From contig JAKSXM010000263.1 in assembly GCA_022575985.1 (NCBI GenBank), forward strand, positions 12,256,001 through 12,320,000: a stretch of 64,000 nt of DNA. Reading direction: 5' to 3'. The stretch is from Anagrus nilaparvatae. Taxonomy: Eukaryota > Arthropoda > Insecta > Hymenoptera > Mymaridae. Shown here piece by piece: positions 1 through 64,000 of the stretch. Every line of letters starts with the position of its first letter. The stretch's first letter is position 1. The notes beneath the pieces were generated by a model that ran no database searches, was not told the origin of the DNA, and was given only the letters and a program-made list of their open reading frames with translations. A program made the position numbers and the translations under genes.

Positions 1-1464
1 GTGATTCATAAAAGTTTAAAAAAAAAAACTGTGCACATGTTTTCGTAATGGAAATTTGTCAACTTTAAACTAAATTCAGAATTGCCAAAAAATCAAGAAT
101 TTTACATTAAAAAAAAAAATGTCTTCGTCACCTACAAAATCAATTGGTCTCGACAAAACAAAACAAAAGCAAAAATAAAAATATCGTCAACTTATCATCA
201 CCTGGAACAGTCATTGGGAAATTGTGTCAAAAAATCGTCTTCTAGTGTCGTCTTCTAATCGTCTTCGCCTATAAAATTGAAAATCATCCTCAAGGATAAA
301 ATCGAATCTCCAGGTATTTTTCGCCATTTTATGATTACATCGTCATTTTGGAGGGGCGGCATAACGAAGTTTAATTGGTCAACCATTTTGATTTCTCAAC
401 CCAACCACTAACGCCATCGAGCTTCGACCGCAGTCGGCAATCCACGCTGTCCTTCGTCATCTTGAATTTTTTGATTATTAGCAGACAACATCTCAACAAT
501 CAAAAGGAGGTTATATTTCACGTTTTTAAGTATTTAATATTATTTTAAGCTTTTTTCAAATAATTAAACAACTTGTTTTTTATTATTTTTTTTGTGGAAT
601 CTTTATCCACTATTTAATTTAAAATTAAATACAATTTAATTAATCAATAATTAGATTGTTTTTATTTACTACTTTATCAAAAAATTTTATAATACTTTAA
701 ACAAATTATATTTTAACTAAATAATTAAATTTTTGCTTACTAAATTTATTAGTTCTGGTTGAATCAATATTTTACAAATAAAATTATCATATTACTCTTT
801 TTTAAATAATTAATCCTTTTGATTGCAACTTCTATTGTAAAGATTACATGTTTGATATTTATCAGTACTCATAGAATCTATTGTTAAAAATTTTTTATTT
901 ATCATATTACTTTTTACTAAATAATTATTATTATTGATTGCTAGTTCAATTGAAAAAATTATATGTCTTTTTGCAAAAACTATTAATACTAATAAAATAC
1001 ATGCAAATATATATAAATTAACCATAACTTTTCTATACAGAAATACAATCTTTTTTTTTTTACAAGTTGAATTAAAAATTTTTTTCTAATTATACATTGT
1101 GTCGCTTGTAGGTACTGTTGCTGTATTGGACTCTTGGTCAAAGTTGTGCTTCTCCTTTTGATGTCAACTCTTTTTGGTCTTCTCCTCGCTGATGCTGTGC
1201 AGTCCTGGTTCAATGCTTCTGGATGAAGGCTTGTCTACTCTTTTTATTTAATTTAAGGTCTTTAAATTCTCTTATATTACAATCTTTTGTAAATTGAAAT
1301 AATTTTTTATTGTATAATTATTTTGAATATTTTGAATTTTTTGCTTTAAAATCAAAACAATTGTAATCTATTACTGTAATTATCTTGCGTCTTGCGTTAA
1401 TCCCACTTATTATATCAGCCGTTTTTATGCTTATATTGTAAATAATTTTTAATTATTCTGACTT
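1..1464. other. AT-rich non-coding leader of the first Bel/Pao relic
   Basis: I see no convincing gene. The segment is mostly A/T homopolymer-rich. One less AT-biased stretch (about 340-510) starts with a G-rich run (GGAGGGGCGGC) that resembles the polypurine/LTR junction of Bel/Pao elements, so part of a decayed LTR or leader could lie here. I could not find a matching repeat downstream of position 6773, so no LTR is called. Confidence 0.3.
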
Positions 1465-1564
1465 TTTGTCTTTTACTTATTATTATTATATTACAATCTT
1501 GTTTAAATTTACTTTGAATCAAATTTTTTCTTTATTAATTATTGTAAATAATATAATAGTAAAC

Positions 1565-2818
1565 ATGACTGATATAATATTGCGTCAATTGCAGTTAAAG
1601 CCTAGAATTCTAAATGCTTATACAAATTTTGAATCAGAGGGCGACAATATGAATGTTAGTTCTTGTAACGCGCGTTTAGAATCTTTAAAACAAACTTGGT
1701 CTAAATTTGAAGCAAATAATGATGCTTTATATACTAATGTAACTTATAATGAAGTAAAAGACCAACCTTATTTTACAGATAAATTTTTTGAAACAGTAGA
1801 ACTACAGTATTTAGAATTATTAGGCAAATTTCGTTTGTACATAGACACACACTCAACAGCCCCTAATCATACAGTCCATGATAGATCCCATAATAATGTA
1901 TCGACGCATTATGTTGGGGAAGACTTTGATCGTCTACCTAGAATGGAACTCCCTGAGTTTGACAGTACGTTTCAGAATTGGGAATTCTTTAGAGACATAT
2001 TTATTTCTTCGGTTGTAAATAAAGATAATATATCCAAAATAACAAAGCTACGCCACCTTTGCAAATGTTTAAAAGGTGACGCAGCAAATTTAGTACAGAG
2101 CAAAATTGCTCTTACAGACAAAATTTTGACATTGTCTGGAATAAGTTAAAAGAAAGATATGAAGTGAAAAAGCGTTTAGTTTTTGCTCATGTTTTTTCAA
2201 TTTTTTCTCATATACGCATAAGTAGGCCTTCAGCCATGGAACTCAAACGGGTTTTAGATGGAGTTAATACTCCAATTTCTGCTCTGAAGATTCTGAAACG
2301 CCCTGTCGAATTCTGGGATGATCTATTGGTTTATCACATCGTTTCGTTATTGTGGAGACAAAAAGACAATGGGAGTTATTTTATAGCAACCCAAATAATA
2401 ATACCATTGCTGATCTGCCAAATGCCTTAACTCCTTTGGCAAGTCAAGTTACTGCATCGAAACCTAATTCCGAACCTCCTTCTGTTGCAAAGTTGGTAGA
2501 GTTCTTAGAATTGCAAATTAGCATCATGGAATCATTAGAGGAAACTGATACCTCAAATTTAAATTCTTTTGCTAGTACTTCAAATAATAAAAATTTAAAT
2601 GTATCTACAGTACCTGCTAAAGTTTTTAACACACAAGTAGTCAGTAATAGCTCAAATAAATTTAAATTAGAGTGTATCATTTGTAAACAAGGTCATCACT
2701 TTTCTCAATGTAATTCTTATTTGTCAAAATCTCAGGAGCAAAGAAAAGCATTTGTCCATGAGAAGAAAAGATGTATTAATTGCTTAGGCAATCATTTCAT
2801 GGATAAACTTGTAAAAAA
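1565..2818 (+). pseudogene. gag: Bel/Pao Gag (DUF1759) fragment, frameshifted
   Basis: The likely start is the ATG at 1565, because the upstream in-frame stretch is hydrophobic low-complexity. The DUF1759 signature is seen around 1935-2110 (motif LPEFDSTFQNWEFFRDIF). The frame is then lost: a second piece lies at 2164-2330 and a third at 2352-2815. The third carries a CCHC zinc knuckle (CIICKQGHHFSQC) and a second Cys pair (CINC), which bind RNA in the family. A lesion near 2815 separates the last zinc-finger region from the protease part. Confidence 0.8.
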
Positions 2819-3295
2819 ATGCATCACACTACTTTACATATTCAAAATTCAAATCAAAATAATAATTCTAATCAAGTTAAAAGTAGTGTAAACGTTACAA
2901 ATGCTCTTGAATCAGAAATAAATAGTAGTCAGGAATCATTTTTGGATGCAGAGGCTTCGGTTAATGTTTGCGAATCTCCTAATATAGTTTTGTTAGCAAC
3001 CGAACTTGTAAAGATAGTAGATGAAATTGGTCATGTAGTTTTAGCTAGAGCTTTGATTGATAATTGTTCTCAGGCCTCATTTATTAGCGAATCCCTCTAT
3101 AAAAGACTTCATATTTTCCATCAGTCAGCTAAACTACCAATCTCAGGTGTTTTGGGTAGAACTGGCTTCGTTTGTAAAAAATGGGTCAATTTTATCCTGA
3201 AGCCTTGGTTTTATTCAGATTTTAGTATGGAAATGGATGCTTATGTCCTTCCAAAAGTTTCATCTTACTCTCCAAATGTAGAAGAGAGTATTTAA
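2819..3295 (+). pseudogene. Bel/Pao aspartic protease (DUF1758) fragment
   Basis: The segment begins in the histidine-rich end of the Gag zinc-finger region (HHTTLHI), then runs into a DUF1758 retropepsin-like domain. The expected catalytic D-S/T-G triad is degraded: the site reads ALIDNCSQASFIS, so Gly is replaced by Cys. The family protease cuts the polyprotein, and this copy should be inactive. The reading frame ends at a TAA at 3293-3295, where family members continue into the reverse transcriptase. Confidence 0.75.
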
Positions 3296-3391
3296 TCTCT
3301 TAGTCACTTGTCCACTTTAACCTTGGCTGATCCTCATTTTTTTAAACGTGGTTAAATAGATCTCTTAATTGGTTCAACTGTTTATAGCTCA

Positions 3392-4254
3392 GTGGCAATT
3401 GAGGGTATTGAAAAAGGTATCCCAGGTCAACCCATCGCAACAAATTCGCTTTTAGGCTGGTTGATTTCTGGTGGCACTATCAATTCTAATCGCTCTTGTA
3501 ACTCGTTTGTAATAAATACTGATGAATCCAATTTCATCTGCGACTTAGAAAGATTTTGGCGTCAGGAAGAACTATCTGATTCTTCCTCTGGTTTGTTAAC
3601 TCCTGAAGAACAGGAATGCGAAGAATTTTTTGTTAGAACTCATTACAGAAACCCAGATGGTAGATATGTAGTTCGTCTTCCTTTCAAAGTCAATAACTTA
3701 TCAAAATTAAAATTTCCTGGCACTTTTCTCAATGCAAAGCGAATGTTGAATGAAACAAGCATAGTCTAAATCCAAAACTTCGTACAGTTTTTAATGGTTC
3801 TGCTAAAGATAACAATAATATTTCAATAAATGATGTGCTTCACACAGGAGCTAATTTACTCCCAGACTTAGCAGAACTATTAATTAGCTGGATGAAGTAT
3901 CGTTTTGTTTTCGTGTCACATATCAAACAGATGTTTCGTCTAATACTCGTACATAAAGCTGATCAAAAATTTCAACAAATTTTATGGCGTTTTGATCCTA
4001 ATGATAAAATAAAGGCTTGATCACTTCAAACTGTTACTTATGGCATGGTCAGTAGTCCTTATTTGGCTATTAGGGTTACAAAACAGTTAGCTGTTGACGA
4101 AGGTCATAATTACCCTTTAGGTGCGAAAATTCTTAGTAATGAGACGTACAAGGATGACACTTTGTCAGGTGGTCATACTCTAGAAGAAACTTCTAAAAAA
4201 AAGGCAGAATTAATCAATATTTGCAAGGTGGGTGGCTTTGAATTGCATAAATAA
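3392..4254 (+). pseudogene. Bel/Pao reverse transcriptase fragments
   Basis: Three frame-shifted pieces cover the linker and palm. They include the GWLISG and DGRYVVRLP motifs typical of Bel/Pao pol before the RT (3460-3690), an RT core relic (3835-4020), and a piece ending at 4254 with YKDDTLSG. The catalytic YVDD box of RT therefore reads YKDD, and stops at 3767 and 4018 interrupt the domain. Reverse transcription by this copy is not possible. Confidence 0.8.
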
Positions 4255-5100
4255 ATGGCCAAGCTCAAATCGTTACTAAGTCAATTTTCAGACGACCTTC
4301 AGTCAGACTCAGACCCTTCTCGTTCTTATTTTAGCTTATTAGGCCTGTATTGGAATCCAATAGAAGATTCTTTCTTTTTCAAAATTGAGATTGGCCAATT
4401 TAAGAAGTCAGTCACCAAAAGGAGAGTGGTTTCAAGTATTGCAAAATTATATGACCCTTTAGGGTGGTTAGCCTCTGTCATAATCAAAGCTAAAGCTTTT
4501 ATACAAAAGCTTTGGTTAGCCAAAATTGATTGGGAAGATAAACTATCTCAAATTTTGGAAACTGAATTCTTGAGCTGGTACAATCAAATACCATTACTAA
4601 ATACAATCAAAGTCAATCGATGGTTAGGTTATCTTCCAAATGCAAAATTTGAAATCTATGGTTTCGCTGATGCTTCTAAAATAGCTTACGCAGCGTGCGT
4701 TTACTTAAAAATTATTAGTTCAAATAAAACAGAAGTTAGGTTAATCCAAGCCAAATCAAAGGTGGCTCCTTTAAAACCATTGCTGAAAATTCCAAAATTA
4801 GAGTTAAATGCAGCCCTATTATTGGCAAAATTGGTTAAAAAAGTAGAAAGAACTCTAAAATTGGAATTTGTTAACACTTATTTGTTTACCGATTCAACTG
4901 ATGTTTTATACTGGTTAAAAGACCATCCATCGAAATGGAATCAATTTGTCGCAAATAGATGCTCTCAAATTCATAGTCTCCTTCCTGAAGCTTTCTGGAA
5001 CCATGTCCGCTCAGGAGATAATCCTGCAGATTGTATTTCCAGGGGAATCGCCCCTGAACAATTGCTTTATTTTCGCTGTGGTGGGAAGGAAGTCATTTAA
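4255..5100 (+). pseudogene. Bel/Pao RNase H region
   Basis: The open stretch of about 281 codons contains the thumb/connection region (RRVVSSIAKLYDPLGWL) and an RNase H fold: YGFADASKIAYAACVY with the first catalytic Asp, then IPKLELNAALLLAKL and LFTDSTDVLYWL. It ends with NPADCISRG, the conserved tail of Bel/Pao RNase H. The family enzyme degrades the RNA strand of the RNA:DNA hybrid. This piece is the best preserved part of element A, but it is cut off from a working RT. Confidence 0.85.
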
Positions 5101-5114
5101 TTAAAAATCCTCAC

Positions 5115-6773
5115 TTGTTTGATAAAAAAGATGCATTTCAAACAAAAAATATATGCGATTCAAATTGCCATTGTAGTTGTTTAAGTACAAATATCAATGC
5201 TGTTAATAATAAAGAAATTAAAGTTTGGGATTTAATCAACAAGTATTCAAATCTTAGTACACTTTTAAGAATAACTTCAATTATTTTAAGATTAATATTT
5301 AACATTATTAAAAAATCTAAAAAATTAAATATTTTAGCAAATTCAAATTTATTTTCTAATCTTTGGTTTAATTCAATTGAAATTAATAAATCTTTTCCTA
5401 TAGTTACGGTTATGGAAAAGCATAGAGCCAAACTTACATGGATTTATATAATTCAACATGCATATTTTAAAAGAGAATTTCAAATATTGAAACTCAATGG
5501 CAACTTGAAAACCTCCTCCATTGCTCGATTAAACCCTTTTGTTGATCAAAATCTGTTAAGATTAGGAGGTCGTTTTAATAGTTCTTTAATGAATTATGAT
5601 CAAAAATTTCCTTGTATATTACCAAACAAAGATACGTTTTCCACACTATTAGTAAGATTTCATCATAATAAAACCCTACATGGTGGCGTTAATCTAACCT
5701 TATCATCAGTTAGGCAAGAAGCATGGATAATTAAAGGTCGTTCTTTAGTTAAAATAATTATTCATAGTTGTCATAGTTGTGTAAGATACAACGCAAGTTG
5801 TTGTAATCAAAAACTGAGTTTTCTCCCTTCCTTCAGAATAGAGAAGCCTGATAAGCCTTTCAGAGTATCGGGTGTTGATTAAGCTAGACCTATTGATATT
5901 TTAAGGTTTCGTGGTAGAGGTTCCAAGACTTATAAAGCTTATCTTGCAGTTTTTATTTGTATGGCTTCTCGTGCCGTCCACTTGGAGTTAGTAACAGGTT
6001 ATACCAGTCAGGATTTCATTTCAGCCTTCCGTAGATTTACATCCACTAGGGGGCAATGTTCTATTTTAGTTAGTGATAAAGGTACAAATTTTGTAGGAGC
6101 TGATAAAATTCTAAAAGAGATGTATACTGAATCTTCTACTCATATGCAAGAACTAGAAAATTTATTAGTTGATGAAGGTACTTCTTGGGTGTTTAACCCT
6201 CCTGGCTCTCCTCACTTTGGTGGTTTATGGGAAGCCGCTGTTAAATCAGTCAAACATCATTTAAGGCGGGTGTTAGGTAATCATAAATTAACTTTTGAGG
6301 AATTTTATACATTAATTAAGCAGGTAGAAGCGTGTCTTAATTCGCGCCCCTTAATACCCTTAACTGATGATCCAACTGATAGACAGATAATTTGCCCATC
6401 AATGATTCTACATCAATCAAACTCTTACATATTACCAGAACCTGACTACACAAACGACAAAATACTACCTACGCATTGTTACAAACAGGTACAGAATATG
6501 GTACAGGACTGGTGGAAAACTTGGTCCCTAGAATATCTACACACGCTACAGGAAAGACACAAGTGGAAACAAGTGATGCGTGATATACAGGTAGATGATA
6601 TTGTTTTGATAACAGATGAGACAATGCCTCCATCCAAATGGCCTTTAGCCAGAGTTATTAAAATATATCAGGGTAGTGATGGACTAACAAGGGTGGCTTC
6701 TTTGAGAACAAGTACTTCTGATCTCAGGAGGCCAATACATAAATTAGTCTTGCTTGAGACAAGTAATAATTGA
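5115..6773 (+). pseudogene. Bel/Pao integrase plus DUF5641, one in-frame stop
   Basis: The N-terminal zinc-binding domain (H-x-H ... CHSC, near 5670-5790) is followed by an integrase core. The first Asp sits in FRVSGVD, immediately before an in-frame TAA at 5880-5882. The frame then resumes: ASRAVHLELV, VSDKGTNFVGA (second Asp) and FGGLWEAAVKSVK (Glu). The DUF5641 domain follows (DDIVLITDETMPPSKWPLARV, then LRRPIHKLVLL), ending at TGA 6771-6773. Both halves share one frame, so a single TAA disrupts an otherwise readable integrase. Confidence 0.85.
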
Positions 6774-6930
6774 AAAAAGTTTTTTATTATTATGTCTCAT
6801 TGTTTAATAATTTATATAAATGAAAATTTTTATTACTTTTTTGTATAAGTTTTCAATTAATTAATTGTATATATGTAAATTGTTTTAAATTATTAATTGG
6901 TTACCAAATAATGGAACAGTTACAGAGCAA

Positions 6931-7212
6931 ATGCTTATGGATAGTGATCCTGAAAATTTTGATATGGATACAGATACAATAGAGTATGATAGTGAAGATA
7001 GTATAATTTCTATGAATGGTAGGAAAAGAAAGCAAACAAATAAGTCAAAATTTTATAAGAAAAGAAAAGGTAAACTAAGCTTATTTTGAAAATTAGTTTT
7101 AATGATCGTTTAAACTACTTATTTATAATGCTTATTACTTTTATTTTCAGTACAAAGACCAACTATTTTAGACCTTAATTTCGATGATTTTCATTTCAAA
7201 GAATGTAATTAA
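6931..7212 (+). pseudogene. Two-exon acidic/basic protein fragment with 81-bp intron
   Basis: From the ATG at 6931 the frame encodes an acidic stretch (MDSDPENFDMDTDTIEYDSE) followed by a Lys/Arg-rich stretch (GRKRKQTNKSKFYKKRKG). The frame reaches an AAAAG|GTAAAC donor at 7069/7070. A TTATTTTCAG acceptor ends at 7150 and the frame continues to a TAA at 7210. After that stop the same register stays readable for about 30 codons (GDLEAFYYAIKMT), suggesting a nonsense-broken relic. The acidic-then-basic N-terminus is common in DNA-transposon proteins, but I do not recognise the family. Confidence 0.35.
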
Positions 7213-7620
7213 TGTGGGGACGAAAATCAATTATTTGGATTAGATGAGGTACACGGTGACCTGGAAGCATTTTATTATGCGATCAAAATGACAAAAAAAA
7301 CTGTATGTTGGGCTCTTTTCTACACTAAAATATGTCTACGAATTTTCTGTCCGGACCTTCTATCCAGCTTCCTTAAGCGTTTGCTGTCAATATTTTCATA
7401 ATTTTAATAATGATAATTTGAATTTTTTTATAAGACTGGTTTTTTTTTCGAAGTATCCGGGATTCCTAATGCGCCTACAGAACTCGAAAATATAAGTAAA
7501 AAAAATAAGTTTATCGTTGGATTTAGACTAAAACATGAATTTTTGAACCCACGATAGCTCTCGAAAGTTTTTTTTTGGTCCCCTCAAAATTGGGATTTTC
7601 TTAAAACTTGCAGTTTTTCT
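7213..7620. other. Unassigned AT-rich spacer
   Basis: After the broken exon relic fades I see no coding signal. The sequence grades into the ~175-bp repeat array that follows. Confidence 0.4.
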
Positions 7621-8135
7621 AGTGGATTTAAATACTGTTTTAGATTATGTTCAAATTGATACCCCGTAGTATTTTTCCCAGGAATCCGATGAACTTATTA
7701 ACCGATTAGCTTTTGACCACGTTTTATAGGATGAAAATCGATTTTCGTTACTTTTTAGGGTCTGAAATTCAAATGGAACGATTTTAAAAGTTGTATAGTT
7801 TTCTGAATAAACTTTTTTGTATAATATTTACCAGAAAGACTTGTCTATTTTTTCCCTAGAAATCCGATGAAACCATTTATTTTAGCTTTTTACCACGTTG
7901 AATAGTAGAAAAATCGATTTTGTTTGTTTTTAGGGTCTTAATTTTAAGGAAATGTATTATAAAAGGTTTTCAGTTTTCAAAATACGTATTTCTGAATATT
8001 ATTTACAAAAGGGTCTTGTATATTTTTTCCTCAGTAATTCGATCAAACTATTTATTTTAGCTTTTGACTACCTCTTATATGAGAAAAATCGATTTTTGTC
8101 GTGTTTCAGGGTTCCAATTTTAAGGAAAACAATCA
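7620..8135. repeat. Tandem repeat, ~175-bp period, three copies
   Basis: Three diverged units can be aligned by recurring landmarks: a 'cccagnaatccgatgaa' type segment, then 'ttagctttttgaccac', then a CGATTTT block at about 7739, 7914 and 8090. That gives a period of about 175-176 bp. The short frames that open inside it are by-products of the repeat. Confidence 0.65.
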
Positions 8136-9030
8136 CAAAAGTTTATTAGCTTACAAAATAAAAGGGAGGGGTGAATATTCGGCGAAATCTGCTCTGGAGA
8201 GGAGCGACTTGAGATTCTCAGGAAATGGTGCATTTTTGGTGACAAAAAATCTCCCGAAGTCGGTTTTTAATTTTGATAACCGGTTTTGACGATATTGGTC
8301 AAAATGTGCTCCATTTAAATAACATTGGAAACGTGGTTTTTTGAAAATAACGCGAAAATTTGGGGGGGGCAACACTTTTCTAACATATACTAATCGACTC
8401 GAATATCAATTAGCTTCAATCTCCATATGATAAATTGAGGGGCAATTCGTGTGCTCATACTTTTTAAAGCAGTTTTCTGAGCGGAAGTTTTAGTTTTTAA
8501 TTTTTAAAAAATCATCACGCCAAATAGAAACAACCGATTTGGACGTGCAAGGTCTCAAAAATTTTGTCAAAGGGTCTACTTTTTTGTGGTTTGTTTATTT
8601 TTGACTCACCTCTGCATAACATAACCTAAAATTGCAAAAAACGACGAAAAACCCTAAAAAATAGCAGTTTTGCCATTAAAATTATTTTATGAACAGTAGA
8701 TATAAATTTTTTGAAAAAACAGGAAAAAACTACGTGCAAAATCACAATTTTTTAGAAAAAGATTGTCCTATTTTTTGCTAAAAATCACTGCTTTATCGAC
8801 AGCGCAAAGTAATAAATCTTCCTTTTTCTAACTTTGGGCTTACGCAGCTAAAAATTTTTAAATAGGATCCCCCAATTTTTTTTTTCTGGAAGTTACACAT
8901 TTTTCATGTACTTTCACATGAAAAAAGTTTTTTTTTGATTTGGGACACCTAACCTCCAAAAATTTAATTTTCGTTAAAAATAAATGTTTTTTTTCGAGTT
9001 TTACTCCAGCTAAAATACGGGTTTGGTTGT
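8136..9030. other. Non-coding spacer, no gene seen
   Basis: AT-rich with many homopolymers. A small slightly GC-richer patch sits near 8160-8260. No domain, splice pair or terminal repeat could be supported. Confidence 0.4.
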
Positions 9031-9535
9031 ATTTTCACTGGCAAACACGATATTTGCTCTATTATAGGTTTTTTGGGTCACTGAAGACCGAAATCGGGGT
9101 CATTTCGTAAACAAGGTGGGGGCTTCACCCTTAAATTTGCAAAAACTACCCCCAAAAAGGGGTTTTTTTAAACATATTTGCATTTTGTGCGCTCAGATTT
9201 TCACCATACGGGTTTTGTGAGTCACTGATTAAGAATTTCGACTTCTTTTTCATAAATAATCAATATTTTACCCTTAAAGAAGCTAAAACTACCCCTAATA
9301 TAGCTAAAACTACCCCTAATATAGCTAAAACTACCCCTAATATAGCTAAAACTACCCCTAAAATGGGTAGTTCCGAATGGGTAGTCTATCCAAAATATGC
9401 CCATATAGGTTTTTTGGGTCGCTAATCAAGAATTTTGACACCTTTTTTGTGATTAAATATTAATAATTTATGAAAAAGAAGTCGAAAATCTTGATTTGTG
9501 ACCAAAATAACCCATATGGGCATATCATGAATGCT
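9031..9535. repeat. One arm of a foldback repeat family, with 24-bp internal repeats
   Basis: This segment shares landmark strings with the inverted repeats at 26886-27733 and 55650-57190: 'ttttttgggtcactga', 'cacccttaaatttgcaaaa' and 'ctacccccaaaaaggg'. Here the family is present mainly as a single arm. Within it, a 24-bp unit (gctaaaactacccctaatat) is repeated about four times at 9285-9362. Confidence 0.6.
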
Positions 9536-9544
9536 AAAATTAAA

Positions 9545-12148
9545 TCTCAATCAGTACGCTCTTAGAGTTATAATTGGTTAGTTCTAAGTTTTTATACATT
9601 AAAGTTTTTTTTTTAATGTCTACTATAATTAAATAAATATATTGTAGGATTTGCAAAATGGGTTGAAAAAAGGGAAAATATGCGAGTTACTCAAGATGTG
9701 AATACAATTAATAGATAATTAGGGTATAGGCAAAAGAAACTGTATAATACCAAAATTTTGCAAAAAAAGTCAATACTTTTATTTGAAACAAAAAAATTTT
9801 AAATACAGATAACTCAAGTTTACAATAAGACACCCACTGAAGACTTGAACCAAGGTTGAGCAATCTGCAATACAGAAAATTAGTTTATACAACAATATAT
9901 TGTTAACAAGTTTTTTAATTCTAACATGCAACATTTGTATCTTGGAACTTAAAATAATTTCTAATTTAGGACTTGGATTTTTAACATAGGATATGTTTAT
10001 AGAGGTATACTTAAAAAAGGTTCCAAATTCGTGCGTCATGGAGGGGGGGGGGGGTCAAATGGACTTAATTTTGACTTAGGGACATAGAATAATTTCGATT
10101 TAGGGACTTAGAATAATTTCGATAAAGGAGCATAGAAACATAAGGATTTTAGGAGCTAAAAAAATTTTTTTTTGCTTAAACTAATAATGGACTTAAAATT
10201 ATAAAAGGCTTCAAAATATAAAATATAAATTTAATTATGTTCCAAGTTCGTTGGTTGTGGATTTGGACTTAAAAGAATTTAAGAATAGGAAGTTAGAATA
10301 ATTTTGATTTAGGGACTTAGAATATTGTCAATTTAAGGACTTAGAATAATTTAAGTTTAGGGACTTGTAATAATTTCAATTTAGAGACTTAGAATAATTT
10401 CGATACGGGGGTATACATAGAATAATACGGAATAATAATGATTTTAGGAGTTTTTTATATAGGCATAAAGATTAAAAATATAAATAGAAACATGTTTCAT
10501 GTTCATCAGTCAGGAGTTCACAAACCGGTTGTATTTTGCAAATCGACAAAAAACTTAAAATTCATATCGTATCACTGCCAGGTTGATATGCATCAATTTT
10601 GTTTGAATTTCTAAGCAAATCTTGCGTAACATTATTATATCACTCTATTTCTGCGGTTGATTTAGTCGTACAATTTCATTAAAATTTCATATATTTTTGA
10701 CAAAGTTTTAATTTGTTACTTAAAATTTCAAGTCAAAGGTAGTAAAGTTATTGTTTTTAAAAATTTAATTAAAAATTAAAGAAAACGCCTTAATTTTGGA
10801 CATGCCATTGAAATTTAAGCCCAAAAACCTGACAGTGTAGTCATAAAATAATGCTAAGAAATATTTGTAAAATTGAAAAAAAATTCAGAAATTATTTTCT
10901 GATATATTTATTTTTATAAATAACATTTTTAAGCAGCAATGATGCAAAAAATAAAAATCAGCTGAATCTAATGTAGAATAAATCAGACACATAAAACTAA
11001 CTTTAAAATAGGGATTCTTATCTAACGATACAACTAATTTTGATTCTTCGCTCTCATTCATTCTTAAATTTGACAAGGTATAGTACCTATATGTTAGTAT
11101 GGCATGAAGCATTGCTACTTGAAAATGCTATTAAAAAAAAACATATCAGAAAATAATATCTAAATTTATTTTTATTTGTATTTTTTTCAGTATTCTTAAG
11201 TTGATAGGTAACATAAAATAAGACCCTTTCGATATGGGTTTTTAATCAGTTGGGTGTTGATATCCTTATGTTATATTTATAGTACCATCCAAAATTTAAC
11301 TCGTAAAATTACATAAATTCAATAAGAGTTAGTTATTTTGCTCATGCCAATTTAAAATAAATTTTTACCAGTATTATTTTTACAAAGCTTGTATCAAAAT
11401 AAGTTCATGCTAACATTACTCGTACTCGAACTAAAATTTCTGAAAATACTTATTATAAAGCTAATGAATTGAATACTGGTACAATTGATTTCTAATTTGG
11501 CAAGGTGGTTACTTTTAGAAGTTTATACTATAAATTTTATTATTAATTTTAATTAAGAATAATGAAAACTCTACTCACATATCAATGCAACAGCATGTTT
11601 TTGGAACATCCACTGGAATAGTTGCTGGTTCTTGCTCACTGAATTATGCAGTTTGATAATGCATTCCTAGAAATAAAAAGATTTAATACTTAATATACAG
11701 ATCAACTATAAATTATAAGATTCTCAAGAATGTATTTTCAAAATCTTAAATGCGTTTGACTAATGTAAAGAATATAAAAATAATTAAATTATTATTTGGA
11801 AATTTTTCATTACAATTTTGTATTTTTAGAAATCAGAAATTAATATTATTTTACTCTATGACCAACAATAACATTTAAATTGTTTGATTATTGACAATAA
11901 TATGAATATCAAATGTAGGTTATGTTGCACGATTTTTAGTATTTTTAACTACAGCTATATATATACCACGTGGTATTTTATAATTATTAATGAACTAATA
12001 TTGAAAAGCTTACAAGATTTTAATTAAACAAATAATATCAAGAAAATATATAAAAAAAATAATACTTACAATAATTAATTTTTAAGAAATATTGTGTGTC
12101 CATCATGCATGTATTTCCGACGCAGCAGAAGGCAGCAGAGGGGCTCAA
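9545..12148. repeat. Left arm of a ~14-kb palindrome
   Basis: This 2.6-kb segment is the reverse complement of 20811-23405 with only scattered mismatches by eye. The outer ends read CTCAATCAGTACGCTC here and its complement at 23405. The arm contains a G-run tandem segment (10040-10440, units like 'agggacttagaataattt'). It also contains minus-strand copies of the putative exons described in the right arm. No target duplication is evident outside the arms. Confidence 0.85.
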
Positions 12149-12347
12149 TAAGGAGAGATCTGCGCAATTAACCACCGTTCTGTCGGTACTTTAGAAAAAA
12201 ATATATCTTGTCTTTTTTACTACCAATAAATCATTGATTTTATTAATGAATATATTCATTTTATTATTTAATATTTTTATTTTTTTATTGTTTATTAAAA
12301 AATTCATTTTCTGACCGAGCGGAATAGTTCTCTCCTTATATGGTTAT
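12149..12347. repeat. Palindrome spacer with short terminal inverted repeat
   Basis: The spacer between arm and Bel/Pao element starts with AATAAGGAGAGA and ends with TCTCTCCTTAT, an 11-bp inverted match. It could be a small MITE or the original loop of the palindrome. The same ~200 bp recurs at 20242-20440. The Bel/Pao element inserted at its right end (target GTTAT). Confidence 0.5.
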
Positions 12348-12711
12348 TGTTAAGAATGAGAGAAGAAGGATGTTGTGTAAGGCAGCAGAAGGATGTTGTG
12401 CACGGAAACAGAAGGATGTTGTGCATGAGAATTACCTTGATGTAAGAGAGAGATACAAATATTATATACATGTATTTAGATTGTGCAGAGATATGTGATG
12501 TGTATGTATGAGTAGTATGTAGACGTAAGAGAAAGGAGAATAGAAAAAGAGTGGCAGACGCGTAAATGTACCGCTAAAGAAAAGATGTGTACTCTTAGGT
12601 TCTGTAATTAAATTAAGTCATTTAACCTTGTAATATTATTAATAAACTAATTATTATGTGTTTTTATATTTAAATTATTTGTCTTTAATTTTCAACCACG
12701 TATATTCAAAA
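12348..12711 (+). repeat. 5' LTR of element B
   Basis: It begins TGTTAAG and ends before the primer-binding segment. The same 364-bp sequence recurs at 18247-18610 and 20441-20804. The left flanking pentamer is GTTAT (12343-12347). It contains a triplicated 'gcagaaggatgttgtg' motif at its start and a likely polyadenylation region with AATAAA near 12640. Confidence 0.9.
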
Positions 12712-12789
12712 TCTGGCAACCGTGACAGGACTTTTGGTTGAAAAAGGTATCGTGTTCAGTTCAATAAGTGCCACGCCTAAAAATTAAAT

Positions 12790-14277
12790 ATGGAGTCTTT
12801 GATGAAACAAAGAAAGGTTTTGCGTTCGGCCTTCACAAGAGCACATACAGCATTTGAAACAAAAATTAATGATCAAAGCACTACAAAGGATGAAAAACTA
12901 GTTTCTTTTCAACTGTTAGAAGCTAAAATGACAGAACTGGATTTAATTCACACAAAACATAATGAAGCTCTTTTTGAGTCAGAAATGGCGGAAGAAGACA
13001 TTGCTAAAGAAATAGAATCGGATGATGTATATAAAAGTCAGTATTTAAATGCGAAAGTAAAATTGTCCGCTTTAATCAATCCGTTAATAATTACTCAAAA
13101 AGATGAAGCTCCAAGAAGAGTAACCATATCAGAAAATAAAAAGGTGAAATATCCAAATTTAGAATTTCCAAAATTTAGCGGAAAAATTAGTGAATGGCTT
13201 CCATTTTGGAGCCAATTCAAAAAGATACACGAGGACAAAGATGTCCTAAAAGAAGATAAGTTTCAATTTTTATTACAGTCATCGGTTCCAAACTCAAGAG
13301 CAAGTGATTTAATTAAAAGTTTTCCTCCGACCGCTGATAATTATGATAAAGTTATAAAAAGTTTAAAAAATAGATTCGGTCGGGATGATGTAATAGTGGA
13401 ATTTTATGTTCGAGAGTTGTTGGGACTTGTTATGCAAAACGCCATGAGAGAAAGTAAGAAAGAAGATGGCAAGAAGACGCCGCTATCACAAATATATGAT
13501 AAACTTGAGGCATATATACGAGCGCTTGACACGCTCGGGGTAACGACGGATAAATGTGCTGCCATGGTGCTGCCTTTAGTGGAATCTTCTTTACTGGAAG
13601 ACGTTTTAAGGGCGTGGCAGCGAAGTGATCGTACAGCGCCTGAAGTAAATCAAGTAGGAGAAATCAAGGATAGGTTAGATAAACTTTTAGAATTTCTCCA
13701 AAGAGAAGTGGAAAACGAGGAGCGTATCGATATGGCCTTGGCAGGATTTAAACTTTCAACGGAGCCAGCGAAGACAAAGAAGCAAAATGAAAGCAAGTCA
13801 GTAAGTAAAGACACTAAAGGTGAGTCTAATAAAGATATAGCGAGTGCTAGTGTATTAGTATCTACTGATGTTAAAATTAAGATTTGTTTATTTTGTAAAG
13901 GGGCTCATGATATGAATGAGTGTGATTATGCACGTAAGCTTACTTTAGATGAACGTCGTGATATTGTTGCAAAAGAAAATGCATGTTATTGTTGCTTAAA
14001 AAGGGGTCACCCTGTAAAACGATGTAGAGCTACGATAAAATGCCCATGGTGTTCACGACGACATTTGTTGCTTATCTGCCCCGCTTTGGCTTCAATTGAG
14101 GCAGTTTCTAAAAACGTTGATATATCGGATAAAAATCAGATCAAAGATCATAATTTAACGACTTTCTGTGAATCCGATGTCTATTTACCTACCTTACAGG
14201 TAGTAGCATTTTCGGGAACTGTTGAGAAACAGGTTAGAATATTATTAGATACTGCTTCGCATAGGTCATATATTTGA
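12790..14277 (+). CDS. gag: Bel/Pao Gag and start of protease, element B
   Basis: The ATG at 12790 opens a 495-codon frame. An N-terminal coiled region (about residues 1-110) precedes the DUF1759 capsid-like domain (motif YPNLEFPKFSGKISEWLPFW, about residue 120). A charged linker follows, then zinc knuckles (CLFCKGAHDMNEC, CYCCLKRGHPVKRC and CPWCSRRH) near residues 360-430. The frame ends inside the protease: the active-site motif reads LLDTASHRSYI, with Ala where family members have Gly. It then meets TGA at 14275-14277, where an Arg codon (CGA) would be expected. The frame is readable beyond that stop to about 14535. Confidence 0.88.
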   Translation: MESLMKQRKVLRSAFTRAHTAFETKINDQSTTKDEKLVSFQLLEAKMTELDLIHTKHNEALFESEMAEEDIAKEIESDDVYKSQYLNAKVKLSALINPLIITQKDEAPRRVTISENKKVKYPNLEFPKFSGKISEWLPFWSQFKKIHEDKDVLKEDKFQFLLQSSVPNSRASDLIKSFPPTADNYDKVIKSLKNRFGRDDVIVEFYVRELLGLVMQNAMRESKKEDGKKTPLSQIYDKLEAYIRALDTLGVTTDKCAAMVLPLVESSLLEDVLRAWQRSDRTAPEVNQVGEIKDRLDKLLEFLQREVENEERIDMALAGFKLSTEPAKTKKQNESKSVSKDTKGESNKDIASASVLVSTDVKIKICLFCKGAHDMNECDYARKLTLDERRDIVAKENACYCCLKRGHPVKRCRATIKCPWCSRRHLLLICPALASIEAVSKNVDISDKNQIKDHNLTTFCESDVYLPTLQVVAFSGTVEKQVRILLDTASHRSYI

Positions 14278-14522
14278 GCTGAAACCACGCGCGAATTAAG
14301 CTATATTCCAATAGGTAAACAAAGATTTACTCATAATTTAATCGGTGGTATAACTTCAAAAAGTACGGAACATGATATGTTTAAAATTAGACTCAAAAGT
14401 TTAGATTCATCGTATATGTGCAATTTTTTGGCGATGAGTCAGACGGTTATCTGTGGTCATATTCCTAGTGTAAGAAAAGATAACTGGATAGATAGTCTTT
14501 GCAAAAATAATATAGTGTATTT

Positions 14523-17500
14523 ACCAATAACGTAGTTATAGATATCCTTATAGGCGCAGATATTACAGGCAAACTAATAACGGGTGAGAAGTTGAGTCTA
14601 GATAATGGATTAACCCTTTTGCAAACCTTGTTAGGATGGACAGTGATCGGTAAAATTAAACGGGAACCGAGGAATGTTGGTACAGCGGTATTATTAACAA
14701 CGTTGTATGTAGAGCAAGCTGCAGTTGCAGATTTGTGGCGTCTCGATTGCCTAGGTATTACTGATCCGATAGAAAAGGAAGATAAGTCCACCCACGACAA
14801 GAGGGTTCACGAGAAGTTAATTAGCAGCACCCGGCAAGAGTTAGATGGTAGATATGAGGTAGAGTTACCGTGGAAAGAAAACCACACGCCTGTACTTAAT
14901 AATTACAATAATGCCTATATAAGGGTTAAAAAAGTTTTTGAAAAACTTAAAAAAATGGGTTTACTAGATAAATATACGGCAATATTTGATTTCTGGTTAA
15001 ATGAGGGAATTATAGAAAAAGTAGAAAATGATTTGCTAAAGGACGGTCATCATTTACATCATAGTCCGGTTTTTAAACCAGGCAGTACTACAGAAATCAG
15101 GCTAGTTTTTGATGCATCAGATGGTTCACCTTCACTTAATCAATGTCTTGAAACGGGACCTAATCTATTTGAACTACTACCAGCATCTCTTAATAGGTTT
15201 AGAGAGGGTGAAATTAGAGTAGTAGCTGATATAGAAAAGGCTTTTTTGCAAACTTCAGTAGCAGAAAAGGATCGTGATTTTTTAAAATTTTTATGGTTCG
15301 AGGGCGATAAACTTGTAACATATAGACATAGACGAGTTATTTTTGGTCTCTCCTGCAGTCCGTTTTTGTTGGCGGGAACCATTGAGTTGCATTTAAAGTC
15401 GTTTCTAACGAAAGTTAACTTGAATAGTAATATTTCTGCGGACTTGATCCAAAAGTTAAAAAAATCGTTTTACGCAGATAATTGTGTTACAAGCGTAAAT
15501 ACGCAAGAAGAACTTGACAGTTTTATGGAGGGTTCAAAATTTATTATGTCAAAGGGTAATTTTAATTTACGTTTATGGGAAACTACGGGAAATTTTATAG
15601 AAAAAGAGAAAACGTTGGTATTGGGTACTTTATGGAATAAGAGGACCGATACCATCGCTATAAATCCAAGTGTTTTAAGTGGTTACGATACTCTACCTGC
15701 AAAAGTAACTAAAAGAATAGTTTTATCAGCTACGCATAAAATTTTCGACCCAATAGGTTTTACTTGTCCCGTGTCGGTTATTCCAAAGTTGATAATAAGG
15801 GACTTGTGGCTCGAAAAAATTGATTGGGATGATCCAGTTCAAGAAATTTATAGTACGCGATTTTCAAAATGGCAAGCGGATATAAAAAATTTAGGTTCGA
15901 TAGAAATCCCTAGAAAACTAGGCAGCGGTTCATTATCGCTTCACACTTTCTGTGACGCTAGTGCTGCAGCATATGCGGCAGTCGTATTTTCTCGGGTTGA
16001 ATCTGACGAAGGAGTTAATATTTGCCTTTTAAATGCACGTACGCGGGTCGCCCCAAAAATAGTCACAATCCCAAGATTGGAATTAATGGCAGCTACTATT
16101 GGAGTTAGATTAACAAAGATGGTCCTAGAATCTTTAACTAGAGAAATCGAAAGTATTACATTTTGGTCAGATTCTACAACGGTTTTAACATGGATATCCA
16201 AGGAAAATATTTGCGGGACTTTCGTAAAAAATCGAGTTTTAGAAATAAAAAATTTTAAAGAAGACCACAAGTGGAGACATGTACCGGGAGAGTTAAACCC
16301 GACTGATTTGCCATCACGAGGCTGTAACCCATCTGAATTAATTCAATCAAGGTGGTGGCAGGGACCAGGTTGGCTGTATGAGCCTATATTACGTTGGCCT
16401 TCAACAGATTACGAAGTAGACGAACAGGAAGTTCTAAAGGAAGTTAAGAAGTCTAATGTAGTTTTAATCGCAAGTGAAGCTAATTTTAATGTTCTGGAAT
16501 ATTTTTCCAGCTATCAAAAACTACTTAGGTTCTTGGCAATGATGCGCAGATTTATCGAAAACTGTAAGCTAAAAAAGAACTTAAGAAATCAAAAAGCATT
16601 GCAAAAAGTTCAACCATTCATATTGACTGTAAAAGAAGTTAAACAAGCGGAAATTAGGCTTCTAGATTTTATTCAAAAACAACTTTTTGCAGATGAGGGA
16701 AAGGTATCGTCTTTTAAAGTTATGCTAAATAATGAAGGTTTATATGTGTTAAAAACGAAGATTCTTAATCTTAAAGATAATAACAGTTTTCTGTGCCCAG
16801 TTTTACTGGCTGAAAAGAGTAATTTAATGTACTTGTTAGTCAGGGAGACACATGAGCTCATGGGTCATGTAGGTATTCAGGTTATCATGATTACTCTTCG
16901 AGAAAAGTATTGAATAATATCCATAAGAAAGATATGTAAAAAGGTAATTGCTGATTGCTTGGTTTGCAAAAAGCAAAGTACCAAGCATTTAGAGTGCGAA
17001 ACCCCTCCCCTGCCGCTAAATCGCATACGGGATGCTAAAGTTTTCGAAATTATAGGAGTCGATTTTGCAGGTCCTTTATACATTAAAGGGGGAGGGAAAG
17101 GATGGATTTGTTTATTTACATGTGCAGTGTATCGAGCAGTACATCTAGAATTAGCATCGTCATTGTCGGTCGAAGGCTTTCTAGAATGTTTGCGTAGGTT
17201 TATTGCAAGAAGAGGTCGGCCTCAAACAGTGTACTGTGATAACGGCACGAATTTTAAGGGCGCGGCTAATGCATTTAGTGAGCTGGACTGGCAAAAAATT
17301 AACAAAAGCAGTCAAGCTGAGAAAATTGATTGGTTGTTTAGACCACCTTCTGCACCTTGGTGGGGTGGATGGTGGGAGCGACTAATTGGCATCGTCAAAA
17401 AAATATTAAGGAAAGTCTTGGGAAAAGCTTGTTTAAGCTACGAAGCATTGTATAGTGTCTTGTGTGATAGTGAAGCTATTGTGAATTCAAGACTGACTTA

Positions 17501-17690
17501 CGTTTCAGATGATCCCGAAGATCTTAAACCATTATCGCCATCGTTATTTTTAAAAGATATTGCTGAAATTGGCGTTCCAGATTGTGAAATGTTAAATCAT
17601 ACTAAATTAACAAAGAAAATGAAGCACCGACAGCAAATAAGAGAAGACTTGCGTAAAAGATTTCGAAATGAATATCTTAGTACTGACTAA
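14523..17690 (+). pseudogene. pol: Bel/Pao pol (RT, RNase H, integrase), element B
   Basis: This frame is offset from gag by a small indel near 14510-14522 (no initiating ATG is needed in a fused polyprotein). RT motifs include RLVFDASDGSPSLNQ, RVVADIEKAFLQ and the active site FYADNCVTSV. RNase H shows LHTFCDASAAAYAA, IPRLELMAA and FWSDSTTVLTW. The integrase zinc domain (H-x-H near 16850) is cut by TGA 16911-16913, where family members carry Trp. The core then continues in the same frame with EIIGVDFAGPLY, VYCDNGTNFKGA and APWWGGWWERL, giving an intact DDE set. The frame ends at TAA 17688-17690. Confidence 0.88.
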
Positions 17691-18110
17691 GATAATAATA
17701 TAACATTCATAATAACTGTATTATTAAAGTCAGGTAAAAATGAAAAACGGGTTTTAAGAGTAGGCGAGGTAGTTTTGATCGGTGATTCGCAAAAACGTAT
17801 AGATTGGCCACTTGGTCGTATTGAAAAAATGATAATTTCTCCGGACGGTAATTGTAGGTAGTAATGGTGAAAACAAAAAATGGTTTACTTAGGCGTCCTA
17901 TACAGCGTATATTTCCGTTAGAAATCTTCCCAGAAGAACCAGAAAAAACTAATTTAAATGATAGGCTAGACATTGTTAATAAAACTAATAAAACGAAAAG
18001 GTCTTCTGGAAATGTAATAAATGATAAGGCTAATATACCGAAAGAAAAAGAAATCGTAACTAGAAGCGGGCGCATAAGCAAAAAACCAGATCGCTTAAAT
18101 TTATCGTAGC
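17691..18110 (+). pseudogene. Bel/Pao DUF5641 tail, frame-broken
   Basis: After the stop at 17690 the conserved C-terminal domain can still be read in other frames: VLRVGEVVLIGDSQKRIDWP (about 17745-17805), then GLLRRPIQRIFPLEI (from about 17880). A short extra AT-rich stretch (17690-17735) and another frame change near 17855 separate the pieces. The end is a basic region before the 3' LTR. Confidence 0.75.
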
Positions 18111-18246
18111 TCAAATAAAAGATATACTCTGTGCAAAGCAAATATTGAATATATGTATTTAGTTTGTAAAATATTCTGTATGCTCTAAAAAAAAAAAAAA
18201 AAATTTTTTGTTTTTACGCTGTACTTTCGTCCTTTTCGGGGGAGGA

Positions 18247-18610
18247 TGTTAAGAATGAGAGAAGAAGGATGTTGTGTAAGGCAGCAGAAGGATGTTGTGC
18301 ACGGAAACAGAAGGATGTTGTGCATGAGAATTACCTTGATGTAAGAGAGAGATACAAATATTATATACATGTATTTAGATTGTGCAGAGATATGTGATGT
18401 GTATGTATGAGTAGTATGTAGACGTAAGAGAAAGGAGAATAAAAAAAGAGTGGCAGACGCGTAAATGTACCGCTAAAGAAAAGATGTGTACTCTTAGGTT
18501 CTGTAATTAAATTAAGTCATTTAACCTTGTAATATTATTAATAAACTAATTATTATGTGTTTTTATATTTAAATTATTTGTCTTTAATTTTCAACCACGT
18601 ATATTCAAAA
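18247..18610 (+). repeat. 3' LTR of element B
   Basis: 364 bp, matching 12348-12711 with one obvious substitution (AATAAAAA versus AATAGAAA). It is preceded by a polypurine tract. Unusually it is not followed by genomic flank but by a second copy of the element's own 5' internal start. Confidence 0.9.
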
Positions 18611-18778
18611 TCTGGCAACCGTGACAGGACTTTTGGTTGAAAAAGGTATCGTGTTCAGTTCAATAAGTGCCACGCCTAAAAATTAAATATGGAGTCTTTG
18701 ATGAAACAAAGAAAGGTTTTGCGTTCGGCCTTCACAAGAGCACATACAGCATTTGAAACAATATTCATATATTTTTAA
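18611..18778 (+). repeat. Duplicated 5' internal fragment of element B plus filler
   Basis: Positions 18611-18760 repeat the primer-binding region and first codons of gag (12712-12861). They stop abruptly at ...GCATTTGAAACA. About 18 bp of filler (an extra 'attcatatattttta' copy) joins them to the duplicated arm that starts at 18779. Confidence 0.85.
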
Positions 18779-20440
18779 TTCATATATTTTTGACAAAGTT
18801 TTAATTTGTTACTTAAAATTTCAAGTCAAAGGTAGTAAAGTTATTGTTTTTAAAAATTTAATTAAAAATTAAAGAAAACGCCTTAATTTTGGACATGCCA
18901 TTGAAATTTAAGCCCAAAAACCTGACAGTGTAGTCATAAAATAATGCTAAGAAATATTTGTAAAATTGAAAAAAAATTCAGAAATTATTTTCTGATATAT
19001 TTATTTTTATAAATAACATTTTTAAGCAGCAATGATGCAAAAAATAAAAATCAGCTGAATCTAATGTAGAATAAATCAGACACATAAAACTAACTTTAAA
19101 ATAGGGATTCTTATCTAACGATACAACTAATTTTGATTCTTCGCTCTCATTCATTCTTAAATTTGACAAGGTATAGTACCTATATGTTAGTATGGCATGA
19201 AGCATTGCTACTTGAAAATGCTATTAAAAAAAAACATATCAGAAAATAATATCTAAATTTATTTTTATTTGTATTTTTTTCAGTATTCTTAAGTTGATAG
19301 GTAACATAAAATAAGACCCTTTCGATATGGGTTTTTAATCAGTTGGGTGTTGATATCCTTATGTTATATTTATAGTACCATCCAAAATTTAACTCGTAAA
19401 ATTACATAAATTCAATAAGAGTTAGTTATTTTGCTCATGCCAATTTAAAATAAATTTTTACCAGTATTATTTTTACAAAGCTTGTATCAAAATAAGTTCA
19501 TGCTAACATTACTCGTACTCGAACTAAAATTTCTGAAAATACTTATTATAAAGCTAATGAATTGAATACTGGTACAATTGATTTCTAATTTGGCAAGGTG
19601 GTTACTTTTAGAAGTTTATACTATAAATTTTATTATTAATTTTAATTAAGAATAATGAAAACTCTACTCACATATCAATGCAACAGCATGTTTTTGGAAC
19701 ATCCACTGGAATAGTTGCTGGTTCTTGCTCACTGAATTATGCAGTTTGATAATGCATTCCTAGAAATAAAAAGATTTAATACTTAATATACAGATCAACT
19801 ATAAATTATAAGATTCTCAAGAATGTATTTTCAAAATCTTAAATGCGTTTGACTAATGTAAAGAATATAAAAATAATTAAATTATTATTTGGAAATTTTT
19901 CATTACAATTTTGTATTTTTAGAAATCAGAAATTAATATTATTTTACTCTATGACCAACAATAACATTTAAATTGTTTGATTATTGACAATAATATGAAT
20001 ATCAAATGTAGGTTATGTTGCACGATTTTTAGTATTTTTAACTACAGCTATATATATACCACGTGGTATTTTATAATTATTAATGAACTAATATTGAAAA
20101 GCTTACAAGATTTTAATTAAACAAATAATATCAAGAAAATATATAAAAAAAATAATACTTACAATAATTAATTTTTAAGAAATATTGTGTGTCCATCATG
20201 CATGTATTTCCGACGCAGCAGAAGGCAGCAGAGGGGCTCAATAAGGAGAGATCTGCGCAATTAACCACCGTTCTGTCGGTACTTTAGAAAAAAATATATC
20301 TTGTCTTTTTTACTACCAATAAATCATTGATTTTATTAATGAATATATTCATTTTATTATTTAATATTTTTATTTTTTTATTGTTTATTAAAAAATTCAT
20401 TTTCTGACCGAGCGGCATAGTTCTCTCCTTATATGGTTAT
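18779..20440. repeat. Third copy of the inner palindrome arm
   Basis: 1662 bp in the same orientation and of the same length as 10686-12347 (inner left arm plus spacer). By eye they are almost identical, for example one A/C difference in the GAGCGG(A/C)ATAG segment. It ends exactly at the GTTAT target of the following solo LTR. Confidence 0.9.
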
Positions 20441-20804
20441 TGTTAAGAATGAGAGAAGAAGGATGTTGTGTAAGGCAGCAGAAGGATGTTGTGCACGGAA
20501 ACAGAAGGATGTTGTGCATGAGAATTACCTTGATGTAAGAGAGAGATACAAATATTATATACATGTATTTAGATTGTGCAGAGATATGTGATGTGTATGT
20601 ATGAGTAGTATGTAGACGTAAGAGAAAGGAGAATAGAAAAAGAGTGGCAGACGCGTAAATGTACCGCTAAAGAAAAGATGTGTACTCTTAGGTTCTGTAA
20701 TTAAATTAAGTCATTTAACCTTGTAATATTATTAATAAACTAATTATTATGTGTTTTTATATTTAAATTATTTGTCTTTAATTTTCAACCACCTATATTC
20801 AAAA
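20441..20804 (+). mobile_element. Solo LTR of Bel/Pao element B
   Basis: 364 bp equal to the element B LTRs apart from CCACCTATATTC for CCACGTATATTC near its end. It is bounded by the direct repeat GTTAT at 20436-20440 and 20805-20809, a 5-bp target duplication typical of Bel/Pao. This defines both LTR ends. Confidence 0.92.
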
Positions 20805-20810
20805 GTTATA

Positions 20811-23405
20811 GAGCCCGCTTCTGCTGCGTCGGAAACACGTGCATGATGGACACACAATATTTCTTAAAAATTAATTATTGTAAGTATTATTTTTTTTATA
20901 TATTTTCTTGATATTATTTGTTTAATTAAAATCTTGTAAGCTTTTCAATATTAGTTCATTAATAATTATAAAATACCACGTGGTATATATATAGCTGTAG
21001 TTAAAAATACTAAAAATCGTGCAACATAACCTACATTTGATATTCATATTATTGGCAATAATCAAACAATTTTAATGTTATTGTTGGTCATAGAGTAAAA
21101 TAATATTAATTTCTGATTTCTAAAAATACAAAATTGTAAAGAAAAATTTCCAAATAATAATTTAATTATTTTTATATTCTTTACATTAGTCAAAACGCAT
21201 TTAAGATTTTGAAAATACATTCTTGAGAATCTTATAATTTATAGTTGATCTGTATATTAAGTATTAAATCTTTTTATTTCTAGGAATGCATTATCAAACT
21301 GCATAATTCAGTGAGCAAGAACCAGCAACTATTCCAGTGGATGTTCCAAAAACATGCTGTTGCATTGATATGTGAGTAGAGTTTTCATTATTCTTAATTA
21401 AAATTAATAATAAAATTTATAGTATAAACTTCTAAAAGTAACCACCTTGCCAAATTAGAAATCAATTGTACCAGTATTCAATTCATTAGCTTTATAATAA
21501 GTATTTTCAGAAATTTTAGTTCGAGTACGAGTAATGTTAGCATGAACTTATTTTGATACAAGCTTTGTAAAAATAATACTGGTAAAAATTTATTTTAAAT
21601 TGGCATGAGCAAAATAACTAACTCTTATTGAATTTATGTAATTTTACGAGTTAAATTTTGGATGGTACTATAAATATAACATAAGGATATCAACACCCAA
21701 CTGATTAAAAACCCATATCGAAAGGGTCTTATTTTATGTTACCTATCAACTTAAGAATATTGAAAAAAATACAAATAAAAATAAATTTAGATATTATTTT
21801 CTGATATGTTTTTTTTTAATAGCATTTTCAAGTAGCAATGCTTCATGCCATACTAACATATAGGTACTATACCTTGTCAAATTTAAGAATGAATGAGAGC
21901 GAAGAATCAAAATTAGTTGTATCGTTAGATAAGAATCCCTATTTTAAAGTTAGTTTTATGTGTCTGATTTATTCTACATTAGATTCAGCTGATTTTTATT
22001 TTTTGCATCATTGCTGCTTAAAAATGTTATTTATAAAAATAAATATATCAGAAAATAATTTCTGAATTTTTTTTCAATTTTACAAATACTTCTTAGCATT
22101 ATTTTATGACTACACTGTCAGGTTTTTGGGCTTAAATTTCAATGGTATGTCCAAAATTAAGGCGTTTTCTTTAATTTTTAATTAAATTTTTAAAAACAAT
22201 AACTTTACTACCTTTGACTTGAAATTTTAAGTAACAAATTAAAACTTTGTCAAAAATATATGAAATTTTAATGAAATTGTACGACTAAATCAACCGCAGA
22301 AATAGAGTCATATAATAATGTTACGCAAGATTTGCTTGGAAATTCAAACAAAATTGATGCATATCAACCTGGCAGTGATACGATATGAATTTTAAGTTTT
22401 TTGTCGATTTGCAAAATACAACCGGTTTGTGAACTTCTGACTGATGAACATGAAACATGTTTCTATTTATATTTTTAATCTTTATGCCTATATAAAAAAC
22501 TCCTAAAATCATTATTATTCCGTATTATTCTATGTATACCCCCGTATCGAAATTATTCTAAGTCTCTAAATCGAAATTATTACGAGTCCCTAAACTTAAA
22601 TTATTCTAAGTCCTTAAATTGACAATATTCTAAGTCCCTAAATCAAAATTATTCTAACTTCCTATTCTTAAATTCTTTTAAGTCCAAATCCACAACCAAC
22701 GAACTTGGAACATAATTAAATTTATATTTTATATTTTGAAGCCTTTTATAATTTTAAGTCCATTATTAGTTTAAGCAAAAAAAAAATTTTTTTAGCTCCT
22801 AAAATCCTTATGTTTCTATGCTCCTTTATCGAAATTATTCTAAGTCCCTAAATCGAAATTATTCTATGTCCCTAAGTCAAAATTAAGTCCATTTGACCCC
22901 CCCCCCCTCCATGACGCACGAATTTGGAACCTTTTTTAAGTATACCTCTATAAACATATCCTATGTTAAAAATCCAAGTCCTAAATTAGAAATTATTTTA
23001 AGTTCCAAGATACAAATGTTGCATGTTAGAATTAAAAAACTTGTTAACAATATATTGTTGTATAAACTAATTTTCTGTATTGCAGATTGCTCAACCTTGG
23101 TTCAAGTCTTCAGTGGGTGTCTTATTGTAAACTTGAGTTATCTGTATTTAAAATTTTTTTGTTTCAAATAAAAGTATTGACTTTTTTTGCAAAATTTTGG
23201 TATTATACAGTTTCTTTTGCCTATACCCTAATTATCTATTAATTGTATTCACATCTTGAGTAACTCGCATATTTTCCCTTTTTTCAACCCATTTTGCAAA
23301 TCCTACAATATATTTATTTAATTATAGTAGACATTAAAAAAAAAACTTTAATGTATAAAAACTTAGAACTAACCAATTATAACTCTAAGAGCGTACTGAT
23401 TGAGA
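20811..23405. repeat. Right arm of the ~14-kb palindrome
   Basis: Reverse complement of 9545-12148. The inner start GAGCCCGCTTCTGCTGCGTC pairs with 12119-12148, where the left arm has a few extra bases. The arm carries the putative plus-strand exons listed separately, a 'taagtccctaaatcgaaattattc' tandem segment (22540-22880) and a C-run (22897-22911). Confidence 0.85.
21284..21948 (+). CDS. Two linked putative exons of an unknown gene in the palindrome arm
   Basis: Exon a is 21284-21371: acceptor TTTTTATTTCTAG, donor GTGAGT, one open frame starting ECIIKLHNSVSKNQQLFQWM. Exon b is 21833-21948: acceptor TTTTCAAG, donor GTTAGT, open frame including TYRYYTLSNLRMNESEESK. The phases fit: exon a ends in phase 1, and exon b completes that codon and ends in phase 0. 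An upstream donor (GTAAGT near 20880) and a downstream acceptor (GTATTGCAG near 23082, followed by a stop and AATAAA at about 23168) could complete a transcript, but those joins were not validated. The same exons occur on the minus strand in the left arm. I do not recognise the protein. Confidence 0.35.
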
Positions 23406-23732
23406 CCAACAATCGGTTGAGCGATAGGATACTTTGTGTCCTAAACCGCCTGAAAATTTTCACCTGTGTATTTTTAAATACCTGTCAACTATAAAGTTAA
23501 GCAGTATTGTAAAGCACTTTTTATATAAAAGATATTTTTCAAAATTATTAAAATAGTCTCTATCATAAAAAATTAGAGTCTAAACACCAACAATTATAAA
23601 AAAAAATTGAATTTTTTCATATTTGGTAATGTTATATTTTTATTATGTGTTAATTTATGTACTTCAATTTAAATTTCTTTTTTCTTATTTAATGTAGGTT
23701 TAACTATATAGTATACTGCGGAATATAAAAAA
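23406..23732. other. Spacer between palindrome and transposase relic
   Basis: AT-rich, with no domain or repeat I can support. Confidence 0.4.
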
Positions 23733-24775
23733 ATGTATAAAAAAGATTTTAAATTTGAGTATGATATACTTTTGGAACCTCCTATTAAAAGATTCAAATA
23801 CGATAAATCTTCATCAAATGGCAAAAATTCTAATGTAAAAAGTCTATTTATTTATAAAACTTTTTAAAATGATTTTTACAAAATAACAAATTAATTTTTA
23901 ACTAGATATTAAATATATTAACCGAAGTCGGAAATGAAGAAAAGGAAATAACAGAAAGTTTACAATCATTCAAATTTGAATTTTTTTCTGGCAATACCAA
24001 AAATAATAATGATCAAAAACTGGATGATAATTATAATGATAGTTCACACAGTGTAACTGAGGTAGTCCAAATAAATAGAAGGCAAAGTGCAAAAAAAATT
24101 TGTGAATGCAATGAGAGAATTTCCCTATTACCAAGCGTTTTACAAAGAGAATTTTTAAATGAAAGTATAATTTTTTTAGAAAAAAATATTTTAAATGAAA
24201 GAATAAAATGTAATGAATTAAATGATAATTTAACTAAAAATTCAACTTTAACTGAATGCCTTCCATTAGAAAAAAACTTCTATTTCATTAGCGATGATTA
24301 TAAAAATATGTTTTCTATGTTTGAGAATTTAAAAATTTATTTTCTAGTTAGGGATTTTAAAGATCGATTTGTTTTAAATATTTCAGAACTAGTAATTCGC
24401 TTTAATTTTAAAGAAAAGTGTACAACAGCAGTTTTACAGCTTTTTCATAATAGGCTGACAGATTCTATTTTAAATAAGCACCAGATCTCCAAAATATAGA
24501 TATATTGAGAGAATTAGTCCTCAAGTTAATATTATTGAGCTATTAAAATAGAAGAAATTGCAGTACCGTTCTATGAAATCGATATTGGGGAACAAATTAA
24601 ATATTTATTTGAGAAAAGAAATCTAGCTAAAGTATTGGAAGAAAAAAAATTAAACAATGAGCCGGATTAGATACAAGATATTTGTGATGGTGAAAATTAC
24701 ATAGAGGCTAGCAAAAAATATCATTTTGGACCATATTTCCTTAATCTTATTTTGCATACAGATGGCTTGAAGTTA
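23733..24775 (+). pseudogene. N-terminal half of a DDE-type (CACTA-like?) transposase, spliced
   Basis: Exon 1 is 23733-23834 (starts MYKKDFKFEYDILLEPP). A 71-bp intron (donor GTAAAA, acceptor TTTTTAACTAG) is followed in the same frame by exon 2 from 23906 to a TAG at 24497-24499. Readable pieces continue to about 24775, ending with DICDGENYIEASKKYHFGP and LILHTDGLKL. The 'DG...Y...NTDG' pattern belongs to a transposase-like family widespread in invertebrates, which I place tentatively near CACTA/EnSpm. The sequence breaks off at about 24775 against antisense DRC4 sequence. Confidence 0.5.
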
Positions 24776-24780
24776 GTTAG

Positions 24781-25021
24781 CAGCAATCATAGCAATCATA
24801 TCACGATAAAAATTTTGCATGTCTAAATATTTTTCTTTTTGACATTCAATTAACGAATGTATATGCTGATTTTCGGCTTCTTGCATTTCAGAAAATTCCA
24901 TACTATATCTTAATTTAAAACTATCCTTAACCGTTGATATTTCATTTTCGCATAATTTTTCAATATCTTCCATATCTTGTTGTAAATTTTTTATAGATTT
25001 ACATAATTTTTCAGAGTATTC
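24781..25021 (-). pseudogene. DRC4: DRC4/GAS8 exon B (central coiled coil)
   Basis: On the minus strand an acceptor (ATTTTAG|GAA) at 25021 opens a frame with the nexin-dynein regulatory complex subunit 4 pattern: EIS-x-VKDSFKLRYSMEFSEM, then QHIHSLIECQKEKYLDMQNF and YRDMI. In vertebrate GAS8 the equivalent region ends with QIHTLMQRHEEAF and IKNYYNDI. DRC4 is a coiled-coil part of the axonemal N-DRC that controls ciliary beating. The frame meets TAA at about 24775, where homology stops and the transposase relic begins, so the fragment is truncated. The protein elements are well conserved, and only the ends are missing. Confidence 0.75.
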
Positions 25022-25067
25022 CTAAAATCATAAAATTGTTTCTCATAATTTCAAAATTGAAAAATTC

Positions 25068-26480
25068 TATATGGGTAGATTTAAATGAAGTGAGTGCGAC
25101 TTACATGGTCGGGTCTTCAAAACTGCCCCAAAGTGTTTTTTTCTGAAAGTACTACCAAAAATAAGTAACCAGCCCAATTTTTAGCCTCCCAGAGCGAAAT
25201 CTCGATTTTTGGCAGCCATTTTAGTGTTTTTGAATGTCGTAAAAAAAGTAAGAAAAATGAGTCATAATTTTTTTTATTATTGCTGTAAAAAACTCACATT
25301 ATCATGAAAAATTTTTTCTTTTTAGGTCTGGATAGCAAATTTCCCTGGCTATCTGATTCCGGGGTCAAAAATTTTTTTTGAGTTGCGCATGCGCGAGGAA
25401 TCGCTAAGATAGGCTGTTTTTTTTTCAAAAGTTGATTTCTCAAATGCCTATTAGTAAAAAATCTTGTAACCAGGCTTAAAATTTTCGTTAAACCTTATAT
25501 TTTTTGGCAAAAAAAAACATTTCGATGGGACACTGCTTTTTGGGAGCTCTAAATAAAAAAATAGCAGCTTTCTAAACCTCATTTTTTACAAATTTCAAAT
25601 TTCCCGCCAAGTCACGTGACCAATCAAAAATCTGATCAAAAATTTGGATTCCGCGGGAAATTTTACATAAGGATATATCTTTTCATGTTTTTAAGAGCGT
25701 TTATGTTAAAGCAGCGAAATTTTAAAATGAAAGATTAAAATATCTCATTTATTAAGGAATTTTTTTATTTTTTAAATTATTCCAAATTATTCAAAATTAT
25801 TCAGAAAATTCTTTATTATTTCACTGTTTTTCGCCGCTTTAACATAAACGCTCTTAAAAACATGAAAAGATATATCCTTATGTAAAATTTCCCGCGGAAT
25901 CCAAATTTTTGGTCAGATTTTTGATTGGTCACGTGACTTGGCGGGAAATTTGAAATTTGTAAAAAATGAGGTTTTGAAAGCTGCTATTTTTTTATCTAGA
26001 GCTCCCAAAAAGCAGTGTCCCATCGAAATGTTTTTTTTGCCAAAAAATATAAGGTTTAACGAAAATTTTAAGCCTGGTTACAAGATTTTTCACTTATAGG
26101 CATTTGAGAAATCGACTTTTGAAAAAAAACAGCCTATCTTAGCGATTCCTCGCGCATGCGCAACTCAAAAAAAATTTTTGACCCCGGAATCAGATAGCCA
26201 GGGAAATTTCCTATCCTGACTTAAATGGAAAAAATTTTTCATGATAATGTGAGTTTTTTACAGCAATAATAAAAAAAATTATGACTCATTTTTCTTACTT
26301 TTTTTACGACAGTCAAAAACACTAAAATGGCTGCCAAAAATCGAGATTTCGCTCTGGGAGGCTAAAAATTGGGCTGGTTACTTATTTTTGGTAGTACTTT
26401 CAGAAAAAAACACTTTGGGGCAGTTTTCGAGACCCGACCATGTAAGTCGCACTCACTTCATTGTAATCTACCCATATTCA
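25068..26480. mobile_element. Foldback element in the DRC4 intron, ~650-bp arms
   Basis: Left arm 25068-25716 and right arm about 25830-26480 are reverse complements with few mismatches, around a ~110-bp AT-rich loop. The outer ends read ATATGGGTAGATT and, further in, AATGAAGTGAGTGCGACTTA. No open frame of note lies inside. It sits entirely between the two DRC4 exons, so as an intronic insertion it need not disrupt splicing. No convincing TSD was found. Confidence 0.85.
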
Positions 26481-26496
26481 TAAATGTGTAACAAAC

Positions 26497-26789
26497 CAAT
26501 TTTATTTCATGAAACTTTTTTAAGAACGATGATTTTGTTTCATTTTGTGCTTTTATTGCCTCTGTAATATTTTTCATATGCAATGATTCTTGACAAAGAT
26601 AATAATTTTCTTGAAGTCTAAGAGCTACCCTAATTTCAGCTTTTTCATTACTCATTTTTTCGTCATAATCATAAATAATTTGTTTAAGTCTTCTTTTGTA
26701 CATTAATAATTCTTGTTGATGTTGATTCAGTAAATCATCTATATCTCTTTGTAGACTTCTATTTTTGTACAAGAAAATAATTCTCAGAA
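26497..26789 (-). pseudogene. DRC4: DRC4/GAS8 exon A (N-proximal coiled coil)
   Basis: Minus-strand exon bounded by an acceptor (CCTTCTTTAG) at 26789 and a donor (TTG|GTTTGT) at 26497. The frame reads YKNRSLQRDIDDLLNQHQQE, LLMYKRRLKQIIYDYDEK and KSSFLKKFHEIKL. This aligns by pattern with GAS8 around EIKVYKQKVKHLLYEHQNN. Exon A ends in phase 0 and joins exon B in frame, giving a continuous coiled coil across the junction. No upstream exon encoding the N-terminus is seen before the next repeat at about 26886. It is either part of a host gene with distant exons or a captured fragment. Confidence 0.75.
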
Positions 26790-26885
26790 CTAAAGAAGGT
26801 AATTTTTTAATCTATTTATTATATTCGGTTACCCGAAACTTGGTCGGGTATACTCCAGTCAAATCGTGGTTTAGGGTTCATTTTC

Positions 26886-27733
26886 TCCTACTGACATGAG
26901 ATTTGCTCTACTATATGTTTTAGGAGTCGCTGATCACAAAAATTGGGGATTTATCCGGGAGATATTTTCGACACTCTTAAATTTGCAAAAGCTACCCCCA
27001 AAAAGGTTTTTTTTTGATATATTAGTAAGCTGAGCTTATAGATTTAGCCAAGAATTGGTCTTAGGGGGTTTTTCGGGTCGTTGAACAAGAATTTCAGGTA
27101 GTTTTTAATGAATAATTAATATTTCACTCTTAAATTAACAAAAACAACCTATGAAAAGGGTGCAGTAATATCCAAAATACCACTTTTAGGGGTTGTTTTT
27201 GCTAAATTAAGGGTGAAATATTGATTATTCACGAAAAACTCCCCCCAATTTCTTGATCAGCGACCCAAAGAATCCGTTAGGACATAATTTGGTCGCTCAA
27301 AGTGCAGAAATAGAAAACACACCCTTTTTAGGGGTTTTTTTTTGCTAATTTAAGGGTAAAATATTAATTATTTTTTAAAAATTCTCATAAATTCTTAATT
27401 AGCGACCAAAAAACCCGTATGGACATAATCTGGTCGCTCAAAGTTTAAAAATAGCAAAAACACATCCAGTAGTAATTTTTGCTAATTTAAGGGTGAAATA
27501 TTAATTAATCATTGAAAACTACCTAAAATTCTTGTTCAGCGACCCATAAAACCTCCTAAGACCAATTCTTGGATAAATCTATAAACTCAGTTTGCTAATA
27601 TATCAAAAAACCTCTTTTTGGGGGTAGTTTTTGCAAATTGAAGGGTTCCGAAAATATTTCCTGGAAATAACTCCGATTTTCGTGATCAGTGACCCAAAAA
27701 ACATATAGTAGAGCAAGTCTCATGTCAGTAAGA
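26886..27733. mobile_element. Foldback element, second family
   Basis: Imperfect inverted repeat: the left end (CTACTGACATGAGATTTGCT) pairs with the right end near 27700-27733. Inside, shorter modules repeat with the strings 'gcgacccaaa', 'gggtgaaatattaatta' and 'ctacccccaaaaagg'. The same family occurs at 9031-9535 and 55650-57190. Confidence 0.75.
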
Positions 27734-28004
27734 GATAATACACCCCCCCCCCAGCGCGACCCAACTTGGAGCACAAAACCCGACATTTTGTCGCGAATTT
27801 AGGATTTCTTTTTAGGCGAGTGGTAAGCCTTATTAAGTCCCCTTTAAGTCTTATTTTTCTACTTTTATAATAAAAATATTTATATTCCCAAAAATTGGGA
27901 AAGAAAGGGGGCTCAAACTCTACCTTGTGTTGCATGCCTCTCGACAAAATTTTTATTCCTAAAAGTAATTGAAAAATAATAAATATAGGGAGAAAAAATC
28001 ATGA

Positions 28005-28977
28005 AGAAGAAGTAAAAAAGTTTAGAACAAAAAGAAACGATGCCGTTTACAAAGGTATAAAAGGAAAAACTGTTCTTGATAAACTGCCTGCTATAAATAC
28101 CAGTGAGTTTGTATTAGGAGAACTTTTTTGGGATGCGTTCGCCAGTTTACTACTTTAATTTTTACTTCATCAACTACAGCAGCGTATAGTTTAAAAGATA
28201 AATTGCATGAACTTGATATATGTATGTTAAATATTAAAGTGCCGTCTATATTTCATCGACTACCAAGAAAAATTTTGGAATTTACAAATTATAATGCTTA
28301 AGAATGGCAGAAAAATATTTTCAGCACTAAGGAAAGACGAAGTAAATAAACAAAACTTTGATTTGGCAGACACTTTTCTTAAAAGATTTTACTCTGATAT
28401 TGGTCATCTTTATGGAAACAGACATTTCACCTATAATACCCAACAAACTTGTAACCTAGTTCATTATGTACGGCTTTGGGCTACTGCAGCCTTTCCATTT
28501 AAAGATCGAAGTGGGATTATAGGTAGAATGGTGAATGGTAATTCCAATATTGGTGAAGAGTTAGCAAACAAGTTAAAATTACAAATACAATATGATTGCT
28601 TGAAGCAAAATGTGGTGATGAATAGTTACAAAAATAAAACAAAATCTTACAACATTCAACCTCTTACGGAAGAGGATATTAAAAAATATCTTCGCGATAA
28701 AGAAAGATCAGCTATAAAAAATTTTTGTAAGTCTAATAATTTTTCAATCTATGACTGTTTCAAAATCAACAGCGTATTGTACACTTCAAAAATTTATATA
28801 GAATATAAGACCAATAATTACATTGTTGAAATCAAAACTAAAAATATATTAGATTATAGGTTTTTTTTAATTTTATGTTATTTATCATTCAATGGCTCTT
28901 ATTATTTTATGTGCAATCCTTTAGCTTTAGTTGACTATGAAAGAATTTTAATTTCTGATTTAAACGTTTTGGTATAA
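28005..28977 (+). pseudogene. C-terminal half of the transposase relic
   Basis: Readable from about 28005 (VYKGIKGKTVLDKLPAINT). It continues with LDICMLNIKVPSIFHRLPRK and, after a frame break at about 28290-28300 (an in-frame TAA followed by EWQ), an open frame 28294-28977. That frame contains FLKRFYSDIGHLYGNRHFTY and YVRLWATAAFPFKDRSGIIG. The order 'GIKG ... P-S-x-x-x-R-x-PR ... LYG ... H-x-TYN' matches the C-terminal part of the same family as 23733-24775. Together they form one gene whose middle is replaced by 3.2 kb of DRC4 and foldback DNA. Confidence 0.5.
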
Positions 28978-28979
28978 AA

Positions 28980-29339
28980 TATTTTACCTATTAAAATACT
29001 AAAAGAATTTTTGTTTATTAAAGTTGAGGATGTACTTTCTATAAATAATTTAATTCTTGTAGATAATTCTATATGCTTACAGCCACATAATCATAATGTC
29101 ATAATGTAAATATTTAATAGTATTCTAATATAATATTTATTAATATTTAATCATTATTAAATTTATATAATAAAATAATTATTAACAATTTTTAGTGTAA
29201 AATAACAAAAAAATTTTATAATTCATATTAAGAAAAAGTTACATGATTATTTATAAATATTTATAACTAATGAGGTATATTTTATAGCATAAATAATTAT
29301 TGATAATAAATAATAATTGAAAATAAAATATAGTAATGT
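28980..29339. other. AT-rich spacer after the transposase relic
   Basis: Out-of-frame remnants of the transposase tail may extend to about 29100. The rest is nearly pure A/T. Confidence 0.4.
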
Positions 29340-30680
29340 GCAGTTTTTTTAACAAAATTTTCAGTTTTTTTCATACTGTAGACAATCAATATTTGAATAT
29401 TTTCAATTTTCATTCATACATCACAACTGATATTGTAGACAATCAATATAAATATGACTATAGAATGAAATTTTCATAATTTTTTATTGTTCATAAATAG
29501 GACAGGCGATATCCATTTCACTCTATGGTAAAATTTTTTTAGCTTTTTCATAAATAAAACAGCCAGCAATATAGATTGAAAATTTTGAATTTTTTTCATA
29601 ATGTAGACAGCCAATATAAATTTTACTATAGAGTGAAATTTTTATAATTTTTTATTTTTCAATTAATAGAACAGCCGATATTCATTTTACTCTGTGGTGA
29701 CATTTTTGGGATTTTCCATATATAAAAAAAAAAAAACAATATAGATTGAAATTTTTGCTGTTTTTTTATATTTTAGACAATCGATATGAATTTTACTCTG
29801 AAGTGAAATATTTATTTTTTTTTTTTTTTCATAAATAGGACAAAAGATATCCATTTTACTCTATAGTGAAATTTTTTGGGTTTTTTCTTATATAAAATCA
29901 ATATGAATTTTACTATCGAGTGAAACTTTTATAATATTTTTTATAAACTTTTATAATTTTTATAATGTTTTCATAAATAGGACAGCCGATATCCATTATA
30001 CTCTATATGAGCGGGTATTTTTAATAAGGGCGTATAGATTTTACGAATAGTGAATGGAAGAGAGCAAAAGTGATTGTCGCCATAGACGTACATAAGCTTA
30101 AGTGTCGCGACAGGCCTTTTACGCCGGGGCCCTAATTTCGGTTACTTTTGTTAATTTTTGTTTATAATAAAACTGATATAAACAAAAAAAAAATGATAAA
30201 TTATTTATAATATTCCTGATAATTATTAAAAATATATAAATAACTGACATTTTCATTTTTTTAAGCTATTAATAATAGAGAATTAAAAATAAATAAATTA
30301 ATTAATTAAAAAAAAAAATTAATTACAATATAAATATTTATACTATTAAAAATATCAATAGTAAAAAAAAATATAAAAATTAAAAAAAAAAAAAATCAAA
30401 TCATTAAAAATAAAAAAAAATTAAATCTATAAGCTATATACGAGGGCACTCAAAGGTACCCGTTATTATGCATGTAACTGGCCGTTTTTTTTGAATTCCT
30501 TTACATCTCCTTCGTATAGACTTGACGCTCGAAAAATCTATACGCTCTTATTGAAAATGCCCGCTCACATATGGTTAAATTTTTGAGTTTTTTCATATAT
30601 AAAACAACTAACATTATAGATTGAAATTTTTGCTGTTTTTTTATATTGCAGAGAATCAATATTAATTTTACTCTACCCTC
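29340..30680. repeat. Degenerate minisatellite split by a MITE
   Basis: Units of roughly 55-60 bp recur with landmarks such as 'tagacaatcaatat', 'ttttactctatagtgaaa', 'cataaataggacagccgatatcca' and 'catatataaaacaacc'. The array runs 29340-30005 and resumes at 30570-30680 on the other side of the MITE at 30006-30569. Confidence 0.7.
30006..30569. mobile_element. 564-bp MITE, TA target, TGAGCGGG inverted ends
   Basis: The left end TATGAGCGGGTATTTTTAAT is mirrored at the right end (rc TGTGAGCGGGCATTTTCAAT). The inverted match continues through 'AAGGGCGTATAGATTTT' versus 'AAGAGCGTATAGATTTT'. It interrupts a satellite unit whose empty version (ACTCTATGG) is visible nearby at about 29520, which supports a TA duplication. 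No coding capacity. The TA target suggests a Tc1/mariner-type partner. Confidence 0.75.
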
Positions 30681-30757
30681 TCCGCATCAATATATAAATT
30701 TTTTATGATGAAAAGAGAAAATATGTTTATTTCACATTTTTAAACTAGAAATAACTA

Positions 30758-32030
30758 GGGGAAGAGCGGGTCTTGAGGCGCAAGCAAAAAAATTTTTTGT
30801 TTATAAAGCCAAAAAATTTATTATAAATTATTTATCAAAAAATTTTTTTACTAATATAATATTCAATGTTTTAGAAATCAATTTATAATTACTAAATTTA
30901 AAAAAAAGACTCCATTTTTTAGAAATAATTAAATAAAAAAAAAGTAGGTTTGGAGGGTCTACTGGCGCAGGTGTTGGTGTAATGGCGCACCCCGTCGGGA
31001 TTAATGGCGCATATATCTACTGCCACCTATATTGTTTTTTTCCTTTTTATTTTTTTAAATATTTTAATGTTTTCTTTTTTGGATTTAGGAAAAATAATAA
31101 TAAATATAATAAAAACAAAATTTCATTAATCAACTGATATATATTTATTAAATCTTTATAAAAACATTTTATTTTTAGATAATATCAAATAAAACTAATT
31201 TCATATAAAAACTTTTATTGCAACTGCTAAGTCTTTACTATCCCAAAGACCTTTTTTTTTACTCATCTATATAACACAGAAAAAAATACATTCATTAATT
31301 TAAAAGTAAAAATTTTTATATTTTTTAAATATCTAAAATTTTAAATAAATAACATAAACTTTGTATTCATAAAACGATTTTAATTTGAGCAAAAAAAAAT
31401 AAACAATTGGTATAACCTCAAATTTTAAGAATTGAAAAATTACTTCACTAATACGAATAACACATGAATAATAAACTTATTATGCAAATATAATTACCTT
31501 TAGAACTTATTTTTTATTATAAAATAATTTTGTATTTAAGAATTAAATAATAAATAACATTAATAATAATAAATGTTAGTAGATAATTGACTAAATGCTT
31601 AAAAAGACTTGTCAACAAATGCTTAAGGCTGCGCCACAATAGCAGCGACAAGTGCGCCAGCATACCCGAACTCGTGATTTTTTTTTTTTAAATTTAAAAA
31701 AAAAAAAATTATTTAAATAAGAAAATTAAATTTTTAATTGCAAAATATTATCTGTAATTTTATAACTAATTAAAAAAAAAACACTGTAGCATATATAATT
31801 TTACCTAAATCCTTAGTCTTGTAACGTGATTTCTTATAAGAATTCATGCTAAATTTTTGAATTCAAATTTCTAAATTATAAATAGATAAAATATATTTTT
31901 TTTGTATTATGTTAAATAAGCTTATAAAAAATTAAAGATTTCTTACAATTTAAAAAAAAAAAAATTCTTCCTCATATAGAAATAAGAGTGCGCCAGAATA
32001 CCTGCCGCGCCACAAGACCCGCTCTTCCCC
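30758..32030. mobile_element. 1.27-kb MITE-like element with GGGGAAGAGCGGGTCTTG ends
   Basis: Left end GGGGAAGAGCGGGTCTTGAG and right end CAAGACCCGCTCTTCCCC are inverted, each flanked by TA (30756-30757 and 32031-32032). 'GGCGCA/TGCGCC' motifs recur just inside both ends. The interior is AT-rich without an open frame. It is consistent with a non-autonomous Tc1/mariner-type element. Confidence 0.75.
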
Positions 32031-32289
32031 TATACTTTCTTGTTTTGAAACAAGAAATTTGAAATTTTTTTTTTTCGCAAATGCGGCTGAGTAAATTTCT
32101 CTTTTTAAAAATAGAAAATAATAAAATTCTATTTTACAAAATGTAAAAATTCTATTTTTTAGTTTTGAAAAAATGAATTATATGTTAGAAAAAAAGAGTG
32201 AATTAATTTCCATATTCAAAAATTGAAAATAGTTTAATTCCATTTGGTAAAACGTAATTTTGTTAATTTCTACATTTAAAACAAAAAAA

Positions 32290-33065
32290 TGAATTTTGGA
32301 AAATAATGAATTTTTCAACCCAAAATATTTTCGAAATTTCCAATATGGTGAACCGAAAAACTTAAAAAATGAACTTTTAGCTTTACAGGAGGGTTTTTTG
32401 GGTCAAGAAAAAAGAAATTGGCGGTGGAAAATATTCTATTTTTTAATTCAACATATTTTCCGACTTTCCAAGATGGTGGACCGAAACATTTAAAAATGAA
32501 CTTTAAACTTTCAAAGGGGTTTTTTAGGGTACGGAACATGAATTTTCGGTGTAAAAGAATGAATTTTTCAACCCAAAATATTTTCCAATTTTCCAAAATG
32601 GTGAACTGAAAAACTTAAAAAATGAAATTTTAGCTTTACAAGAGGGTTTTTTGGTTCAAGAAAAATGAATTGGCGGAAAAAGTATTCTATTTTTTAATTC
32701 AACATATTTTCCGAGTTTCAAAGATGGCGGACCGAAACATTTAAAAATGAACTTTTAACTTTCAAAGGCTGTTTTTTAAGGCAAGGAAAATGAATTTTCG
32801 GTGGAAAAGAATGAATTTTTCAACCCAAAATATTTTCCAATTTTCCAAGATGGTGAACCGAAAAACTTAAAAAACGAACTTTTAGCTTTACAAGGGGGTT
32901 TCTTGGGTCAAGAAAAATGAATTGGCTGTGGAAAATATTCTATTTTTTAGATCCACATATTTTCCGACTTTCCAAGATGGCGGACCGAAACATTTAAAAA
33001 ATGAACTTTTAACTTTTATAGAGGGTTTTTTATGGCAAGGAACAAAAATTTTCCTTGATTATATG
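32290..33065. repeat. Satellite array with ~252-bp dimeric period
   Basis: GAATTTTTCAACCCAAAATA recurs at about 32308, 32561 and 32813, giving a period of 252-253 bp. Each period contains two related half-units ('ccaagatggtgaaccgaaaaactt' and 'ccaagatggcggaccgaaacattt'). A related unit occurs alone near 39640-39720. Short frames within it are incidental. Confidence 0.75.
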
Positions 33066-33107
33066 TTCTTAGGCTCATTTAACACTAACATGATATCCAG
33101 TTTTACC

Positions 33108-34076
33108 TAGAGGTGGACGATACGAGACTATACCGAGACTTTAGGCTTGTCTCGTCTCGGTATCGGAAATTTTGAAATTTTGCAGTCTCGTTTCGGTCTC
33201 GTTTTCGAGAAAGTCTCGAAAAAATTAAGGTTTTTCTTCAGAAAATTATAAAAATAAAATTGTCAACTATTTATATACAAACAATTACAAATTTATAAAT
33301 TCCTGTGAGACTAAAGCGCCCTCTGAGCTGAGTTTTTTTTATGGCTAATAAAATAACCTGACAATTTTTATCAAGCAGTTATTCTTTTGTAAAATTATAG
33401 ATAAAAAAATATTGTTTTTGATTAAAATTGTATACATTTGAAAAAAAAATTTTTATCTGCAATAAATTAGTGTAACGTATTTTTAAGATTTAAAATAATA
33501 ATGTTTCTAAATTATCTTTGACGGTTGATTATTATTGATATTATTTGATGGTTGGTTAGCTGATCATAAAACTGAATCCTTTTACGGAATAACAGCCCAT
33601 ATTTTATTGATGAACACTGGATTCTACGTTCAATAACTTCAGATTTTATACCTATCAGCTAGGAGCCAAACATTCAGGAATAGTATATTACGACCCATGG
33701 CCAGAAAAATAAAGTAAAAAAATATATAAAAAATATACTGTTAATAATGTATCATCAAATAAAACTTTATGTTTAAGAAAATTTATGCAGTGATAAATCA
33801 AAGAAAACTATAATTATAACTATTTTTTAAGTACACAGTCTTAATAAGAATATTAATTTTAATGTCTTTTTACTTATTGTAAAAATTTAAATTAACTAAA
33901 TGTATTAATAACTTTTTTTTTCGAGACGAGACTTCCCGAGAGTCTCGATGTGAATGTCTCGTCTCGTCCCGAATTTTCTACAAATGCTCTCGTCTCGGTC
34001 TCGTCTCGAAATCTCTCGAAATTGAGACGAGACCGAGACGTGACCGATACTGGTCTCGCAGTCTCGTCCACCTCTA
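33108..34076. mobile_element. hAT-type MITE, 969 bp, 8-bp TSD
   Basis: The terminal inverted repeat TAGAGGTGGACGA is mirrored at the right end (TCGTCCACCTCTA). A perfect 8-bp target duplication GTTTTACC lies at 33100-33107 and 34077-34084. The subterminal regions are rich in TCTCG/CGAGA motifs on both sides (33120-33225, 33920-34065). Such repeated subterminal pentamers are typical transposase-binding regions of hAT elements. No transposase is encoded, so the element is non-autonomous. Confidence 0.9.
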
Positions 34077-34106
34077 GTTTTACCAGAAATGAATCGATCA
34101 CCCACA

Positions 34107-34325
34107 ATGAGCAATTTTACACCTTCTTGGTTAACCCTGGGTTAACTTGACCAAATGTTAACATAATCACGAGCAAATGGACAAAGATCCGCTTAAACCG
34201 ACAAAGGTTTAATTTTTTCAGATAACCGTGGCGGTGTAAACGGGACTTTGTCAATTTGCTAGCGGTTAAGATAACATTTGGTTAAGTTAACCCAGGGTTA
34301 ACTCCGACGGTGTAAAATCGCTCAA
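34107..34325. mobile_element. Small MITE with GTTAACCCTGGGTTAAC core palindrome
   Basis: Left end GAGCAATTTTACACC and right end GGTGTAAAATCGCTC are inverted. The match extends inward through TTAACCCTGGGTTAACTT and ACCAAATGTTA. Length is about 219 bp. The class is uncertain. Confidence 0.7.
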
Positions 34326-34345
34326 TATAAAAAAATATTATACTG

Positions 34346-34852
34346 GCGTAACCTAAGGAAACAGGCTATAATAAAATAACGACACTTCAAGCCTTACAGT
34401 AGCGTAACCTAAGGAAACAGGCTATAATAAAATAACGACACGTCAAGCCTTACAGTAGCGTAACCTAAGGAAACAGGCTATAATAAAATAACGACACGTC
34501 AAGCCTTACACTAGCGTAACCTAAGGTGTAGGCTATAATAAAAAACGACACGTCAAGCCTTTCAGTAGCGTAACCTAAGGAAGTAGGCTATAATAAAGAA
34601 CGACACGTCAAGCCTTACAGTAGTGTAAGCTAAGGAAGTAGGCTATAATAAAATAACAACACGTTAAGCCTTGCAGTAACGTAGCCTAAGGAAGTAGGCT
34701 ATAATAAAAAACGACACGTCAAGCCTTACAGTAGCGTAATCTAAGGAAGTAGGCTATAATAAAATAACAACACGTCAAGCCTTACAGTAGTTTAAGCTAC
34801 AGAAATAGGCTACAATAAAAAACGACACGTCAAGCCTTACAGTAGCGTAGCA
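34346..34852. repeat. Minisatellite block 1, 54-56-bp unit
   Basis: About nine units with landmarks GCGTAACCTAAGGAA, AGGCTATAATAAAA and CGACACGTCAAGCC. Spacing of the first landmark is 56, 56, 56, 54 and 54 bp. The whole unit is conserved, with no variable spacers. Confidence 0.85.
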
Positions 34853-34854
34853 TA

Positions 34855-35060
34855 TAATTTTCTCTGATAAAAATAACCCTTGAGATGAGTGTAAGTCTGA
34901 TGAAATAAAAAAATAAATCAATCTTCCAGCTCTAGTTGTAATTTCGGGTTTATTTAAATTAAATATAATTCGGGGTTATGGAAATTCAGGGAATATGGTT
35001 GAAAGTCTAAAAAAGTACTAGAAAATTTAAGAAAATAGTCTGGAACGTCAGGGAATTTTA
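34855..35060. repeat. Direct repeat module, copy 1
   Basis: Starts ATATAATTTTCTCTGATAAA and ends before block 2 of the minisatellite. It repeats at 35697-36000. At about 34999-35003 it holds the uninterrupted TTGAA site used by the mini-insertion in copy 2. Confidence 0.8.
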
Positions 35061-35420
35061 AGTAGGCTATAATAAAAAACGACACGTCAAGCCTTACAGT
35101 GGCGTAACCTAAGGAAATAAGCTACAATAAAAAACGACCCGTCAAGCCTTACAGTAGTGTAAGCTAAGGAAATAGGCTACAATACAAAACGACACGTCAA
35201 GTCTTACAGTAGCGTAACCTTAGGAAATAGGCTACAATAAAAAACAACACGTCAAGCCTTACAGTAGCGTAACGTAAAGAAACAGGCTATAATAAAATAA
35301 CGACACGTCAAGCCTTACAGTAGCGTAACCTAAGGAAGTAGGCTATAATAAAAAACGACACGTCAAGCCTTACAGTAACGTAACCTAAGGAAGTAGGCTA
35401 TAATAAAAAACGACACGTGT
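35061..35420. repeat. Minisatellite block 2, 54-56-bp unit
   Basis: About six to seven further units of the same GCGTAACCTAAGGAA family in the same orientation, separated from block 1 by the direct-repeat module. Confidence 0.85.
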
Positions 35421-35696
35421 TATTTAACAAAAGTAGAAACTTTTCCAAGATAAAAATACAATAGCTGCCGATCAAATTATAAACACATAATTTTAGTCGT
35501 GGACACCTTTCAATAAAATGTTTTGTATTTAAAAAATTTTGTTCACACCACACTCATTATATAAGAAAATGCATTATTATTAATAATAACTTCTAAATAA
35601 TCGCATATCCATAAAATAATTAATAATATTTAATTAATTAGTTATGCCCCCTCTGATGCCACCATAAAATATACAGACCTTAAACCGGGAGCCACC

Positions 35697-36000
35697 TTAA
35701 ATATAATTTTCTCTGATAAAAATTACCCTTGAGATAAGTGTAAGTCTGATGAAATAAAAAAATAAATCAATCTTCCAGCTCTAGTTGCAATTTCGGGTTT
35801 ATTTAAATTAAATTTAATTCGGGGTTATGGAAATTCAAGGAATATGGTTGAAGGGTCGATAATTACCAGAGTTCAATTTTTTCAACTCTAGAGTCCCCAG
35901 AATCTAGTAAGAATATGCTCCATGAAATCGACCCTTGAAAGTCTAAAAAAGTATTAGAAAATTTAAAAAAATAGTCTGGAACGTCAAGGAATTTTAAAAC
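35697..36000. repeat. Direct repeat module, copy 2, with 82-bp insertion
   Basis: Matches 34855-35060 except for an extra 82 bp at 35853-35934. Confidence 0.8.
35853..35934. mobile_element. 82-bp mini-MITE with TTGAA duplication
   Basis: Ends GGGTCGAT and ATCGACCC are inverted (8 bp). TTGAA flanks both sides (35848-35852, 35935-35939), while the paralogous module at 34999-35003 has a single TTGAA with no insert. This gives direct before/after evidence of insertion. Confidence 0.8.
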
Positions 36001-36329
36001 TTCAGTTCCGTGTCCACCCTGACTATACCATTGCATGAGGTTATCTTGGTGTAACTCTTGTGTGTGTGTGTGCAAAATTTTTGTCTCAATCTAATGCTTT
36101 CAAAAATTATAAAAAATACCTAAATTTTTATTATTTTTGGACGTAATACCTAATACTTTTCAATGAAAGTAATAATTTTGGAAAACTCGGTTTTAATAGA
36201 TTTATTGGATCTGATAATTAATGATTTGAAAAATTTTTTATTAAAGTTTTTGTCACCAAAAAAAAACTCGAAAAAAACCGACCTGATACTTAATTATTTG
36301 AAAAGTTTTGTCTCCAAATTTTACGTTGT

Positions 36330-36745
36330 GTTAGTGTAAGGCTTGACTTGTCGCTTTTTTATTATAATCTTTTTCCTTAGGTTATGTTAGTGTAAGACTT
36401 GTCGTGACGTTATTTATTAAAGCCTGTTTCCTTAGGTTACGCTACTGTAAGGCTTGACGTGTCGTTTTTTATTATAGCCTACTTCCTTATGTTAAGTAGG
36501 TGTAAGGCCTAACGTGTCTTTTTTTTTATTATGGACCGCTTCTTTAGGTTGTGTGGGTATAAGGCTTGGCATGTCGTTTTTATATTATAGATCACTCCTT
36601 AGGTTATCTGTAAGGCTTGTCGTCTAGATTGTTTATTATATAACACTTTCTTAGGTTATGTGGGTGTAAGGCTTATGTTGTGTCATTTATTTTATTAAAT
36701 ACCACTTTATTAAGTTATCTAGATGTAAGGCTTAACGCGTGTCTT
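36330..36745. repeat. Inverted, degenerate block of the 54-56-bp minisatellite
   Basis: The reverse complement of the unit (GGCTTGACGTGTCG, TTATTATAGCC, CCTTAGGTTA) recurs about seven times with heavy divergence. It is opposite in orientation to the blocks at 34.3-35.4 kb. Confidence 0.75.
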
Positions 36746-37473
36746 CATTTTGGGCTTGTTCAAAAGGTCCAATTTTTAATGGTGGCAGATTTTCTGGACT
36801 TCCTTTAAATTGAAAATTAAAAATGTTATAGGAAATCTCTTTATTAATAACTTGGCCATATATAACACAAACTAAGAAAAACTTTAATTTTTAATTATTT
36901 TCTTGCGTATATAAGGGTATTTGGCCGAAAAATTTTGCTCTTATTTAACATTTTTTATTTTTATTAAAACTGTAAAAAAAAATATTATAATTTTCAGGTA
37001 CGTGCCATAGCCCAAGTATTAACAAAGAGAATTCCTAAAATATTTTTAATTTTAAAAATATAAAATTAACTCAGAAAACCTACCATCATCAAAAATTGGC
37101 CTTTTTGGACACGCTCTCTGTGGCCGCCACTGTAAAATAAAATGGGTCAAAAAGTTTTTTTTTATTATGAAGGAGTTATAATTGTAGTAAAAAAACCTTT
37201 TTTTAAAAACAAAAAATTTATAACCGGTTTGTGTAACTACACAACCAACGAGCATGGAACATGTTCATTTATAACATTGATAATAAAGTATTTATTGTGT
37301 TCATAATATAAATATTTATATGCAAATATTTATATTTAGATTTTTATTATAGAAATCATGCTGCTTAGACATCAAAATGAACTAAATTAATTAAATTTTC
37401 AAATTATTATAGTTTTTTAAATAATATGAATATGAATTTATTTTTTATTAATTTTTATAATGAATTCTTAAAA

Positions 37474-37935
37474 ATTCTGCACCAATGGTCCCTAGGTACT
37501 TCTGCACCAATACTCCATAGGTACTTCTGCACCAAAGGTCTTTAGGGACTTCTGCACCAATGCTCCCTAGGTACTTCTGCACCAAAACTTCCTAGGTACT
37601 TCTGCACCAAAGGTCTTTAGCGACTTCTGCACCATAGGTCCCTAGGTACTTCTGCACCAATGCTCCCTAGGTACTTCTGCACCAAAGGTCTTTAGGGACT
37701 TCTGCACCAAAGGTTCCTAGGTACTTCTGCACCAAAGGTCTTTAGGGACTTCTGCACCAATAGTCCCTAGGTACTTCTGCACCAATGCTCCCTAGGTACT
37801 TCTGCACCAAAGGTTCCTAGGTACTTCTGCACCAAAGGTCTTTAGGGACTTCTGCACCAATAGTCCCTAGGTACTTCTGCACCAAAGGTCCCTAGGTACT
37901 TCTGCACCATAGGTCCCTAGGTACTTCTGCACCAA
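37474..37935. repeat. Minisatellite, ~25-bp unit
   Basis: About eighteen units of the type CTAGGTACTTCTGCACCAA, alternating with variants 'TTTAGGGACTTCTGCACCAA'. Confidence 0.9.
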
Positions 37936-37959
37936 AAGTCCCTGAATCGAAAATATTCT

Positions 37960-38215
37960 AAGTCCATTTGACCCCCCCCCCTAAAAACGTCAATTTTTGA
38001 CCCCCCCCCCCCTAAAAGCGTCAATTTTTGACCCCCCCCCTAAAAACGTCAATTTTTGACCCCCCCTAAAAGCGTCAATTTTTGACCCCCCCCCTAAAAA
38101 CGTCAATTTTTGACCCCCCCCCCCTAAAAGCGTCAATTTTTGACCCCCCCCCCTAAAAGCGTCAATTTTTGACCCCCCCCCTAAAAGCGTCACTTTTTCA
38201 ACCCCCCCCCCCCTG
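37960..38215. repeat. C-run minisatellite, ~30-bp unit
   Basis: Units of the form CTAAAAGCGTCAATTTTTGA followed by 6-12 C residues, about eight copies. A related unit (AATAGGACATATTTGACC plus C-run) is at 56310-56460. The Gly-rich minus-strand frame is a by-product. Confidence 0.9.
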
Positions 38216-38289
38216 CCGAGCCGGACTTTTTCAAATACCCCATCCAATGAACATGTTCCATGTTAATAAATTTACAAAAGAATGTTTTT

Positions 38290-39165
38290 TTTTTCCAAAA
38301 TGAAAAATAATGTTTCCTTAACTCCACGTATAGGGGTTTCCAGCCACGCAAAACCAGAATTTTGAAATCCCAAAATCGTGGACTGGAAATTTAACCAATT
38401 ACCGAAAAAATAGTAAATTTTTAGAAATTCTGCGTGCCCGAAAACCTTTGTAAACAACATTAAACTAATATTTTTCTATTTGTAAAAATTTACCATTTTA
38501 TCGGTAATTGACCACCATACCAGTTTACAGTTTTTGAATTTCAAAATTTGGGTTTGGGATTCGTGTTCCTCGGGCCAAAAACCCCTACATACGGCATTAT
38601 ACTAATTTTTTCTATTTATAAAAATTTACTATTTTTTATGGTAATTGATCAAATTTTTAGTATACATAATTCTTGAATTTCAAAATTTAGGTGTTGGATT
38701 CGGGCTTTGCGTACCTGGAAATCCCTATATTCGGTGTTAAACTATTTTTTTCTATTTCTAAAAATTTACCTTTTTTTCGGTAATTGGCTAACTTTCAATT
38801 CCATAGTATTTGAATTTAAAAATTTGGGATTAGATTCGGGTTCTGCGTTCCTGGAAACCCTCGTAAGTGACGTTAAACAACTTTTATTCTGTTTGTAAAA
38901 TTTTTCCATTTTTCTCAAAATTGACCAAATTTCCAGTCCACAGTTTCTGAATTTTTAAAGTTTGGGTGTTGGGTTCGGGTTCTACTTGCCCAAAAACCCT
39001 TGACAACGGTATTTAACTACTTTTTTCCAATTTCTAAAAACTTAGCTTCTTTCTTCGGCGATTTCCCGAATTTAAAGTCCGTAGTTTTGAATTTTAAAAT
39101 TCGGAGGTTAGATTTGGGCAACATGCTTAAAAAATTTTTCAGGAAAAATACCCCTAAAATCAGTG
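38290..39165. repeat. Satellite array, ~137-bp period
   Basis: The string 'ttttctatttgtaaaaatttacc' and variants recur at about 38472, 38609, 38747, 38883 and 39021, spaced 136-138 bp. Each unit also has 'cggtaattgaccaaatttccagt' and 'gttggattcgggttctgcgt'. Confidence 0.85.
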
Positions 39166-39716
39166 CTGTTTTTTGTAACCGCGTTTTCAAATTTTTACCC
39201 TCTCCCATCTTGCAATCCGGAAAAACTGTATTTCAATTAGAAATATAATTTTTTAGCTGATAATCTTATTTTTTAATCACAAATCCTAAATGCTTTATTT
39301 TCTGAAATTCAAGAAAAAATTTTGCATAAGCAATCCTTCAATAGGGTCATTGATATTTTTAAAATCTTATATTAACATTATTTTTTCTAGAAAATTGAAT
39401 AATAATGGTAGCTTATTTCATAACAAAATTATTTGAAATATTTTAAAAGAAGGAAATTTCTTATTTCATCCCACACAAAAAGAAACATAATGATTTCCCA
39501 TATGGTTTACCGTGAGGTTTGCCATCAGGTGTATGATTGACCCAAAAAGACTTTATATCACCTGGAAAACTTTCGGGATGAAAATGAACTATACAAGGAA
39601 AAGTTTATATCCTTGAAGTAAAATTGTTCATTTTTCATCTAAAATTATTTCCCTATTTTGCAAGATGGTGGGCCAAAAAACATCAAAAAAGGAACTTTAC
39701 ACATTACCTGGGGGTT
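39166..39716. other. Repeat-derived spacer before the copia element
   Basis: Mostly AT-rich. The last 80 bases resemble one half-unit of the 252-bp satellite ('caagatggtgggccaaaaaaca'). No gene seen. Confidence 0.45.
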
Positions 39717-39721
39717 TTTGC

Positions 39722-39963
39722 TGTTGGAAATACAAAATAATATCTATAGTATATGTGTGAATGTATATGTATGTATTGTCTTAGGATATAAGAGTCCCAA
39801 AGCTACACAGCCGCCCCTATGTATTATATAGTTATTACGTATACTTTCTCTTTAGTCGCTTCACTGATTTCTAATGAATATAATCTCTCTCGCGTGCTAT
39901 AATTAATAAAGTTAATTAGTTAAATAAATTATTATTGTTATTTATTAACCCATAATTTCTATA
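39722..39963 (+). repeat. 5' LTR of the copia element
   Basis: 242 bp, begins TGTTGGAAAT and ends TTTCTATA next to the primer-binding site. No difference from 45134-45375 was seen. Confidence 0.95.
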
Positions 39964-40550
39964 GGTTATGGGCCCAGTGCAATAAATAAATAATTAAATT
40001 TTTTTGTGATTGTGTAATTAATAAATAATTAATTAATTAATTAATAAAATCGACCGCGTGGTGAAAAAATTTTTTTTTGAAAAGTAAAGTGAAATTTTTT
40101 TTTAATAAATAAAAGTTTATGAATTGTGTAAAAATAAAAATTTAATTAATAGTGTTTAATTAATTAAATAAACAATAAAAGTTATAAACTAAAATTAATT
40201 AATATTGAAAGTGGCGTCATATTGCATCATCTTTATATACGTTAAAAACTCTAAACGGTTTTTTCAACATTATTATCATTATTATACAGACCCAAAAAGT
40301 AAAAGTAGCGGGAGAATAATACATAGAAGAAAGAAGAATAAGAAATTAGAAAGAGAAAGGTAGAAGATAGGTTCCTTGAGGCGCGCACGAGTTTCAAATT
40401 CATACACCTCAGGGCCGTATATAGTAAAAGGCGGGCCCCGCAGTACTCAACAAAATCAGTAGCGTATCAAGAAATTTTGGGGCCCCGAGGCAAAAATAAA
40501 TTTTTTTTTCTCTAATTTTCTGTAATTTAAAAAAATTTTTTTTAACAAAG
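39964..40550 (+). other. Copia leader with primer-binding site
   Basis: Starts with the tRNA-iMet-type primer site, then AT-rich leader. A GC-richer patch at 40405-40495 (GGGCCCCGCAG ... GGGGCCCCGAGGC) looks like a small foreign insert or structured leader. Translation likely starts at ATG 40551 (AAAGATGGGA). Confidence 0.7.
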
Positions 40551-43500
40551 ATGGGAAATAAGAGAAATATAACCCAATTTGCTGGAGAAAACTATCTAGT
40601 ATGGAAGAATAGAGTAAGATCAGTGTTGATAGATGAAGGGGTAATATCAATCATTGATGAAGAGATGCCAGCAAATCCAAATGCGAATTGGGTCACAAAA
40701 AACAATAAAGCAAGAGGAATCATTATGAATTATTTAGCTGATTCCCATATTAGCTATGCTTTAAATGAGGGCGCTGCTTCAAAAGACATTTTCAAAAATC
40801 TTGATGCAACATATGATAGAAGGAGTTTGCCCAATCAGTGGGCAATAGAAAGAAAAATCAATAACTTAAAACTGGATTCGAGCACAACATCCCTCCTTGT
40901 GCATTTCGAAAAATTCAACGAATTAATTACCACCTTATCTACTGCAAAAGGAGAAGAAATTAAAGAAGGTGATAAGATTGGAAAGCTCTTGCAGAGTCTT
41001 CCCAACGAGTACAATCAAGTGGTGACGTCTATTGAAACAATGAACGAAAGCCAAGAAATTACCTTCGCCTTTGGCAAAAACAGGCTCCTGGACCATGAGA
41101 CGAAGCTGAAGGAGATGAATAACGATACCAGTACCAAGGCACTTATATCTAGTGTGGCTGAAAATGTGCCTCAAAGCAGAAATCGGAACTTTCCTAATAG
41201 GCAAAGAGGAAGGCATTTTGGGAACAGAAGAAATTTTAGAAGTGCTAACTTCAGGAGAGGAAATAGATCGCTTGAATGCCACCAATGTGGTCGTAAAGGC
41301 CATAATAAAAAAGATTGTTTTTACTACAAAAAATTCTTAGAATTTAAAAGAAATGGATCACAGAATACAAGAGCAAATATGGCTCAACAGGCAGAAGCAA
41401 ACGATGTAGTGCAGATACAGACTCAACCATTTGCTTTTATGGCTGGTCAAAGTGGATTTAGTGTAAATTTAAATAGTGATCTAAATAATTTTGTTGTAGA
41501 CTCAGGTGCATCGCACCATATGATAAAAACTGATAAATATTTTGAAAATGCCAAGATTTTGAATCCACCAATATTGATTGAAGTGGCTAAACGAAATGAA
41601 TTTATAAAGGCTACCAAAATAGGAGATATTAGAGTAGTCAGTAACTTGGGATTAACCTTGTTGCTTGAGAATGTACTTTACAGTCCAGAGCTACCAGAAA
41701 ATTTGCTATCGGTAAAGAAAATGGATCAAAATGGCAGAGAAGTCACTTTTAAGGATGGTATGGTTCTCATCAAAAGAGGAGAGCAGGTATTCATGTCAGG
41801 TAAAATTATTTACGCATTACCAAAAGTAGAAATTGAATATGTCAAAAACGTAGTTGCAAATTTTGCAAAACATAATAAAATAAATTATGATTTAATGCAT
41901 AAACGTTTAGGACATATGAGTGATAATAAATTTAATGAATTGAAAAATAAAGAAATGGTCGATTATATTAAATTAATTAAAAACGTAAAACCTAATAATA
42001 AATTATGTGAATCATGCATAAAAGGAAAACAATGTAGATTAAAGTTTAATAAAAGTGAAAATAAAGACCATATAAAACGACCATTATTTATTATTCATTC
42101 AGATGTAGGTGGACCGATCACTCCTTCTGGAATTGGAAATAAAAATTATTATGTTGTTTTTATGGATGAATTTACACATTATCACGTAACTTATTTAATG
42201 TCTAAAAAGTCCGAAGTATTTACAGCTTTTAAAGACTTTGTTGAAAAAAGTCACGCAAAATTTAATTTAAACATAGCTTATTTATATATTGATAACGGAC
42301 GTGAATATTTATCAAATGAGATGAAAGCTTATTGTGTACAAAAAGGCATAACCTTGCATTTAACTGTTCCTTATACCCCTCAATTAAATGGGGTTGCTGA
42401 AAGATTAAATAGGTCTATCACAGAAAAGGCTCGTACAATTTTAATTCATGCACAATTAAGTACTGTTTTTTGGGGTGAAGCAGTCCTAACTGCTACATAT
42501 TTAATAAATTTAACACCTTGTAGAAGCCTTAAAGATCATAAAACTCCCTTTGAGTTATGACATGGTAAGAAACCAACTGTAGAATACCTTAAAGTTTTTG
42601 GGTCGACAGTTTACGCACTTGACAATAATAAAGGGGGTAAATTTGACAGTAATTCATGGACAGGGATTCTAGTTGGTTATGTGCCAAATGGCTACAAGGT
42701 GTGGCATCCAGATAGGGAAGAATTTATAAATGTAAAACATGCAATTTTTGATGAAATAACATTTTTAAATACGAGACCTAAATTAAGTTTTGAAAGTATT
42801 GATAGTGAAAATACTAGAAAAGTTGACCAATATGAAAATCTTTTAAGGTCAGCAGAAGAAATACCTGATAATGATAAATCAGATGATGTAATAAATAAAA
42901 TACCTGATAATGATAAATCAGATGATGTAATAAATAAAATACCTGATAATGATAAATCAGATGATGAAATAAATAAAGTGCCTGATAATAATAAATCAGA
43001 TGATGTAATAAATAATGTACCTGATAATAATAAATCAGATGAAATAAGAAATAAAAATAGAAATAAAAAGAGAAATAAAAATGATTGTAATGAAATTAGA
43101 AATAAGCAAATTCCCTATAAAAGGGCTAGAATAAATAATAAATCTGTATCAGAAACAGATAAAGAAGTACACAATAAGAAATCTCATAATGTTAAAAATA
43201 AAGTAATAGAAAATAAAAGTTTAAGAAGGAGTGATAGAATAAAAAATGTAGGGTCCACAGATTATAATGAAAATAATACAATACTAGACCATGTTTTGTA
43301 TAAGGCACAAATAGTTGCCAGTGATATTCCAAATTCTTTTCAGGAAATTCAATCTAGAAGTGATAAGCCGGAATGGGACGTTGCTGTCAATGATGAATTA
43401 GAAGCCCATCGCAAAAATAAAACTTGGACACTTGTACCAAGACCAATAAATAAAAATATATTAGATTCTAAGTGGGTATTAACTATAAAAACAGATGAGT

Positions 43501-44864
43501 TTGGAAATCTCGTAAGGCGTAAAGCCAGATTAGTAATTCGTGGTTTTAATCAGGAATATTTAATAGACTATAACGAAACTTTTTCTCCCGTGGCAAGAAT
43601 TGCAAGTCTTAGACTATTATTAGCTTTCGCGAATCAATTTAATTTGTTGATACATCATATGGATGTAAAAACTGCATTTTTGAACGGAATCCTGAAGGAA
43701 GACGTCTATATTAATATTCCGGAAGGACTTAAAAATGACAAAAATAAAAATTTAGTATGTAAATTAAATAAAGCGATATATGGCTTAAAACAAGCAGCAC
43801 GATGCTGGTTTGAAGTTTTTGATAAAACGTTAAAAGAAAAGGGATTTCAAAACTCATCTACTGAAACTTGTGTTTATATACTTGATAAAGGAAATATATT
43901 TAAAAATATATATGTATTTTTATATGTAGATGATATACTTATAATTACGAAAGATAATTTAGCAATGAATAGATTTAAAAATTATTTGACTCAAAAATTT
44001 AGTATGAAAGACTTAGGTGATATAAAGTTATTTTTAGGAATTAGAATAATTAGAGATGAAAATAAAATTAGTTTAGATCAAAGTTTATATATAAAGAATA
44101 TTTTAAATGAATTTAATATGATTGATTATAGTAAAACCATGACGACACCTATGGATTGTAAAGTAGATTATGTGGGCTTAAATTCAGATGAAAAACACAA
44201 TGACCTATGCCAGAGTTTACTAGGCTGTTTAATGTATCTAATGGTTTGTACTAGACCCGATATTAGTAATTCGGTAAATATTGTAAGTAGATATGCAAGC
44301 AAAAGTAATAAATTATTATGGGAGTATTTAAAAAGAATTTTAAAGTATATTAAATGCACAATAAATTTAAAATTAACTTACGAAAGAAATGAAAATTTTT
44401 CGGAATTTATAACAGTTTATGTAGACTCTGACTGGGGTGGTGATGTGATCGATAGAAAAAGTACAACCGGGTATGTATTTTTAATGTTTGATAAATGCGT
44501 CATTGATTGGCGTACTAGAAAACAAGAACTGACCGGAGGGTCATCTTGTGAAGCAGAATATATGGCTTTATACGATGCAGTTATAAATGCCACTTGGTTT
44601 ATATATGTGTCAAATGGTATAAAAATAGAATTAAAAAATGGTATTTTAATTTATGAAGGTTGTATTGATGTTGCAAATGACGAATGCCCTCACAGAAAAA
44701 GGAAGGCAATAGATATAAAGTATCATAGAGTCCAAGATGAGGTAAAACGAAACTATGTAAGATTACTACATATCCCAACTGCAAATCAAATTGCAGATAT
44801 TTTTACAAAACCTCTTTCAAATGTTAAATTCTTATATTTTAGAGAAAAACTTGGACTTATATAA
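40551..44864 (+). pseudogene. gag-pol: Copia Gag-Pol polyprotein with one nonsense codon
   Basis: Domains in order: UBN2/Gag (residues ~1-210), CCHC knuckle CHQCGRKGHNKKDC (~243), protease VVDSGASHH (~316), integrase zinc domain (HKRLGH ... CESC, ~449-485), integrase core with HSDVGGP, YIDNGREYL and GVAERLNRS (~517, 579, 616). Next come RT with FLYVDDILIIT (~1126) and RNase H with VYVDSDWGGD (~1290) and SSCEAEYMAL. All catalytic residues I can check are present. The single lesion is TGA at 42558-42560 (codon 670), where copia relatives have Trp in PFELWHG. The frame then continues unshifted. A 13-codon repeat lies in the integrase-RT linker. Confidence 0.95.
42868..43040 (+). repeat. 39-bp coding repeat in the copia linker
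   Basis: Five copies, the last partial, encode PDNDKSDDVINKI-like units. They keep frame and lie in the disordered linker between integrase and RT, so length changes would be tolerated. Confidence 0.9.
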
Positions 44865-45133
44865 AATAATGATATAAAAATTATTGATTTTAAGAAACAA
44901 GAAAAATAATAAAACTTATTGATGTATATTTTAGAAATGGTCTGGTCGGGTTTTACCTGGGTTTCCCCGTACCTATACAACAAATGTTGGACCATGTAAG
45001 TTCCCAGAAAATAAGCGCAAGAGAGAGATTTTTTAAATTAAATGTTAAATGATTTATTGATAATATGATATATGATGTATTAGTAAATAAATAATTTAGT
45101 TTATTTTTTATAGATATAATTTTGTGGGGGGAG

Positions 45134-45375
45134 TGTTGGAAATACAAAATAATATCTATAGTATATGTGTGAATGTATATGTATGTATTGTCTTAGGATA
45201 TAAGAGTCCCAAAGCTACACAGCCGCCCCTATGTATTATATAGTTATTACGTATACTTTCTCTTTAGTCGCTTCACTGATTTCTAATGAATATAATCTCT
45301 CTCGCGTGCTATAATTAATAAAGTTAATTAGTTAAATAAATTATTATTGTTATTTATTAACCCATAATTTCTATA
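45134..45375 (+). repeat. 3' LTR of the copia element
   Basis: 242 bp, identical by eye to the 5' LTR, followed by TTTGC. Confidence 0.95.
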
Positions 45376-45380
45376 TTTGC

Positions 45381-45798
45381 GGTTGAGAAAATCTTTTAAA
45401 TTCTTACCGTTACGTATTTTCCGTTACGTTTTTAAAATTAAATTTGATGCCCCGTTCCACGGACTGGCATGGTTGCATAGCCCATTCCGCGGAACGGGCC
45501 GATGACTGCCCGGGGCAGTCGGTAGTCTGCCGATGACTGAACGGGGCATTCCCTCGATCGGGGCGTAACATATATAATAATAAGAGGGCTGTATTATGGT
45601 ATTAAAAATGGGCGTGGTTAAAGAGATGAAAAACATATACTATTACTGGCTTGATCTGATGCTTTGATGATCAAAATTCAAATTAATTTCCAATTTAATA
45701 TAAATTTAATTTTTGCCTTTAATGGGAGGGTTGGGGCCTAAAAACCTCAGTAAAAAACAATACCCCTAGTATATAACTATATAAATATATTTATAAAT
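45381..45798. other. Spacer with GC-rich inverted segment
   Basis: Positions 45448-45570 are GC-rich with nested inverted strings (GCCCCGTTCCACGG / CCGCGGAACGGGCC, and GACTGCCCGGGGCAGTC). No gene is seen. The minus-strand frame across it is uninformative. Confidence 0.5.
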
Positions 45799-46508
45799 CA
45801 GAATTCCAATTATCCGGCATCCAATAAACCGGAACATTTGATAATCCGGCACTTTTTTGGATCAAACTCATACGCATTTTTATTAAATTTGCTATTTATT
45901 TTTATATTTATAGAAAAAAAATTTTTTTTATAAAAATATATTTCCGTTAAGTAAATAGAATAAAATAAAATGACATAAAGTAGAAACCATTGGTAGCCTT
46001 CAAGGTCTCTTTGTAACTCAATTATACATATTTAATATGTAGTGTTAATTAATATTTTATGTGATTTTTTTTTTTAACATGTGTCATAGTTTTTTCAATC
46101 TCTACTTTTTAAAAAAGCAATTAAAATTTTTTTATTGAACTTCTGAGTATGAGAGAAATTAGACCTGCCGCAGAAGATTTTTGATATTTTTAGTGTTTCC
46201 TGTTATTGATATAAAAAAAATTTTTAGTGTTTATTAGCCTATCCAAATAAACAGCTTCGATCAGCCTACGTTTCTTGACCTCTTAGAAGGACAAATTTTT
46301 TTCAAAACTTATGTTAGAATTTAAAATTAGTTCTTTGGTATAAATTATTAGTTTTTTTAAACCTAAATCAACAGTTTACATAGAGTTTGTAACAATATAG
46401 TGATTATATATTAAGTATAATGTAAGTTTTATGAACATATGATAATCCGGCATTTTTGATTATCCGGCAACTCCTATGTCCTGACGATTCCGGATAATTG
46501 GAATTCTG
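45799..46508. mobile_element. pogo/Tigger-like MITE
   Basis: Inverted ends CAGAATTCCAATTATCCGG (left) and its complement at 46490-46508. ATTATCCGGCA motifs are repeated inside both ends (near 45840 and 46440-46470). Repeated ATTATCCGGCA at the termini is the hallmark of pogo/Tigger elements. The 710-bp body has no transposase frame. An exact TA duplication could not be confirmed at the ends. Confidence 0.75.
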
Positions 46509-46563
46509 CATAAGTAAATCTTTAAAAAGAATTTCTAATGCTAAAATATATATTTTTATTTAG

Positions 46564-46709
46564 GATGTCTTTAGATAATACTTCAGATTTAGCTTTTATT
46601 AATTTGACTTCTAATGATCCATTAGATTTATTTAAAGAATGGTACAATGAGGCATGTAAATTCTCTACAGGGATACCAAATGCTGTTTGCCTATCAACAA
46701 CTTCTAAGT
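46564..46709 (+). pseudogene. PNPO-like exon (pyridoxine-5'-phosphate oxidase)
   Basis: An acceptor-like TTTTTATTTAG precedes GATGTCTTTAG at 46562. The frame contains NLTSNDPLDLFKEWYNEA and GIPNAVCLSTTSK. These fit the N-terminal 'DP-x-x-x-F-x-x-W-x-x-EA ... PNAM-x-LAT' segment of PNPO, the flavoenzyme making pyridoxal phosphate. A GT (GTATTA) after TCTAA near 46709 would be a donor. The downstream FMN-binding exons are not visible in this window, so it may be a host exon with a long intron or an isolated fragment. Confidence 0.5.
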
Positions 46710-46799
46710 ATTATAAATTTAATATTATATTATCATTAAATACACAAAAATTTATTATGTATTTAAGAATGCTGGAGTAAATTTTGCAAAAAGTTTTAC

Positions 46800-47321
46800 T
46801 TATCAAAAACTAATTCTTCAATCTTTTTAAAACACAGAAATTACAAGAATTTAATAATCCTATATATATTAGTTTCCTATTATATATGTATATACTAGTT
46901 AATACTGCCATAAGGGAGCCCCTCCCGTCCCTGCGTCGCATTTACTTCTTTTTCTGTTGCTTAAAAAATCATATTTCATTGCAAATTTATAATTATGCAA
47001 ACAAATTCAGAGTTTTAAGATGAGCCTTGTTCTACCCCCAGTAAACTTATAATTACCCAGCTGGCATAAAGAATTTAGACTTAGTTCAATAAAATAATTC
47101 AAGAGTATTCACAATGAACTCTTTTTATAATCCTATTGAACTCTATATGCTATTCATAATAAGATCACTTTATTTCACCTAATTGGGTACTTTTTAAATT
47201 CATAAAGTATGCATTTTGAATTCCGAAGTATATTTTAATAATAAATTTATTACATCAGCAAGCAAATAATTTTTAAATTATTTTAATTTATTTAATTTTA
47301 AGTGACAAAAACTTTGTAGAG
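46800..47321. other. Spacer, no gene seen
   Basis: AT-rich. A slightly GC-richer patch near 46910-46945 carries no recognisable signal. Confidence 0.4.
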
Positions 47322-47331
47322 AATAATTTAT

Positions 47332-47551
47332 TTGAAAACATGTGCGAGGCAAGTACTTACACAAAAGTTTCAAAAAAATAATTTTATATTTTTAATATTT
47401 TTTGTTTTTTTAAATAATTAAACGGTGTCTAGATAAGGTGTATTAGGAGTCTACTGACGAGCCAACCTAATACACTATGGCGAAACACTGTTACGTTCCT
47501 ATTAGTTAGAAAATTAACCAATTTATTGGTTAAATTAATAAAAATATCACA
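47332..47551 (+). repeat. Left direct repeat of the hammerhead element
   Basis: Starts TTGAAAACATGTGCGAGGCA and ends AAAATATCACA. It carries the ribozyme at 47421-47492 and a perfect 9-bp hairpin TTAACCAAT/ATTGGTTAA near its end. It differs from the right repeat at roughly 10-15 positions by eye. Confidence 0.85.
47421..47492 (+). ncRNA. Type III hammerhead ribozyme, copy 1
   Basis: All core elements are present in order. Stem III 5' strand is 47421-47428, with the GTC cleavage triplet at 47427-47429. Stem I is TAGA/TCTA (47430-47433, 47450-47453), then CTGACGA (47454-47460). Stem II is GCCA/TGGC (47461-47464, 47478-47481), then GAAA (47482-47485), then the stem III 3' strand CACTGTT (to 47492). 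Stem III has eight pairs including A15.1-U16.1 and one G-U. Loops I and II contain complementary strings (GTGTATTAGG and CCTAATACAC), which could form a long loop-loop helix. Cleavage is expected after C47429. Confidence 0.85.
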
Positions 47552-47580
47552 TTTAATTGGGTTACGTTGGTCATAAAAGA

Positions 47581-48160
47581 AGGAGCATATCACGCCTTTC
47601 AGAAGAAGATTAAATTGGATGCGTTATGACACTCGCACAGACTATTTTGCATCCTTAGTGATGTACAGACTCGTCCGCATGAAGGAGCCGCCATTCCTTT
47701 TGTCACTATTTGAGCCCTATAAATCGGACAAGCCACAACGCGGTCCTCGTAAGGATTTAAAGATCCCCTCTGACATAATAACTGACTGGGGTATAAATTC
47801 ATTCCAAATCAAATATGCCCACTTCTGGAATAACATCCCTCCCTGCATACGTGACATTCATTCATATTCACGGTTTAAGAGAAGTATAAGGCAGTATTTA
47901 TACAAGACCGATGATACTTAACACAAATCATCCAATTTTATATTATTTTATTGACGGAATATTCTGACTTATTAAGTTTAATGCTTTGTGCTATTGATAT
48001 ATTTACCAAATACTTTATTTTTTTTATAAACTATAAATTATATTTTCTATTTATTTATTTTGTATTGTATATATTATATTTTAATTGATTTACTACTTAT
48101 ATGTAAAAGAGTGTACCATATTTTGCCAGGCAAATAAAGAGAATAATAATAATAATAATA
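47581..48160 (+). mobile_element. 5'-truncated non-LTR retrotransposon inside the hammerhead element
   Basis: About 580 bp holding the C-terminal end of a non-LTR reverse transcriptase and a 3' UTR ending in (AAT)n at about 48140-48160. It is flanked by ATAAAAGA at 47573-47580 and 48161-48168, read as its own target duplication. The simple-repeat tail and 5' truncation are typical of LINE-type insertion. Confidence 0.8.
47619..47921 (+). pseudogene. C-terminal fragment of non-LTR reverse transcriptase
   Basis: The frame reads LNWMRYDTRTDYFASLVMYR just upstream and within, then KDLKIPSDIITDWGINSF, HFWNNIPPCIRDIHSYSRFK and a stop at 47919-47921. The pattern 'F/LWNxLPxxIRxxxSxxxFK' is the terminal motif of LINE polymerases (Jockey/CR1/RTE-like). 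Only the last ~100 residues are present. The catalytic RT and endonuclease are missing. Confidence 0.8.
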
Positions 48161-48479
48161 ATAAAAGATAAAATTTCTATATTTTCATGTTGATACATAA
48201 AAATACTGAGTAATGAAGTTTACCAGAAATTTTATTTATTTGATTGAAAGCTTTAACATAAGCAAATTTTGATGAAAATTTATTTTCAAGAATGAGGCTA
48301 TGACATTTTTTGATACTGATTTATCAGTTCGTGTTATTTTTAGCCTTATTAAATTTAATAAATCTCTGAATGTAAGTTTATAAAATTAATAGAATAAAAA
48401 TCAGCTGTATTTAAATTAGAAAGAGAAAACAAAACTTCTTTTTTCTAACGGTGTACACAAGCAAGCATTTTTAGTCGTT

Positions 48480-48697
48480 TTGAAAACATGTGCGAGGCAA
48501 GTACTTACACGAAAGATCCAAAAAAATAATTTTATATTTAAAAAATTTTTTTTTTTTTAATAATTAAACGGTGTCTAGATGAGGTGTGTTAGGAGTCTAC
48601 TGACGAGCCAAACTAATACACTATGACGAAACACTGTTACGTTACTATTAGTTAGAAAATTAACCAATTTATTGGTTAAATTAATAAAAATATCACA
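48480..48697 (+). repeat. Right direct repeat of the hammerhead element
   Basis: Second copy of the ~220-bp repeat, ending AAAATATCACA, followed closely by the AATAATTTAT duplication. It carries the second ribozyme. Confidence 0.85.
48567..48638 (+). ncRNA. Type III hammerhead ribozyme, copy 2
   Basis: Same layout as copy 1: GTC at 48573-48575, stem I TAGA/TCTA, CTGACGA 48600-48606, GAAA 48628-48631 and the stem III partner CACTGTT. Stem II is GCCA/TGAC, so one pair is a C-A mismatch (G to A at 48626), which probably weakens it. One base change in loop I (GTGTGTTAG) is matched only by a G-U in the loop-loop helix. Confidence 0.75.
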
Positions 48698-48708
48698 AAA
48701 TAATTTAT

Positions 48709-49083
48709 GTTGAAATTTTGTGTTAGGGTCAACTTAGTTAAAAATATTGAAACATAAATTAATTTTTTAAAAATAAAATATGTTTTTTTATAACTTTATT
48801 AAACGGAAACTCAATGAAAACATTAAGAATAACAATCGATAGAAGGCTAAAAATTGTTCCGTAAAAGTTAAATGTCATGCTTTTTTCAAATTTGTCGTTA
48901 GTTTTGACCTACCACAACTCTTTATACCTGAAAACTAGGGGTGAAAAGGGGTAAAATGAAAATTTTGAAAAAATGATGGAGAAGAGACTGTTAATGTCAC
49001 AAACTATTAATAAAAAATTTATGAAATAGCTTTTTCAGAACTAAACAAAATAAGATGTTCCTTTTTAGTTCCTTTTACAAGTA
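48709..49083. other. Spacer between hammerhead element and piggyBac relic
   Basis: AT-rich, with a short inverted string (ATAATTTATGTT / AACATAAATTA) near 48701-48760. No gene seen. Confidence 0.4.
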
Positions 49084-50370
49084 TTAACCTGTTGTGCATA
49101 GATTAAATAAGACTGAAGCATTCGAGGTTGAAATTTCTATAACTCTAAGGAACACTGACCAAGTCCATTTTTTACTTTTCATCTGTAATCTCACATTATT
49201 GCAGTGCTGATCGTTTAAATCAACACCACCCATGCATTTATTATAAATTTTGAATTCTTGTGGAAAAGCAATCGGTATTCTTTTGGGTTCAGCAACACTA
49301 TACCACTCCATATTTGCTGTGGGGATCACTCCAGCTGCAGATGACAGTATTGAAACTATTTTAGAGTCTTTAATAGAAATAAAGTTGATTTAACTTTGTG
49401 AATCATACATAGATTTTCATGATCCACGACTACTATCATTTTTAGAGAAACTAGAACTGCAACTCGTTTTTCTTTTTCGTTTTCCACTATTTTCTCATAA
49501 AGTTATTTTGCCGAATTGTTCCAGTTGATTTTAAAACTATTTTTTTTAAATGTATAATTAAATCTGGACTGATAAAAAAGTTGTTAAAACAAATGAAGTT
49601 CTTCTTTAGGCACTGTTTGCAAAACTTCATGAAGCATCTTCATAACTAAACGAGATCCAAGCGTGCATTTTAATTTTCAGCTGAGCAATACTTTTCCTTA
49701 ATAGATACTGAAATAAAAAAAGTAAGCAGATAAGGAATAGAATGCCCATAGTTTTAAGCCAAATCTTAAAGGCTTATTTCTCATGTATTGTTTTAGTCTT
49801 GTTTGACCATAAAATTGTCATGCTTTCATCTATTGAATATTTAGAAGAAAATAATCCAAACTGTTGTATATTTTTTTTTAAGAGTTCAATAAAATTATGA
49901 ACTCTCCAAACTTCCTTTTGTGAGGTTTTTCGAATAATTTTAAAAAGTGTTTTATTTCTAAAAATTCGTTTCCAGGGATAGCATCTAAAAAAGGTTCATG
50001 GCAAAGAAGTTTTTTGTATTTTTTGGATCAAAAATTACATTCGCTTTTCTTCATATTTACAATTGAACCTTTCAAAATACCCAGAAACTTATTAAATTTT
50101 TCATGAGATATTTAAAGTTCATTTTTCAATGTAGCTTCAATAATATATTTCTTGAATTTCAGTAATAAGATCAGATTTATATTCACCAGGCAACCATTTA
50201 TATGATCCGGTTCTAGCAGCTTTTGATGATCATCATCATATTTATTATTTAAATTCATATGAATTTTCTTGAATCTCGTGATCATTATTGAATGTATTAT
50301 TAATTTGACCTTCTTCTTCATCAACAACATATGTTTTAAAGAAATTGTTAGCATTTTATCATAAAAACAT
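49084..50370 (-). pseudogene. piggyBac transposase relic
   Basis: Minus strand, several frames. The clearest block (49084-49329) contains FKIYNKCMGGVDLNDQ followed by SKKWTWSVFLRVIEIS, the diagnostic C-terminal part of the piggyBac DDD domain. Further upstream: FNNFFISPDLIIHLKK and STGTIRQNN (about 49500-49590) correspond to the 'YFDNFFTS' block, with the catalytic Asp changed to Asn. MRNKPLRFGLKLWAF lies at about 49745-49790. An acidic N-terminal part may reach about 50370. Stops and frameshifts break every section. No terminal repeats or TTAA sites could be assigned. Confidence 0.8.
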
Positions 50371-51458
50371 AATCTTGCAAAAAAATTCTTGATAACGGTG
50401 ATGATAGATGATACTTCACAACTTTTATTCCTTAGTTAAAAATAAAAAATGGAACCCTTTAAATTAAGCTAGAGACTTTTGTAATTAGTAAAAATAGGGC
50501 TATATTTCCCTGACTATTCAATGAAATACTTATATGCATGTGTGTGTGTATGTAACCGGTGATAATTCACAACCATTATGGAATTAAGACCTAATTTTTT
50601 TTTCAAAAATTTTTTCATTTATAAATCTTAAACTACTTTTTTTTTAATTTGGAGGAAATACCTCATTTATTTCCATGAAAGTACTTATATTTGAAAGTAC
50701 GATTTTTAATTGATATATCGAATCTGATAAATAATTTTTTTTTAATTTTTTTCCCGAAATTTTTGTCACAAAAAAGTACAAAAAACACTAAATATTTTTT
50801 TATTTTTGGACGTAGTACCTAATTTATTTCTATAAGAGTACTAATTTTAGAAAGTTCGTTAATAGTAATTTTTTAGATCTGATACCGAATTTTCTCAATA
50901 TTTTTTCTCAAAATTAAAAAAACTGCGATATTTTTATTTGGTTCCGCAATGAGGATTGTGATGGGTCAAATTTTGGTTTTTGATTTTTGTCATTGAAGCA
51001 CGTTTGGAAACCTCAGGAAGCTAAAAAAATAGTTTTTAAAAAAAGCCTGTATGTGTGTGTGTATGTGTGTGTATGTATGTAGGTGGATATTCTACAAACA
51101 TTATGGAATGAAGACCTAATTTTTTTTTTCAAAAATTTTTTTACCAAACCTCATTTATTTCCATGAAAGTACTTATATTCGAAAGTATGATTTTTACTCG
51201 ATATCTCGAATCTGATAATTAATTTTTTTTTAATTTCTTTCCCAAAAAAATTCAAAAAACACCAAATATTATTTTCTTTTTAGACGTAGTACCTAATGTT
51301 TTTCTATAAGAGTGTTAGTTTTAGAAAATTCGTTAACAGTAATTTTTTGGATCTGATACCGAATTTTCTCAAAATTAAAAAAACAAAAAAATTTTTAAAA
51401 ATGCAATATTTTTTTTTGTAGTGCAATACCTCATTTAATTCCATTAAAGTACTAATTA

Positions 51459-51637
51459 GTCCTCTCGCCAGCAATGCTATTTAATGCCATAAAATCCTAA
51501 AATAGCATAAAAGTTCCATGGGAAAAAATGGGTGGTATTTATTTTTTTTGACCCGCTAAACATAAATACCACCCATTTTTATCCATGGAACTTTTAAGGC
51601 ATTTAATGGCATTAAATAGCATTGCCGGCGACAGGAC
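51459..51637. mobile_element. ~180-bp hairpin MITE
   Basis: Left half AGTCCTCTCGCCAGCAATGC and right half GCATTGCCGGCGACAGGACT are inverted, through GGGTGGTATTTATTT and its complement, with a ~10-bp loop. Flanked by TA. Only part of it is kept in the mirror arm (60106-60222). Confidence 0.75.
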
Positions 51638-52344
51638 TAAATATCTGGAAATATTGTAATCGGTGATATTTCACAACCATTATGGAATTAAAAAAGTAAA
51701 AATAATATTTTATTGACCAGAATTGGAGCTGAACTTAATTTTTTATTGTTTCAAATTATTTAAAATAAATAAAACAATACAAATAATTTTGATGTGTAAA
51801 AATTTTTTTATTTCACAATATTTCACCTATAAATCCGTTGGACTCTTCAGGTGATTGGAATACAAAAATTATATAATTTTTTCTTAATTACTAATGAACA
51901 AAATGAGAATTTAAAAAAAATTTTATATTAACAATGTGTCAAACTTACATAAAAATACTTGTTATTTGAGCTATGTGACACTGGGTGCTGCCGACATGAG
52001 ACTAATACATTATGGAATTAAGACCAAATTTTTTTTTCAAAAAATTTTTTCATTAAAAAATCTCAAACCATTTTTTTTTTTTTTTAATTTGATTGTTACG
52101 AATATTTGATTAACAATTTTTATTAATTTTATATTTTGCTGATTATTGACTTTACTGCGGAATTCTGTATCAACTTTAATCTTCAGATTAAATAACAAGT
52201 ATTCGTAACTTTATATCAATTTTATTATTTCGTCTACTTTATTGCTCGTATCTAATGCAGTTGCTCGCACACGGGAAGGCTTATTCTTTATTAAATTAAC
52301 AAATCTAAATAGAGTATATGTAAATACATATATATATATATATT

Positions 52345-53785
52345 TCAAGCCAAAGCGTTAGCTTTGGAGTTATGGGATTGAGGGGGGGGGGCGGTCACGT
52401 GACCCTCCATCGCAAGCAAAAGCTAGCTTTGCTTATATATATCTCTTTTTTTTCTCTCACTCTAAATTCATTGCTTCTAAGTGAGAGGGACATATTTTTA
52501 CATTTAACTCACGATCGGAGACGGCTGAGATATCGAATTTTGGTTTGACTTACGTTTTTTTATCGAATTTTTGCGATTTATCGCATTTTTTCGATTTATA
52601 TCGAAGTTTTTATTTCAGTTTTTTGATCCAGTAGTTATAAGTATAGAAGAGGTATCCTTATAATTTTGAATAAAAATATTTTAAATAAATTTAATAAGGA
52701 AAGGGGATTTTTATTCTTTTCTGTTATTAGGTAATAATAACGCAAGAGTTAGTATACATATAATATTGGTACATGAATTCCTTAAAATATTTTGAATTTT
52801 GTATATCCAAATGTATCAGGAGAACATGAATAAAAATAGATATTTAAAAACGGGCCCGTACAGTCGTAAAATAAAAAAAAAATCACAGCTGCTTATAGTA
52901 TAGATATAATTATGTAAATAAAATTCTCGCCGTGATACCGGATACGCGTATACACTCGCATATATATATATATATATACATATCAACTCATATTGAATAT
53001 TTGTCATTGCTTGAGGAATCTTAGTGCCCATAATTTGGCAGCGTTTTTTATTCATTATTTATAGTTTTATTAAATGCTTCACATAGTTTTTTTTTAAACC
53101 TTGCGACTGTTATGATATCTTTACTTACTTTACCTACTTTTGAAAAAGTATAATATTTTATGGGATTGACACTATATTTTCCTTGCGAATTTTCTGTTAT
53201 ATTTTTTTAAGGATACTTTTTCAAATTAGGCTAAAGAATTTATTGATATCTAGAATTAGCCTGGGATGTCTATTTTTTTTAAATATATTTTTTCAAATAA
53301 GTCTAAAGAATTTATTGATATCTTGGATTAGCCTGGGATTCCTAAGATTTTTTTATACATTAGACATCTTAAATTTATATTACACCTTTTGTTGCTTTTT
53401 TTCTATCCCTGCCGGATCCGTAAGGCAATAATTAAATTATGCATAATAAATATAATCAAAATGCTAAAACTTTTTATTAAAAATATTGGCTTACAGACCC
53501 GGCAGGGATAGAAAAAAAGCAACAAAAGGTGTAATATAAATTTAAGATGTCTAATGTATAAAAAAATCTTAGGAATCCCAGGCTAATCCAAGATATCAAT
53601 AAATTCTTTAGACTTATTTGAAAAAATATATTTACAAAAAATAGACATCCCAGGCTAATTCTACATATCAATAAATTCTTTAGCCTAATTTGAAAAAGTA
53701 TCCTTAAAAAAATATAACAGAAAATTCGCAAGGAAAATATAGTGTCAATCCCATAAAATATTATACTTTTTCAAAAGTATATATA
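52345..53785. mobile_element. Insertion in the left arm, at a (TA)n tract, with own inverted repeat
   Basis: The mirror arm has only (TA)n at 59765-59800 where the left arm has 1.4 kb. The insert contains a G-run with CGGTCACGTGACC (52382-52405). It also contains a foldback pair, 53143-53430 and 53477-53780, in which a ~70-bp module (TAAAGAATTTATTGATATCT, then TTAGCCTGGGAT) occurs twice per arm. The two opposite hydrophobic reading frames inside are translations of this repeat, not genes. Confidence 0.65.
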
Positions 53786-55649
53786 TATATAAACGTGATA
53801 GGAAAGTATATAGGATAGATTAGTGGTACAGAATAGAGGATAGAACAATGAATACTATTTTGAATTTACTAAAATAACTCTTTAAAACAAAGTTATTTAT
53901 TGATAGATACAAATGTAGAAGCTTAATAAACTTATTATAAAAATAACTAATATAATAATATAAATATACTTATTACTCATAACTAACCGTGCATAATAAT
54001 TAATTCCTGATTTCCAATATAAAACAAAGTGATTTTTAATTAATAACTTTTTTAAGACTTAGTAAGAATACAGACAGATTTAGCGAAACGTGATAATGAA
54101 CTACGGCTAAAATTCCAGAGACAATTGAGAGCGTTTTGACATTTTTGGCTACTATATATATGACTGGCAGATCGACGTGTTAATCTTAATTCGTCATGAA
54201 GAAGTGGTGCCCCTTGATTAGCAATCTTGCGTCTCTTTTTGTCCTTTCTTGATAATCAATCCCGGGACTTGTAATAAGGCCAAATTAATTAGCAACTATA
54301 TTTATTTTATATCCATTGATAAAACCATGAGACATAAAATTTGTTACTCATCTAATGCGTTAAGCAGAGAGTTTAACGCTTTTACGTTAATTCTATGATA
54401 AGCGCCTTTCTCTTTAGTAGTTAAATCTAAAATGTGTTCAGGCAAGCTTTATCGCATTTGCGTTAACAATGCCTGTTAAAGCCTTTTCATATTTCACTGC
54501 TATTACTTTATCTCGCTCTAACAATATGTAATACCTCATTTATTTCCATGAAAGTACTTATATTTGAAAGTATGATTTCTTTTTAGTGCAATACCTCATT
54601 TAATTCCATTAAAGTACTAAAATCTGGAAATATTAAAACCGGTGATATTTCACAACCATTATGGAATTGAGACCTAATTTTTTTTTTTTTTAATTTTTCG
54701 TCAATAAATAATAAATAAAAAAATAAATAAATAAATAATAAACAATAAATACAAAATAAAAATACAATAAAACTCAAACCATTTTTTTTTTTTAATTTGG
54801 ATGTAATACTTCATTTATTTTCATGAAAGTACATATATTTGAAAGTATGATTTTTACTCGATATCTCGAATCTGATAATTAATTTGTTAAAAATTTTTTT
54901 TTTTAATTTTCCTAACAGAAAAATACAAAAAACAACTTTTTTTTTTCCTTTTTGGACGTAATTCCTAATTTATGTCTATAAGAGTAATAGTTATACAAAG
55001 TTCGTTTATAGTACATTTTTGAATCTGATACCGAATTTTTCCAAACTTTTAAAAGTTAACAGAAATGTATGTATGATTCCATGCTTGTAGTCGGTGATAT
55101 CTGTGGCATATTGAAGTATTAAGCTCATTGTTTGAGTTACGTTAGTGCCAGCTAGTTGGCAAGGTATTTTTTTTTTCAAATACTTTTACTAAGTTTAATT
55201 TTTTTTTTTTAATAGCCTACCGAAAATATTAAATTTTAATTGATCAATCGTGAATTGTTTAATTTGTTATTGTGTAGATGTTTGCATTTTGGAGTTCTAT
55301 AATGTTTATTAACTCATTAACGCCGGGGCACAGAGTTTTGGAAATTAGCAAAAATAAGTATATTCCCTTATAGATAAGTGGCTAAAAAGTTCATACGCAT
55401 AGTAAAATTTCATGCCCTTTCAGAATCTGACATTATTTTTCACCTACAACCCTTAAAAATATCCTAAACACGGGTGTCAAAAGAGTAGGTCAGGCATTAT
55501 TAGGAAATGTTCGGAAAAATCAATGAAAAAAATATCCAATTTGATTGAAAAATGTTTGAAAATAATATTTTTTATGTAAATTTAAGTAAAATTCGTATAC
55601 ATTGAGCTCTCGTACATTTTGGCCCTATTTACAACCCTTAAAAGGTGGA

Positions 55650-57190
55650 TAGGAGTGGTACTCCAGTCAAAGTACGGGTTTGGTTATCTTATCACTGGCG
55701 AAAACCAGATTTGCTCAACTATATTTTTTTTGGGTCACTGAACACGGAAATCGGGGTAATTTGGCAGAGAAACTGGGGCTTCACCCTTAAATTTGCAAAA
55801 ACTACCCCCAAAAAGGAATTTTTTTACATATTCATATTTTGAGCACTCAGACCTGTGCCGTACAGGTTATAAAAGGGTACGTTCACAGCGTCCACAGTAC
55901 GTTCTTATATATTTTTTTTGGGCCCTAATCAAGAATTTTGACTTCTTTTTTATAAATAATCAATATTTCACACTTAAAATAGCTAAAAAAAACTTATAAC
56001 CGGTTTGTGTAAGGACAACCTAAATGCATGGAACATGTTTACTTCCAGCTGAGGACTAGGTATAATACAAATGTTACTCAACATTACAATACAATTTTCT
56101 AATTTTATAATTTGTAATTATCACCTTACTAGCTGTTAAGATTCTAAACCTAAACTATTTTGATTCCCTAAACCTGAATCATTCTAAGTCCCTTAATCAA
56201 TATTATTCTAAGTCCTTCAATCAATATTATTTTAAGTCCATAAACCTGTATTATCATAAGTCCTTAAGCTCAGATTTTTCAAAGTCTCATAATTATTCTA
56301 AGTTTCATTTGACCCTCCTCCCTTAAATAGGACAAATTTGACCACCCCCCCTAAATAGGACATATTTGAATACCCCCCTAAAATAGGACATATTTGACCA
56401 CTCCACTTAAATAGGACATATTTGACCATCCCCCTTAAATAGGACAAATTTGACCCCCCCCCTTTATTTTCAAGTTATGAACTACCCCCTCCCTATAAAC
56501 ATGTTCCATGTTAATACCTCTAATATGGGTATATCCTGGACGCTCTAAGGGCAAAAATAACAAAAACACCCCATTTAGGGGTAGTTTTGGCTGCTTTAAA
56601 GGCGAAATTTTAATTATTTATATTTCATTATGAAAAAGGGGTCGAAATTCTTGATTAGCGGCCCAAAAAACGTATAAGAACATACTTTGGACGCTCAAAG
56701 TGCAAAAATAGCAAAAACACCCCTTTTAGGTGTAGTTCTATTTATTTTAAGGGTGAAATTTTAATTATTTATGAAAAAGGAGTCTAAATTCTTGATAAGT
56801 GAGCCAAAAAACCAATTTGGGTTTATACTGGATGCTAAAAGTACGAAAATAGCAAAAACACCCCCTTTTTGGAGGTATTTTTAACCAATTTAGGGGTAAA
56901 ATTTTAAATATTTATGAAATAGAAGTCAAAATTATTGATCAGCAACCCAAAAATACCTGTACGGCGCAAGTCCGAGTGCTCAAAGTATGAATATGTAAAA
57001 AAATTCCTATTTGGGGGTAGTTTTTGGAAATTTAAGGGTGAATCCCCAATTTCTCTGCCAAATTACCCCAATTTCCATGTTCAGTGACCCAAAAAAAATA
57101 TAGTTGAGTAAATCTGGTTTTCGCCAGTGATAAGATAACCAAACCCGTACTTTGACTGGAGTACCACCCCTATCCACCTTTTAAGGGTTG
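55650..57190. repeat. Central foldback of the 11-kb palindrome
   Basis: Left GGTGGATAGGAGTGGTACTC and right GAGTACCACCCCTATCCACC pair, as do the 'gcaaaaactacccccaaaaagg' modules. It belongs to the same family as 9031-9535 and 26886-27733. The centre is interrupted by the CATGGAACATGTT-bounded repeat at 55985-56520. Confidence 0.75.
55985..56520. mobile_element. Second copy of the CATGGAACATGTT-bounded repeat
   Basis: Starts TATAACCGGTTTGTGTAA, then GCATGGAACATGTTTA. Ends AAACATGTTCCATGTTAATA. It contains 'taagtcc(c/t)taaacctgaattatt' repeats (56170-56300) and ~30-bp C-run units (56310-56460). Shorter sister of 37210-38270. Confidence 0.6.
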
Positions 57191-58140
57191 TAAATAGGGC
57201 CAAATGTATGAGACCTCAATGTATACGATGTTTACTTAAATTTACTTAAAAATATTATTTTCAAACATTTTTGTTACTTTTTGGATACTTTTTTCATTGA
57301 TTTTTCCGAACGTTTCCTAATAATGCCTGACCTACTCTTTTGACACCCGTGTTTAGGGTATTTTTAAGGGTTGTAGGTGAAAAATAATGTCAGATTCTGA
57401 AAGGGCATGAAATTTTACTATACGTATGAACTTTTTAGCCAGTTATCTATAAGGGAATATACTTATTTTGGCTCATTTCCAAAACTCTGCGCCCCGGCGT
57501 TAATGAGTTAATAAACATTATAGAACTCCAAAATTCAAACATCCACACAACAACAAATTAAACAATTCACGATTGAACAATTAAAATTTAATATTTTCGG
57601 TAGGCTATTAAAAAAAAAAAAATTAAACTTAGTAAACTTTAAAAAGTTTTTTTTATTGTTCACAAATTTTTGAACAAATTTTCAAAAAATACTTTCATAG
57701 AACTCAATGAAAACCCAAAAAAAAAATAATATTGCAGTTTTTTTAATTTTTTTGTTTTTTTAATTTTGAGAAAAAAAAATTGGAAAAATTCGGTATCAGA
57801 TTCAAAAAAGTACTATAAACGAACTTTGTTTAACTATTACTCTTTTAAGAAAAAAATTTTTAACAAATTAATTATCAAATTTGAGATATATAGTAATAAT
57901 CATACTTTCAAATATATCTACTTTCATGGAAATAAATGAAGTATTACATCCAAATTAAAAAAAAAAAAATGGTTTGAGATTTATTGACGAAAAATTAAAA
58001 AAAAAAAAAATTAGGTCTTAATTCCATAATGGTTGTGAAATATCATCGGTTACAATATTTCCAGATTTTAGTACTTTAATGGAATTAAATGAGGTATTGC
58101 ACTAATAAAAATCATACTTTCAAATATAAGTACTTTCATG

Positions 58141-59000
58141 CACGGAAAAAAATTCTAAGTTGTATTGACAAATAACTTTGTTGAAATATGCCAACAAAGT
58201 ATTTGTTGAATTGTCATAGTTACTTAGTTGATTCAAACAGAGTAAAAATTTTGTTTAAAAAAAATTATTTTTTTTTGAATAATTATTTTTTTTTTTTGAT
58301 AGTTATTTTTTTATATTTATTGATGTACTTATATATATTTATTAATTTAATATCTGTTAAAAAAAACCAAAGAAAAATTTTGACTGCTACTGGGATCGAA
58401 CCGGGTACCGCGGCTTCCGAGACAGCGAGATTATCCATTCTGCTAACATGACACTTGTATTTAATAAAAAAATTTAAGTATTATATGTTACAGATAATAA
58501 TTTTCGAAATTATATGCAGAGTAAATTATGCATACCCTGCAAAAATCATATTTAAAAATAATAGTTAAAACTATCATAAATAATTTTTAGGAAATTCCAT
58601 TTCTTTATTATAATTAAATAATGAATAATATAATAAACAAAAGCCCGCTACTGAAGAACATGTTTCAACTTGTCGCCGGCCGCGGTGTTAAATACATAAA
58701 AGGATAGAAAGAGAAAGAATGAATAAATATTTTAATATAAAAGAAAAAGCATTGACCTAACTATTAAAATTATCATATTAATGTTGTAGGTTGTTGGTTT
58801 ATCTAACACTATGTTGATTCAACAAAGATTTAAGTGGTTAACTTAACGATTTTAATTTTGCTTGAATCAACAAAGTATTTGTTGGTCTACTGTTTTTATT
58901 TGACAATTCAACGTTTAATCTTTCCGTTCAACAACTTACAATACTAATCTTATTTCAGTAACGTAATGCGTTTAGTTTGTCTTATATTTTTTTTTACGTG
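58141..59000. mobile_element. 860-bp MITE with CACGGAAAAAAA ends, empty site known
   Basis: The host module TACTTTCATGGAAATAAATG is split between CATG (58140) and GAAATAAATG (59003), while the unbroken version exists at 54547 and elsewhere. Ends CACGGAAAAAAA and TTTTTTACGTG are inverted, with a probable TG duplication. Internal strings 'tcaacaaagtatttgttg' recur near both ends. The interior includes a tRNA-like segment. Confidence 0.7.
58383..58452 (-). other. tRNA-derived segment (SINE-like) within the MITE
   Basis: On the minus strand the sequence reads GTTAGCAGAATGGATAATCT ... CCGGTTCGATCCCAGTAGCA. It has a good B box (GGTTCGATCCC) and an A-box-like AGCAGAATGGATAA at tRNA spacing. The acceptor stem does not close convincingly, so I call it tRNA-derived, not a functional tRNA. 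Confidence 0.5.
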
Positions 59001-59760
59001 TGGAAATAAATGAGGTATTACATCTTCTTAGAGCGAGATAAAGTAATAGCAGTGAAATATGAAAAGGTTTTAACAGGCACTGTTAACGCAAATGCGATAA
59101 AGCTTGCCTGAACGCATTTTAGATTTAACTACTAAAGAGAAAGGCGCTTATCATAGAATTAACGCAAAAGCATTAAACTCTCTGCTTAACGCATTAGATG
59201 AGTAATAAATTTTATGTCTCATGGTTTTATCAACGGATATAAAATAAATATAGGTGTTAATTAATTTGGCCTTATTACAAGTCCCGGGATTGATTATTAA
59301 GAAAGGACAAAAAGAGATGCCAAAAGATTGCTAATCAAGTGGCACCCCTCTTTCATGACGAATTAAGATTAATACGTCGATCTGTCAATCATATAAATAG
59401 TAGCCAAAAATATCAAAACGCTCTCAATTGTCTCTGGAATTTTAGCCGTAGTTCATTATCACGTTTCGCTAATTCTATCTGTATTTAAACTAAGTCTTAA
59501 AAAAAGTTATTAATTAAAAATCACATTGCTTTATATTGGAAATTCAGGAATTAATTATTATGCACGGTTAGTTATGAGTAATAAGTATATTTATATTATT
59601 ATATTAGTTATTTTTATAATAAGTTTATTAAGCTTCTACATTTGTATCTATCAATAAATAACTTTGTTTTAAAGAGTTATTTTAGTAAATTCAAAATAGT
59701 ATTCTTTGTTTCTATCCTCTATTCTGTACCATTAATCTATCCTATATACTTTCCTATCAC

Positions 59761-59799
<39 letters not shown>

Positions 59800-61699
59800 A
59801 TATATGTATTTACATATACTCTATTTAGATTTGTTAATTTAACAAAGAATAAGCCTTCCCGTGTGCGAGCAACTTATTAGATACGAGCAATAAAGTAGAC
59901 AAAATAATAAAATTAATTTAAAGTTACGAATACTTGTTATTTAATCTGAAGATTAAAGTTGATACAGAATTCCGCAGTAAAGTCAATAATCAGCAAAATA
60001 TAAAAATTAATAAAAATTGTTAATCAAAAATTCGTAACAATCCAAATTAAAAAAAAAAAAAAAAAAATGGTTTGAGATTTTTGACCACGAATTTCGCAAA
60101 ATAGATTCGTGTTTAGCGGGTCAAAAAAAATAAATACCACCCATTTTTTCCCATGGAACTTTTATGTTATTTTAGGATTTTATGGCATTAAATAGCATTG
60201 CTGGCGACAGGACTAATTAGTACATTAATGGAATTAAATGAGGTATTGCACTACAAATTATATTTGTAGTGCAATAGATTCCTCCCATCGATTGACTCTT
60301 TTAAATCAGGCCTTTTAAATTATCTAAGAGCATCAAATCATACATATGATGACTCGGCCTTTTAAAATTCAAAATTATCAAATAAGAGTGTTATATCTGC
60401 CTATTTATCAAGATTAAATTGTATTAAAGCTACCTATAAATAAATAAAAGTTATCTATTCTATTGCTATAAATTGACTGTGATATACTTTATCGTATTGT
60501 TAGAAAGTTAATTAAAATATTAAATTATTAGCTGCACATTAATTACTGTTACTATTACATTGCTTACTTTTAGAATTTTAATTTTAATTTTTTCTTTTTT
60601 ATACACATATAACTTATTTTTAACAAGTTATCTATATTATGTTATATTAAAATTGTTATAAATCGCTATTACTATCTATGTAAACTATGTATCAAATTTT
60701 TGTAAAACAAAATAAAATATTATTTACATTTACATTTACATTTACAAAAAAAAATATTGCAATTTTTTTAATTTTTTTGTTTTTTTTAATTTTGAGAAAA
60801 AAATTTTGAGAAAATTCGATATCAGATCCAAAAAATTACTGCTAACGAATTTTCTAAAATTAGTACTCTTATAGAAAAAAATTAGGTACTACGTCCAAAA
60901 AGAAAAAAATACTTGGTGTTTTTTGAATTTTTTTAGGAAAGAAATTAAAAAAAAATTAATTATCAGATTCGAGATATTGAGTAAAAATCATACTTTCGAA
61001 TATAAGTACTTTCATGGAAATAAATGAGGTATTACATCAAAATTAAGACAAAAAAAAGTACTTCGAGCTTTTTGGTAAAAAAATTTTTGAAAAAAAAAAT
61101 TAGGTTTTCATTCCATAATGTTTGTAGAATATGCGCCTACATACATACACACACATACACTCACACATACAGACTTTTTTTAAAAACTATTTTTTTAGCT
61201 TCCTGAGGTTTCCAAACGTGCTTAAATGACAAAAATCAAAAACTAAAATTTGACCCATCACAATCCTCATTGAGGAACCAAAAAAAAATATTGCAGTTTT
61301 TTTAATTTTGAGAAAAAATTTTGAAAAAATTCGGTATCAGATCCAAAAAATTACTATTAACGAACTTTCTAAAACTAGTACTCTTATAGAAATAAATTAG
61401 GTACTACGTCCAAAAAGAAAAAAATATTTAGTGTTTTTTGTACTTTTTTGTAAAGAAAATTTTGGGAAAAAAATTTAAAAAAAATTATTTATCAGATTCG
61501 ATATATCAATTAAAAATCGTACTTTCAAGTATAAGTACTTTCATGGAAATAAATGAGGTATTACCTCCAAATTAAAAAAAAAGTAGTTTAAGATTTATTA
61601 ATGAATAAATTTTTGAAAAAAAAATTAGGTCTTAATTCCATAATGGTTGTGAAATATCACCGGTTACATACACACACACATACACACACATACAGACTT

Positions 61700-61912
61700 T
61701 TTTTAAAAACCGGTTTTTTAGCTTCCTGAGGACCTAAAACGTGCTTATATTCCAAAAAATCAAAAATCAAAATTTGACCCATCACAATGGTTCCTCATTG
61801 AGGAACCAAAAAAATTAGCCAGCGAAAAAAAATCAAAACAGAAACTATAGTCACATTTCTTACCTCAAGCGATGAGTCAAAATTTAAATAGACATATTCA
61901 ATAAATTTCGGA
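61700..61912. other. Palindrome edge and spacer
   Basis: Contains the short perfect palindrome GGTTCCTCATTGAGGAACC at 61790-61808. No gene seen. Confidence 0.5.
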
Positions 61913-62062
61913 CTCACGATGGGCAAAATCACGTTCAGACACGAGAAGATTGCTTCGCGGAGCGAGCGGGCAGGAAGGTCTGACGCGCGCCCGGCCTACT
62001 GCGTTGCGAGCAAGCTCAAGTTTGCGCAGCGCCAAAAACGCTTGCAAGCGAGCACGAAAAAA
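61913..62062 (-). other. CpG-rich island, possible exon with donor
   Basis: About 140 bp of high G+C with many CpGs in an otherwise AT-rich region (GCGGAGCGAGCGGGCAGG, GACGCGCGCCCGGCC). On the minus strand it is open in one frame (ARLQAFLALRKLELARNAVG) and reaches a GTGAGT donor at about 61914-61919. The protein is not recognised. It could be a 5' exon, a promoter-type island or foreign DNA. Confidence 0.3.
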
Positions 62063-62242
62063 TCGAAGGCTTAAAAATAAAAAATAAAAAATAAAATTTT
62101 CATACAAATTAAATTTCTAACCACGTCTGAGGTCCTGCCTTAAAAAAAAAATTAAAAAAAAATTTTTGATTCTTGTTGTTGAGTTGAGTTGTTGAGTTGA
62201 GTCTTGTTCTTGAGTCTTGTAAAAAAAAATTTTTTCCCTTAC

Positions 62243-62323
62243 CTTGGTCTTTAACCCAAACGAACAAACGATTTCGTATGAAAATCTATCTAAAAATAAT
62301 GTAAAATCACTCCTTGAATCCAT
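62243..62323 (-). CDS. Tentative 27-codon first exon
   Basis: The minus-strand ATG at 62323 opens MDSRSDFTLFLDRFSYEIVC... and reaches an excellent donor, AAG|GTAAGG, at 62243. The exon is exactly 27 codons (phase 0). No partner exon was identified with confidence, so this may be chance. Confidence 0.2.
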
Positions 62324-62781
62324 AAAAAAAAGTTACCAAATTAAAGATACAACAACAACAAGAAGAAAATCAAAAAGTCACCTCTTAAAAGATAAAAACG
62401 ATACCAAATATATGTGTCATGATAAAATAACTTTATGTATACCACTTTATATATACCAAAATTTACTATTTTTGTTCCACAATGCATACAAAATTTGTAT
62501 GAATTGAGTAAAAAAAATTTCACTCTTATAAAAAAAAAAAAAGAAACATTTATTAAAAAAAAAAAAATACCTGATAATTTACATAGACGAAAAATGTTGT
62601 ATGACAAGAGTACATATGTATCTCAAAAAAAAAATAAGCTTACTTTCGTCTTTTGCTAGAACAGCAAAAAAAAATACATAATACATAAAATTTATAATAT
62701 CATGTATCATTTATGAAAACAAAAAAAAATGTACATTGAAAACTAAAATACAAAAAAAACGTCATTATTTTATTTTTCAGT
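62324..62781. other. Low-complexity spacer
   Basis: A-runs dominate. Open frames here are Lys/Phe-rich by-products. Confidence 0.4.
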
Positions 62782-62964
62782 TTATTCTAATGAAGGTTTT
62801 ATTTTCATCTTGAAAGACTTTGTTAAATATGCCCTTCGAGAAGCTCCATTTATCGCTGCTACAATTAACGCTCCTCCAATAGATCCGTAAGATCTTTCTC
62901 CGTCTTTCGATGCGTTTTCAAAACGACTATTGTTTGTAGTACAGTTTGACTGCTTATTACCCAT
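62782..62964 (-). CDS. Small 60-residue protein, possible N-myristoylation
   Basis: The minus-strand ATG at 62964 (context AAAAAAATGGGT) starts MGNKQSNCTTNN. Gly2 followed by small/polar residues fits an N-myristoylation signal, and Cys8 could be acylated. The middle is a small-residue segment (SIGGALIVAAINGAS) and the C-terminus is basic (RRAYLTKSFKMKIKPSLE). Base composition is visibly less AT-biased than the flanks, and an AAATAAAATAA stretch follows the stop. I do not recognise the family. The longer frame starting upstream at 63003 adds only a low-complexity leader. Confidence 0.4.
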   Translation of the reverse strand: MGNKQSNCTTNNSRFENASKDGERSYGSIGGALIVAAINGASRRAYLTKSFKMKIKPSLE

Positions 62965-62989
62965 TTTTTTAAAATTAAACAACAGTTTA

Positions 62990-63560
62990 ATAGATGTTGA
63001 CAATTTTGAGGGTTCAAAAAGACTCGATTAAGCATCGATTAAGCATCGATTCATAAAAAGAAACAAATTTTAAATTGAGTCTAAAATTTAGTTTAAAAAG
63101 AGAGACATAAGACATAAGATTTCTAAGAAAATGCATATAAAGAATTGCAGTTTCTAACTTCTTTCATTTTTTTTTTCTTTTTCTTTATATATATAAGCTA
63201 AGTAAATATTTTTTATTGCAATAATTACAAAAATAATGTTTCTCTATTATTATTATTAATTTTTATTTAATTTTTATTTAAGGCAGGGGATTGAATTAGA
63301 TTTTTCAAAAACTCAAAATTAAAAAAATTTTTTTGTTTTCAACTTTTTATACCTTGAAAAATTCCCTACTAAAATATGTAGGCATAATTCTGCTTTATAA
63401 CGATATTACACGATTCTAAACGTACGAAATACTTAAGAAACAATACAACAAAAAAAATTTCAATTGCGATTTTCTCTAAACTACGTTTTTTCAACTGGCC
63501 AGGAGTTAATCTCCAGATTGGCTGGGCCAATTTTTAAAAACTTAAGTGCGTTATCTTTAT
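62990..63560. other. Spacer with short ATCGATTAAGC repeats
   Basis: At 63025-63055 CATCGATTAAG occurs in tandem. The rest is AT-rich with no gene seen. Confidence 0.4.
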
Positions 63561-63562
63561 TA

Positions 63563-63735
63563 AAGTATATTACAGAGCAATTTACCATAAAATTATAAAA
63601 AAATTAATTTAAATATGCCTTTACCAAGTTTAACAGGGCAAAAAAAACGTCCATTTTGAAAAAAATTTTTTCCGGCTTTTTTTTAATTTTCGGTTTTTTT
63701 TCAATTTTAGGTAAGTTGCCCTGTAATATACTTTA
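63563..63735. mobile_element. Short MITE-like inverted repeat
   Basis: Left TAAAGTATATTACAGAGCAA and right TTGCCCTGTAATATACTTTA are inverted (about 20 bp, one mismatch). The body is AT-rich, about 170 bp. No clear target duplication. Confidence 0.6.
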
Positions 63736-64000
63736 AGTGAATTTGAAAGTATATCGCGCCGGATGATAGTAGGGCACGTACTAAGTAAAAGATTCCTGTA
63801 ATTAAAATTATACAAAAAAGTCGGTAATATAACGTACTTTCCACGGTGAAAAAAGAAACGAGAAACATATTGATATATGCTGAAGCTTTGCTGAAGAAAC
63901 ATTTTTAGTTTCGTAAAACAAAAGTTTTTAAGAGCTGTTCAATAAATATTTTTGTTTGCTCAAAAAAAATGTTAAGCCAAACAAAGTTAAAAAAGCTAAG

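What the first reader, a model, noticed from the sequence alone, without database searches (positions are those of the whole stretch)
47332..48698. Retrozyme-like element in an animal genome: paired direct repeats each with a type III hammerhead
Two ~220-bp direct repeats, each with a hammerhead motif at the same place, enclose a body with no open frame, inside a 10-bp target duplication (AATAATTTAT). Removing the nested LINE fragment gives ~780 bp: repeat, ~340 bp, repeat. Cleavage at C47429 and C48575 would release 1146 nt as it stands, or 558 nt in the ancestral form, suitable for circularisation. Known: plant retrozymes have LTR-like repeats with type III hammerheads, Penelope-like elements carry hammerheads in flanking repeats, and described animal retrozymes are mostly short type I tandem arrays. 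Inference: this is a type III retrozyme or non-autonomous Penelope-like family with unusual architecture.
Basis: partly seen in the sequence, partly recalled or inferred. Interest (0 to 1): 0.9.

Follow-up and report, generated by a model that had tools for sequence, protein, structure and literature searches.

The report
Insect self-cutting RNA mobile element
A young, non-coding mobile element in an insect-like genome carries a self-cutting RNA of a type usually found in plants, and its copies look as if they were written into the chromosome by copying a small RNA circle, so the apparent long terminal repeats are only the overlap of one and a bit turns.

Summary
The two 220-bp repeats, the two hammerheads of type III topology, the nested LINE and the 10-bp target duplication are real. 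The family is large: 220 exact copies of a 29-nt hammerhead stretch and 595 candidate places in 489 Mb. In 66 of 73 direct copies the 3' end lies at unit 212-231, while 5' ends are scattered over 63 positions. The window's "LTRs" are therefore just the overlap of a 1.39-unit copy, not LTRs. Target duplications of 8-15 bp are in excess (17 of 79 at score 8 or more, 2.8 expected). Some copies are head-to-head inverted pairs, two with an 11-bp duplication around both arms. The anatomy fits target-primed reverse transcription of a hammerhead-made RNA circle by another element's enzyme; Penelope-like frames exist in the genome, but no link to them was found. Filed as an animal non-LTR retrozyme with a type III hammerhead. 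Cleavage, circles and the partner enzyme are inferred.

The parts
47322..47331 (.). target-site duplication, left (AATAATTTAT)
   Evidence: exact 10-bp match to 48699-48708 at the element boundary
47332..48698 (+). retrozyme-like element: a 1.39-unit partial tandem copy of the 561-bp unit, interrupted by a LINE
   Evidence: chain against a genomic stretch of units: starts at unit 561/1, ends at unit 219
   Evidence: 93.6% identical to 48480-48697
47421..47492 (+). type III hammerhead motif 1; predicted cleavage after C47429
   Evidence: Rfam Hammerhead_3, 34.2 bits, E 4e-5, below gathering; structure
47514..47533 (+). hairpin just upstream of the family's fixed 3' end (TTAACCAAT/ATTGGTTAA)
   Evidence: sequence; predicted as a hairpin in a family unit
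47552..47572 (+). start of unit body (unit 221 onward) up to the LINE insertion
   Evidence: aligned to the genomic unit up to the LINE
47581..48168 (+). nested LINE 3' fragment with (AAT)n tail and one copy of its ATAAAAGA duplication; not part of the family
48169..48479 (+). rest of unit body, up to unit position 561
   Evidence: matches the unit; 324 candidate places genome-wide for 48176-48478
48480..48698 (+). second copy of unit positions 1-219, ending at the family's fixed 3' end (ATATCACA)
   Evidence: 66 of 73 direct copies end at unit 212-231
48567..48638 (+). type III hammerhead motif 2; predicted cleavage after C48575
   Evidence: Rfam Hammerhead_3, 28.7 bits, E 1.5e-3, below gathering
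48699..48708 (.). target-site duplication, right

Best explanation
A non-autonomous, non-coding retrotransposon of the animal non-LTR retrozyme kind, but with a type III hammerhead. Transcripts of its tandem copies are cut by the hammerheads into units of about 561 nt (521 in a subfamily) and closed into circles. A reverse transcriptase supplied by another element (Penelope-like most likely, a LINE possibly) nicks AT-rich DNA and starts copying the circle at one internal site, just 3' of a hairpin, at about unit 219-226. It runs round the circle for less than one to a few turns before stopping. This gives a fixed 3' end, a variable 5' end and, past one turn, 'terminal repeats' that are mere overlap. 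Sometimes both target strands prime, giving head-to-head inverted copies. Shown from sequence: family, hammerhead motif, end pattern, excess of target duplications, inverted copies. Inferred: transcription, cleavage, circularity, partner enzyme.
For: (1) 3' end at unit 212-231 in 66 of 73 direct copies, 63 distinct 5' ends; in 17 of the first loci, with ends entered by hand' ends are 219-226 (resultant length 0.9996, against 0.354 for 5' ends). (2) Target duplications: 17 of 79 elements score 8 or more (2.8 expected from swapped flanks), 9 of 79 score 10 or more (0.36 expected). (3) Head-to-head copies: 5 of 79 (L015, L026, L048, L056, L079), plus C95 (L017/L030) and C147 (L032); L015 and L079 have exact 11-bp duplications around both arms, as twin priming predicts. 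(4) 15 of 73 direct copies exceed 561 bp. (5) Repeat copies within a locus differ by 1.5% on average, against 4.3% to other loci (15 multi-copy entries of 64, of which L017 and L030 overlap in place; Wilcoxon P 6e-4), also across inverted arms in L015, L030, L032 and L079. (6) The hammerhead segment varies less (1.6%) than the rest of the repeat (3.4-6.0%) among 33 distinct copies. (7) As a circle the unit folds far better than 40 dinucleotide shuffles: z -6.8 (A), -8.6 (B) on the sense strand. (8) Candidate places fall from 595 for the 3' part to 324 for the body, as 5' truncation predicts; a rough measure, since query lengths differ. (9) Two reading frames with RT plus GIY-YIG domains in the genome.
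Against: No RNA data: cleavage and circles are not shown. No compensatory changes. Hammerhead scores are below Rfam's gathering level. No clear pile-up of 5' ends at the cleavage site (unit 98/99): L062 alone is a candidate; L060 is a local duplication and L075 is split by another insertion. That argues against a cleaved linear template but does not prove a circle, since uncleaved multimeric transcripts would also give multimers. The antisense strand of the unit also folds well (z -6.7 and -5.7). 62 of 79 elements show no target duplication at score 8, and in the first 20 loci alone the mean excess was weak (P 0.07). Seven of 73 direct copies end outside 212-231. WIN and L026 do not show the within-locus similarity. 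No sequence shared with the 13 GIY-YIG loci.
Confidence: 0.72

Rival explanations
1. A plant-type LTR retrozyme: true LTRs with type III hammerheads, mobilised by an LTR retrotransposon integrase.
For: Type III hammerhead in both repeats; window copy looks like repeat-body-repeat; Bel/Pao and Copia elements lie in the same window.
Against: 5' ends are not fixed (63 positions in 73 copies), so there are no LTR termini; the target duplications seen are 8-15 bp, not 4; multimers beyond dimers and inverted copies exist.
Confidence: 0.04
2. A non-autonomous derivative of a Penelope-like element, with pseudo-LTR arrangement inherited from its parent.
For: Partial-tandem organisation, internal initiation, extension of both target strands and AT-rich targets are published Penelope-like features (PMC11167929 passages); two RT plus GIY-YIG frames were read in this genome.
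Against: No similarity between the unit and 13 fetched GIY-YIG loci; no hammerhead family match in the 7 of them scanned with Rfam and only a chance-level match (L036, E 2.9) in 13 with the family model; published Penelope hammerheads are minimal type I (PMC7761336 passages). Twelve of the 13 loci are about 3.2 kb, so terminal repeats may lie outside.
Confidence: 0.14
3. Reverse transcription of long uncleaved tandem transcripts, with the hammerhead a passenger or used only for end processing; no RNA circle needed.
For: No 5'-end pile-up at the cleavage site; in one Penelope-like element, cleavage was not needed for insertion in vitro (PMC11167929 passages).
Against: The hammerhead is the least variable part of the repeat; the unit folds strongly as a circle, though that is only suggestive; units within an insertion come from near-identical templates, which a homogeneous array transcript could also give.
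Confidence: 0.15
4. Ordinary satellite DNA spread by DNA-level recombination or circular DNA.
For: Tandem arrays; in the C95 array 14 of 17 units, all interior, carry a variant absent from both ends and from the second arm, which suggests later DNA-level expansion.
Against: Many dispersed copies shorter than a unit, with one fixed end and an excess of target duplications.
Confidence: 0.03

Closest known systems
Metazoan non-LTR retrozymes (Cervera and de la Pena 2020, PMC7229834)
   Same: Non-coding, AT-rich, hammerhead-bearing tandem units, duplications longer than 4 bp, no LTRs; proposed spread by reverse transcription of circular RNA
   Different: Those have type I hammerheads and mostly 150-450 bp units; here type III and 521/561 bp. 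The paper proposes the mobilisation step; here copy ends give genomic evidence on it
Plant LTR retrozymes (Cervera 2016, PMC4918200)
   Same: Type III hammerhead in direct repeats around a non-coding body; circles of 600-800 nt
   Different: Plants have LTR ends, tRNA primer site, polypurine tract and 4-bp duplications; here 5' ends vary and the duplications seen are 8-15 bp
Penelope-like elements, e.g. PAc of Anolis (PMC11167929)
   Same: Pseudo-LTRs from partial tandem copies, hammerhead, internal initiation of reverse transcription, AT-rich targets, extension from both target strands
   Different: They encode RT and GIY-YIG; their hammerheads are minimal type I; this element has no long open frame
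Type III hammerheads with loop pseudoknots in termite and toad delta-like RNAs and in dipteran genomes (PMC7936874)
   Same: Type III topology with Watson-Crick pairing between loops I and II, in insects among others
   Different: Termite genomic ones were isolated motifs without recognised mobile context; there helix I carries an extra hairpin and a short pseudoknot, here an 11-bp loop complementarity

Membership tests
Hammerhead ribozyme, type III | conserved core CUGANGA...GAAA, cleavage after UH, helix III open | tested here: met
   in the repeat-query loci 52 of 56 copies (20 of 22 loci) keep the core, and 34 of 56 (19 of 22 loci) also all pairs of helices I and II and at least 6 of 7 of III; the C95 array supplies 17 of the copies, 14 of them with a broken helix II pair
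Hammerhead ribozyme, type III | Rfam RF00008 gathering score | tested here: not met
   34.2 and 28.7 bits against 48.5; long loops may explain part of this (inference); so the claim is 'hammerhead motif', not a gathering-level Rfam member
Hammerhead ribozyme, type III | covariation of helices | tested here: inconclusive
   0 pairs changed on both sides in 13 sequences, copies too similar
Hammerhead ribozyme, type III | self-cleavage activity | not testable with these tools
   needs in vitro transcription
Metazoan non-LTR retrozyme | non-coding tandem or partial-tandem units with hammerhead, low GC, TSD (when present) longer than 4 bp | tested here: met
   GC 0.246 and 0.24; tandem chains; TSDs 8-15 bp in 17 of 79
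Metazoan non-LTR retrozyme | type I hammerhead | tested here: not met
   type III topology; so it works like one and is a variant, not a standard member
Metazoan non-LTR retrozyme | circular RNA in the transcriptome | not testable with these tools
   no RNA data
Plant LTR retrozyme | fixed LTR ends and 4-bp TSD | tested here: not met
   5' ends at 63 positions in 73 copies; window TSD 10 bp
Plant LTR retrozyme | tRNA primer binding site and polypurine tract | not tested
   not searched for explicitly
Penelope-like element | RT and GIY-YIG open frame | tested here: not met
   no frame of 120 aa or more overlaps the element
Penelope-like element | pseudo-LTR partial tandem organisation | tested here: met

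The most novel reading that the evidence does not exclude
The genome holds a readable record of target-primed reverse transcription on a ribozyme-made RNA circle: one start site at about unit 219-226, runs of under one to a few turns, and a second recurrent start near unit 312-324 used by the opposite target strand in inverted copies (outer end 312-324 in 5 of 7 inverted loci, at 72 in L015, undetermined in L032; also in the single copy L019). The 11-bp loop I-loop II complementarity could make the same motif either an active pseudoknotted hammerhead or a locked form that protects the circle.
Probability: 0.45. Interest if true: 0.78.

Novelty: new variant of a known kind. Interest (0 to 1): 0.62.

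Why it matters
How animal retrozymes get back into the genome is put forward as a proposal in PMC7229834 (Discussion). This family, with many closely similar copies and readable ends, makes the step testable: which enzyme, which start site, circle or multimer. It also extends the plant-like hammerhead type to a mobile element of an insect-like genome.

Tried and rejected
Rejected: true LTRs (ends not fixed). Rejected as evidence: 5' ends at the cleavage site. Five loci first seemed to start at unit 98-102 (L045, L060, L062, L071, L075); on reading the junctions L060 is a local duplication and L075 is split by another insertion, leaving L062 (98) and L045, L071 (102); 20 further loci (L085-L104) added none at 98-102. 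Led nowhere: RF00008 search of the whole genome found nothing, but its 14 control genomes did not ring either, so uninformative; viral contigs pattern scan, 0 hits; no hammerhead or shared sequence in the GIY-YIG loci (7 of 13 loci scanned; 13 loci, one chance-level match at E 2.9); a perfect-palindrome test of inverted junctions failed because the arms join different unit positions; a literature search by insect order showed nothing relevant among the 12 rows listed of 30,648. Host order was not settled: the best named hits are insects for the Copia protein (plants lower down) and various arthropods for the Bel/Pao protein (whose best hit, 96% identical, is unnamed).

Selection bias: loci L009-L029 are from the 40 scored hits of the repeat query (favours complete repeats); L045-L104 were chosen by an exact 29-nt core match (favours intact hammerheads and needs the core present). 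The pattern search lists 100 of its 220 places, in contig order; 60 new regions were fetched from these. L092 and L096 share flanks and are not independent. In one search, 82 loci were given (window, L009-L029, L045-L104); L017 and L027 were left out beforehand and one more fell to the script's filters (probably L075, whose pieces lie far apart), giving 79: the window, 73 direct, 5 inverted. Unit A, used as reference and folded, is a C95 array unit that carries the helix II change; a unit from L028 without it gave the same predicted fold at the hammerhead.

Full report
What is there. The window lies at G000:C373:12256001-12320000 of a 489-Mb assembly in 393 contigs. Its Copia protein has insect proteins as best named hits and its Bel/Pao protein arthropod ones; the species and order were not determined. 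The element spans 47332-48698 between AATAATTTAT duplications. Two 220-bp stretches, 93.6% identical, each carry a hammerhead motif of type III topology (Hammerhead_3, 34.2 and 28.7 bits, E 4e-5 and 1.5e-3 in a 1.7-kb scan, below the gathering score 48.5). The rest is a body without open frames of 120 aa, broken by a LINE-like 3' fragment.

The hammerhead. Helix III (7 bp) is open, helix I 5 bp, helix II 4 bp, core complete. Loops of about 14 nt can pair over 11 consecutive positions, reached by 67 of 200,000 shuffles. Nested folding gives -24.2 kcal/mol with helix III plus the loop-loop helix; the hammerhead without pseudoknot evaluates to -10.6 and the loop duplex alone to -16.1. A nested predictor cannot show helices I and II together with the loop pairing, so this does not decide between an active pseudoknotted form and a locked form. 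Pseudoknots between stems I and II are common: approximately 40% of hammerheads in PMC3088659 (passages), and they occur in termite and toad delta-like RNAs and in similar motifs of Diptera (PMC7936874, abstract and passages). Among 13 copies there is no compensatory change, but the hammerhead stretch varies less (1.6%) than its neighbours (3.4-6.0%) in 33 distinct copies.

The family. The repeat query found 595 candidate places, 40 scored, all E below 1e-90; the body query 324 candidates, 40 scored; an exact 29-nt hammerhead stretch occurs 98 + 122 times, its reversed control 0 times. Tandem copies at C95:16586555-16595197 are spaced 561 bp; a second subfamily has a 521-bp unit lacking 39 bp, 94% identical elsewhere.

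The ends. Against genomic stretches of units, 79 elements were read at both ends. Of 73 direct ones other than the window's, 66 end at unit 212-231, while 5' ends take 63 positions. The window copy starts at unit 561 and ends at 219: 1.39 units. Others start elsewhere, so the length of the 'terminal repeat' differs: for example 890 nt from unit 452 (L010), 624 nt from 151 (L016), 953 nt from 396 (L024). Fifteen of 73 exceed 561 bp and three exceed 1122 bp. Target duplications: 17 of 79 score 8 or more against 2.8 expected from swapped flanks; 9 of 79 score 10 or more against 0.36 (up to one mismatch allowed at a cost). In the first 20 loci alone the excess was weak (mean score P 0.07; 5 of 20 at 8 or more against 5% in swapped pairs).

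Inverted copies. Five of 79 and two array loci (C95 and C147) are head-to-head. L015 and L079 carry exact 11-bp duplications around both arms, so each pair is most simply one insertion. One arm usually ends at the canonical site; the other ends at unit 312-324 in L026, L079, L056, L048 and C95, at 72 in L015; L032 is undetermined and L048 lacks a canonical arm. This looks like priming from both target strands. Cleavage and extension of both strands was reported for a Penelope-like enzyme in vitro (PMC11167929, passages).

Template. Repeats within a locus differ less (1.5%) than between loci (4.3%), 15 multi-copy entries (L017 and L030 overlap), P 6e-4, with WIN and L026 as exceptions. The unit folds as a circle with z -6.8 and -8.6 on the sense strand, and -6.7 and -5.7 on the other. 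The fixed 3' end falls in an unpaired stretch after a hairpin in that fold. No spike of 5' ends at the cleavage site was found. Most copies read through it, so the template was circular or uncleaved; sequence alone does not choose. In the C95 array 14 of 17 units carry C-to-A next to the GAAA; the unit at one end, the two at the other end and the second arm lack it, so that array probably grew later at DNA level.

Partner enzyme. A GIY-YIG search gave 39 matches (150 of 1091 candidates scored); two of the frames tested hold both RVT_1 and GIY-YIG over about 600 aa (L105, L043), that is, Penelope-like elements. Neither the unit (13 loci) nor a hammerhead (Rfam, 7 loci; family model, 13 loci) links them to this family.

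Comparison. Animal non-LTR retrozymes have type I hammerheads and are proposed to be copied from circles by LINE or Penelope-like enzymes (PMC7229834, passages and Discussion section). Plant LTR retrozymes have type III hammerheads, 4-bp duplications and LTR signals (PMC4918200, passages). A review mentions insects among organisms with type III hammerheads, with work in preparation (PMC7761336, passages). In the listings I saw no described insect type III retrozyme, but most subscription papers are not held. I file it as a type III variant of the animal non-LTR retrozyme, working by a Penelope-like insertion route.

Noticed in passing
window 1442-23000: Several Bel/Pao retrotransposon pieces (DUF1759, Peptidase_A17, integrase); short matches recur at about 11.8, 19.9 and 21.1 kb in both orientations, suggesting a repeated segment.
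   Followed up: no
window 40500-44864: Copia-type element in two long adjoining open frames (gag to integrase, and RVT_2).
   Followed up: no
L075 1008-1296: A short element with CACTG-like inverted ends sits between two TA dinucleotides inside a retrozyme copy, right beside the hammerhead cleavage site; looks like a TA-target MITE.
   Followed up: no
L017 / L030 (G000 C95:16586471-16596353): Array of 17 units of which 14 interior ones share a change that breaks the closing pair of helix II, while units at both ends and the opposite arm lack it.
   Followed up: partly
L043, L105: Penelope-like frames of 608 aa (reaching the locus edge) and 601 aa with RT and GIY-YIG domains, unbroken over the stretch read.
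   Followed up: partly
L019, L026, L048, L056, L079, L017: Recurrent second end near unit 312-324, mostly on one arm of inverted copies; cause unknown.
   Followed up: partly
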